A DNA stretch of 38,468 nucleotides from an uncultured Microbacterium sp. (GTDB lineage Bacteria > Actinomycetota > Actinomycetes > Actinomycetales > Microbacteriaceae): positions 1-38,468 of the forward strand of contig CAJYJO010000022.1 of NCBI GenBank assembly GCA_913774845.1, written 5' to 3'. Made by a program: the position numbers and the translations under genes. Shown one piece after another: positions 1 through 38,468 of this stretch; the first letter of the stretch is position 1; the number at the start of each line of letters is the position of its first letter. Below the pieces are notes generated by a model. The model was not told where the DNA came from. It made no database searches and was given only the letters and a program-made list of their open reading frames with translations.

Positions 1-757
1 GCGGGTTCTCGAGGATCTCGCGGCTCGGTCCCGACTCCACGATCTCGCCCTGGTTCATCACCACGATGGTGTCGGCGCGCTCGGCGGCCAGACCCAGGTC
101 GTGCGTGATGAGCAGCACCGAGGTGCCCCGCTCGCGCGTGAGGGATGCCATGTGGTCGAGGATCACGCGCTGCACGGTGACGTCGAGGGCCGAGGTCGGC
201 TCGTCGGCGATCAGCAGCTTCGGGTCGGCCGCGAGGCCGATGCCGATCAGGGCTCGCTGGCGCATACCGCCGGAGAACTGGTGCGGGTACTGGTGCAGGC
301 GACGCTCCGCGTCGGCCAGACCAGCCTGCTTCAGCACCTCGATGGCGCGCTTCTCGACCTCTTTGCGACCGGTGGCGATGCCGTTCGCACGGATCGCCTC
401 CTTCACCTGGAAACCGATGCTCCACACCGGGTTCAGGTTCGACATCGGGTCCTGCGGGACGTAACCGATGTCCTTGCCGCGCACGGACTCGAACTGCGTC
501 GCCGTCAGATCGGTGAGTTCCCGTCCGTCGAGCGCGATGCTGCCGCCGGTGACGTGACCGGTACCGGGGAGCAGACCGATCACGGCGGATGCCGTGGTCG
601 ACTTCCCCGAGCCGGACTCGCCCACGATCGCGACCGTCTGGCCAGGGTAGACATCGAGGCTCACCCCGTGCAGGACCTCGCGGGAGCCGCCCTGCCCCTC
701 GAAGGCGACCTTGAGGTCGCGCACGGACAGCAGCGGCGTCATGGTGGCGTCGCTCAT
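1..757 (-). CDS. Oligopeptide/dipeptide ABC transporter ATP-binding protein (OppD/DppD type), partial
   Basis: ATPase that powers peptide import at the inner face of the membrane. Translation from ATG at 757 gives a Walker A GESGSGKST at residues 46-54, a Q-loop (VPQDPMSNLNP, typical of Opp/Dpp ATPases), an ABC signature FSGGMRQR, a Walker B LLIADEPTSALD and an H-loop ITHD. The start overlaps the stop of the upstream permease by ATGA, so the two are translationally coupled. About 252 residues are visible; the C-terminal part, which would carry the Opp/Dpp-specific Cys-rich region, lies beyond the window edge. A second ATPase (OppF type) could follow outside the window or be fused; this cannot be seen. 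Family assignment is secure, substrate is not. Confidence 0.95.
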   Translation of the reverse strand, partial: MSDATMTPLLSVRDLKVAFEGQGGSREVLHGVSLDVYPGQTVAIVGESGSGKSTTASAVIGLLPGTGHVTGGSIALDGRELTDLTATQFESVRGKDIGYVPQDPMSNLNPVWSIGFQVKEAIRANGIATGRKEVEKRAIEVLKQAGLADAERRLHQYPHQFSGGMRQRALIGIGLAADPKLLIADEPTSALDVTVQRVILDHMASLTRERGTSVLLITHDLGLAAERADTIVVMNQGEIVESGPSREILENP

Positions 758-1701
758 CGGCGGGCCCTCGCTCTCGGGTCGATGGCGTCTCGGATGAGTT
801 CGCCCAGCATGATGAACGCCAGCACGGTCAGGGTCAGCGCCAGCGACGGCCAGATGAGCGCTGCCGGAGCGACGCGAAGCGACTGCTGCGCCTGGCTGAT
901 GTCGTTACCCCACGACATGGTGTCGCCGCCCAGGCCGACACCGAGGAACGACAGCGTCGCCTCGGCGACGATGGCCGCCGCGAGACTGATCGTGGTGACC
1001 ACGAGCAGCGGGGCGATGGCGTTCGGGATGACGTGGGTGAGCAGCGTCTTGAAGCGCGACTGCCCCAGCGCCTGCGACGCGGCGACGTAGTCGGCCTGGC
1101 GCACCCGCAGCACCTCGGCGCGCACCACGCGCGCCGTGGACGCCCAGGCGAAGCCGCCGATCGCGACGGCCAGGGTGAGGACGTTGCGGTACTGCGAGAA
1201 CACGCTCATCACGACGATCGCCGCGAGGATGTAGGGGATCGAGAAGAAGATGTCGCCGACGCGCGAGATCACCGCGTCGAGCCATCCGCCGTAGAAGCCC
1301 GACAGCGAGCCCATGATGAGGCCGATGATCGTGCCGATGGCTGTGGCGAGCAGACCCACCGACAGCGAGGTGCGGGCACCCCACACGATGCGCGAGAAGG
1401 TGTCGCAGCCCTGGAAGGTGAATCCGAGGATGTGACCCGCGGTCGGGCCGCCGTTGCTGTTGGACAGCTGGCAGTCGTTGTTCGGCGGGACCTGCGTGAA
1501 CAGGGTCGGGAACGCGGCCATGAGGATGACGACGGCCATGACGGCCAGCGCGATCCAGAAGGTCGGACGACGACGCAGGTCGCGCCACGCGTCGAGCCAC
1601 AGATTGCTCTTGCGCGCGGCGACGCGGACGGCGTCGACCGAGATGGTCTCGGTCTTGATGGGGGCGACGTAGTGCGGCGCCGGGAAGTGACTACTTGACA
1701 T
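754..1701 (-). CDS. Peptide ABC transporter permease (OppC/DppC type)
   Basis: Inner-membrane permease, 315 residues, usual for the family. It has a cytoplasmic N-terminus of about 45 residues, a first membrane segment (FWIALAVMAVVILMAAF), a periplasmic loop ending in the family hallmark LGFTFQGCDTFSRIVWGARTSL, then five more hydrophobic segments. The EAA-like loop that docks on the ATPase is at QALGQSRFKTLLTHVIPN. It overlaps the upstream permease gene by 11 nt and the downstream ATPase gene by ATGA, so it belongs to one operon with both. The ATG at 1701 is the only start that keeps the whole conserved N-terminal region. Confidence 0.95.
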   Translation of the reverse strand: MSSSHFPAPHYVAPIKTETISVDAVRVAARKSNLWLDAWRDLRRRPTFWIALAVMAVVILMAAFPTLFTQVPPNNDCQLSNSNGGPTAGHILGFTFQGCDTFSRIVWGARTSLSVGLLATAIGTIIGLIMGSLSGFYGGWLDAVISRVGDIFFSIPYILAAIVVMSVFSQYRNVLTLAVAIGGFAWASTARVVRAEVLRVRQADYVAASQALGQSRFKTLLTHVIPNAIAPLLVVTTISLAAAIVAEATLSFLGVGLGGDTMSWGNDISQAQQSLRVAPAALIWPSLALTLTVLAFIMLGELIRDAIDPRARARR

Positions 1702-2620
1702 AGCGGATCCTCGGGTCCAGGAGGCCGTACAGAAGGTCGACGACGAGGTTGACCAGCACGTAGATGATGACGAAGACGGTCACGAACGAGACGACCGTGG
1801 GGCCCTCGCCGCGGATGGTGGCCTGGTACAGGGTGTTGCCGACGCCGGGGATATTGAAGATGCCCTCGGTCACGGTGGCACCGACCAGCAGCACGCCGAA
1901 GTTGGTGGCGGAGTTGGTGATGACCGGGATGAGCGAGTTGCGCAGCACGTGCACGGGGATGACGCGACGGCGCGAGAGCCCCTTGGAGTAGGCCGTGCGG
2001 ACCCAGTCCTGGTTGAGCGTGTCGATGACCGACCCGCGCATGAGGCGCATGCTCGTGGCGAAGAGGCTGAAGCCGAGCACGATGGCCGGGAGCAGCAGGT
2101 CGCCCCAGTTGTTCTGAGCGCCGACGGTCGGTCGGAACCACCCCAGTTGCACGGCGAGGAAGTACTGCGCGAGGAAGCACGCCACGAAAATGGGCAGGGC
2201 CACGAACAGCAGCGCCACGACGAGGGCGACGTTGTCGAACAGCTTGCCCTTGCGGATCGCCGAGATCGTACCGACGACGATCGCGAGGGCGAACTCGATC
2301 GCGAGGGCCATCACGGCCAGACGCGCGGTGACGGGGAGCGTCCGCGCGAGCACCTCGTTCACGGACTGACCCGAGAAGGTCGTGCCCAGGTCGCCCTGGA
2401 AGATGCCGCCGAGGTAGAGGAAGTACTGGACGATGAAGGGCTGGTCCAGGTGGTACTGCGCCCGCAGGGCTTCGACGACCTGCGGCGCGGGGGTCTTGTC
2501 GCCGAAGAGACCCAGGATCGGGTCTCCGGGCATGGCGAAGACCATGAAATAGATCAGCAGCGTGGCCCCGAAGAATACGGGGAGCACCTGCAGCAGACGT
2601 CTGAGGATGTAGCCGAGCAT
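1691..2620 (-). CDS. Peptide ABC transporter permease (OppB/DppB type)
   Basis: Partner permease of the importer, 309 residues. The N-terminus MLGYILRRLLQVLPVFFG is the classic OppB/DppB start, so ATG at 2620 is chosen over upstream in-frame codons, which would add a 28-residue basic tail that looks non-coding. Following are FAMPGDP (family hallmark), the periplasmic domain, about six membrane segments, and the EAA loop around AYSKGLSRRRVIPVHVLRNS. It follows the binding-protein gene after a 163-nt gap holding a strong hairpin and overlaps the OppC-type gene by 11 nt. A purine-rich AAGAGAG lies just upstream of the start as a modest ribosome site. Confidence 0.93.
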   Translation of the reverse strand: MLGYILRRLLQVLPVFFGATLLIYFMVFAMPGDPILGLFGDKTPAPQVVEALRAQYHLDQPFIVQYFLYLGGIFQGDLGTTFSGQSVNEVLARTLPVTARLAVMALAIEFALAIVVGTISAIRKGKLFDNVALVVALLFVALPIFVACFLAQYFLAVQLGWFRPTVGAQNNWGDLLLPAIVLGFSLFATSMRLMRGSVIDTLNQDWVRTAYSKGLSRRRVIPVHVLRNSLIPVITNSATNFGVLLVGATVTEGIFNIPGVGNTLYQATIRGEGPTVVSFVTVFVIIYVLVNLVVDLLYGLLDPRIRYVK

Positions 2621-2731
2621 CCGCTCTCTTTTCGAACGTGGGAAACGCCTCATCCGACGTTTCTGGGGGGCCGGACCCTGAAAGGGCCCGTGCCGTTCTA
2701 TCACACGTCGTGATGAGGCCTGGCTGGCAGA

Positions 2732-2767
2732 CCGCGAGGCGGTGACGAGTCCGTCACCGCCTCGCGG
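2732..2767 (-). terminator. Hairpin between binding-protein and permease genes (attenuator / mRNA-protecting stem)
   Basis: A perfect 16-bp inverted repeat (CCGCGAGGCGGTGACG) with a 4-nt loop starts 16 nt downstream of the binding-protein stop. No T-run follows on the minus strand, so it probably acts as a leaky terminator or 3'-end stabiliser. That would give more binding protein than permease, as is usual in such operons. The role is inferred; the hairpin is directly visible. Confidence 0.7.
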
Positions 2768-2783
2768 CTTGAGATCGGAAGGG

Positions 2784-4403
2784 TTACTTCGTGATCTCGT
2801 AGTAGAGCGGAACCGAGTTCCAGCCGAACTTGACGTTGTTCACGCCCTCGGCGAAGCCGCCGGTGACGTTGGAGTACCAGAGCGGGATGGCCGGCAGATC
2901 CTGGAGCAGGACCTCCTGCGCCTTCTGGAAGTCGGCGTTCTGCGCGTCGACCTCGGTCTCGGCGATGCCGGTGGCCAGCAGCTGGTCGAACTGGGCGTTC
3001 GAGTAGTCGCCGTCGTTCGACGAGGCGTCGGTCGCGTAGAGCGGTCCGAGGAAGTTGTACAGACCGGGGTAGTCGGCCTGCCAACCGGTGCGGAAGGCGG
3101 TCTGGATGCTGCGGTCAGTGATGGCCGAACGGGCTTCCTTGAACGTCGGGTACGGAGCGCCCGACGCGTCGATGCCGAGGGTGTTCTTGATCGAGTTGGT
3201 CACCGCGTCGACCCAGGTCTGGTGCCCACCGTCGGCGTTGTACGCGATCTGGAAGGTACCGCTCCAGGGCGAGATGGCGTCGGCCTGGGCCCACAGCTCC
3301 TTGGCCTTGGTCTCGTCGTACTTGAGCACGTCGGCGCCGGTGAGCGAGTCGGACCAGCCGTCGATGACCGGCGAGGTGAAGTCGCTGGCCGGGGTACGGG
3401 TGCCCTGGAAGATCGTCTTGGTGATCTCATCGCGGTTGATGGCCATCGACAGCGCCTGACGACGCAGCTTGCCCTCTTCGCCACCGAAGTGCGCGAGGCG
3501 CCCGGGGATGGTGAAGGACTGGAACACGGCGGCCGGCTGGTTGACCGCGCGGTCGCCCAGGTCGGACTCGAAGGTGGCCTGCGAGGCGGACGGGATGGCG
3601 TCGATCACGTCGACGTTGCCGCCGAGGAGGTCGGCGTACGCGGCGTCCTGCGAGGCGTAGAAGACGACCGTCAGGCCGCCGTTCGCGACCGTGCGACCGC
3701 CCTGGTAGTCGTCGTTCTTGACGAGGTCGATCTGCACGTTGTGCTGCCACGCGCCGTCGCTGGCGAGCTTGTACGGACCATTGCCGACGGGGTTCTCACC
3801 GAAGGTGGCCATGTCATCGAAGGCCGAGTCGGGCAGCGGGAAGAACGCCGAGTAGCCCAGGCGCAGCGCGAAGTCGGCGGCGGGCTTGGAGAGAGCGATC
3901 GTGAACGTGTAGTCGTCGACCTTCTTCAGGCCGGTGAGCTCCGAGTCGGCGTCGTAGCTGAAGCCGACGATGTCCTCGAAGAAGTAGCTGTTCAGCTGGT
4001 TGTTCGACAGCTGAGCGCCGTAGTTCCAGGCCTTGATGAAGTTGTCGGCCTTGACCTCGGTGCCGTCGGTGAACTTCTGGCCCTTCTTCAGGGTCACGGT
4101 GAGGTTCTGCGCGTCGTTGGTGACGATGGACTCCGCCATGTCGTTCACGGGGGCGCCGTCGGCGTCGTAGTAGACCAGACCCGCGAAGATCGAGTCGAGG
4201 ATCTTGCCGCCACCGACCTCGTTGGTGTTGGTGGGGATCAGCGGGTTCTGCGGCTCGGAGCCGTTCGTCCGGATGATCGCCGAGGCGTCGCCGCCCGATG
4301 ACGAGCCGCCGCCGTTGTCTCCGCCGCCCGAGCAGCCGGCGAGCATGAGCCCGACAGCTCCCAGCAGGGCGAGACCGGAGAGGGCAATCTTGTTGCGCTT
4401 CAC
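2784..4403 (-). CDS. Peptide ABC transporter substrate-binding lipoprotein (SBP family 5)
   Basis: Extracytoplasmic receptor that captures peptides for the permease genes downstream. It is 539 residues, normal for OppA/DppA. The N-terminus has two basic residues, a hydrophobic stretch and lipobox LAGC (Cys near residue 24), then a Gly/Ser linker, so it should be a lipoprotein anchored on the outer face of the membrane. Family-5 features are visible: NPLIPTNTNEVGGGKILDS near the N-terminus, the block TVTLKKGQKFTDGTEVKADN, and GENPVGNGPYKL. The start is GTG at 4403 with a strong GGAGGA site 5 nt upstream. First gene of the importer operon; a C-terminal YEITK end and a TAA stop are followed by the hairpin at 2732-2767. 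Confidence 0.95.
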   Translation of the reverse strand: MKRNKIALSGLALLGAVGLMLAGCSGGGDNGGGSSSGGDASAIIRTNGSEPQNPLIPTNTNEVGGGKILDSIFAGLVYYDADGAPVNDMAESIVTNDAQNLTVTLKKGQKFTDGTEVKADNFIKAWNYGAQLSNNQLNSYFFEDIVGFSYDADSELTGLKKVDDYTFTIALSKPAADFALRLGYSAFFPLPDSAFDDMATFGENPVGNGPYKLASDGAWQHNVQIDLVKNDDYQGGRTVANGGLTVVFYASQDAAYADLLGGNVDVIDAIPSASQATFESDLGDRAVNQPAAVFQSFTIPGRLAHFGGEEGKLRRQALSMAINRDEITKTIFQGTRTPASDFTSPVIDGWSDSLTGADVLKYDETKAKELWAQADAISPWSGTFQIAYNADGGHQTWVDAVTNSIKNTLGIDASGAPYPTFKEARSAITDRSIQTAFRTGWQADYPGLYNFLGPLYATDASSNDGDYSNAQFDQLLATGIAETEVDAQNADFQKAQEVLLQDLPAIPLWYSNVTGGFAEGVNNVKFGWNSVPLYYEITK

Positions 4404-4492
4404 AGTTCCTCCAGGGAAGGGATGATCGTCGCCCGTGCCAGGTTTTCACGCAGCACGAGGCTCGTGACAATCCGTTCGGGCAGGATGAGAAC

Positions 4493-4498
4493 ACACTA
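4493..4498 (-). promoter_or_regulatory. Possible -10 box (TAGTGT) for the peptide importer operon
   Basis: TAGTGT fits the actinobacterial TAnnnT -10 pattern and would give a leader of about 85 nt before the GTG at 4403. A TTGGGG 18 nt upstream could serve as a weak -35. This is a pattern match only. Confidence 0.3.
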
Positions 4499-4567
4499 GG
4501 CACGTTTACCCAGGTGCCCCAAACTTCTCGCAAAAACGTTACAGAGGATTTACTCGAAAGGCTCCGG

Positions 4568-5407
4568 ATGTGGCAATCTGACAAGTCGCTGCGCGCAACC
4601 CGCCTCGCCGACTGGACATATCCTCCGATCCTCGACCGCTCGGACCGGTTCTCCCGCACCCGCCTCTGGTGGGAGATCGCCCTCCTCCTGCTCGTCAGCG
4701 TGGGTCAGTCAGCGATCTACTCCGTCGTCTCGTTCGTGCGCGCGACGACGCGGGCGCCCATCTCCCAGCAGCAGACGCAGCTCAATCCCTCACGCAGCGC
4801 GGAGCCGTTGTGGGATGCGATCTACCAATTCCTCGACATCTTCTTCTCGCTCGCCCTCGTGGCCCTCGCGGTCTATCTGCTGTGGGAGCCCGCGAACAAT
4901 GCGCTGCGACGCATCGGTCTGGATTTCCGTCGTTTCGGTTCCGATGTCGCGAAGGGCATCGCCCTGGTCGTCCTCATCGGGGCCCCCGGCATCGGGGTCT
5001 ACGCGATCGGACGTGCGATCGGACAGAGCATCACGGTGGTCCCCGCTCCCCTGGACTCGTCGTGGTGGGTCATCGCGCTGCTGATCCTGGCGGCCCTGCG
5101 GGCCGGGCTCACCGAGGAGGTCATCTTCCTCGGTTTCCTCTTCGACCGCCTGCGGCGCCTCGGCTGGTCGTGGACGGGCATCATCGTCTCGACGGCGCTG
5201 CTGCGCGGCAGCTACCACCTGTATCAGGGATGGCCGTCGGCACTGGGCAACGTCGTGATGGGGCTCGTCTTCGGATGGTGCTACAAGCGCTGGGGACGCG
5301 TGATGCCCCTCGTCGTCGCGCATACGATCATCGACATCGTCGCCTTCGTGGGCTATCCGCTCGCCGCCGCCTGGTGGCCGGCCATCTTCGCGCCCCCGGC
5401 TTCCTGA
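4568..5407 (+). CDS. CPBP family intramembrane metalloprotease homologue
   Basis: Predicted multi-pass membrane protein, 279 residues, about six hydrophobic segments. Conserved CPBP (Abi/CAAX protease-like) motifs occur in order: motif 1 TEEVIFLG with the Glu pair at 183-184, motif 2 LLRGSYHLYQG with His217, motif 3 VVAHTIID with His252. Motif 1 has Leu where the classical EExxxR has Arg, a change common in the actinobacterial subgroup that carries GSYHLYQG. Start: ATG 4568 has GAAAGG 6 nt upstream and is preferred to an in-frame GTG at 4514 without a good site. Divergent from the peptide importer, convergent with the next gene. Family members act in protein/peptide maturation or bacteriocin self-immunity; the target here is unknown. 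Confidence 0.85.
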   Translation: MWQSDKSLRATRLADWTYPPILDRSDRFSRTRLWWEIALLLLVSVGQSAIYSVVSFVRATTRAPISQQQTQLNPSRSAEPLWDAIYQFLDIFFSLALVALAVYLLWEPANNALRRIGLDFRRFGSDVAKGIALVVLIGAPGIGVYAIGRAIGQSITVVPAPLDSSWWVIALLILAALRAGLTEEVIFLGFLFDRLRRLGWSWTGIIVSTALLRGSYHLYQGWPSALGNVVMGLVFGWCYKRWGRVMPLVVAHTIIDIVAFVGYPLAAAWWPAIFAPPAS

Positions 5408-5420
5408 CGCCGGCGAAGGC

Positions 5421-7163
5421 TCAGGGCTGCGGCGGCGACCAGGTCCAGAACGCCGGCGGGATGCCGTCGGGCTCGGACGTGTAGCCCACTCCCCCGACGC
5501 CCGCGGCGGTGGCGACCGCACCGGTGCGCTCGAGCAGGGGGATGCCCGCGTACACCGAGAACAGGGAGCGGTCGATGTCCCTCGCCTCGCCGAGCACGTC
5601 GACCGGGTCGGTGTGCACGGTGAGTTCGTCGAACAGCTCGTCGGTGTTGGGGCCGTCGATGCCCTCGGCCATGCGGTCCCGCGCCGAGCGGTAGAGGCTC
5701 TCGTCTTCTCCGACCCACGAGAGAGTGGCATCCGGGGTGTCCTCCGGAGTCGCCGCTCGAACGGCGATCCCCGCGCGGGCACCCATCGACACCAGTCGGG
5801 AGAAGACCATCGCCGACACGTCGTCGGTGCCGTCGTAGGCGACGCGCAGCACGGCGGCGCGATCGCCCAGGGCTCTGCGGGCGCCGTCGACGTCGGCACC
5901 GGTGCCCGGCGCGCCGTTGCCCGAGATGAGCGAGGAGTACAGCTCCCCCGTCGCGGGCGAGGAGAGGAAGGACTGCAGGGGTTGCGCGTCGGGCCGGACG
6001 GCGCCGAGCACCTCGCTCACCAGAGAGGCGCGGTCGACCGCCAGCGTCATCGCCTGACGCAGATCGGATGCCGTGCCCGCACCGAAGCGGAGGTGCAGCG
6101 TCTGTGTGGTGGGGCCGACCTGCACGGTCATTCCCGCGTCGGTGAGCGTCTTCTGCTCGACGACGTCGACGTCGCCGACGTTGGCGATGTCGACCTGTCC
6201 GGCTTCGAGGGCCGAGAGCTGCGCGGCGCGGTCGGGGAAGAAGCGCACGGTGAGCCCCTCGAGACCCGGGAAGTGGTCGCCCCGATAGCTGTCGCGTCGG
6301 GCGAGCCGCAGCGTGTCGGCCGTCGCCTCGGCGACGGTCCATGGACCCGCCGAGACGACGCTCGCGGGGTCGGGCATCGATCCGGCCGCGATGTCGAACC
6401 CCGTGTTCCACGCGGCGGCGGCGGCGGTCAGCACGGGATTCGGTTCGACGGGCGCCGTCGGGTCGCCCTCCGGCACGGAGAGGATCGCCTTCAGCAGGTC
6501 TTCGACGCTGACGCCGGCGCGTTGCGCGACCACGTGGACGGGACGGTCGAGCAACCACTGCCGGTTCCAGTCGGCGAACGGCGAGTCGTAGGTCAGGGTG
6601 AGGGTGTCGTCGGCCCGGTCGAGGATCGGACGCGACGTGCGCGCGTTGGGGTCGGCGGGAGCGGCCGTGTCGAAGTAGCGCGTTCCCGAGACGACGTTGC
6701 CCTCGGCGTCGTACGTGGCGTCGTCGAAGAAGTGGGAGGTGACCGCCCATCCGAACAGCAGGTCGTCGAGCGTGACGGGCGTGCCATCGGACCAGACCCG
6801 GTCGGTGAAGAGTTCGTAGCTGACCTTGAGGGGATCGCCCTGCACGCGCGTGATGCGGCCGAGACCGTTGTTCGGCACGACCTGCAGGTTGCCGTCGAGT
6901 GACCCGAGCTTTTCGTCGAGCAGCGCCGAGACGGCACGGTTCGTGGGGGTGCTGCCGGTGGCGCTGGCCGCGTTGAAGCTCGTGAGCGACCCCACCACGC
7001 CGACGGTCAGGCTCGTTCGCGCTTCCTGCTGGGGGGCGGGCGCGGGTTCGGGGGCGGAGCAGCCCGCGAGAACGATGCCCGCGGCCGCGAGGAGAGCGAG
7101 CAGGCGCGCGCGGTGACCGCGTCGTCGAGTCGGTCGAGGATCATCCGTCAGGCCGTGGTGCAC
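5421..7163 (-). CDS. Orphan family-5 ABC substrate-binding lipoprotein
   Basis: Predicted extracytoplasmic solute receptor of 580 residues. A basic N-terminus is followed by a hydrophobic stretch with lipobox LAGC and a Pro/Ala linker. The block VSYELFTDRVWSDGTPVTLDD is the family-5 signature (xWSDGTPVTxxD), and SAGPWTVAE matches the conserved GPY/GPW region. It is not next to permease genes: the gene stands alone, convergent with the CPBP gene only 13 nt away. It may feed the importer at 1-4403 or another one. GTG 7163 is the only reasonable start; no Shine-Dalgarno precedes it, but a TACAGT box lies 6 nt upstream, so the message is probably leaderless. Many such proteins bind peptides; the ligand is not readable from sequence. 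Confidence 0.85.
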   Translation of the reverse strand: MHHGLTDDPRPTRRRGHRARLLALLAAAGIVLAGCSAPEPAPAPQQEARTSLTVGVVGSLTSFNAASATGSTPTNRAVSALLDEKLGSLDGNLQVVPNNGLGRITRVQGDPLKVSYELFTDRVWSDGTPVTLDDLLFGWAVTSHFFDDATYDAEGNVVSGTRYFDTAAPADPNARTSRPILDRADDTLTLTYDSPFADWNRQWLLDRPVHVVAQRAGVSVEDLLKAILSVPEGDPTAPVEPNPVLTAAAAAWNTGFDIAAGSMPDPASVVSAGPWTVAEATADTLRLARRDSYRGDHFPGLEGLTVRFFPDRAAQLSALEAGQVDIANVGDVDVVEQKTLTDAGMTVQVGPTTQTLHLRFGAGTASDLRQAMTLAVDRASLVSEVLGAVRPDAQPLQSFLSSPATGELYSSLISGNGAPGTGADVDGARRALGDRAAVLRVAYDGTDDVSAMVFSRLVSMGARAGIAVRAATPEDTPDATLSWVGEDESLYRSARDRMAEGIDGPNTDELFDELTVHTDPVDVLGEARDIDRSLFSVYAGIPLLERTGAVATAAGVGGVGYTSEPDGIPPAFWTWSPPQP

Positions 7164-7169
7164 AGGGGA

Positions 7170-7175
7170 ACTGTA
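7170..7175 (-). promoter_or_regulatory. Leaderless -10 box (TACAGT, 6 nt before GTG 7163)
   Basis: TAnnnT box placed 6 nt from the start codon with no ribosome site between, as expected for a leaderless actinobacterial transcript. No clear -35. Confidence 0.45.
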
Positions 7176-7280
7176 CTAAACGCCGCCTGTGCGATCCCGG
7201 GGCGTCGCGCGCACGTCCCCCCTGCGCGCGCGGACGCTGGAGACGCCCCGCGCGCGGGACACGCGACGGCACCGCCGCGC

Positions 7281-7363
7281 GCTGAGACGCGATAAACGCC
7301 CCCGCGAGTGAGACACGCCATGCTGCGGCGTGCCTCACTCGGGAGGGCGTTTATCGCGTCAGC
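7281..7363. repeat. Long imperfect inverted repeat (hairpin), between gcvP and the orphan binding-protein gene
   Basis: Left arm 7281-7319 and right arm 7327-7363 pair over a 7-nt loop. The core 32-nt arms (beginning CGCGATAAACGCCC and ending CACGCC) differ at three positions; the outer GCTGA also pairs after a 2-nt bulge. It sits 56 nt beyond the gcvP stop and upstream of the 7163 promoter, so it could terminate gcv transcripts, though no T-run follows. Size and near-symmetry also suit a dispersed palindromic (REP/MITE-like) element; only one copy is present here, so that cannot be judged. Confidence 0.75.
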
Positions 7364-7418
7364 GGACGCGCACAGCGACGGAAGCGACGCGACGGGCGCG
7401 CGCGGACGCGAGCGCGGT

Positions 7419-10298
7419 CTACGCGAAGGCCTCCGGCGGCGGGCACGAGCACACGAGGTTGCGGTCGCCATACGCCTGGTCGATGCGGCGCACCGGGGGC
7501 CAGTACTTACCGCGGATGAGCGAGCGCACGGGGTACACGGCGGTCTCACGCGAGTACGGGTGCTCCCACTCCCCCACGACGACCGTCTCGGCCGTGTGCG
7601 GCGCGTTCACGAGCGGGTTGTCGTCGGCGGGCCACTCCCCGGCGGCGACGGCGAGCGCCTCGTGCTTGATCGCGATCATCGCCTCGACGAACCGGTCGAG
7701 CTCGGCGAGGTCTTCACTCTCGGTCGGCTCGACCATGAGCGTGCCCGCGACCGGGAACGACATCGTCGGCGCGTGGAAGCCATAGTCGATGAGGCGCTTG
7801 GCCACGTCGTCGACGGTGACTCCGGTCTGCTCCTTGAGCGGACGCAGGTCGAGGATGCACTCGTGCGCGACGAGCCCGCCCTCCCCCGCGTAGAGCACCG
7901 GGTAGTGCTCGCGCAGACGCGTGGCGATGTAGTTGGCCGAGAGCACGGCAGCGGCCGTCGCCTGACGGAGGCCCTCGGCGCCCATCATGCGCACGTAGGC
8001 CCAGGAGATGGGCAGGATGCCGGCGGAGCCGTGCGGGGCGGCCGAGATCGGGCCGCCGTCGAACGTCCCTCCGGCGTGGTCGGCGCGCTGCGAGAACGGG
8101 TGCGAGGGGAGGAACGGCGCGAGGTGCGCCTTCGCCGCCACCGGGCCCACGCCGGGGCCGCCGCCGCCGTGCGGGATGGCGAACGTCTTGTGCAGGTTCA
8201 GGTGCGAGACGTCGCCTCCGAGGTCGCCGAAGCGCGCGAAGCCGAGCAGGGCGTTGAGGTTCGCTCCGTCGACGTACACCTGTCCGCCGGCGTCGTGCAC
8301 GGCCCGCGTGATCTCGAGCACGTCGTGCTCGTACACCCCGTGCGTCGAGGGGTACGTGATCATCAGCGCCGACAGCGCTTCGGCGTGCTGCGCGATCTTC
8401 GCCCGCAGGTCGTCGAGGTCGACATTCCCGGCCTCGTCGCACGCGACGACCACGACCTTCATGCCGGCGAGGATCGCGGACGCGGCGTTCGTGCCGTGCG
8501 CCGACGATGGGATGAGGCACACGGTGCGCTCGGTGTCGCCGTTCGCGAGGTGGTAGCCGCGGATCGCGAGCAGGCCCGCGAGCTCGCCCTGCGACCCGGC
8601 GTTCGGCTGCAGCGAGACCGCGTCGTAGCCGGTGACCTCGGCGAGCCAGCGCTCGAGCTGCTCGATCATCTCGAGGTAGCCGAGCACGTCGGCCTCGGGA
8701 GCGAACGGGTGCACGCGTGAGAACTCGGGCCACGAGACCGCGGCCATCTCGGTCGCCGCGTTGAGCTTCATCGTGCACGAGCCGAGCGGGATCATGCCGC
8801 GGTCGAGCGCGTAGTCGCGGTCGGCGAGCGACTTGAGGTACCGCATCATCGCCGTCTCGCTGCGGTGCGCGTGGAACACGGGGTGCGTGAGGTAGTCGTC
8901 GTCGCGGCGCAGTGCCTCATCGACGCCGCGCAGGGCCACGCCCTCGGGTAGCTCCTCGGCCGGCAGCCCGAAGGCCGCGAGCACCTCGGCGATATCGGCA
9001 TCCGTCGTCGTCTCATCGACCGAGACGCCCACCGTCGCGTCATCCACCCACAACAGCTGGTAGCCGCGCTCGCGGGCGCGGTCGACCACGTCTTGCGCGC
9101 GGCCCGGCACGTGCACGCGCACGGTGTCGAAGAAGGCGTCGCTCACGAGGTGCAGGTCGGACGAACGCAGAGCGGATGCCAGGGCGTCCGCCTTCTGCGC
9201 AACGCGCGTCGCGATGCCCTTGAGCCCCTGGGGGCCGTGGTAGACCGCATACATGGCGGCCATGACGGCGAGCAGCACCTGGGCGGTGCAGATGTTCGAC
9301 GTCGCCTTCTCGCGACGGATGTGCTGTTCGCGCGTCTGCAGCGACAGGCGGTAGGCGGGGTGGCCGACGGCATCCTGCGACACGCCGACGAGACGCCCCG
9401 GGAGCTGGCGCTCGAGACCCGCGCGCACGGCCATGTAGCCCGCGTGGGGACCGCCGAAGCCGAGCGGAACACCGAAGCGCTGGGTTGTGCCCACCGCGAC
9501 ATCGGCGCCGAGCGCGCCCGGCGAGCGCAGCAGGGTGAGCGCGAGCAGGTCGGCCGCGGCGACGACGAGGCCGCCGTTGGCGTGGACCGCCTGGGCGACG
9601 GCCGAGAAGTCCCACACGCGACCGGTGGCACCGGGATACTGCACGAAGGCGCCGAACGCCTCGGGCAGGTCACCGGCGAACGAAGTCTCTGCGATCCGGA
9701 TGCCGACGGCTGCGGCGCGGTGATGCAGCAGCGCCTTGGTCTGCGGAAGCGCGTCGACGTCGACGAGGAAGACGTCGGTCTTCGCCTTCGACGCACGTCG
9801 GGCGACGAGCATGCCCTCGACGACCGCCGTGGACTCGTCCAGCATCGACGCGTTCGCCGTCGCCAGACCCGTCAGGTCGGTGACCATCGTCTGGAAGTTG
9901 ATGAGCGCCTCGAGGCGTCCCTGCGAGATCTCGGGCTGGTACGGCGTGTAGGCGGTGTACCAGGAGGGGTTCTCGAGCACGTTCCGTGCGATCACCGACG
10001 GCGTGAACGTGTCGTAGTAGCCCAGGCCGATGAGGGGGCGCGCCGAGCGGTTGGCGGAGGCGAGCTCGCGCAGCTCGGCGAGCGCTTCTGCCTCGGTCGC
10101 GGCGGGCGGGATGTCGCTCGTCGCGCGGGGCTGGACGTGGATGGATGCCGGGACGGCGGTCTCGACGAGCGCCTCGACGCTGTCGTAGCCGACGACCTCG
10201 AGCATGTGCGCCTGGGCGTCGGCACCAATGCCGATGTGGCGGTCGGTGAAGGCGGCCGGGGTCCCGGCATCCGTGCGGGGAGGAAGGAGAGTGCTCAT
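7419..10298 (-). CDS. gcvP: Glycine dehydrogenase (decarboxylating), P-protein
   Basis: P-protein of the glycine cleavage system: PLP-dependent decarboxylation of glycine and transfer of aminomethyl to the lipoyl arm of GcvH. It has 959 residues, the usual size of the fused single-chain form. The N-terminal half begins [13 protein letters not shown] (family hallmark RHIG). The PLP lysine is Lys704 in [18 protein letters not shown], followed by the Gly-rich loop. Motifs [11 protein letters not shown] and QPNAGSQGE are intact. Start ATG 10298 overlaps the gcvH stop by ATGA; in-frame codons further up would read through gcvH. Last gene of gcvT-gcvH-gcvP, under the glycine riboswitch at 12050-12242. 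The protein is complete with no visible lesion. Confidence 0.98.
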
Positions 10299-10669
10299 GC
10301 GGTGAGGTCCTCGTAGGCGGCGCGGTCGAGCAGGTCGGAGGGAAGGTCGCCCTCGACGCGGATCTTGATGAGCCACCCGCCGGCGAAGGGCTCGGCGTTG
10401 ACCAGCGAGGGGTCGTCGACCACGGCGTCGTTGACCTCGACGACCGTTCCCGTCAGCGGCGCGTAGAGCTCGCCGACCGACTTGGTCGACTCGATCTCGC
10501 CGCAGACGTCACCGGCCGAGACGGCCGAGTCGGCGCCGGGCAGCTCGACGAAGACGACGTCGCCGAGCTTGTCGGCGGCGAAGTCGGTGATGCCGACGGT
10601 AGCGATGTCGCCCTCCAGGGCGATCCACTCGTGCTCGGAGGTGTAGCTGAGGGCGGTGAGGTCGGTCAT
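10295..10669 (-). CDS. gcvH: Glycine cleavage system H protein
   Basis: Lipoyl carrier that shuttles the aminomethyl group from GcvP to GcvT. It has 124 residues, normal length. The lipoylation site is Lys63 in [25 protein letters not shown] at the N-terminus and VVFVELPG before the lipoyl loop are also hallmark. ATGA overlaps at both ends (with gcvT upstream and gcvP downstream) show tight translational coupling. A lipoyl ligase or LipA/LipB are needed but not present in the window. Confidence 0.98.
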
Positions 10670-12000
10670 GCGTTTCTCCGGTAGAAGGGAAGAGCGGTGA
10701 CGGTCGCGGGGATACGGGTTCCGCGCACGTCGATGGACAGTTCGGTTCCGAGGGCGGATGCCGCGGGGGCGACGAACGCCATCGCGACGGGGTGGCCGAG
10801 GGTGGGGCTGAGCGCCCCACTGGTGATCTCGCCGACGGTGTCGTCGCCGTGGAGCACGGAGTATCCGGCGCGGCCCGCGCGCCGGCCCTCCGAGACGAGG
10901 CCCACCAGCACGGGGGCGTCGGCCGGAGCCGACGAGAGTCCGGCCTTGCCCACGAACGTCTCCTTGTCGGCGGCCACCACGCGGCCGAGGCCGGCCTGCG
11001 CGGGGACGATGTCGCGCGAGAGCTCGTGGCCGTACAACGGCATGCCGGCCTCGAGGCGGAGGGTGTCGCGGGCGGCGAGACCGCACGGCACGAGGCCGCG
11101 GTCGGCACCCGCGGCGAGCGCAGCGTCCCACAGGCCGACGGCGTGCGCGACGGGGATCATCAGCTCGTAGCCGTCCTCGCCGGTGTACCCGGTGCGGGCG
11201 ACAAACAGCGGTGCCCCGTCGAACGTGCCGTCGGTCCAGGCGTAGTAGCCGAGCGCGTCGAGAGCGGTGCCGGTGATCTCGACCCCCGGTGTCGAGCTCA
11301 AAATGCCACGAGCCTCGGGGCCCTGGAGGGCGATGAGGGCGTAGTCGTCGGTGACGTCGTCGATGGTGAGGGTTCCGCGAGCGTCGGTCGACGAGCCTGT
11401 CGACGCGGATGACGTGGGGGTTCCGGTCCCTTCGACAGGCTCAGGGACCTCGGTTGCGGGCCCAGGGAGCTCGGTGGCGGGCTCAGGGACCTCGGTGGCG
11501 GGCCCAGGGACCTCGGTGGCGGGCTCAGGGACCTCGGTGGCGGCGGGAGCGTCGGTCGTTGAGCCCGTCGAAGCGTCCGACGCGGGACGCCACGTCGCCT
11601 GCGCGGTATCGAACGCCGCGGCCACGGCATCCCGGTTGCCGGCGTTCGAGATGACCAGGAAGCTGTGCTCGCCCGTGCGGTAGACGATGACGTCGTCGAC
11701 GATGCCGCCGCTCTCGGCGAGCACGAGCGAGTACTTGGCCTTGCCGATCTTCATGGTCGACAGGCGCCCGGCGAGCATGTAGTCGAGGAACGCGGCGGCG
11801 CAGGGGCCGGCGACGAGGAACTCGGCCATGTGCGAGATGTCGAACAGGCCCGCGGCCTCGCGCACGGCGCGGTGCTCGGCGAGGTCGGAGGTGTAGCGCA
11901 CGGGCATGTTCCAGCCGCCGAAGTCGGTGAACGAGGCGCCGAGGGCTTCGTGCCGATCATTCAGCGGGGAGGTGCGCGGTGGAGCGGGGGTTTCGGTCAT
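10666..12000 (-). CDS. gcvT: Glycine cleavage system T protein (aminomethyltransferase) with in-frame repeat insertion
   Basis: T-protein: releases ammonia from the H-protein-bound aminomethyl group and makes 5,10-methylene-THF. Conserved GcvT features are present: [13 protein letters not shown] and FDISHMAEF near the N-terminus, [15 protein letters not shown], and [15 protein letters not shown] near the C-terminus. The protein is 444 residues against about 365 in typical homologues. The surplus is a Pro/Glu/Thr-rich insertion at about residues 140-207 made of 7-residue repeats (P-A-T-E-V-P-E/G), encoded by the DNA repeats at 11379-11582. It lies between the conserved [11 protein letters not shown] and [12 protein letters not shown] segments, probably on a surface loop, so the enzyme may remain active. 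ATG 12000 is the first start after the riboswitch; upstream in-frame sequence belongs to the riboswitch. Confidence 0.95.
11379..11582. repeat. In-frame 21-bp tandem repeats flanked by copies of a dispersed-type repeat, inside gcvT
   Basis: Five tandem 21-nt units of the form (c/g)tcagggacctcggtggcgg span 11440-11544 (starts 11440, 11461, 11482, 11503, 11524). Units alternate between CTCAGGG and CCCAGGG. A palindrome-ended block GGTCCC...GGGACC with core ttcgacaggctca is at 11425-11449. Two related 36-nt blocks flank the array: 11379-11414 (gagcgtcggtcgacgagcct...) and 11547-11582 (gagcgtcggtcgttgagccc...). The words 'cttcgacaggctcagggacc' and 'ggtcgttgagcccgtcgaagc' resemble an abundant intergenic repeat of Micrococcales, recognised from memory and not searched. 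Every unit is a multiple of three, so gcvT stays open. Confidence 0.9.
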
Positions 12001-12049
12001 GAGTTCTGCCGTTCGCGATGACGGACAGACGCCGGACGGCGCCTGAAGA

Positions 12050-12242
12050 ACTCCCCCTCTGTCATGGGCCTGAGAGTTTCGCCGCGCGGATCGCGGGGCT
12101 TTCACCGTCGGCGGGTTCGGGGACGTGGCATCCCGAACCTCTTTCCAGAGTGGCCCGATCGACGCGGTACGCGTACCTGAGAGATTGGCGGGGAGGCTTG
12201 CTCCTTCGGTGCCCGGCTGCGTTCGCCGGAGCTCTCCCGCAT
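12050..12242 (-). promoter_or_regulatory. Tandem glycine riboswitch
   Basis: Reads 12242 to 12050 on the minus strand, 5' of gcvT. Aptamer 1: GCGGGAGAGC at the 5' side, then CACCGAAGGAGCAAGCC, closed by CCAATCTCTCAGGTA. Aptamer 2: CTCTGGAAAGAG, then CGCCGACGGTGAAAGCC, closed by GGCGAAACTCTCAGG and GACAGAGGGGGAG. The paired 'ACCGAAGGAGCAA / GACGGTGAAAG' and twin 'CTCTCAGG' signatures are diagnostic of the two-aptamer glycine class. About 50 nt separate it from the gcvT start; a pyrimidine/purine switch stem may form around the ccccctctg element. In this class glycine usually turns on gcv expression; that direction is inferred here. Confidence 0.95.
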
Positions 12243-12274
12243 CGATCATGGGGCCGGTGTGGACTTGTGGGGTC

Positions 12275-12280
12275 AGCCTA
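12275..12280 (-). promoter_or_regulatory. -10 box (TAGGCT) for the riboswitch-gcvTHP transcript
   Basis: TAGGCT lies 32 nt upstream of the first aptamer stem, so transcription would start at about 12268 and the riboswitch would be at the 5' end of the message. The same hexamer precedes three other genes in this window. No strong -35. Confidence 0.5.
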
Positions 12281-12309
12281 GCGGAGCTTCAGCGGGCGCC
12301 GTGAGATGT

Positions 12310-12804
12310 TCAGCCGTTGTCCTGCTTGCGGAGCTCGGCGGCGTCGCCGGGGACGCAGAGAGAGGTGCCGGCGATGTGGTAATCCCCGGGAGCCGTCGAA
12401 AAGGACAAGCCCGCTACGGGGCCGCCGGACGCGTACACGACGTATAAGGGGATATCGACGACTCGCACCTGCATACCGAGCGACGTCCAATAGTCCGCGA
12501 TGATCCTGGCGTCCGCACCTCGATCACTATCGGGAGCAGGCGCGCCGTAGCCATAGGTGAAGTTGGCCCGCTCACCCTGCGGGCCGTCGCAATCGCCGAC
12601 CTCGGGCGCGTGATCGCGGTTCCATCCGGTGGCATCGAGTTTGGCTGCGCTGTCTTCGATGGTGGTGACGAGAGCATCACGAGCTTCGGCAGGAGTCATC
12701 TTGTCTTCCTTCGATTGCGCACAGCCGGACAGGCCAATCAACGAGAGCCCCACAAGCACCCCTAGGGCGGGAAGAAGTACCGGGCGACTAGTCCGCAACA
12801 CCAT
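12310..12804 (-). CDS. Lipoprotein of unknown function, second copy of the cassette lipoprotein
   Basis: Predicted 164-residue lipoprotein: short basic N-terminus, hydrophobic stretch, lipobox LSGC (Cys near residue 28). The mature part has conserved blocks shared with the paralogue at 13148-13642: EARDALVTTIEDSAAKLDATGW, GERANFTYGYGAP, WTSLGMQVRVVD, VYASGGPVAGLSFSTAPG and the ending GTSLCVPGDAAELRKQDNG. Two mature cysteines (in GDCDG and SLCVPG) could form a disulphide. The start overlaps the end of the decayed hydrolase tail in the same way that the paralogue's start overlaps the intact hydrolase stop. I do not recognise the family. Position directly after a secreted-type hydrolase fits an immunity or accessory lipoprotein, but that is inference. 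Confidence 0.75.
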   Translation of the reverse strand: MVLRTSRPVLLPALGVLVGLSLIGLSGCAQSKEDKMTPAEARDALVTTIEDSAAKLDATGWNRDHAPEVGDCDGPQGERANFTYGYGAPAPDSDRGADARIIADYWTSLGMQVRVVDIPLYVVYASGGPVAGLSFSTAPGDYHIAGTSLCVPGDAAELRKQDNG

Positions 12805-13105
12805 TCGTCATTCCTTCGATCAACGCCTTCTGCAGCGGAGTCGGAGCCGGCGGCACCTAGGGAGAAACGAGGTCGCCGTGACCGGTCGTCGCGAGGGCCA
12901 CGTTTCGAAGCGACTCCGTCTGCCCCGCGACACCGATCTGCGCGGCGCTGTCCTCGACCGTGCTGACGAGAGAGTCACGCGCTTCATCCGCGCTCACGGT
13001 GGCCTCGAGTGAGGCCACGCAGGACGTTAGAAGGAGACCGGCGACCAGGACGGTGACGGACGAGGCTGCACCACGGACAGCGAGGGATGCCCTGAACGAC
13101 GTCAC
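12788..13105 (-). pseudogene. Chimeric remnant: lipoprotein N-terminus fused to DUF1023-hydrolase C-terminus, with an internal stop
   Basis: From GTG 13105 the frame encodes a signal peptide with lipobox (LLTSC), then SADEARDSLVSTVEDSAAQ, matching the cassette lipoproteins. It then switches to TESLRNVALATTGHGD, matching the extreme C-terminus of the hydrolase at 13635-15455 (TESLRNVALATTGQGD). A TAG at 12857-12859 stops the frame where the intact hydrolase has a Tyr codon. The same frame continues beyond it as VPPAPTPLQKALIEGMTNG, matching the hydrolase end APGPTPLQRAIIEGLTSG, to a TAG at 12788. This is best explained by duplication of a hydrolase-lipoprotein unit followed by deletion that joined a lipoprotein 5' part to a hydrolase 3' end, then a nonsense mutation. 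The first 82 codons could still make a small lipoprotein. Confidence 0.85.
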
Positions 13106-13147
13106 GTACGCCCATCTTTCTGCGCCACCAAGGCGCCGGTTGAAAGC

Positions 13148-13642
13148 TCAGCCGTTGTCTTTTTTGCGCAGTTCTGAGGCGTCACCCGGAACACACAGCG
13201 AGGTACCGACGATGTAGTAATTACCGGGCCCAGTCGAGAAGGACAAACCCTCAACGGGTCCGCCCGTTGCGTACACGACGACCGACGGCCTGTCTACAAC
13301 GCGAACCTCCATGCCGAGTGACTTCCAGTGCTCTGCGACCTTGTGCGCGTCTGCCGCAAAGTCCCTGGACTGCGGTGGCGCGCTGTAACCGTAGTTGTAG
13401 TTCGCGCGTTCACCCGGCCGGTCTCCACAGTTGCCGACTTCGGGGGCCCCTGTCCACGCCCAGCCTGAAACATCGAGCACGGTCGAGGTCTCCTCCACCG
13501 TGGATACAAGCGTGTCGCGGGCCTGTTCAGGACTCATTGTGTCTCCCTCAGAAGTCGCACACGACGACAACATGATCACCATCGAGCTCGCCAGAGCCGC
13601 GCAAACGGCACGGCCTGCATGTCCTCGCGTGCGCCTATCCAC
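13148..13642 (-). CDS. Lipoprotein of unknown function downstream of the WXG-DUF1023 hydrolase
   Basis: 164 residues with basic N-terminus, hydrophobic stretch and lipobox LSSC (Cys about residue 28), so probably exported and lipidated. The mature region resembles the paralogue at 12310-12804 almost throughout: EQARDTLVSTVEE, GERANYNYGYSAP, WKSLGMEVRVVD, VYATGGPVEGLSFSTGPG, GTSLCVPGDASELRKKDNG. GTG 13642 overlaps the hydrolase stop by 8 nt and has no separate ribosome site, so translation is coupled to the hydrolase. Function is unknown to me. Coupling to a secreted-type hydrolase suggests it acts with, or protects against, that protein (inference). Confidence 0.8.
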   Translation of the reverse strand: MDRRTRGHAGRAVCAALASSMVIMLSSCATSEGDTMSPEQARDTLVSTVEETSTVLDVSGWAWTGAPEVGNCGDRPGERANYNYGYSAPPQSRDFAADAHKVAEHWKSLGMEVRVVDRPSVVVYATGGPVEGLSFSTGPGNYYIVGTSLCVPGDASELRKKDNG

Positions 13643-15455
13643 TGGTCAACCCTTCGATGATCGCTCGCTGAAGTGGGGTGGGCCCGGGGGCCACATAAGA
13701 GGACACCTGATCGCCCTGCCCCGTGGTGGCCAGAGCCACATTTCTCAGTGACTCCGTACGGAGGTCAAGATAGCCGGTGCCTGCAGCCGTGCTCACACCA
13801 TGATCAGTTACCGGTAGCTGAGTACCCTCGCCTGCGACGCTGAACGTATGTGCTCCGAAACTCGGATCGATCGGGTTGACAGGGTGCGCCCAGGACGCAC
13901 GTCCGGTCCAAGCCCACTGGTCGCCTCCCGCCGGATCGATCACCCAAACATCTTGGGCCTGACCCGCGAATACGTGCTCAGCCTTGAGCTTCCCGGCCTG
14001 ATCCACCTCCGGCGGAAGGCCAGCTGAACCAAGCGTGACGAACGAATCGACCTGCGCCTCGCCCTGACTCAGCGCGATCGATGCCGTCGTTGTGCCGTAG
14101 GAATGCGCGACAACATTGACCTCAGCACCAGGTCGAATGCTGTCGAGCGCGGACAGATCCGCGGCGAGGGCACGTCCGCCCTTTTCAGCGAGCTCTATGC
14201 CCAGGACGTCGAATCCTCCTTGCGCTACAGGCACCGGAGGCGTCTCGTATCCCACCCAGGCGACAACAGCATGCTGTCTTCCGCTGTCGACTTGGTCCTG
14301 GAGCGTGGCAATGTTCTGAGCGGTACGGACCCAGTCCCCCATCCCCTCCGTTGTCGTCCCCATGCCGGGCACCGCGTAGGTGATGTCGTCGGCGATGTCG
14401 AGATCCCCAATGGACACAGCCGCGAGGGGTGGAGAATCTGCGGTGAGCGACATGAGAAATCTCGGCGCCTTCCCGTCGGGCGACACCAGCGACGACTCGA
14501 TGTCCTCGAGCCCCTTGACGCGGGAACGGGCCTGGTTGAGCCGCTCGGCATATGCCTGGGCCGCGGCGTAACCGCCGAGGATCTCGCCGTACGTCGGGGG
14601 CTTCTCCGCCTCGGCCAGGGCGGCGCGCGCATCCGCCAGTTGATCCTCGAGCCAGATGCGGTTCACCTCGTCGCGAGCTGAGTAGGCCACTCCCCCGAGG
14701 TTGCCGATAATCGCGGGAGCCGCGTGGATGAGAGCCTCTTTCTGAGAGTCATCGAGTTCCGCCCACCAGGGTGCAACCGCGGAGGGCTCCGCCTGGGCGA
14801 GGACAGCGGCGAGGCTCGGTCGCGCCCGGAGAAGCGTCGCGAGGCTGGCCGCATCCGCGCCCGCGAGTGCGTCGAGCACCTGGCTGGGGCTCGCGCAGCC
14901 GATCAAAACAGCCGCCCACTCGTCCGCGCCGAGCCCGGGCACAGCAATGGCGGCGCGGAGTGCCGCCGCGGCCCGCTGCGCTGCGTTGCTGAGCGCAGCG
15001 CGCGCATCGGCAAGAAGCGCTCGCGCTTCCGCGCGCGCTCCAGAACCCTGGAAAGCCCGTCGATCCGGCCCGAGCCAGCCGGACGCTTCAGCAGGTGCGT
15101 CCTGGAACGCTGCCGCATCGAGAACGTCAGCCCGGTCCCAGAGATCGATCGCGTCTCCCGCCTTGGCGCGCGCCGCGTCAATGGCGGCCGCCACATCCTC
15201 GAGCGCGGACTGGCCAGCTCGGAACGCTGTTGCCATGGCGGTCCACCCGGATGCCACCGTGCCCGCGCGGGTCTCGTACGCGGCGGCCGCTTCACCGGTC
15301 CAATCGGGAACCGTTCGCATCGAGTGGAGCGCCGAGCCCACATCCTGCGCGCTCTCAGCGCGCGCCCGCCACGCGGCTGCAGCGCGGTGAAGCTCGCCCA
15401 CGTCACCGGGAACGAGCAGGGACGGATCCCGAGTGCTTCCGAGCTCGGCGGTCAT
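13635..15455 (-). CDS. WXG-like N-terminal domain + DUF1023-type alpha/beta hydrolase
   Basis: 606 residues. The N-terminal ~110 residues are helical with WTG at Trp52 (PDWTGEAAAAYETRA), like the WXG100-type domains that lead proteins to type VII secretion. A coiled, Ala-rich middle follows. The C-terminal ~260 residues are an actinobacterial alpha/beta hydrolase of the DUF1023/Abhydrolase_8 kind: TYAVPGMGTTTEGM, the nucleophile elbow AHSYGTTT with Ser452, then VTLGSAGLPPEVDQA, a late Asp (WVIDPAGGDQW) and His in TDHGVSTAAGTGYLD. Start ATG 15455 overlaps the upstream small gene by ATGA; a TTG 12 nt earlier is less likely. Substrate is unknown; related proteins are usually annotated only as hydrolases. 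Role as a secreted effector is inferred from domain layout. Confidence 0.85.
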   Translation of the reverse strand: MTAELGSTRDPSLLVPGDVGELHRAAAAWRARAESAQDVGSALHSMRTVPDWTGEAAAAYETRAGTVASGWTAMATAFRAGQSALEDVAAAIDAARAKAGDAIDLWDRADVLDAAAFQDAPAEASGWLGPDRRAFQGSGARAEARALLADARAALSNAAQRAAAALRAAIAVPGLGADEWAAVLIGCASPSQVLDALAGADAASLATLLRARPSLAAVLAQAEPSAVAPWWAELDDSQKEALIHAAPAIIGNLGGVAYSARDEVNRIWLEDQLADARAALAEAEKPPTYGEILGGYAAAQAYAERLNQARSRVKGLEDIESSLVSPDGKAPRFLMSLTADSPPLAAVSIGDLDIADDITYAVPGMGTTTEGMGDWVRTAQNIATLQDQVDSGRQHAVVAWVGYETPPVPVAQGGFDVLGIELAEKGGRALAADLSALDSIRPGAEVNVVAHSYGTTTASIALSQGEAQVDSFVTLGSAGLPPEVDQAGKLKAEHVFAGQAQDVWVIDPAGGDQWAWTGRASWAHPVNPIDPSFGAHTFSVAGEGTQLPVTDHGVSTAAGTGYLDLRTESLRNVALATTGQGDQVSSYVAPGPTPLQRAIIEGLTSG

Positions 15456-15748
15456 TCGACGGCCCAACCCTGGACGGCACCCAGCGCCCGCACGTCGGCC
15501 TGGGCGTCGGCATCCATGCTCTCGAACATGTCCGCCACCTCACGGAGTCCGGTCACGAGTGCGTCGACACCGCGCCGACGCTCAGCGGTGCAGTCATTCA
15601 TGCACCCGACGAACTCCGCCAGAGCGCGGCTCAGGTCAGGCTGGTCAGCAACGGAGAAACCCCGCAGTTGCGACAGGTCCGGCACGACGTCGTTCATCTT
15701 CGACGCCACCCACCGCACCTCGTCGACCGAAAGGGAAATGTCCCCCAC
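15452..15748 (-). CDS. 98-aa EspC/WXG100-like small protein, first gene of the cassette
   Basis: Small helical protein of the size of type VII secretion targets. From GTG 15748 it reads GDISLSVDEVRWVASKMNDV, resembling the start of EspC-like proteins (about 100 aa, helix-turn-helix), with a second helix around DALVTGLREVADMFESMDADAQ. Longer in-frame starts (ATG 15775, or 15856) exist, but the TAGGCT box at 15756-15761 lies exactly 7 nt from GTG 15748 and no ribosome site is seen. The longest version would also run antisense into the LuxR remnant. It overlaps the hydrolase gene by ATGA, so the two products are probably made together and may pair for secretion. No secretion ATPase (EccC) gene is in the window. 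Confidence 0.65.
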   Translation of the reverse strand: MGDISLSVDEVRWVASKMNDVVPDLSQLRGFSVADQPDLSRALAEFVGCMNDCTAERRRGVDALVTGLREVADMFESMDADAQADVRALGAVQGWAVE

Positions 15749-15755
15749 ACGCAAG

Positions 15756-15761
15756 AGCCTA
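15756..15761 (-). promoter_or_regulatory. Leaderless -10 box (TAGGCT, 7 nt before GTG 15748)
   Basis: Same hexamer and same spacing as at the genes starting 26017 and 35233. It would drive the whole cassette (small protein, hydrolase, lipoprotein). Confidence 0.55.
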
Positions 15762-15799
15762 GACACGAGGCGCATCGGCAGCGGAGTCCTGGAATGAAC

Positions 15800-15818
15800 T
15801 TCACCCGGTGAAATCACC
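15800..15818. repeat. Two overlapping palindromes at the cassette boundary
   Basis: TTCACCCGGTGAA (15800-15812) and GGTGAAATCACC (15807-15818) are both symmetric and share GGTGAA. They sit upstream of the cassette -10 box and directly against the first recognisable LuxR codon at 15821. Could be an operator or a junction scar. Confidence 0.5.
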
Positions 15819-15820
15819 CG

Positions 15821-15937
15821 AGCCTCGGCCTGTCGCATCGGACGGTCGAGAACCACCTCGCCGCGGTCTACCGCAAGCTCGGCGTGAGCGGTCGCGACGA
15901 GCTCCGCGAGGTGGTCACCGCCGCCGCGATCGCGTGA
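15821..15937 (+). pseudogene. 3' fragment of a LuxR-family regulator gene (HTH helices only)
   Basis: 38 codons read SLGLSHRTVENHLAAVYRK followed by LGVSGRDELREVVTAAAIA and a TGA, the classic recognition helix and last helix of a LuxR/GerE-type DNA-binding domain. In frame upstream the reading frame stops at 15809, and no receiver or upstream HTH sequence is present. The homology starts abruptly at about 15821, exactly where the cassette region on the other strand begins. The rest of the gene has been lost by insertion or replacement. Not expected to make a functional protein. Confidence 0.85.
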
Positions 15938-15989
15938 GCTCCCGCGTGCGGGTCGCCGTCCGGAACGCGCGCCCGCGGCCGGTGGGGCG

Positions 15990-17165
15990 TCAGCCCCGCG
16001 TGCAGCTCCCGGATGCCACGGGCGCCGACAGCTGATCCATCTGGGCGAGCACCGGGTCGAGCTCGGCCGGGGTCATGGCGTAACCGACGTTGTCGTCGGT
16101 GTCGGAGCGGGCGAACACGATCCCGGCGACCTCGCCCGAGGTGGTGAGCAGCGGACCGCCCGAGTTGCCCGGGCGCACGATGGCGGCGAGCGCGTAGATG
16201 TCGCGCGGAGTGGAGGACTGGTCGTAGATGTCGGGGACCGGCACCGTGCCCTCCTGCAGCACCTGCGCGCTGCCGGAGGTGAAGGGTCCTCCGCCGGGGT
16301 ATCCCTGCACGACGGCGGCGGATCCGACGCCGAGGGTCGACACGACGGGCAGCGCCGCGGCATCCATGTCGTCGACGGAGACCACGGCGATGTCGTCGAT
16401 CGGGTCGAAGTACACCACGCGGCCCTCCCGGGCAGGGCGTCCGGGCAGTTCGACGAGCGGGGTGTCGACGCCGGCCACGACGTGCGCGTTCGTCACGACC
16501 CGGCCGGGAGCGACGACGAACCCGGAGCCGCTCGAGGTCACACCGCAGGCGTAGGCCGTGCCGGAGATGCGGGCGACCGACTGGGCGGCCTGCGTCAACG
16601 CGGGGTCGTCGAGAGCGATCTCGGGGGTGCTGGGCACCGGGCCGATCTGGATCAGCTCACCCAGACGCGGTATGCCCTCGGCGAAGACGGTACCGCGAAG
16701 GTCGGCGAGAGCGCCGCGCACCGGGGGCGGCGTGAGCTCGTCGATGGTCCGAACGACCCCGGACGAACCGAGTGCGGCGGAGACGACGGGGACACCGGCG
16801 GGGGTGATCGACCCGGCGGCGAACGAGATGGCCAGAGCGGCGGCGGCGACGTTGACCACGCCGCCGAGCAGTCGCTCGGGCACGCGCAGTCGGATGCGAT
16901 CGGCGCCGCGGCGGAAGAACCCGCCCAGAGCGCTGCCGAGTCCCGAGCCGAGGAGGAGGAGCAGGGCGCCGGCCAGGATCATCGCCGGCCCGCGCCACGA
17001 GGGCGCCGTGACCCACTGCCCGATGAAGGGGACGACCCAGTACGCCGCGACCGCGCCGACCGCGAGCCCGGCGAAGAAGCCGATCGTGGCCAGGAACCCG
17101 CGCGAGAGGCCCACGATGAGTGCGATCGCCAGAAGGGCGATCAGAACGATGTCGACGATCGGCAA
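15990..17165 (-). CDS. marP: MarP-like membrane-anchored trypsin-fold serine protease (CvpA N-terminal domain)
   Basis: 391 residues. The N-terminal ~150 carry four membrane segments of the CvpA type (DIVLIALLAIALIVGLSRG first). The C-terminal part is a chymotrypsin-fold protease facing the cell exterior. The triad is His228 (VVTNAHVVAG), Asp258 (DPIDDIAVVSVD) and Ser335 (RPGNSGGPLL). The layout matches MarP (Rv3671c) of mycobacteria, which protects against acid and oxidative stress by processing cell-wall enzymes; the substrate here is unknown. Start: TTG 17165 has a perfect AGGAGG 5 nt upstream. A GTG seven codons earlier contains that same AGGAGG in its coding sequence and would begin around the predicted transcription start, so TTG is chosen. 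Monocistronic, divergent from nrtR across a repeat-filled gap. Confidence 0.9.
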   Translation of the reverse strand: MPIVDIVLIALLAIALIVGLSRGFLATIGFFAGLAVGAVAAYWVVPFIGQWVTAPSWRGPAMILAGALLLLLGSGLGSALGGFFRRGADRIRLRVPERLLGGVVNVAAAALAISFAAGSITPAGVPVVSAALGSSGVVRTIDELTPPPVRGALADLRGTVFAEGIPRLGELIQIGPVPSTPEIALDDPALTQAAQSVARISGTAYACGVTSSGSGFVVAPGRVVTNAHVVAGVDTPLVELPGRPAREGRVVYFDPIDDIAVVSVDDMDAAALPVVSTLGVGSAAVVQGYPGGGPFTSGSAQVLQEGTVPVPDIYDQSSTPRDIYALAAIVRPGNSGGPLLTTSGEVAGIVFARSDTDDNVGYAMTPAELDPVLAQMDQLSAPVASGSCTRG

Positions 17166-17170
17166 TCGAA

Positions 17171-17194
17171 CCTCCTGAGTCCTCACCGAGGCTA
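17171..17194 (-). promoter_or_regulatory. marP: marP start region: AGGAGG site (17171-17176) and -10 box TAGCCT (17189-17194)
   Basis: AGGAGG is placed 5 nt from TTG 17165 and fixes that start. TAGCCT upstream fits TAnnnT and would start transcription near 17182, giving a leader of about 17 nt. Confidence 0.6.
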
Positions 17195-17245
17195 GGGCGC
17201 ACGTCTGGGAGAACCCTTTCGACGCGCTGGGCCGGCGGCGGGGTC

Positions 17246-17510
17246 GGCCGCCCGTGGCCCCGGGGCGTCGGAAGTGGCCCCGGGGCCACCGCGCGCACGC
17301 GGCCTGGTCACGGGGCCCAGCTCGAACCTCCCCTCAGCGTCGCGAGCCCCGGCCGCCCGTGGCCCCGGGGCGTCGGAAGTGGCCCCGGGGCCACCCCGCG
17401 CACGCGGCCTCGTCATACGGCCCAGCTCGAACCTCGCCGCAGCGTCGCAAACCCCGGCCGCCGGTGGCCCCGGGGCGTCAGAAGTGGCCCGGGGCCACCC
17501 GCGCACCGCG
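17246..17510. repeat. 105-bp tandem repeat, about 2.5 copies, in the marP-nrtR intergenic gap
   Basis: The 402-nt gap 17166-17567 is mostly this array. Copies start at 17246, 17351 and 17456 (period exactly 105), each beginning ggccgcc(c/g)gtggccccgggg. Each copy contains the palindrome GTGGCCCCGGGGCCAC (17274-17289, 17379-17394); copy 3 has lost one C (17484-17498) and stops after about 55 nt. A half copy GTGGCCCCGGGG precedes each palindrome by 8 nt. No ORF with coding character is seen. The array lies between two divergent genes and so upstream of both. Confidence 0.92.
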
Positions 17511-17548
17511 ACCGCCCGCGAAGTTACCCCTTCGAGTCCACATGACAC

Positions 17549-17554
17549 TAAGAT
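17549..17554 (+). promoter_or_regulatory. Possible nrtR-nad operon -10 box (TAAGAT) with overlapping imperfect dyad
   Basis: TAAGAT would start transcription about 6 nt before ATG 17568. It overlaps the sequence CGAGTCCACATGACACTAAG, whose AGTnCA / TGnCACT halves form a loose inverted repeat, a candidate NrtR operator. The symmetry is weak. Confidence 0.35.
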
Positions 17555-17567
17555 CGTCCCCAGAGAT

Positions 17568-18302
17568 ATGGTCACCATGACAAGAACCCCCGAGCCCGAA
17601 ACCCGCGACGCCGACGTGCGCGTCGCGGTGTCGACCGTGATCTTCAGCGTGCGCCGAGACGAGCACGACGAACCCGTGCTGTCGCTGCCCCTGGTGCGTC
17701 GCACCCGCGACCCCTTCGACGGACGGTGGGCGCTCCCCGGCGGCTGGCTCGACGCGAACGAGGGACTCGACGCCGCGGCATCCCGAACCCTCGCCGAGAC
17801 GACCGGTCTCACGCCCAGCTACCTCGAGCAGCTCTACGCGTTCGGCGCCGTCGATCGCTCGCCCACGCGGGTCGTGTCGATCGTGTACTGGGCGCTGCTG
17901 CGCTCCGACGAGGTCGACGCGCAGGTCGCCGCCCACGCGCGCCAGGGCGACGCTCCCGAGAACGTCGAGTGGTTCGACGCGACCGACCTCCCGCCGCTCG
18001 CCTTCGACCACAACGACATCGTCGAGTACACGCTGTGGCGCCTGCGGAACAAGGTCGGCTACAGCCGTATCGCGCACGGACTGCTGCCCGACGAGTTCAC
18101 CCTCGCCGACCTGCGCGAGGTGACCGAGTCGATCCTCGGCAAGCGCCTCGACCCGGCGAACTTCCGCCGCCAGGTCGACACGTCGAACACGCTCATCCCG
18201 ACCGACCGCTTCCGCACCGGAAGCCACCGCCCCGCCCGTCTGTACCGCTACAACCGCGATGTGGAGTTCGCCGACCGCGGCCCGCTCCCCTCCCGTCACT
18301 GA
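17568..18302 (+). CDS. nrtR: NrtR-type Nudix-fold transcriptional regulator of NAD synthesis
   Basis: 244 residues: an N-terminal Nudix-like domain (about 15-150) and a C-terminal winged helix (about 160-230; VGYSRIAHGLLPDEFTLADLREVTE). The Nudix box G59-x5-E65-x7-R73 is recognisable but degenerate: the catalytic REUxEE is RTLAET (Thr74 and Thr78 instead of Glu). Hydrolysis should be lost while ligand binding could persist. This, and the position directly in front of nadA-nadB-nadC, identify it as NrtR, a repressor that senses ADP-ribose or related NAD metabolites. It probably represses its own operon. ATG 17568 and ATG 17577 are both possible starts. The nadA start follows 11 nt after its stop. 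Confidence 0.85.
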   Translation: MVTMTRTPEPETRDADVRVAVSTVIFSVRRDEHDEPVLSLPLVRRTRDPFDGRWALPGGWLDANEGLDAAASRTLAETTGLTPSYLEQLYAFGAVDRSPTRVVSIVYWALLRSDEVDAQVAAHARQGDAPENVEWFDATDLPPLAFDHNDIVEYTLWRLRNKVGYSRIAHGLLPDEFTLADLREVTESILGKRLDPANFRRQVDTSNTLIPTDRFRTGSHRPARLYRYNRDVEFADRGPLPSRH

Positions 18303-18313
18303 TCGGAACGCCC

Positions 18314-19645
18314 ATGGCCGCCACCCTCATCACCCTGCAGCCCCGCCCCGCGATCGACCCGAGCGTCGATCACGCGATCCAGGCGATCGTCTCGGGCGCG
18401 TCGACCAACTCGACCTGCACGACCGACCTCGCCACCGGCCCGTGGGACTTCGACACGCGCCCGGGCTACGGCCCCGGCTCGTCGATGGGCGACGTCATCC
18501 CCACCGGCGCCCCGCGCCAGGGCGAGCTTCCGCAGCAGTACCGCGACGCCTCCGAGGACGAGCTCGACGCCCGCATCCGCGCCGCGAAGGCGACGCTCGG
18601 CGATCGCGTCGTCGTGCTCGGGCACTTCTACCAGCGCGAGGAGGTCGTGCGCCACGCCGACTACGTCGGCGACTCGTTCCAGCTCGCGAACGCCGCTCTC
18701 GAGCAGCCGCAGGCCGAGGCGATCGTGTTCTGCGGCGTGCACTTCATGGCCGAGACCGCCGACCTCCTCTCCCGTCCCGAGCAGGCGGTGATCCTCCCGA
18801 ACCTCGCCGCCGGCTGCTCGATGGCCGACATGGCCGACATCGACCAGGTCGAGGAGTGCTGGGAGCAGCTCGAAGACGTGCTCGGCGACCTCGAGACCCC
18901 GGATGCCGAGGGCTTGGTCCCCGTGATCCCGGTGACGTACATGAACTCCTCCGCCGCCATCAAGGGCTTCGTCGGCCGCCACGGCGGCATCGTCTGCACC
19001 TCGTCCAACGCACGGACGGTCCTCGAGTGGGCGTTCGCGCGCGGCCGCCGCGTGCTGTTCTTCCCCGACCAGCACCTGGGCCGCAACACGGCGAAGGCGA
19101 TGGGCGTGCCCCTCGAGCAGATGCCGATGTGGAACCCGCGCAAGCCGCTCGGCGGCTCCACGGCCGAGGTGATCGAAGACAGCCGCGTCATCCTCTGGCA
19201 CGGCTTCTGCTCGGTGCACCGCCGCTTCACCGTCGACCAGATCGAGAAGGCCCGCGCCGAGCACCCCGGCGTCCGCGTGATCGTGCACCCCGAGTGCCCG
19301 ATGGACGTCGTGGATGCCGCTGACGAGGCCGGCTCCACCGACATCATCCGCAAGGCCATCGCCGCGGCGACCGAGCCCACGACCTTCGCGATCGGCACCG
19401 AGATCAACCTCGTGCAGCGCCTGGCCGCGCAGTACCCGCAGCACGAGATCTTCTGCCTGGATCCGGTCGTCTGCCCCTGCTCGACGATGTACCGCATCCA
19501 CCCCGGCTACCTCGCGTGGGTGCTCGAGTCGCTCGTCGCGGGCGAGGTCGTCAACCGCATCACCGTCCCGGCCGACGTCGCCCAGCCCGCCACCGCCGCG
19601 CTCGAGCGCATGCTCGCCGCCAAGCCGAACGGCGCCGTGAAATGA
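18314..19645 (+). CDS. nadA: Quinolinate synthase A
   Basis: Condenses iminoaspartate (from NadB) with dihydroxyacetone phosphate to quinolinate using a [4Fe-4S] cluster. 443 residues, the longer actinobacterial form. The three cluster ligands are visible as Cys140 (CGVHFMAE), Cys228 (VCTSSNA) and Cys328 (HPECPMDV). VLGHFYQREEVV and HADYVGDSFQLA are further hallmarks. The C-terminus has an extra CPCSTMYRIHPGYL segment, usual in this group. ATG 18314 follows nrtR by 11 nt; nadB overlaps its stop by ATGA. The cysteine desulfurase two genes on probably supplies sulphur for the cluster. Confidence 0.97.
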   Translation: MAATLITLQPRPAIDPSVDHAIQAIVSGASTNSTCTTDLATGPWDFDTRPGYGPGSSMGDVIPTGAPRQGELPQQYRDASEDELDARIRAAKATLGDRVVVLGHFYQREEVVRHADYVGDSFQLANAALEQPQAEAIVFCGVHFMAETADLLSRPEQAVILPNLAAGCSMADMADIDQVEECWEQLEDVLGDLETPDAEGLVPVIPVTYMNSSAAIKGFVGRHGGIVCTSSNARTVLEWAFARGRRVLFFPDQHLGRNTAKAMGVPLEQMPMWNPRKPLGGSTAEVIEDSRVILWHGFCSVHRRFTVDQIEKARAEHPGVRVIVHPECPMDVVDAADEAGSTDIIRKAIAAATEPTTFAIGTEINLVQRLAAQYPQHEIFCLDPVVCPCSTMYRIHPGYLAWVLESLVAGEVVNRITVPADVAQPATAALERMLAAKPNGAVK

Positions 19646-21156
19646 CCGCCGTCGTCGTGGTGGGCAGCGGCATCGCCGGTCTCACGGCGGCGCTGCACGC
19701 TTCCGAGAACGGATGCCGCGTCACGGTCGTGACGAAGGGCGCTCTGCCCGACACCAACACCCGGTGGGCGCAGGGCGGGATCGCCGCGGCGACCTCGGCG
19801 TCCGACACCGTCGCCTCGCACGCGGCCGACACGCTCACGGCCGGCGCGGGGCTCAACGACCCCGCCGCGGTCGACGTGCTCGTCGGCGAGGGGCCGCAGC
19901 GCATCGCCGAGCTCGTCGCCCGCGGGGTCGCGTTCGACCGAGCAGCCGACGGTGACTTCGCCCGCGGACTCGAAGCCGCCCATGCCCTCCCCCGCGTGCT
20001 GCACGCCGGCGGCGACGCCACCGGCGCCGCGATCCAGGCCGCGCTCGGGAAAGCCGTGCGGGACGCCGGCATCGCGGTGCGCGAACACGCGCTGCTGCGC
20101 GACCTGTCCCTCACCGAGGGCCGTGTCACGGGAGTCGAGCTCGAGGACGGCGAGCGCCTCGACGCCGACGCGGTGATCCTCGCCACCGGAGGGGCAGGTC
20201 AGCTCTACGCCCACACGACCAACCCCCTCGGGGCGACGGCCGACGGTATCGCCGCGGCCATCCGAGCGGGCGCGGCCGTCGCCGATCTCGAGTTCGTGCA
20301 GTTCCACCCGACGGCGCTCGCCGTGGGCGCGCCGTTCCTCGTGTCGGAGGCCGTGCGCGGAGAGGGCGCCGTGCTGATCGACGACAGCGGCCGCCGGTTC
20401 GCCTTCGATTCCCACCCCGACGGCGAGCTGGCCCCCCGCGATGTCGTCGCCCGCGCGAACGCTCGGGCGATGGCCGCGCAGGGCGGACGACCCGTCCGAC
20501 TGGACGCCACCGCCCTCGGCCCCGAACGACTCGCGCAGCGCTTCCCGACGATCGACGCCGCGGTGCGCGAGCGCGGCCTCGACTGGGGTCGCGAACCGAT
20601 CCCCGTGACCCCCGCGGCGCACTACCTCATGGGCGGCGTCGTCACCGACCTCGACGGACGCACGACGGTGCCCGGACTGTACGCGGTGGGCGAGACGGCG
20701 CGCACGGGTGTGCACGGCGCGAACAGATTGGCATCCAATTCGCTCCTCGAAGGGGCGGTGTTCGGCGCCCGGGCCGGAGACGCCGTCGCGCGCGACCGCG
20801 GCTGGCCGATGGCCCCCGCCGCCCCCGCGGTCCTCACCGCTCCGGTCGCCGAAGCGCCGGCCTTCTCGAGGACGCGACTCCAGCAGCTCATGTGGGCCGA
20901 CGCGGGTCTCGTCCGGGATGCCGAGGGCCTCGACCGCGCGGCCGGGATCCTCGCCGCCTGGCGAGACAACACCACGCCACGCGGCATCGAAGACGACAAC
21001 CTGCTGCTCGTCGCCGCGCACGTGGTCCAGGCGGCGCGTTCCCGCACCGCGTCCGTCGGCGCGCACTTCCGCGCCGATGCCGACACGGCCATGTCGGCGC
21101 CGCTCGCCGCCGTCGCGGCATCCGCTCCCCCCGCCCGAGAGGCCCTCGCATGCTGA
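19642..21156 (+). CDS. nadB: L-aspartate oxidase
   Basis: FAD enzyme that oxidises L-aspartate to iminoaspartate, first step of de novo NAD synthesis. 504 residues. Dinucleotide-binding VVVVGSGIAGLTAALHA is at the N-terminus, followed by NTRWAQGGIAAA. The succinate-dehydrogenase-like active-site region shows EFVQFHPTAL, VSEAVRGEGAVL and ELAPRDVVARA, and the FAD-binding end is GLYAVGETARTGVHGANRLASNSLLE. ATG 19642 overlaps the nadA stop (ATGA), and its own stop overlaps nadC by 7 nt. The last ~120 residues are Ala-rich and less conserved, as is normal for this group. Confidence 0.96.
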   Translation: MTAVVVVGSGIAGLTAALHASENGCRVTVVTKGALPDTNTRWAQGGIAAATSASDTVASHAADTLTAGAGLNDPAAVDVLVGEGPQRIAELVARGVAFDRAADGDFARGLEAAHALPRVLHAGGDATGAAIQAALGKAVRDAGIAVREHALLRDLSLTEGRVTGVELEDGERLDADAVILATGGAGQLYAHTTNPLGATADGIAAAIRAGAAVADLEFVQFHPTALAVGAPFLVSEAVRGEGAVLIDDSGRRFAFDSHPDGELAPRDVVARANARAMAAQGGRPVRLDATALGPERLAQRFPTIDAAVRERGLDWGREPIPVTPAAHYLMGGVVTDLDGRTTVPGLYAVGETARTGVHGANRLASNSLLEGAVFGARAGDAVARDRGWPMAPAAPAVLTAPVAEAPAFSRTRLQQLMWADAGLVRDAEGLDRAAGILAAWRDNTTPRGIEDDNLLLVAAHVVQAARSRTASVGAHFRADADTAMSAPLAAVAASAPPAREALAC

Positions 21157-22004
21157 ACCGCTCCACGATCGACCGCGTCGTCTCGGCCGCCCTCGAGGAG
21201 GACGCCCCCTGGGGCGACCTCACGAGCGAGGCCCTCATCCCCGCGTCGGCGACCGCGCGCGCCGAACTCGTCGCACGCGTCGACGGCGTCTTCAGCGGTG
21301 CGGCGGTGTTCGCCGCGGCGTTCACCCTCACCGACGCGTCGATCGTGGTGGAGCAGCTCGTCGCCGACGGCGAGCGGTTCGCCCCCGGGGACACGCTCGC
21401 CGTCGTCTCCGGCCCCGCGCGCGCGGTGCTCACCGCCGAGCGCATCGGTCTGAACTTCGTGCAACGCATGTCGGGGATCGCCACCCTCACCTCCGACTAC
21501 GTCGCCGAGGTCGCCCACACCGGGGCGCGCATCGTCGACACGCGCAAGACCACGCCGGGCCTGCGCGCCCTGGAACGGCAGGCCGTCCGCGACGGCGGCG
21601 GCCACAACCACCGCTTCTCGCTGTCCGACGCGGTCATGGCCAAGGACAACCACCTCGCCGTGCTGACGGCGAGCGGGCTGTCGATCACGCAGGCGCTCGA
21701 GAGCGCGATCGCCCGACTCCCGCACACCACCCACGTCGAGGTCGAGGTCGACCGGCTCGACCAGATCGACGCGGTGCTCGCCGCCGGCGTCGGCACCATC
21801 ATGCTCGACAACTTCTCGCTCGACGACCTGCGCACCGGTGTCGCCCGTATCGCCGGGGCCGCCCAGGTCGAGGCATCGGGAGGGGTGAACCTCGACACGG
21901 TGCGGGCGATCGCCGAGACCGGCGTCGACGTCATCTCGGTCGGCGCCCTCACCCACTCGGCATCCGCCATCGACCTGGGGCTCGACATCCGGATCTCGGC
22001 GTGA
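21150..22004 (+). CDS. nadC: Quinolinate phosphoribosyltransferase (decarboxylating)
   Basis: Converts quinolinate and PRPP to nicotinate mononucleotide, CO2 and PPi. 284 residues, standard length. Hallmarks: EEDAPWGDLTSEAL at the N-terminus, RIVDTRKTTPGLRALE, GGGHNHRFSLSDAVMAKDNH, EVEVDRLDQ, MLDNFSLDD, EASGGVNLDTV and GVDVISVGALTHS. Residues that contact quinolinate and PRPP (Arg and Lys in RKTTPG; His-Arg in NHR; Lys in AKDN) are intact. Starts within the end of nadB and overlaps the next gene by GTGA. Confidence 0.97.
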   Translation: MLNRSTIDRVVSAALEEDAPWGDLTSEALIPASATARAELVARVDGVFSGAAVFAAAFTLTDASIVVEQLVADGERFAPGDTLAVVSGPARAVLTAERIGLNFVQRMSGIATLTSDYVAEVAHTGARIVDTRKTTPGLRALERQAVRDGGGHNHRFSLSDAVMAKDNHLAVLTASGLSITQALESAIARLPHTTHVEVEVDRLDQIDAVLAAGVGTIMLDNFSLDDLRTGVARIAGAAQVEASGGVNLDTVRAIAETGVDVISVGALTHSASAIDLGLDIRISA

Positions 22005-23131
22005 GCCTGTATCTCGACAACGCCGCGACCACGCCCGTGCGCCCCGAGGTGCTCGAGGCGATGGCGCCGTACCTGACGCGCGTGTTCGGCAACCCGTCGA
22101 GTCAGCACGAGGTGGGCGCGGCCGCGGCATCTGCCCTCGACGACGCCCGCGCGCGCGTCGCCGCGGTGCTGGGGATGCGCACGGGCGACGTCATGTTCAC
22201 CTCGGGGGGCACCGAGGCCAACAACGCCGCCATCAAGGGCATCGTGCTCGGTTCGAAGCGACGCCACCTGGTGACCACGGCCCTGGAACACGAGTCGGTG
22301 CTCGCCTCCGCCGACTACCTGTCCCGCCTGCACGGCGTCGAGGTCGATCTCGCGCCCGTCGACGAGACCGGCACGCTCACGCCCGTGGCCCTGTCCGACG
22401 CCGTACGCGACGACACCGCCCTCGTCAGCATCGGCTACGCCAACAACGAGGTCGGCACGGTCCAGGATGCCGCCGCCCTCGCCGCCGTCGCGCACGACCG
22501 CGGCATCCCCCTGCACCTCGACGCCGTGCAGGCCGCCGGATGGCTGCCGCTGGCCGGCCTCGGGGCGGATGCCGTCACCGTCGCCGGCCACAAGATCGGC
22601 GCCCCCAAGGGGACCGGCATCCTCGCCGTGCGCGGGCGCCTGCCCTTCGAACCGCTCCTGCACGGGGGCGGTCAGGAACGCGGTCGCCGCTCGGGAACGC
22701 CCGATGTCGCCGGTGCGGTGGCCATCGCCACCGCCCTCACCCTCGCCGAGGCCGAGCGCGAGACGGAGCGCACCCGGGTGGGGGCGTTGTGTGCAGCCTT
22801 CATCGCCCGTGTGCTGACGCTCGTCCCCGGGGCACGACTCACCGGTCATCCCGAACGCCGCCTCCCGGCGACCGCGAGCTTCGTGTTCCCCGGTACGAAC
22901 GGCGAGACCGTCCTGCTCGAACTCGAACGCCGCGGGGTCGTCTCGTCGAGCGGATCGGCGTGCGCCGCCGGCAGCGACGAGGCGTCGCACGTGCTGCTGG
23001 CCCTCGGGGTGTCGCACGACGAGGCGCGCACCGCCGTGCGCTTCACCCTGCCGCACGGACTCTCCGCCTCGCTCGCTCCGGTGGCGGATGCGGTCGCTGC
23101 CGCCGTGACCGCCGTAGGATCTCGCGGGTGA
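22001..23131 (+). CDS. Cysteine desulfurase (NifS/IscS family) of the nad operon
   Basis: PLP enzyme that takes sulphur from cysteine and delivers it as persulphide. 376 residues. The N-terminus YLDNAATTPVRPEVLEAM is typical; the PLP lysine is Lys198 (TVAGHKIGAPKG). RRSGTPDVAGAVA binds cofactor phosphate, and the persulphide-carrying cysteine is Cys321 (SSSGSACAAGSDEASHVL), with the SSGSAC form seen in IscS/NifS-type enzymes. GTG 22001 overlaps the nadC stop by GTGA. Being locked into the nad operon, it most likely builds the Fe-S cluster of NadA, like NifS beside nadBCA in Bacillus. General housekeeping roles cannot be excluded. Confidence 0.93.
   Translation: MSLYLDNAATTPVRPEVLEAMAPYLTRVFGNPSSQHEVGAAAASALDDARARVAAVLGMRTGDVMFTSGGTEANNAAIKGIVLGSKRRHLVTTALEHESVLASADYLSRLHGVEVDLAPVDETGTLTPVALSDAVRDDTALVSIGYANNEVGTVQDAAALAAVAHDRGIPLHLDAVQAAGWLPLAGLGADAVTVAGHKIGAPKGTGILAVRGRLPFEPLLHGGGQERGRRSGTPDVAGAVAIATALTLAEAERETERTRVGALCAAFIARVLTLVPGARLTGHPERRLPATASFVFPGTNGETVLLELERRGVVSSSGSACAAGSDEASHVLLALGVSHDEARTAVRFTLPHGLSASLAPVADAVAAAVTAVGSRG
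23115..23120 (+). promoter_or_regulatory. Possible internal leaderless -10 box (TAGGAT, 7 nt before GTG 23128)
   Basis: TAGGAT sits inside the end of the desulfurase gene at the spacing seen at other leaderless starts here. Its AGGA could also serve as a ribosome site for the same GTG, so the two readings cannot be told apart by eye. Confidence 0.35.
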
Positions 23132-24024
23132 GCTCCACCGCGGTCACCGTCATCGTCCCGGGATTCGACGTCGCCGAGTTCGTCGGCGACGCGCTGGATT
23201 CCCTGCGCGCGCAGACGCATGAGCACTGGTCGGCCGTGCTCGTGGACGATGCCTCCACCGACGACACGGGACGCCTCTTCGCCGACGCGGCAGCCGCCGA
23301 CCCCCGGTTCCGCCTCGCCCGGCACGAGACGCAGCGCGGCCTCGGCGCCGCGCGCAACACCGGCCTCGGTCTCGTGCAGACCCCCTACACCGCGTTCCTC
23401 GACGCCGACGACCGCCTCCGCCCCGACGCCCTCTCACGCCTGGCCGACACGCTCGACCGCACCGGGAGCAGCTTCGTCGTCGGGGCGTACGTGCGTCTGC
23501 GACCGGATGCCGACACCCCCACCTACACGGCGGGCGACGTGCAGCCCTGGGTCGCCGCCGCCACCGACCCGGCACGGGAGCGGACGACGCTTGCTCAGCA
23601 CCCCGCGGCATCCGGGAACATCGTCGCGTGGTCGAAGATGAGCCGCACGTCTTTCTGGGACGACCACGACCTGCGCTTCCCCGAGGGGCGTTACTACGAG
23701 GACCAGGTGCTCGCGCAGCGCATGTACACGCGGGCCGAGACCTTCGACGTCATCCCCGACGTGATCGTCGAGTGGCGCCAGCGCCGTGACGGGGGCTCGA
23801 TCACGCAGCGCCTCGCCGAGACCGAGGTGCTTCGCGACTACCTCGAGGCGCTCGCGGAGGGCATCGCCGTTCTGCGGGCCGCGGGAGCGGACGCGGCCGT
23901 GCGCGAACGCGCGGCCCTCATCCGCACGCTCGACCTGCCGCCGTTGCTGCGTATCGCCGAGACGCACCCCGATGCGGCGTACCAAATCGCGCTGGAGGCG
24001 TTCCTGGCGTCACTGCCGGCCTGA
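23128..24024 (+). CDS. Family 2 (GT-A) glycosyltransferase
   Basis: 298 residues. The N-terminal GT2 domain begins AVTVIVPGFDVAEFVGDALDSL and has the nucleotide-binding VDDASTDDTG, then RGLGAARNTGL and the metal-binding DxD-type FLDADDRL. The catalytic-base region is probably FPEGRYYEDQVL (Glu-Asp). The ~60-residue helical C-terminus is not diagnostic. No membrane segments, so the product is likely cytosolic or peripheral. It overlaps the cysteine desulfurase gene by GTGA and so is co-translated with the NAD operon, though it has no obvious part in NAD synthesis; it may also have its own promoter. Sugar donor and acceptor are unknown; wall teichoic or capsule glycan transfer is only a guess. 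Confidence 0.88.
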   Translation: MSSTAVTVIVPGFDVAEFVGDALDSLRAQTHEHWSAVLVDDASTDDTGRLFADAAAADPRFRLARHETQRGLGAARNTGLGLVQTPYTAFLDADDRLRPDALSRLADTLDRTGSSFVVGAYVRLRPDADTPTYTAGDVQPWVAAATDPARERTTLAQHPAASGNIVAWSKMSRTSFWDDHDLRFPEGRYYEDQVLAQRMYTRAETFDVIPDVIVEWRQRRDGGSITQRLAETEVLRDYLEALAEGIAVLRAAGADAAVRERAALIRTLDLPPLLRIAETHPDAAYQIALEAFLASLPA

Positions 24025-24027
24025 GCG

Positions 24028-24057
24028 ACCGCACGGCCGTCACGGGACGGCGGCGGT
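24028..24057. terminator. Possible bidirectional terminator between convergent genes
   Basis: The sequence accgcacggccgtc-acgg-gacggcggcggt folds into a GC-rich stem with a 2-nt bulge in the 50-nt gap between the convergent glycosyltransferase and ABC exporter genes. No T-run, so only moderately supported. Confidence 0.4.
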
Positions 24058-24073
24058 TCGGAGGCGATGCGGT

Positions 24074-26017
24074 TCAGGCCGGCGCCTCGTCGGCGCGACG
24101 ACCGGGGAGCGCTGCGCGGGCGAGGCCCGCGGCGTCGTGCTGCTCCTCGGCGAGAACGAAGGAGGCTGCCAACTGCTCCGCGGCGAGGCTCGCGTACAGC
24201 CCGCCGGCGGCCAACAGCTCGGTGTGCGTGCCCGATTCGACGATCCGGCCGGCGTCCACCACGTGGATGCGGTCGGCGCCGATCACCGTCGACAGGCGGT
24301 GCGCGATCGACAGCGTCGTGCGGCCGTGCGCGGCGGTCTCGAGCGCTTCCTGCACGATGCGCTCCGACACGGTGTCGAGCGCGCTCGTCGCCTCGTCGAG
24401 GAGGAGGACCGGCGGGTCTTTGAGCAGGACGCGCGCGATCGCGATGCGCTGCTTCTCGCCGCCGGAGAGCCGGTACCCGCGCTCGCCCACCACCGTGTCG
24501 TACCCCGCCTCGAAGCCGGCGATGACGTGGTGGATGTTGGCCGCGCGGCAGGCGGCCTCGATCTCGTCGTCGGACGCGTCGGGACGCGCGTAACGGAGGT
24601 TCTCGCGCACCGTCGCGTGGAACAGGTACGTCTCCTGCGACACGATGCCGATCTCGTCGATGATCGAGGCCCGGTCGAGGGCGCGCACGTCGGCGCCCGA
24701 GAACATCACCGCTCCCCCGCTCGCCTCGTACATGCGCGGCGTGAGATACAGGATCGTCGTCTTCCCCGCGCCCGAGGGCCCGACGAACGCGACGTGCTGG
24801 CCCGGTTCGACGGTGAACGAGACCCCGTCGAGGGTCGGGCGGGCGCCGGCCGGGGCATCGGGATAGCGGAACTCCACGTCGCGGAACTCGATGCGTCCCA
24901 GTGGTCCGGGTGCGGCCGAGACCGGGAGGGCGTCGGGGGCGTCGACGATGGCCGGGCGGAGGTCGAGGTACTCGAAGATGCGCGCGAACAGCGCCGAGGA
25001 GGTCTGCAGGTCGAGAGCGACGCGCATGAGCCCCATGAGCGGCATGAGCAGCCGGGCCTGGACCGTGGTGAACGCCACGATCGTCCCGGCCGTGATCGCT
25101 CCGGCTCCGCCACCGATCAGGTAGCCGGCGACGAGGTAGATCACCGCGGGAACGCTCGACATGATGACCTGCACCACCGCGAAGAAGCCCTGACCGCTCA
25201 TGGCACGGCGCACCTGCAGGCGCACCTGATTGTCGTTCTCGGCGTCGAAGCGCGCCGACTCGGTGCGCTGACGGTTGAAGGACTTCGACAAGAGGATGCC
25301 GGACACGCTCAGCGTCTCCTGCGTGATCGCCGACAGCTCCGACAGCGATTCCTGCGTTTCTCCGGCGATGCGCGCGCGGACCTGCCCGACGCGTCGCTGC
25401 ACGAAGATGAGGAACGGCATGAGCGCCACGGCGATCAGGGTGAGCCGCCAGTCGATGAGGATCATCGCCACAAGCGAGGCGAGGACGGTGACGGCATTGC
25501 CGAGGATGCTGGTGACCGTGTTGGTCAGCACGCCCGAGACGCCGCCGACGTCGTTCTGCAGCCGCGACTGGATGACCCCGGTCTTCGTGCGCGTGAAGAA
25601 GCCGAGCTCCATGCCCTGCAAGTGCTCGAACAGGCGCGTGCGGAGGTCGCCGGTGACGCGGTTGCCGACGGTCGCCGTGAGCCAGGTCTGCCCGACGTTG
25701 AGCCCCGCCGAGAGCAGAAACAGCCCGATCATCGCGCTCACGAGCATCGCCAGCAGTCGCAGGTCGGGACTCGATCCGTCGACGGGGAAGAGGGCGTCGT
25801 CGAAGATGCGCTGCACGAGGAGGGGCGGGATGACCGCGACGGCCGCGCCGACGACGACCAGGAGCGCGGTGAGAGCGATGCGCCACCGGTACGGCCGGAA
25901 GAGCTCGACCACCCGGCGTCCGAGATCGGCGACCCGCGGGGCCTCGGCGTTGCGGCGGCGCTGCGAGTCGGCATCCACCCCGCGGAACATGCTCCCGCCG
26001 ACACCGCCCATGCTCAT
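24074..26017 (-). CDS. ABC exporter, fused transmembrane and ATPase domains (half-transporter)
   Basis: 647 residues, the normal length of a homo- or heterodimeric half-exporter. The first ~330 residues are a type-1 exporter membrane domain with six segments. The ATPase domain has Walker [10 protein letters not shown] (about 413-421), Q-loop VSQETYLF, signature RLSGGEKQR, Walker [13 protein letters not shown] and H-loop SIAHRLS. All catalytic residues are intact. Start ATG 26017 is chosen because a TAGGCT box lies 7 nt upstream (leaderless) and upstream codons read through that promoter. The N-terminus is Gly-rich. The gene is alone, divergent from an MFS exporter; a partner half-exporter is not seen, so it may act as a homodimer. 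Lipid or drug export is likely; substrate unknown. Confidence 0.93.
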
Positions 26018-26024
26018 GTTCGTC

Positions 26025-26030
26025 AGCCTA
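26025..26030 (-). promoter_or_regulatory. Leaderless -10 box (TAGGCT, 7 nt before ATG 26017)
   Basis: Consensus-like TAGGCT with no ribosome site between it and the ATG. It supports both the promoter and the chosen start of the exporter. Confidence 0.55.
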
Positions 26031-26040
26031 CGTCCGTCCA

Positions 26041-26126
26041 CCGACATCGAGTCCCGGGGCGACGATGTCGGAGACCCTCGGTAGGGTCGCTAGCGGATGA
26101 CGTTCCATCCGTTCTCTCGATGTCGG
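26041..26126. repeat. Three CGATGTCGG elements between divergent exporter genes
   Basis: CCGACATCG at 26041-26049 and CGATGTCGG at 26063-26071 form a perfect 9-bp inverted repeat with 13 nt between; a third copy is at 26118-26126 in direct orientation. CCCGGGGC accompanies the sites (26053-26060 and 26131-26138). The layout suits operators for a dimeric repressor, but no regulator gene is adjacent. Confidence 0.6.
26073..26088 (+). promoter_or_regulatory. Possible MFS-gene -10 box (TAGGGT, 26082-26087) inside a perfect dyad
   Basis: GACCCT-CGGT-AGGGTC is a perfect 6-bp inverted repeat and its right half covers a TAnnnT box. Transcription would start near 26094, leaving a leader of about 118 nt that holds the third CGATGTCGG copy. 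Confidence 0.35.
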
Positions 26127-26211
26127 AATACCCGGGGCCGCGCGCCCGTTGTGTCCGACGCAGTCGCCCTCCGTGGCGCCACGAAGCCCCCCGCACCTAA
26201 AGGACCTCGTC

Positions 26212-27705
26212 ATGGCCACCACCGGCACCATCCCCGTCGCTCGAGAGAGCGCCGCGTCCGCTCCGTCGCCGTCGGCGCGCCGCCCCGGGCCGGTGATCGC
26301 CCTCCTCGTCGTCGCCGCATTCGTCGTCATCCTCAACGAGACGACGATGTCGGTCGCGCTGCCCGCGATCATGGCCGACTTCGGCGTGAGCGCCGCTACC
26401 GGCCAGTGGCTCACCTCCGCGTTCCTGCTGACCATGGCCGTCGTCATCCCCCTGACCGGCTTCCTCCTCGAGCGCTTTCCGATCCGCGTCGTGTTCTTCA
26501 GCGCGATGGGCGTGTTCGCCCTGGGCACCCTCGTCGCGGCGCTCGCGCCGGCGTTCGGGGTGCTGCTCGCGGGCCGCATCATCCAGGCGATGGGCACGGG
26601 CGTGATGATGCCTCTGCTCTTCACCACGGTGCTCAACCTCGTCCCGGCGAACAAGCGCGGACGCGTCATGGGCGTCGTCACCATCGTCATCGCCGTCGCC
26701 CCCGCGGTCGGCCCGACGGTCTCCGGTCTCATCCTGTCGGCCCTCACGTGGCACGCGATCTTCTGGCTGATCCTGCCCATCGCCCTGGTGGCGATCGCTC
26801 TCGGCGCCCGCTGGGTCCGCAACGTCACCGAGACCCGGCCCGACGCGCGATTCGACGTGCTCTCGGTCGTGCTGTCGGCGATCGGCTTCGGTGGGCTGGT
26901 CTACGGCCTCAGCGCCATCGGGGAGTCGGCGTCCGGTCACTCGTCCGTGCCGGTGTGGATCCCCCTCGCCGTCGGCGCGGTCTTCGTCACCGTCTTCGTC
27001 ATCCGTCAGCTCCGCCTGCAGCGCTCCGACTCCGCTCTGCTCGACCTGCGCGTGTTCCAGAGCTCGTCGTTCCGTCTCGCCGTGCCGCTGGTCGCGATCG
27101 TCATGGCCGCGCTGTTCGGCTCGCTCATCCTGCTGCCCATCTTCCTGCAGCAGGCGCTCGGCCTCAGCAGCCTCACCGTCGGCCTCATGCTGCTTCCGGG
27201 CGGCGTGCTCATGGGCGTCATGGCTCCCATCGTCGGACGCCTCTTCGACCGTTTCGGTCCGACGCCCCTCGTCATCCCCGGGATGCTGATCGCGGCCGCC
27301 GTCCTGTGGACGATGGCGCTGACCTTCAACCAGAGCACCCCCGTGTGGTGGATCGTCACGGTGTACCTCGCCCTGAACCTCGGGCTCGGTCTCGTGTTCA
27401 CGCCGCTGATGACTTCGGCGCTCGGCTCGCTCCCCCGCCGCCTGTACTCCCACGGCAGCGCCGTGGTCGGCACCGCCCAGCAGGTCGCCGGGGCTGCGGG
27501 CACAGCCGGTTTCGTGGCGATCATGACGGTGTTCTCGAGCATGGCGGTCGCCGGCGGCGCCGACCAGGCCGGCGCGGTCGCGGCGGGCGTCCACGCGTCG
27601 TTCCTCGTCGGAGCGGTGATCGCCACCGCCGCCGTGGTCCTCGCGTGCTTCGTGCGCAAGCCCGCCGAGGCCGACGACGCCGAGGCGCCCGTCAGCGCAC
27701 ACTGA
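26212..27705 (+). CDS. DHA2-family MFS drug exporter (14 TM, EmrB/QacA type)
   Basis: 497 residues, with about 14 hydrophobic segments. After a Ser/Ala/Pro-rich N-terminus, segment 1 carries VVILNETTMSVALPAIMADFGVS (the DHA2 hallmark LdxTivnvALP, here with NETTMSVALP). Motif A-like GFLLERFPIRVVF follows segment 2, and segment 5 has the antiporter motif C region VIAVAPAVGPTVSGLIL. ATG 26212 has AAAGGA 7 nt upstream; earlier in-frame codons lack a site. Divergent from the ABC exporter, so two efflux systems share one control region. Proton-coupled export of hydrophobic drugs is the family norm; the actual substrate is unknown. Confidence 0.92.
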   Translation: MATTGTIPVARESAASAPSPSARRPGPVIALLVVAAFVVILNETTMSVALPAIMADFGVSAATGQWLTSAFLLTMAVVIPLTGFLLERFPIRVVFFSAMGVFALGTLVAALAPAFGVLLAGRIIQAMGTGVMMPLLFTTVLNLVPANKRGRVMGVVTIVIAVAPAVGPTVSGLILSALTWHAIFWLILPIALVAIALGARWVRNVTETRPDARFDVLSVVLSAIGFGGLVYGLSAIGESASGHSSVPVWIPLAVGAVFVTVFVIRQLRLQRSDSALLDLRVFQSSSFRLAVPLVAIVMAALFGSLILLPIFLQQALGLSSLTVGLMLLPGGVLMGVMAPIVGRLFDRFGPTPLVIPGMLIAAAVLWTMALTFNQSTPVWWIVTVYLALNLGLGLVFTPLMTSALGSLPRRLYSHGSAVVGTAQQVAGAAGTAGFVAIMTVFSSMAVAGGADQAGAVAAGVHASFLVGAVIATAAVVLACFVRKPAEADDAEAPVSAH

Positions 27706-27904
27706 CCCCGGTACGCACGGGCGCGGCCGCGAGCAGCGTCACGCCGGGAGAGGACGGACCTCGTGGCCGCAGGTGTTGCGGGAGCCGGACGGCCGGTCGC
27801 GGCGCGTCAGCATGAGCCAGAACGGAGGCCGTAGCCCCTCACCGCGAACGGCACCGAACGTCACGAGCCGGCGGCGTCACGAGGGGACGCGCGCAAGAGC
27901 GAGA

Positions 27905-28045
27905 TCAGAGAGAGCAGGAACCGCCGCCGCAGCACTGCGACGCGGAGGGCTTCTCGTCGGTCTCGTTCTCGACGGCGGGGGCGTTCAGCAGCGGGATCAG
28001 CGGCTTCGACGCGGAGATCGTGTCAGACGTGGTGTCACCGGACAT
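27905..28045 (-). CDS. 46-aa Cys-rich small protein ending CCGGGSCSL
   Basis: A short frame from ATG 28045 encodes 46 residues: MSGDTTSDTISASK, then PLIPLLNAPAVENE, an acidic linker and the end QCCGGGSCSL. Three cysteines in CC-GGG-SC at the extreme C-terminus look like a metal- or thiol-binding tail. Support for a real gene: a TAGCAT box exactly 7 nt before the ATG (the window's leaderless pattern), an in-frame stop directly after the Cys motif, and a protein-like composition. I do not recognise a named family; small actinobacterial proteins with such tails exist in memory but were not searched. It lies alone between the MFS and DJ-1 genes. 27706-27904 holds nothing else I can support. Confidence 0.6.
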   Translation of the reverse strand: MSGDTTSDTISASKPLIPLLNAPAVENETDEKPSASQCCGGGSCSL

Positions 28046-28052
28046 GCGCTCC

Positions 28053-28058
28053 ATGCTA
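28053..28058 (-). promoter_or_regulatory. Leaderless -10 box (TAGCAT, 7 nt before ATG 28045)
   Basis: TAnnnT hexamer at the canonical leaderless spacing. It overlaps an upstream in-frame ATG (28054) and so disfavours that start. Confidence 0.45.
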
Positions 28059-28147
28059 CGCCCGCGCGTGGCTGCGCGGGCCGGGGCCTCCCGCTAACGC
28101 CGGGGCGCGGCATCCGCAACCCCCGTTCCCGGTCCGCGACGGGTTCT

Positions 28148-28153
28148 TAGCGT
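28148..28153 (+). promoter_or_regulatory. Possible -10 box (TAGCGT) for the DJ-1/PfpI gene
   Basis: TAnnnT box 34 nt before ATG 28188; it would give a leader of about 28 nt that contains the AAGAAGG ribosome site. Confidence 0.4.
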
Positions 28154-28187
28154 GGGAGCATCCCCGATCGAGAAAGAAGGGCTTCCC

Positions 28188-28736
28188 ATGACTGACCTCA
28201 CCGGCAAGCGCATCGCGTTCCTGGCCACCGACGGATACGAAGACAGCGAGCTGACCAGCCCGTGGGAGGCCGTCACCTCGGCCGGCGCAGAGGCGGTTCT
28301 CGTCTCGCCGAGCGAGGGCAGCATCACCGGCGAGAAGGGACACGAGCAGAGCGTGGACCTCGCCGTCTCGGGCGCCTCCGCCGGCGACTTCGACGCCCTC
28401 GTCCTGCCCGGCGGCGTGCAGAACGCCGACGACATCCGCATCGTGAAGGATGCCGTGTCGTTCACGCGCGCGTTCTTCGACCAGCACAAGCCGGTCGCCG
28501 TCATCTGCCACGGCGGGTGGATCCTCACCGAGGCGGATGTCCTTGATGGCCGCACGCTCACGAGCTACCCGACGCTCCAGACCGATCTGCGCAACGCCGG
28601 CGCGACCTGGGTCGACGAGGAAGTGCACGTCGACCAGGGCCTCGTCTCGAGCCGCAACCCCGACGACCTGCCCGCGTTCAACGCGAAGCTGGTCGAGGAA
28701 GTCTCCGAGGGGAAGCACTCCGGCCAGACCGCCTGA
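28188..28736 (+). CDS. DJ-1/PfpI superfamily protein (type 1 glutamine amidotransferase fold)
   Basis: 182 residues, full length for PfpI/YhbO-like proteins. The nucleophile elbow is AVICHGGW with Cys107 and His108; the supporting Glu is probably Glu18 in DGYEDSEL. FDALVLPGGVQNADDIR and the C-terminal GLVSSRNPDDLPAFN are family signatures. Members are described as stress-induced proteases, chaperones or deglycases; which applies here cannot be told. ATG 28188 has AAGAAGG 7 nt upstream. Monocistronic, ended by a strong terminator that it shares with the convergent glycosylase gene. Confidence 0.93.
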   Translation: MTDLTGKRIAFLATDGYEDSELTSPWEAVTSAGAEAVLVSPSEGSITGEKGHEQSVDLAVSGASAGDFDALVLPGGVQNADDIRIVKDAVSFTRAFFDQHKPVAVICHGGWILTEADVLDGRTLTSYPTLQTDLRNAGATWVDEEVHVDQGLVSSRNPDDLPAFNAKLVEEVSEGKHSGQTA

Positions 28737-28752
28737 GCACGTCTCGACGAAG

Positions 28753-28779
28753 GGCCCCGGACTCCGGTCCGGGGCCTTT
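28753..28779. terminator. Rho-independent terminator after the DJ-1/PfpI gene, bidirectional
   Basis: A perfect 10-bp stem (GGCCCCGGAC / GTCCGGGGCC) with a 4-nt loop is followed by TTT on the plus strand; the AA preceding the stem serves the opposite direction. It lies between convergent stops at 28736 and 28817. Confidence 0.85.
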
Positions 28780-28816
28780 CCCGTGCGTCCGCCGCGTCAC
28801 TCGCGCCGCGCCCGCC

Positions 28817-29635
28817 TCAGCCGCCTTGACAGGCTGGGCACCACTGACCGCCGCCCTTGGTTCCCGGGATCTCCTCGATCGTGCCCGCGCACCCGGGGCA
28901 CGGTTCGCCCGTGCGCCCGTGCACGCGCATCGCGGCCACCTTCGCGGCCTTCTGTTCGGCGATCGGCACTCCACGGCGATCGCGTACCGCCCCGTCGAGG
29001 GTGTCGCGCAACGCCCGCCAGAGGCGCGTGACCGCATCGTCGGAGAGGGTCGACGCGTGCGAAGTCGGATCGAGTCGCGCCGCGAAGAGGATCTCGTCGG
29101 AGTAGGCGTTGCCGATCCCCGCGATGGTCTCCTGCTCCTGCAGCAGCGCCTTCAGCTGCTTGCGGCGACCGCCGAGCGCGATCACGAGCATCTCTCGCGA
29201 AAACGCCGGGTCTGCGGCATCCGGTCCCAGCTTGGCGACCGCGGGCACCTCGTCGGCGGCGTCGACGACGTGCAGGTGTACGGAGAGCCAGTCGCCCGCA
29301 TCGGTGATCCCCAGGATGCCGTCGTCGAAGGCGATCCTCGCGATCACCGCGGCCGTGGGCACGGCGTCGGCGACCTCCGGCGCGCCCGCCTCCCGCCACG
29401 TCGCCCAGCCCGCCCGCCCGAAGCCGAGCGAGAGATGCACGCCGCCGAGGTCGAGGTCGATGTGCTTGCCGTACCGGGTCACCGCGGTGACCGAGCGCGA
29501 GACGAGCTCATCGAGCGGGCGGCCCCGCGTCTTCAGCGCCCGTCCCTCCACCAGCTCGGTCCCGGTCACGACATGACCGGTCAGGCGCTCGCGCAGGAAC
29601 TGCGCGAGTGCCTCGACCTCCGGGGCTTCGGGCAC
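28817..29635 (-). CDS. Fpg/Nei family DNA glycosylase / AP lyase
   Basis: 272 residues. The N-terminus after Met is PEAPEVEAL, with the catalytic Pro and Glu that start the mature enzyme (PELPEV in Fpg). The H2TH domain shows IAGIGNAYSDEILFAARL. The C-terminal zinc finger is complete: CPGC then CPAC near the end. The FPG-type Lys (RYGKHIDLDL) is present. These support a working base-excision enzyme; sequence looks closer to the actinobacterial Nei2-like group than to classical MutM, so oxidised pyrimidines may be the substrate (inference). The GTG start at 29635 is 12 nt after the SPFH stop, so the two genes are likely one transcript that ends at 28753-28779. Confidence 0.92.
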   Translation of the reverse strand: MPEAPEVEALAQFLRERLTGHVVTGTELVEGRALKTRGRPLDELVSRSVTAVTRYGKHIDLDLGGVHLSLGFGRAGWATWREAGAPEVADAVPTAAVIARIAFDDGILGITDAGDWLSVHLHVVDAADEVPAVAKLGPDAADPAFSREMLVIALGGRRKQLKALLQEQETIAGIGNAYSDEILFAARLDPTSHASTLSDDAVTRLWRALRDTLDGAVRDRRGVPIAEQKAAKVAAMRVHGRTGEPCPGCAGTIEEIPGTKGGGQWCPACQGG

Positions 29636-29647
29636 GGCGACCGCGTC

Positions 29648-31063
29648 TCAGTCGTCGGTCGTGGTCGGCGCGGTGGTGGGCGCCGGGTAGGTCGGCGCGT
29701 CAGCCGACGCGGCAGACGAGGGTCGGCGAGCCGAATCGGCGAATGCGTCGGCGACGGCGCGACCCTGGATGATCTGCGTCAGGTCGATTCCGGTCGCGGC
29801 TTTCACGGCCTCGAAAGACGACCGCAGCCCCGTCGCCGACTCGGTCGCGAGGTGGCCGCTCGCCCCCTCCCCGCCGAGCACGGTGACGTTGCCGACGCGG
29901 TCGTAGCCCTTGGCGAACTCGGCCATCATCGGCACGAGAGCCTCGAGTGCGCGCTGGGCGAGGAGGGCCTCCTGGTTCTGGGAGAGGGCCTCGGCCTCGG
30001 CGCGGATGGCTTCGGCGCGGGCTTCACCGGCCAGACGCACGGACTGCGCGTCGGCTTCGGCGCGCACGCGCACGGCAGCTGCTTCTTGCTCGGCGATCTG
30101 GGCGCGTGCCTGGGCGGCCTTGATCTGCGCGTATGCCTCGGCGTCGGCGTCTTTCTGGCGCTGGTACAGGTCGGCGTCGGCGACGCGGTTGACCTCGGAC
30201 TCCAGACGAGCCTGCGTGTTCTGCGCCTCCTGCTGCAGAACGGCCTGGCGGCGCTCGGCGCGGGTGAGGGCCTCTGCCTGCTCGGCCTCGGCGTTGGCGC
30301 GGCCGACCTCGGCCTTGGCCGCGGCGCTGTTCTTGTCGAGCTTGGTCTGCTCGATCAGGTTGGCCTCGTCGGTGGCGATCTGACGTGCCCGGATCTCACG
30401 GACGGCGTTGATGCGGGCGACCTCGGCCTCGCGCTTGACGCGCTCGACCTCGGTGGCACCGAGCGCCGAGATGTAGCCGTTGGTATCGGTGACGCCCTGG
30501 ATCTGGAAGGAGTCGAGGATCAGTCCCTGCGAAGAGAGGTCGGCCTTGATGCCCTCGGCGATCTGGTCGGACAGGCGCTGGCGGTCGCGCATGAGTTCTT
30601 CGACCGTCAGGGTCGCGACCACGCCGCGCAGCGCACCTTCGAGCTGCTCGGTGGTGAACTGTTCGATGGCCTTGTCCTGCGAGGCGAAGCGCTCGGCCGC
30701 TCGACGCACCGATTCGGGGTCGGACCCGATCTTGACGAGGGCGACGCCGCTGACGTTCACGGTGACGCCGTTGGAGGACTGCGCCGTCGGCTCCATCTTG
30801 ATCTGGCGCGCCCGCAGCGAGATCATCTCGCCGCGCTGCGTGAGCGGGTTGACGATTGCCCCGCCGCCGGTGATGACCGTGATGCGCGAGGACTCGCCGT
30901 CGGCCCCCTTCTGACGCTTTCCGACGATGACCAGGGCTTCGTCGGCCTTCGCGACGCGGTACCACCCGCGGATAACCAGGGCGAGCACGGCGATCACGAC
31001 GATCGCGACCACCACCACGATCGCGACGATGACTCCGACGGCTCCTAAGGCGGCGAGTTCCAT
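29648..31063 (-). CDS. SPFH/flotillin-like membrane scaffold protein
   Basis: 471 residues. A single N-terminal membrane anchor (about residues 8-32, very Val/Ile-rich) is followed by an SPFH/band-7 domain (DEALVIVGKRQKG through LILDSFQIQGVTD). A long Ala/Glu/Arg-rich coiled coil (about 220-385; QAEALTRAERRQAVLQ and similar heptads) and a Pro/Thr-rich tail follow. This is the flotillin layout; such proteins oligomerise and organise membrane microdomains. The bacterial partner NfeD is not next to it. ATG 31063 has AAGGAG 4 nt upstream, which fixes the start. Followed at 12 nt by the glycosylase gene, a pairing with no clear functional logic. Confidence 0.9.
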   Translation of the reverse strand: MELAALGAVGVIVAIVVVVAIVVIAVLALVIRGWYRVAKADEALVIVGKRQKGADGESSRITVITGGGAIVNPLTQRGEMISLRARQIKMEPTAQSSNGVTVNVSGVALVKIGSDPESVRRAAERFASQDKAIEQFTTEQLEGALRGVVATLTVEELMRDRQRLSDQIAEGIKADLSSQGLILDSFQIQGVTDTNGYISALGATEVERVKREAEVARINAVREIRARQIATDEANLIEQTKLDKNSAAAKAEVGRANAEAEQAEALTRAERRQAVLQQEAQNTQARLESEVNRVADADLYQRQKDADAEAYAQIKAAQARAQIAEQEAAAVRVRAEADAQSVRLAGEARAEAIRAEAEALSQNQEALLAQRALEALVPMMAEFAKGYDRVGNVTVLGGEGASGHLATESATGLRSSFEAVKAATGIDLTQIIQGRAVADAFADSARRPSSAASADAPTYPAPTTAPTTTDD

Positions 31064-31079
31064 GCTTCTCCTTCGACGG

Positions 31080-31115
31080 GTACCGCCGAGGCGGTACGGA
31101 TCTTCCTCCAACCTA
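31080..31115 (-). promoter_or_regulatory. SPFH-gene leader palindrome and -10 box (TAGGTT, 31110-31115)
   Basis: TAGGTT lies 46 nt before ATG 31063. Between them is the perfect palindrome GTACCGCC-GA-GGCGGTAC (31080-31097), which could be an operator or a 5'-leader hairpin. Confidence 0.4.
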
Positions 31116-31230
31116 ACGGGGGGCCCCGCGGCACTGTCCACCCTCTGCACGCACGATCAGCCCCCGCGGGGGTGGGGAGGAGCGTACCGTTGACGGTGAG
31201 GCGGCCCGAACCGCCGAAGAAGGGTCCCCC

Positions 31231-31641
31231 ATGAAGATCGTTTCGTCGCAGGACTGGCGTGATGCCATCCGCTTCGACGCCCCCGTCCTCGTCGCCGACG
31301 TCGTCCCCGGCGAGCCCACCCGTTGCGTCGCGTGCGGCACCGACGGTCCGCTGTACGAGCGCACCGAGCTGTGGGCCGTGAAGCACCGCCACCCCAAGCA
31401 CCACGGCGGTTTCGTGCGCTTCTACTGCGAGGCCCACAAGCCGGTCGCCGCTCCCCCGCCGCCCGCCCCGACCTTCGAGGCGCGCAAGGCCCGTGCGGCC
31501 TCAGCTCCTAGGGAACGGCGCACGACCGGCCCCAAGGTCACGCCCCTGACCGACCGCCCCACCCGCGCGATGTGCCCCGACTGCTTCGTCGAGGTCTCCG
31601 CCGGCGGCGACTGCGGCATGTGCGGCGCACAGGTCGTCTGA
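31231..31641 (+). CDS. Small zinc-ribbon-type protein of unknown function
   Basis: 136 residues. The N-terminal half begins MKIVSSQDWRDAIRFDAPVL and has CVAC near residue 33, then a conserved TELWAVKHRHPKHHGGFVRFYCEAH that can complete a metal site with Cys and His. A Pro/Ala/Arg-rich linker follows. The end holds a second ribbon, CPDC...CGMC. I know close relatives in Microbacteriaceae only as hypothetical proteins or with a doubtful 'glucose-6-phosphate dehydrogenase' label, which the sequence does not support. AGAAGGG 6 nt before ATG 31231 is a good ribosome site. Divergent from the SPFH gene; a perfect hairpin ends the gene. Confidence 0.8.
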   Translation: MKIVSSQDWRDAIRFDAPVLVADVVPGEPTRCVACGTDGPLYERTELWAVKHRHPKHHGGFVRFYCEAHKPVAAPPPPAPTFEARKARAASAPRERRTTGPKVTPLTDRPTRAMCPDCFVEVSAGGDCGMCGAQVV

Positions 31642-31647
31642 CCCGCT

Positions 31648-31693
31648 GAACGACAGAACCGCCCCGGCTGACGCCGGGGCGGTTCTGTCGTTC
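31648..31693. terminator. Strong bidirectional hairpin terminator
   Basis: A perfect 21-bp stem (gaacgacagaaccgccccggc and its complement) with loop TGAC lies between the convergent stops at 31641 and 31702. The outer CCCG/CGGG also pair. T-rich ends are modest (GTTCT). Confidence 0.85.
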
Positions 31694-31701
31694 TACGGGT
31701 C

Positions 31702-32670
31702 TCAGCGCGCCGAGATCGTCCAGCCGGCCTCGTGCGAGGCACCGGGGTCGAGCGAGACGACGCCGGTGGCGAAGTCGTACCGGTCGTCGTTGAACGCGTC
31801 GGGGGCGCAGGTCATCGGCTCGACAGCGAGCCCGGCACGGTGCCCGGGCGTTCCGGGGCCGGCGGGGAGGTCGGCGGTGTGGATCTGCACCCAGGAGCAC
31901 TCCGCCCCCCAGCTCATGGCGACGCCCGTGCCCGTCGGATCGGTGACGGTCACGGTGGCGCGGCCGTCGGCATCCCGGATCAGACCGGTGTAGGCGTGAT
32001 CGATCTCGACGGCGCCGAGGACGCGCTGATCCCGGTAGTCGAAACGGTCGGCGTCGACGGCGACGGATGCCAGCGCCACCGGCGACAGGCGGTCGGGCGT
32101 GACCTCGAGCACGGTGTCGGCCGGGAGGTGCAGGCTCCACTCGTCGAGGGCCGCGGGGCCGGCGACCAGATACGGGTGCGGGCCGGTCCCCCAGGGTGCG
32201 GGCGTGTCCGACAGGTTCGTCGCGCGGACGGTCTGGGTGAGACCGTCGACGTCGAGTCGGTACGTGGTCGACACGACGAGCCACCAGGGATACCCCGCCT
32301 GCGCGGGCACGGTCGCGGTGAGCGTGACCGCGTCGGTTGAGGCGTCGGACACGTTCCAATCGACCCACGACAGCAGCCCGTGCAGCGCGTGGCCGCGATT
32401 CGGCTCGGTCAGCGGGAGCTGGTGCTCGACGCCGTCGAAGCGGTGGATGCCGTCGACGACGCGGTTCGGCCACGGGGCGAGCGTCGTCCCGCGGTAGGCG
32501 GGGCGCAGTTCATCGGCCTCGAAGGGCACGACGAGGTCGCGGCCCTCGAAGGTGAGGAAGCGGAGGGAGGCGCCGACGCTCGCGATCGCGGCTTCATAGC
32601 CGTGGGCGCGGAGGACGACGGGGGTGCCCGAGACGAGCGTGGGCGTCTCGGTGGGAACGGCAGCGGTCAT
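31702..32670 (-). CDS. Aldose 1-epimerase (galactose mutarotase) family protein
   Basis: 322 residues. Beta-sandwich mutarotase fold with the usual anchors: LAPWPNRVVDG (sugar-binding Asn-Arg), the His of RGHALHGLL, the catalytic His of GTGPHPYL, and the catalytic Glu in GLAVEPMTCAPDAFN, which is the signature of the actinobacterial YihR-like group. ATG 32670 is supported by GATAAT exactly 6 nt upstream. It should equilibrate alpha and beta anomers of a hexose or pentose; which one is unknown. Single gene, terminated by the hairpin shared with the zinc-ribbon gene. Confidence 0.9.
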   Translation of the reverse strand: MTAAVPTETPTLVSGTPVVLRAHGYEAAIASVGASLRFLTFEGRDLVVPFEADELRPAYRGTTLAPWPNRVVDGIHRFDGVEHQLPLTEPNRGHALHGLLSWVDWNVSDASTDAVTLTATVPAQAGYPWWLVVSTTYRLDVDGLTQTVRATNLSDTPAPWGTGPHPYLVAGPAALDEWSLHLPADTVLEVTPDRLSPVALASVAVDADRFDYRDQRVLGAVEIDHAYTGLIRDADGRATVTVTDPTGTGVAMSWGAECSWVQIHTADLPAGPGTPGHRAGLAVEPMTCAPDAFNDDRYDFATGVVSLDPGASHEAGWTISAR

Positions 32671-32676
32671 GTCGCC

Positions 32677-32682
32677 ATTATC
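32677..32682 (-). promoter_or_regulatory. Leaderless -10 box (GATAAT, 6 nt before ATG 32670)
   Basis: Near-consensus hexamer with no ribosome site before the ATG. Confidence 0.5.
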
Positions 32683-32737
32683 CCGGCCGCCGGACCGATA
32701 CCCGGTCATCGCGATATCGAGGTGTTATCCGAACAGA

Positions 32738-32773
32738 CGAAATGCCTCGACCCGTGCGGGTCGAGGCATTTCG
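32738..32773 (-). terminator. Terminator downstream of the CsbD gene
   Basis: Perfect 16-bp stem (CGAAATGCCTCGACCC / complement) with a 4-nt loop, 11 nt after the CsbD stop. The arm ends ATTTCG, giving a short U-rich 3' side. Confidence 0.85.
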
Positions 32774-32784
32774 AGGAGGGCGAC

Positions 32785-32955
32785 TTACTTGAAGGCGTCC
32801 TTGACGTTCTCGCCGGCCTGCTTGGCGTGGGCCTTGGTCTGGTCGGCCTGACCCTCGGCCTCGAGGCGCTCGTTGTTCGTCGCCTTGCCCGCGGCTTCCT
32901 TCGCCTTGCCAGCAATGTTCTCCGCGGCGTTCTTGATCTTGTCGTCGAGTCCCAT
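32785..32955 (-). CDS. CsbD family small stress protein
   Basis: 56 residues: MGLDDKIKNAAENIAGKAKE, then AAGKATNNERLEAEGQADQT and a Lys/Ala-rich amphipathic end. The GKAKEAAGKATN and LEAEGQADQ blocks define CsbD/YjbJ-like proteins, abundant small proteins induced under general stress; molecular role unknown. GGGAGGAG 6 nt before ATG 32955 is a strong ribosome site, matching high expression. Terminated by the hairpin at 32738-32773. Confidence 0.93.
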   Translation of the reverse strand: MGLDDKIKNAAENIAGKAKEAAGKATNNERLEAEGQADQTKAHAKQAGENVKDAFK

Positions 32956-33072
32956 AGTCGGCTCCTCCCGTGTGGTCTTCGGGTAATTCCCGATGTGCGT
33001 ACACGGTAAGTCGCCGACGCCGAGCGGAAAGGGGGGCTTGAAATTCAGCTCACGGTGAGGCAGTTCTGCGAT

Positions 33073-33078
33073 TAGGTT
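33073..33078 (+). promoter_or_regulatory. Possible -10 box (TAGGTT) for the carboxypeptidase gene
   Basis: TAnnnT box 30 nt before GTG 33108, leaving room for a 22-nt leader with the GGAGGA site. No good -35. Confidence 0.4.
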
Positions 33079-33107
33079 CGAGAGGTGGGCACCCCGGAGG
33101 AATTGTC

Positions 33108-34415
33108 GTGAGCACCCTCGCTGATTTCGGCGACCTCCTCGAGCACGCCCCGGACGAACCCCCGCGAGGCGGCCGGGCCGGTCGTGTCGCCCTCGTCGTC
33201 TTCCTGGTCCTGGTGCTGCTCACCCTCGGCGGAGGGGGCGGATACGTCTGGTGGGCCTCCGCCGCCGCGCTGCCCGCGCCTACCGTCACCTCGCAGACGC
33301 CGACCGCGAACGCCGGGGCCGCGGCATCCCTCGTCCTGCCGTCGGGTGGATCGATGCTCGTGAGCGTCGAGGGCGGGCAGGACTACCTGGGCCCGGATGC
33401 CGCTGGCACCTTCGCCTCCGCGGGAGGAAACGATCCGAGGCCGCTCGCGAGCATCTCCAAGCTCATCACCGCGCTGGTCGTGCTCGACGCACACCCGCTC
33501 GACGGCCCGGGCGATCCCGGACCCACCATCGCGTACACGGACGCCGACACCGACCTGTACGACCAGTTCTACGTGCAGGGCGCCGTCGTCGCGCGCATGC
33601 CCGACGGGCTCCGCCTGTCGCTGCACGACTCCCTCGAGACCATGCTGCTGCCCTCCGCCGCCAACTACGCGGTCGCCATCGCCCGCTGGGGCTTCGGCTC
33701 CGAGAGCGCGTACGTGCAGGCGGCCCGGTCGTGGCTGAGCGAGAACGGCCTGAACGACACCCGCATCGTGGATGCCACCGGCATCGACGCGCGCAACACC
33801 AGCACACCGAGCGACCTTCTCGCCCTCGGACGTCTCGCCGCCGCCAACCCGGTGATCGCCGCGATCGTCGCCACCCCCTCCGCGGTGATCGAGGGCCTCG
33901 GGGCGATCAGCAACACGAACGATCTGATCGGCACGCTCGGAATCTCGGGCCTGAAGACCGGCAACCTCGGCGAGGGCACCTTCAACCTGCTCTTCACGGC
34001 GTCGCTGGACGTCGGCATCGGCGCCCCGCTGCGCCTCACCGGCGCGCGTCTGGGCGGCGAGACCCACGACAGCACCGACCAGGACGTGCTCTCGTTCCTG
34101 CAGAGCGTGAAAGACGGCTTCCACGTCCTCCCTCTCGGCACCGCGGGCGACGAGATCGGCACCATCTCGACCCCATGGGGCGCCGAAGCGACGCTCGTCC
34201 TCGCCAAGAACGCGTCGCTGCGCACCTGGTCCGACACCCCCGTCGCCGTAGCGCTCGACACCACCACCCCACAGAGCTTCGCCGACGGCGAGGTGGTCGG
34301 CACGGTGACCTGGACCGCCGGACCCGAGACGGCGACGTCCAGCGTGAAGATCGCCGGCGCCATCGAGGAGCCGTCGCTGTGGTGGCGGTTGACCCATCCC
34401 GCGGACCTGGGCTGA
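33108..34415 (+). CDS. D-alanyl-D-alanine carboxypeptidase-like protein (penicillin-binding, S11 type)
   Basis: 435 residues. A short cytoplasmic N-terminus, one membrane anchor (about 28-50), an Ala/Thr linker, then a serine-type penicillin-binding domain acting on peptidoglycan outside the membrane. Active-site motifs: SxxK as Ser115-I-S-Lys118 (ASISKLITA), KTG at 283-285 (SGLKTGNLGEG). Motif 2 reads PSAANYA at Ser183, where the usual SxN would have Asn at 185 but has Ala, with Asn at 186. The C-terminal ~100 residues resemble the beta domain of such enzymes. GTG 33108 with GGAGGA 7 nt upstream is a clear start. Possible roles are trimming of stem peptides or a low-activity homologue. Confidence 0.85.
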   Translation: MSTLADFGDLLEHAPDEPPRGGRAGRVALVVFLVLVLLTLGGGGGYVWWASAAALPAPTVTSQTPTANAGAAASLVLPSGGSMLVSVEGGQDYLGPDAAGTFASAGGNDPRPLASISKLITALVVLDAHPLDGPGDPGPTIAYTDADTDLYDQFYVQGAVVARMPDGLRLSLHDSLETMLLPSAANYAVAIARWGFGSESAYVQAARSWLSENGLNDTRIVDATGIDARNTSTPSDLLALGRLAAANPVIAAIVATPSAVIEGLGAISNTNDLIGTLGISGLKTGNLGEGTFNLLFTASLDVGIGAPLRLTGARLGGETHDSTDQDVLSFLQSVKDGFHVLPLGTAGDEIGTISTPWGAEATLVLAKNASLRTWSDTPVAVALDTTTPQSFADGEVVGTVTWTAGPETATSSVKIAGAIEEPSLWWRLTHPADLG

Positions 34416-34525
34416 GCGCCGCTCCAGCTCCCGCTGGATGAGAACGCATGGAGCGGATGCCGAGCAGCCGAGGTCTCGACCATCGAACGTGTCCCGGCGC
34501 GTTGCCGCGGCGTCGATCCGGTCGA

Positions 34526-34531
34526 TAGCGT
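34526..34531 (+). promoter_or_regulatory. Leaderless -10 box (TAGCGT, 6 nt before ATG 34538)
   Basis: TAnnnT box at leaderless spacing; no ribosome site before the ATG. Confidence 0.45.
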
Positions 34532-34537
34532 TCGCGT

Positions 34538-35206
34538 ATGCGGCGAACCACTCCCTGCCTGACGATCGCTCTGGCCGCGGCCCTGACCCTCAGCGCTTGC
34601 GTGCCGGAGCCGGCCGCGGAACCGACGCCGACCGGCGCGGCCGAGCCGGCGTTCACGCCGACCGTGAAGCCGACGCCGACGGCGCCGCCCGGCTCTGACA
34701 CGGCAGCGCCGGCGAGTGACGCCGTGCTGATCGTGCAACTCGACAGCGCCTCCATCGCCGCCGGCTCGACACTCGACTATTCGATCGATGCCGTCGATGC
34801 GTGGACGGCGGCCCTCGGCTCCGCTCCAACGCAGTCGGCAGTGAAAGGGCCCTACGGCGGCACTCTCGACGAGACAGCCCTGGACTGGCCCGGCCTCACG
34901 GTCACCGTTCCGAATGACGGATCCACGCACGGCGCCTCCGTCCGCGTGTCCGAGCCGACGGTCGCCGGCCACCCTGTCGTCACCACGGGCGGCATCGGTG
35001 TGGGATCCACTCGGGCCGAGGCGGTCGCGGCAGGCGCGACCGAGGGCTTCGATGCCACGGAACTGCGCCTCGACACCCGTGACGTTCCCGGCACGCAGTC
35101 GCTTCAGCGGCCGGGCGAAGTGGGTCGCGAGTACGTGATGCTGGTCCTCGACGGCGATGCCGTCATTCAGATCATCCTGCCGGGCGACGACTTCAGCGAC
35201 ATCTGA
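34538..35206 (+). CDS. Lipoprotein of unknown function
   Basis: 222 residues. Signal peptide MRRTTPCLTIALAAALTL with lipobox LSAC (Cys21), then a Pro/Thr-rich spacer (about 22-55) typical of proteins that cross the thick wall. A globular mature part of about 160 residues has the blocks LDYSIDAVDAWTAALGS and GGIGVGSTRAEAVAAGA, the latter like the short repeats in lipoproteins that compare wall or solute state. No catalytic motif is visible and I do not recognise the family. Start ATG 34538 is supported by the TAGCGT box. It lies between the carboxypeptidase and ADP-ribosylglycohydrolase genes, each with its own promoter. Confidence 0.8.
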   Translation: MRRTTPCLTIALAAALTLSACVPEPAAEPTPTGAAEPAFTPTVKPTPTAPPGSDTAAPASDAVLIVQLDSASIAAGSTLDYSIDAVDAWTAALGSAPTQSAVKGPYGGTLDETALDWPGLTVTVPNDGSTHGASVRVSEPTVAGHPVVTTGGIGVGSTRAEAVAAGATEGFDATELRLDTRDVPGTQSLQRPGEVGREYVMLVLDGDAVIQIILPGDDFSDI

Positions 35207-35219
35207 GCGAGCGCCCTCC

Positions 35220-35225
35220 TAGGCT
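35220..35225 (+). promoter_or_regulatory. Leaderless -10 box (TAGGCT, 7 nt before ATG 35233)
   Basis: Same hexamer and spacing as at 26025-26030 and 15756-15761. Confidence 0.55.
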
Positions 35226-35232
35226 GGGCTCC

Positions 35233-36171
35233 ATGACCGCCCTCTCCCCCGCCCAGGTCGACCGCGCGGTCGGCGCCGTCCTCGTGTCCGCCGCGGGAGA
35301 CGCCCTCGGATCGGCGTACGAGTTCGGCCCGGCCCTCGCCGACGACGTCGTACCCGCCTTCGGCCGCGGGCGCTTCGGCCACGGCGAGCGCGAGTGGACC
35401 GACGACACGAGCATGGCCGTCCCGATCCTCGACGAGCTCGCCGCCGGTCACCGGCTCGACGACGCCACCTCGCTCGAGACCATCGTCCGCCGGTGGAAGG
35501 AGTGGGCGCGCGACGCCCTCGACGTGGGGGCGCAGACGCGCCAGGTGCTTTCGCGCATCCCCGCCGACGGACGACTGGATGCCATCACCGCGGCCTCCCG
35601 TGCCGTGCACGACACCACGGGTCGCAGTGGCGGGAACGGCTCCCTCATGCGTACAGGACCGGTGGCCCTCGGTTACCTGGATCGGCCGGGGGAGGAGCTT
35701 GCCGGGGCCGCGGGCGCCGTCGCCCGGCTGACCCACTGGGAAGACGACAATCTCGACGCGTGCGCGCTCTGGTGCGGGGCGATCCGGCACGGCATCCTGA
35801 CCGGAGAGCTGGACGTGCGCGCGCATCTCGACCTCGTGCCCGCCGAGCGACGCGAGCGCTGGGCGGACCTCATCGACGCGACCGAGGGCAGACACCCCCG
35901 CGACTTCGAGCAGGCGAACGGCTGGATTGTGCGGGCGTTCCAGGGTGCCCTCGCCGCCGTCGCGGGAGCATCGACCCCACTGGAGGCTATCGAGCGCGCC
36001 GTCCGCGGCGGCAACGACACCGACACGGTCGCGGCGATCGCGGGGTCGCTCGCCGGAGCCGTGTGGGGCGCGGACGCTCTGCCCGCCTCGCACACGACGG
36101 GGCTGCACGGCTGGCCGGGCATCGGAGGCGACGATCTCGCGCGACGGGCGCGGGCGGCGATCGGCGCCTGA
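35233..36171 (+). CDS. ADP-ribosylglycohydrolase family protein (DraG/ARH type)
   Basis: 312 residues. N-terminal VGAVLVSAAGDALGSAYEFG is the usual start of the fold. Metal-binding acidic clusters are present: EWTDDTSMAVPIL (first site) and GGNDTDTVAAIAGSLAGA (second site), plus GRSGGNGSLMRTGPVAL. The two binuclear Mg site Asp pairs appear intact, so hydrolysis of ADP-ribose from a protein, nucleic acid or small molecule is expected. No ADP-ribosyltransferase gene is in the window. ATG 35233 has a TAGGCT box 7 nt upstream and no ribosome site. The next gene starts 93 nt after the stop in the same frame. Confidence 0.92.
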   Translation: MTALSPAQVDRAVGAVLVSAAGDALGSAYEFGPALADDVVPAFGRGRFGHGEREWTDDTSMAVPILDELAAGHRLDDATSLETIVRRWKEWARDALDVGAQTRQVLSRIPADGRLDAITAASRAVHDTTGRSGGNGSLMRTGPVALGYLDRPGEELAGAAGAVARLTHWEDDNLDACALWCGAIRHGILTGELDVRAHLDLVPAERRERWADLIDATEGRHPRDFEQANGWIVRAFQGALAAVAGASTPLEAIERAVRGGNDTDTVAAIAGSLAGAVWGADALPASHTTGLHGWPGIGGDDLARRARAAIGA

Positions 36172-36264
36172 CGTGCACGGCGCCCCTCCGACCACCGCGA
36201 TTCGACCTGGGAGCGCGATGACGCGCGCTATCGGATCTGGACCTTCGATGGTCCCGACAACGCC

Positions 36265-36807
36265 GTGACGACGTTCGATCTGACCGATGCCACCGTCGAG
36301 GACGCCCTGGAGGCTGCGCACGCGATGTCGCGCGGCGACGAGCTCCTGTGGTCGCTGGCGTTGGTGGAGCGCGACGAACGGGGGCTCCCCGGCCTGTTGT
36401 GGCTCTCGGGCATGGACTACACCGACGCCCCCGGCTCGGCGCGCGAGTGGCGCCGGCGCCGTCAGATGCAGGACCGCTACCTCATGGCGCGGTCGAAGCG
36501 CGGTCTCCCGCTGGTGCTGCCGAACGGGTTGCGCGTCATCCGCGTCTTCCCCGAATGGACCGACGGCGAGCCCCTCTGGGAGAGCTTCAGCGATGACTAC
36601 CACCTGACCGGCGCGGCTCTGGGTCTCTCTCCTGAGCTGAGCGCGGACCTGCGGGACTGGAACGCCCGTTGGTCGATGCGCACGGAGGACGCCGTCGATG
36701 ACGGGTGGGAGGACGAGGGCCTCGCCCTCGTCGCGCGACTGCGGATCGAGCTCGACGGGGTCGCCGAGGTTCGGCCGGAGTTCCTGACGGACTCCGCGGG
36801 GAGCTGA
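36265..36807 (+). CDS. Hypothetical protein, apparently missing its normal start
   Basis: From GTG 36265 it encodes 180 residues: TFDLTDATVEDALEAAHAMS, LLWSLALVERDERGLPGLLW, LSGMDYTDAP, an Arg-rich segment, LVLPNGLRVIRVFPEWTDG and FSDDYHL. No membrane segment or signal. I do not recognise the family. Protein-like sequence continues upstream in the same frame as DSTWERDDARYRIWTFDGPD back to about 36199, with no start codon before the ADP-ribosylglycohydrolase stop at 36171. The true N-terminus was therefore probably about 20 residues longer and its start has been lost or altered. No ribosome site or TAnnnT box stands before GTG 36265; a shortened product or a decaying gene are both possible. 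Confidence 0.6.
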   Translation: MTTFDLTDATVEDALEAAHAMSRGDELLWSLALVERDERGLPGLLWLSGMDYTDAPGSAREWRRRRQMQDRYLMARSKRGLPLVLPNGLRVIRVFPEWTDGEPLWESFSDDYHLTGAALGLSPELSADLRDWNARWSMRTEDAVDDGWEDEGLALVARLRIELDGVAEVRPEFLTDSAGS

Positions 36808-36907
36808 CGCGAAGCCGCGCGGGCCACCCGGTTGTTCGTCTCGTCGCGGCCATGACCTCCGCGTTCGGGCCGGGACCACGACAGCCGCAGACGCAAGAAG
36901 ACCACAA

Positions 36908-37444
36908 CTATGCGAGCGGCGAACTCCCGAGCGCATCGACGAGAATCCTCGGGTTGATGTCGAGGTTCTCGGCGGAAACCGTGCGACGCCGCAGCTTACG
37001 CCCGTCCCGCCGGGTGAAGACCACGACGGCCGTCCGCAGCACACCGGATGCCGGACGGAGCTCTGCGGTCGTTCCTTCGCGGCCCCATTCCTCGGCACGG
37101 ACCCGAGGAGCGAACCCCGACGGTCGTTCGAGGGCGGGGAAGTGCACGCTCGTTGGGGTGATCGCGACCGCGAACTCGGGCAAGCGGGGCCGTCGGCGGA
37201 TCTGACGAACACCCAGCGCGCCGATGGCGAGCGGAACGATGAGCATTGGGGCGAGCACGAGCGCGGCCTCGATCTGGCCGTCCGCGGCCATGACCACTAT
37301 AGGTAGCGACGTGATGAGTCCCCACAGCACGCCGAGCGCGATCATCGCGACGCCTTGCACGCGCACAAGCTTCTGAAGCGTCTGTTCGGCAGCTGCTCGC
37401 TTGGCCGGGTCGTAGTGCGCTACGACCGAAGTGGCGTGGTTCAT
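36908..37444 (-). CDS. Two-TM membrane protein with PH-like (bPH) C-terminal domain, hypothetical
   Basis: 178 residues from ATG 37444. A cytosolic N-terminus (HATSVVAHYDPAKRAAAEQ) leads to two close membrane segments (VAMIALGVLWGLITSLPIVV and LVLAPMLIVPLAIGALGV) and a soluble C-terminal part. That part shows RRPRLPEFAVAITPTSVHFP, VRAEEWGREGTTAEL and VVFTRRDGRKLRRRTVSAENLDINP, a beta-rich layout resembling bacterial PH domains. Function unknown. A longer start (GTG 37495) would extend into the insertion-sequence end and is rejected. The IS may have displaced or replaced its promoter, and no clear ribosome site is seen. Convergent with the unknown gene 36265-36807, with no obvious terminator between. 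Confidence 0.65.
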   Translation of the reverse strand: MNHATSVVAHYDPAKRAAAEQTLQKLVRVQGVAMIALGVLWGLITSLPIVVMAADGQIEAALVLAPMLIVPLAIGALGVRQIRRRPRLPEFAVAITPTSVHFPALERPSGFAPRVRAEEWGREGTTAELRPASGVLRTAVVVFTRRDGRKLRRRTVSAENLDINPRILVDALGSSPLA

Positions 37445-37469
37445 GTCGCGCTCAACGCCCGGTCGTTCC

Positions 37470-38468
37470 TGTCGTCGAAAATCTCTTTCGGGCACGTGCT
37501 AGGTGTGCTGCCCAGGCAGGTTGGTCAATCTGCTGATGGGTGGGTGGCCGCCGATCGCGGTGTGGGGCCTGTGGTGATTGTACGAGTGCAGCCAGGTCGG
37601 GAGCGCGTTGCGGCGGGCTGATTCGGAGTTGTCGTGCCGGGCGTAGGCTCAGCCGTCGGCGAGAGTGCGGTGGAAGCGTTCAATCTTCCCGTTCGTCTGC
37701 GGCCGGTAGGGGCGAGTCCGTTTCGGTCGGATGTTCATTTCCGTGCAGGCGTCACGCCAGGCGAAGGACCGGTAGGCAGAGCCGTTGTCGGAGAGCACGC
37801 GTTCGACGATGACACCACGCGCGGCGAACCAGCCGACCGCGCGACGCAGAACGGCGACGGCGGTGGCGGCGGTCTCGTCGTCGTGGATCTCGGCGTAAGC
37901 GACGCGGGAGTGGTCGTCGACGACCGTGTGGATGAACGCGGTCCCGGTGATCATGTCTCCAGCGATGCCGCGCTTGCCGGTGCGTCTCGCGGTGATCGCG
38001 CGGTTACGGTCGCCTTGGAACCGGCCGACGTAGCGCCAGCCGCCGCCGTCGGGGATGTTGCCGAGCTTCTTCACGTCGACGTGGATCATCGAGCCGGGAT
38101 ACTCGTGCTCATAGCGGCGAGCGGGCTCCCCGGTGCGGACATCGATATGGCTGAGCCGGTTGATCCGACACCGGGCGAGGACCGCGTGAACGGTCGAGGC
38201 GGGCATCCCCAGCTGAGCGCCGATCCCGACTGGTCCCAGCCGCTGCTTCCACCGCAGATGCACGACCTTGCGAACCAGCTGCCGCGGTGTCTTGTTCGGG
38301 CTCGAGTGCGGACGAGATGAGCGATCCAGCATGCCCACCTCGCCCATCTCGACATAGCGGCGCGCCCACCGTTGAGCAGTGCGCCACGACACCCGGAAGT
38401 AGCTGGCGGCCGCAGCGACGGACCAGCCGTCATCAACGACCTGTCGGGCGAGCCGGAGCCGTTGGCGA
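37470..38468 (-). mobile_element. IS481-like insertion sequence, one end outside the window
   Basis: Built around the broken transposase gene. The inner end is probably near 37470, where TGTCGTCGAAAATCTC begins with the TGT usual for this group. The terminal inverted repeat cannot be confirmed because the other end lies beyond the window. The element sits 26 nt from the start of the two-TM gene and probably replaced its upstream region. Confidence 0.6.
37499..38468 (-). pseudogene. IS481-family transposase with a premature stop, partial at window edge
   Basis: The frame is open from the window edge (in-frame HTH part RLRLARQVVDDGWSVAAAAS) through a DDE domain: HVDVKKLGNIPDGGGW, TVVDDHSRVAYAEI, VLSDNGSAYRS and PYRPQTNGKIERFHRTLADG. 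A TGA at 37649-37651 then interrupts it. The same frame continues as AYARHDNSESARRNALPTWL, HSYNHHRPHTAIGGHPPISR and LTNLPGQHT to a TAG at 37499-37501, the standard IS481 C-terminus. Relatives have Trp (TGG) where TGA stands, so this is a one-base nonsense change. The catalytic D, D and E precede the stop, so a protein short of 50 residues could be made, but activity is doubtful. Confidence 0.9.

Follow-up and report, generated by a model that had tools for sequence, protein, structure and literature searches.

The closest known system to the locus described here is the Staphylococcus T7 lipase TslA with its immunity lipoprotein TilA, a pairing in Staphylococcus aureus of a phospholipase toxin of the type VII secretion system (T7SS) with lipoprotein immunity (PMC10730906). 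Shared with the Microbacterium locus are a T7-linked lipase-type enzyme, small helical partners, a lipoprotein for immunity (putative in Microbacterium), variable numbers of extra lipoprotein genes and a polymorphic catalytic domain. TslA has its lipase at the N-terminus and its T7 (LXG-like) domain at the C-terminus, whereas the order is reversed in the Microbacterium hydrolase; the TilA lipoproteins belong to DUF576, whereas the Microbacterium locus combines a DUF1023 hydrolase with a lipoprotein of an unnamed family in an actinobacterial host with EccC. Membership of the TslA/TilA family was rejected on the reversed domain order and on a search in which the lipoproteins gave no DUF576 match at E ≤ 1. 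Tandem T7SS immunity genes (EsaG, TipC and TsaI), with recombination for EsaG and TipC, are reported in the covered part of a second source (PMC9484751). The likeness to these lies in strings of non-identical immunity genes; as far as that source was covered, they belong to other toxin and immunity families, and in Microbacterium the catalytic half moves with the putative immunity gene. Among polymorphic toxin systems, Tox-ABhydrolase-1 to -3 likewise place an alpha/beta-hydrolase toxin domain in a secreted modular protein (PMC3482391); the text covered from that paper does not mention DUF1023, nor a lipoprotein that confers immunity to a T7 toxin of this kind.

The whole stretch of DNA that was analysed (the window; 38,468 nucleotides from an uncultured Microbacterium sp.) carries what is probably a polymorphic toxin–immunity locus of an actinobacterial T7SS. 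By reading of the open reading frames, its genes lie on the minus strand in the order 98-aa protein, hydrolase, lip1, chimera and lip2:

15452..15748, minus strand: 98-aa EspC-like small partner (ORF; without a Pfam match of its own)
13635..15467, minus strand: WXG/T7SS_signal–DUF1023 (Abhydrolase_8) hydrolase, 606–610 aa, predicted T7SS-exported toxin (Pfam PF21725 and PF06259)
13635..14336, minus strand: exchangeable section of the hydrolase, starting near residue 378, with the catalytic residues (identity breakpoints)
13148..13642, minus strand: lip1, 164-aa lipoprotein with lipobox Cys28, predicted cognate immunity protein (ORF)
12800..13105, minus strand: chimeric remnant, lipoprotein start plus hydrolase tail (ORF and matches)
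12310..12804, minus strand: lip2, orphan lipoprotein, intact; predicted to give immunity to a displaced hydrolase (identity to G243/M105)

Gene products and secretion

The locus occupies a conserved site between a gene for a trypsin-like membrane protein and gcvT. An earlier note on this DNA had described the EspC-like, hydrolase and lipoprotein genes as coupled, and overlapping ends are found at both junctions: the hydrolase ATG at 15455 overlaps the stop of the 98-aa gene as ATGA, and the start of lip1 overlaps the hydrolase end by 8 bases. The frame of the remnant tail enters the start of lip2 in the same manner, which bears out the claim that the two hydrolase-tail/lipoprotein overlaps are alike. 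Relatives of the 98-aa protein occur in four genomes (G243, G149, G007 and G219) and in M. testaceum StLB037, where the copy has an in-frame TAG. Three of the seven members of this family match EspC (PF10824) weakly, with a best E of 4e-5, so the label EspC-like is fair.

The hydrolase matches T7SS_signal (PF21725) over residues 7–175 (E 3e-15; 57.1 bits against a cut-off of 27) and Abhydrolase_8 (PF06259) over residues 348–512 (E 4e-24; 85.6 bits against a curated cut-off of 20.5), with no further domain above the Pfam cut-off. Ser456, Asp506/Asp516 and His556 are invariant in an alignment of 15 hydrolase sequences and are the putative catalytic triad. With the Ser, Asp and His of the alpha/beta-hydrolase fold present and the match above cut-off, the enzyme belongs to DUF1023/Abhydrolase_8. 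Searches on DUF1023 enzymes turned up the fold and no biological role; the enzyme is here a presumed toxin. An S. aureus protein is described, in the portion of the literature covered, as sharing the PF06259 fold. The architecture is modular, as two other genes in the genome share the N-terminal domain and have a different C-terminus and a different, non-lipoprotein neighbour.

Two features of T7SS (ESX) substrates, a PF21725 N-terminus and an EspC-like partner gene, are present, and the same genome has EccCa/EccCb matches above the curated cut-offs, so that the hydrolase is a predicted export substrate. Remoter hydrolases lie 2–12 kb from EccC-like matches (below the curated cut-off) in eight genomes. 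An EccCb match above the curated cut-off is missing in four of the 17 genomes with long hydrolase matches (G046, G137, G031 and G010).

lip1 and lip2 are 59% identical, a likeness beyond chance, and the invariant residues of their family are C28, W61, C72, W106 and G127. Neither Pfam nor the PDB gave a significant match to the lipoproteins, which thus fall into no known immunity family; 29 family members gave no match to LppA (PF16708) at E ≤ 1. Assignment of lip1 and lip2 to LppA was also rejected by profile comparison with hhalign, in which a probability of 94% with the signal peptides fell to 3% on the mature domains (shuffled LppA gave 0.1–0.2%). As a single query against genome contigs lip1 found no match, and an alignment query found 25 loci. 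A phage or plasmid origin was discarded, there being no relative in viral contigs and no match in plasmids; a PADLOC search for defence systems gave no match save a weak one (E 0.05) of the small protein.

Pairing of hydrolases and lipoproteins

All 20 long hydrolase matches (at least 290 bits, among 247 genomes of the same genus; some matches lack the N-terminal 55–165 residues of the query) are followed downstream by a lipoprotein match at a distance of −4 to 77 bases, which supports the earlier proposal that the locus is of a toxin–immunity type and has a lipoprotein as partner. The lipoprotein itself is matched in 34 of the 247 genomes. The 47 core-family loci, all sampled through lipoprotein matches, comprise 30 with a long hydrolase ORF (including L045 in G126, whose N-terminal part is read in a different frame, and L055, with a distant hydrolase), nine with hydrolase pieces only (including L122, a hydrolase split across two frames) and eight in which none was seen. 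Nine loci (L099, L100, L102–L107 and L119) were left out of this count as repeats, and it does not extend to L065, which is only a scar, or to the remote loci L066–L073 and L081–L097. The earlier note would have been contradicted by lipoproteins occurring mostly without the hydrolase; 39 of the 47 loci keep the hydrolase or a piece of it.

Orphan putative immunity genes and toxin-tail fragments, both expected of polymorphic toxins, are thus present, in eight and nine of the 47 loci, respectively, and together in Rathayibacter iranicus (L110), where one hydrolase is accompanied by five lipoproteins and, scattered among them, three hydrolase tails. CDI and Rhs loci have truncated toxin C-terminal fragments, each with its own immunity gene, behind the full-length toxin gene. 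Toxin tails followed by an immunity gene (both putative in the present loci) are common to these orphan modules and the present loci, whereas the secretion route and toxin families differ and, except in L109, no catalytic-serine motif was seen in the tail pieces inspected.

An unlikely alternative is that a secreted lipase requires the lipoprotein for its activity, as activator, foldase or membrane tether. Adjacency and overlapping frames would fit any obligate partner, and the pairwise exchange described below is neutral between activation and immunity, but a required helper is argued against by the lipoprotein loci without any visible hydrolase or with pieces only, by multi-copy lipoprotein arrays that contain hydrolase stubs and by the retention of lip2 after loss of its own hydrolase.

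Directly behind 15 of 17 remoter hydrolase loci, a chosen subset of the remoter hydrolase matches, is a lipobox protein or a weak family match; several of these are weak profile matches (E 1e-3 to 1e-5), and L085 was recognized by its lipobox only. Two loci in the genus (L094 and L096) have no lipoprotein behind the hydrolase, and profile searches of five remote loci (L067–L071) gave weak lipoprotein matches or none. A sample of 29 DUF1023 loci across the phylum contained ten with a lipoprotein behind the hydrolase (L147, L150 and L156 being called by eye), nine with none, eight with a DUF1023 form of about 400 aa and a different neighbour, and two that were unreadable; no hydrolase ORF was found for L155 and L158. 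A universal DUF1023–lipoprotein rule therefore fails in the phylum sample, where ten of 29 are paired.

It is very improbable that the enzyme does housekeeping work on, or remodels, the producer's own envelope under a dedicated regulator, with drift as the sole source of its variation. Such a role would suit the 400-aa form with its different neighbour in other actinobacteria and the low dN/dS of the catalytic half (0.10–0.17 where computable, with dS saturated), but a minority of the genus carries the lipoprotein, the locus has decayed at the same site in two genomes (G073 and G024), and recombination exchanges the hydrolase part together with its partner.

Block exchange and the chimeric remnant

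The catalytic half and the lipoprotein are swapped as one block, with both edges visible in two genome pairs and the left edge in a third. Between the sister genome G243 and G149, identity is 92.9% ahead of the block and 91.9% behind it but 64.6% within it; the block begins at hydrolase residue 377 and ends 17 bases short of the lipoprotein stop. Here dS rises from 0.12–0.21 outside to about 2 in the exchanged part, where it is saturated. G170 and G235 show 84.5, 64.8 and 91.9% identity, and in this pair the block extends on the right to 20 bases beyond the lipoprotein stop. Comparison of the window with StLB037 places the left edge at residue 379. No exchange is seen in the close pair G235/G070. 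A kept delivery part, an exchangeable C-terminal part and a linked putative immunity gene, as in polymorphic toxins, are thus all found. In a comparison of 29 units, the lipoprotein follows the N-terminal part and the catalytic half to the same degree (partial correlations of 0.47 and 0.47, with a permutation control for one of the two), and the tracking comparison therefore does not discriminate between the halves.

The target might instead be eukaryotic (plant or protist), with the lipoprotein shielding the producer's own membrane. Some T7SS effectors act on eukaryotes, and several of the named host organisms are plant-associated, both of which suit such an effector; block swapping and orphan or arrayed partners fit conflict between relatives better, and Pfam gave no other domain above cut-off in the hydrolase, so that we regard this, too, as very improbable.

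Downstream of lip1, the start of a third lipoprotein (about 12920–13105) continues in the same frame into the C-terminal 42 residues (12800–12925) of another hydrolase. The fusion of hydrolase tail and lipoprotein start with a TAG was correctly recognized in the earlier note, but in the opposite order: in the chimeric ORF (13105–12857) the lipoprotein start comes first (about residues 1–62) and the hydrolase tail, within which the in-frame TAG sits, second. The tail matches the local hydrolase with an E of 8e-12. It is nearer to the hydrolase of G243, which has the matching unit as the only one at the equivalent chromosomal position, in residues (37/43 identical against 30/40 for the local hydrolase) and in bases (117/142 against 82/119). 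lip2 is 81% identical to the G243/M105 lipoprotein as against 59% to lip1, and its dN/dS relative to G243 is 0.09, a value that includes the time before displacement.

The earlier note had the local unit duplicated in place, with a later deletion fusing the copies. The common layout of the two overlaps would be expected of such a duplication, and a second in-frame lipoprotein–hydrolase chimera is known in G126, so deletions within tandem arrays do occur. Because lip2 and the tail are nearer to the G243 unit than to lip1 and the local hydrolase, which already contradicts a local origin, local duplication is rejected and we consider it decidedly unlikely. The remnant tail and lip2 descend instead from a different allele, today a single unit in G243; a StLB037-like hydrolase–lip1 pair probably displaced a G243-like toxin, leaving lip2 and the stub behind.

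Proposed mechanism and wider class

Under the toxin–immunity reading, export of the hydrolase through the ESX machine would rely on the EspC-like partner together with the WXG/T7SS_signal N-terminus, and the C-terminal alpha/beta-hydrolase half (DUF1023) of the enzyme would harm the envelope of competitors, most likely by extracytoplasmic cleavage of membrane lipids. In the producer, the lipoprotein would be anchored to the outer side of the membrane, where the toxin would act, and is predicted to bind and neutralize it. New specificities could arise when a catalytic half and lipoprotein are swapped as a block onto the resident delivery part, and earlier lipoproteins may persist as orphan immunity genes, often next to a stub of their former hydrolase.

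More tentatively, and with somewhat less than even confidence, T7SS-exported DUF1023 hydrolases may form a broad Actinomycetota class of antibacterial envelope-lipid toxins, with the lipoproteins behind them, including mycobacterial LppA, as immunity proteins, specificity spreading by block swaps and old lipoproteins serving as a memory of past toxins. If so, DUF1023 enzymes and the unnamed lipoproteins behind them would have a joint function, and ESX-type secretion in environmental actinobacteria would serve warfare between relatives. A link between DUF1023 and lipoprotein immunity was not found stated in the literature covered, namely titles, abstracts and some passages on DUF1023/PF06259, with many subscription papers outside.

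An LppA protein of a mycobacteria-like genome (G396) has no match in the PDB, and LppA homology to the Microbacterium lipoproteins is unsupported (3% probability in the mature-domain profile comparison). Two DUF1023 matches in that genome lack an adjoining LppA match. Behind four further DUF1023 hydrolases are seven LppA (PF16708) matches, several in tandem; the first lipoprotein of each set overlaps the hydrolase end, and one pair lies beside EccC. This suggests, by position only, a candidate role for LppA-type lipoproteins.

Layout of the window genes and origin of lip2

The window is contig C22 of the 3.37-Mb genome G000, and its relatives in a named genome collection include the Microbacterium testaceum strains StLB037 and NBRC 12675. 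The genes under study are as follows.

15748-15452, minus strand: open reading frame of the small 98-aa protein
15467-13635, minus strand: hydrolase of 606-610 aa with T7SS_signal (PF21725) and Abhydrolase_8/DUF1023 (PF06259) domains
13642-13148, minus strand: open reading frame of the lipoprotein lip1
13105-12800, minus strand: chimera of a lipoprotein start and a hydrolase tail (the stub)
12804-12310, minus strand: open reading frame of the lipoprotein lip2

The 98-aa gene is joined to the hydrolase gene by an ATGA overlap and the start of lip1 shares 8 bases with the hydrolase end, in agreement with the coupling of the three genes described in the earlier note. The first part of the chimera is a lipoprotein signal with ∼62 residues from a third lipoprotein, and its 3′ part is the C-terminal 42 residues of a hydrolase, in frame and with a TAG inside them; the fusion is as previously described except for its order, as the lipoprotein start comes first. 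The junction of the chimera end with lip2 has the same arrangement as that of the intact hydrolase end with lip1, as had also been noted.

The lip2 protein is 81% identical to the lipoproteins of G243 and of the MAG M105 and 59% identical to lip1. The stub matches the G243 hydrolase end at 37/43 residues and 117/142 bases, compared with 30/40 residues and 82/119 bases for the local hydrolase. Both are nearer to the G243 unit than to their local counterparts, which argues against the earlier proposal of a local-unit duplication followed by a deletion. The intact hydrolase is nearest to that of StLB037 (80%), followed by those of G149 (75%) and G243 (72%). Genomes G243, G149, G007 and G219 each carry a single unit at the same chromosomal site, flanked by a trypsin-like membrane protein on one side and gcvT on the other; the site holds a damaged remnant in G073 and a short scar in G024. 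In StLB037 gcvT lies on the matching side of the unit, and no trypsin-like gene was found within the stretch fetched around it. Because lip2 and the stub are nearest to G243, the hydrolase is nearest to StLB037 and the site is shared, the sequences identify two alleles of a single site within the window: lip1 with its StLB037-like hydrolase and, behind this pair, the leftovers of a G243-like unit. Among 25 lipoproteins compared, the lipoprotein piece of the chimera is nearest to the second lipoprotein of G046 (L041; 31/59), so three lipoprotein lineages probably met at this locus. Such chimeras are not unique to the window; G126 contains another in-frame lipoprotein-start/hydrolase-tail fusion with different breakpoints.

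A tandem glycine riboswitch (window 12049-12249, minus strand; two aptamer matches to RF00504 of 48.9 and 68.5 bits) adjoins the lip2 end, immediately upstream of gcvT. Within gcvT, an in-frame repeat run of ∼68 residues (about 11400-11620, minus strand) appears to be absent from the G243 and G149 copies, judging from split matches with adjoining coordinates, and looks like a dispersed DNA repeat within a housekeeping gene.

The lipoprotein family and its pairing with the hydrolase

Neither lip1 nor lip2 has a Pfam match at E ≤ 1; 29 family members gave scattered weak Pfam matches alone (best E of 0.011), and the best PDB match of the family has an E of only 0.74. A glycine, two tryptophans and two cysteines, one of them in the lipobox, are invariant and a third cysteine is nearly so; a disulfide (C72-C150) may be present. 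A kinship with LppA is not supported, as its probability fell from 94% with signal peptides to 3% without them. Mature-domain profiles relate two of three remote lipoprotein clades to the core family (98 and 96% probability), with 30% for the third.

Among 247 genomes of the genus, 65 have a hydrolase match (E ≤ 1e-10) and 34 a lipoprotein match (E ≤ 1e-3). A lipoprotein match lies downstream of all 20 hydrolase matches of ≥290 bits, at -4 to 77 bases from the match end. The 47 core-lipoprotein loci comprise 30 with a long hydrolase ORF, nine with pieces alone and eight with no hydrolase; seen from the lipoprotein side, the pairing is looser. In the core family the hydrolase was never seen without a lipoprotein, and lipoproteins were seen without a hydrolase; this one-way pairing fits the pattern expected of immunity genes. 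For remoter hydrolases, 15 of 17 loci selected from the genus matches have a lipobox protein or a weak family match directly behind, and neither was found at L094 or L096. At five remote loci reached through weak lipoprotein matches (L067-L071), no lipoprotein passed an E of 1e-12, and the profile search gave weaker matches or none. Arrays also occur: in Rathayibacter iranicus (L110) one hydrolase precedes an alternating series of five lipoproteins and three tail ORFs, and L109 contains three lipoproteins and one hydrolase tail, which begins a short way ahead of the catalytic-serine motif.

A second locus in G000 (L034:5684-10598, contig C3) contains the small gene, a hydrolase, two lipoproteins, a WXG100 gene, a further lipoprotein, a hydrolase tail and a truncated lipoprotein. 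In StLB037 the EspC-like gene (L098:3844-4137) carries an in-frame TAG, and the hydrolase and lipoprotein genes of this strain are open. In G220 a lipoprotein array includes a more distant hydrolase-like protein (L042:8363-10168; no Pfam match at E ≤ 0.1), possibly another toxin occupying the same site.

Exchange of the catalytic half and lipoprotein

Starting at the small gene, the G243 and G149 units share 92.9% identity up to hydrolase residue 377; the next block, which ends 17 bases short of the lipoprotein stop, is 64.6% identical, and the sequence beyond it 91.9% identical (edges from a change-point fit; log-likelihood gain of 210). As synonymous divergence leaps from 0.12-0.21 before residue 390 to ∼2.0 after it, the sequences indicate that the block was replaced by recombination rather than by fast protein evolution. 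A second two-sided exchange separates G170 and G235 (84.5, 64.8 and 91.9%; gain of 122). On the left this block begins at codon 334 in the G170 frame, which is 44 codons short of the PGMG motif, and on the right it ends 20 bases beyond the lipoprotein stop. Between the window and StLB037 identity falls from 87.7 to 64.3% at residue 379 (gain of 101) and returns to 95-99% from about 12400; as lip2 intervenes, the right edge was not fitted. The left edges of this pair and of G243/G149 lie ∼10-12 codons past the PGMG motif. Exchange is not seen in a fourth pair of close units, G235/G070, where identity stays at 85.6% across hydrolase and lipoprotein and drops only behind the latter, which argues that the catalytic half is not simply faster-evolving. 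Among seven related units, G149 is nearest to G007 in its catalytic half (76%) and lipoprotein (80%) and to G243 in its N-terminal part (93%). Across 29 units the lipoprotein follows the N-terminal part as closely as it does the catalytic part (partial correlations of 0.47 and 0.47); the case for joint movement of the catalytic half and lipoprotein therefore rests on recent exchange events.

Proposed role, delivery and wider occurrence

The best reading is a T7SS-exported toxin with lipoprotein immunity, with secretion, catalysis, binding and killing all predicted. The hydrolase would act as an exported envelope enzyme, the lipoprotein would confer immunity against it at the surface and orphan lipoproteins would protect against toxins met earlier. 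The nearest tested precedent for the pair is TslA/TilA, described in PMC10730906, in which the lipoprotein TilA binds the T7 phospholipase A TslA with a Kd of 14.2 nM and inhibits it, and the loci carry additional lipoprotein genes in varying number. PMC9484751 reports recombination of tandem T7 immunity genes, in the cases of EsaG and of TipC. DUF1023 was published as an α/β-hydrolase in 2005 (reference cited in PMC11878206 and PMC9966272) and is not among the α/β-hydrolase toxins in the relevant catalogue passages for polymorphic systems (PMC3482391). No link between DUF1023 and lipoprotein immunity was found in the titles and abstracts searched, nor is one made in the DUF1023/PF06259 passages of PMC9966272, PMC8986115 and PMC8467076, the last being the entry for a Micrococcus luteus mutant in a table.

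The EccC of G000 (1334 aa; EccCa and EccCb matches far over the curated cut-offs) is encoded a few kilobases from WXG100 genes. EccCb exceeds its cut-off in 88/247 genus genomes. The 20 long hydrolase matches come from 17 genomes, of which 13 have EccCb over the cut-off, and G046, G137, G031 and G010 have matches only under it. At least eight genomes (G021, G069, G077, G087, G116, G144, G184 and G237) carry a remoter hydrolase with an EccC-like match 2-12 kb away, every one of these matches under the curated cut-off.

Two further G000 genes combine the hydrolase-type N-terminal domain with another C-terminus: L079:5330-7355 (contig C2), recognized by PF21725, and L080:5720-7791 (contig C41), recognized by a match to the window hydrolase. 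Each is followed by a similar ∼160-aa neighbor without a lipobox. By eye the C-termini look like restriction-enzyme-fold nucleases (that of L079 has no Pfam match), and with their neighbors they probably form a second toxin-immunity family of G000. Immunity would call for a partner anchored in the membrane against a hydrolase and one in the cytoplasm against a nuclease. The hydrolase-type catalytic part follows other N-terminal stretches, with no T7SS_signal match in Pfam, in eight scanned proteins from Rathayibacter, Arthrobacter, Klugiella and Leucobacter.

When 296 Actinomycetota genomes were searched for DUF1023, the 29 loci inspected comprised ten with a lipoprotein behind the hydrolase, nine with none, two unreadable and eight of a ∼400-aa form with a different neighbor; the pairing thus has limits across the phylum. 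LppA (PF16708) matches occur in three of 296 Actinomycetota genomes, one of them over the cut-off (G396, apparently a mycobacteria-like genome). Its seven LppA matches all lie behind four DUF1023 hydrolases, each overlapped at its end by the first lipoprotein, with tandem copies at two places; two more DUF1023 matches have no LppA match alongside. At one of its loci (L134; G396:C1:4604000-4616000) a DUF1023 hydrolase and an LppA-family lipoprotein have an EccC gene beside them on one side and, further off on the other, two WXG100-like genes that score under their cut-off.
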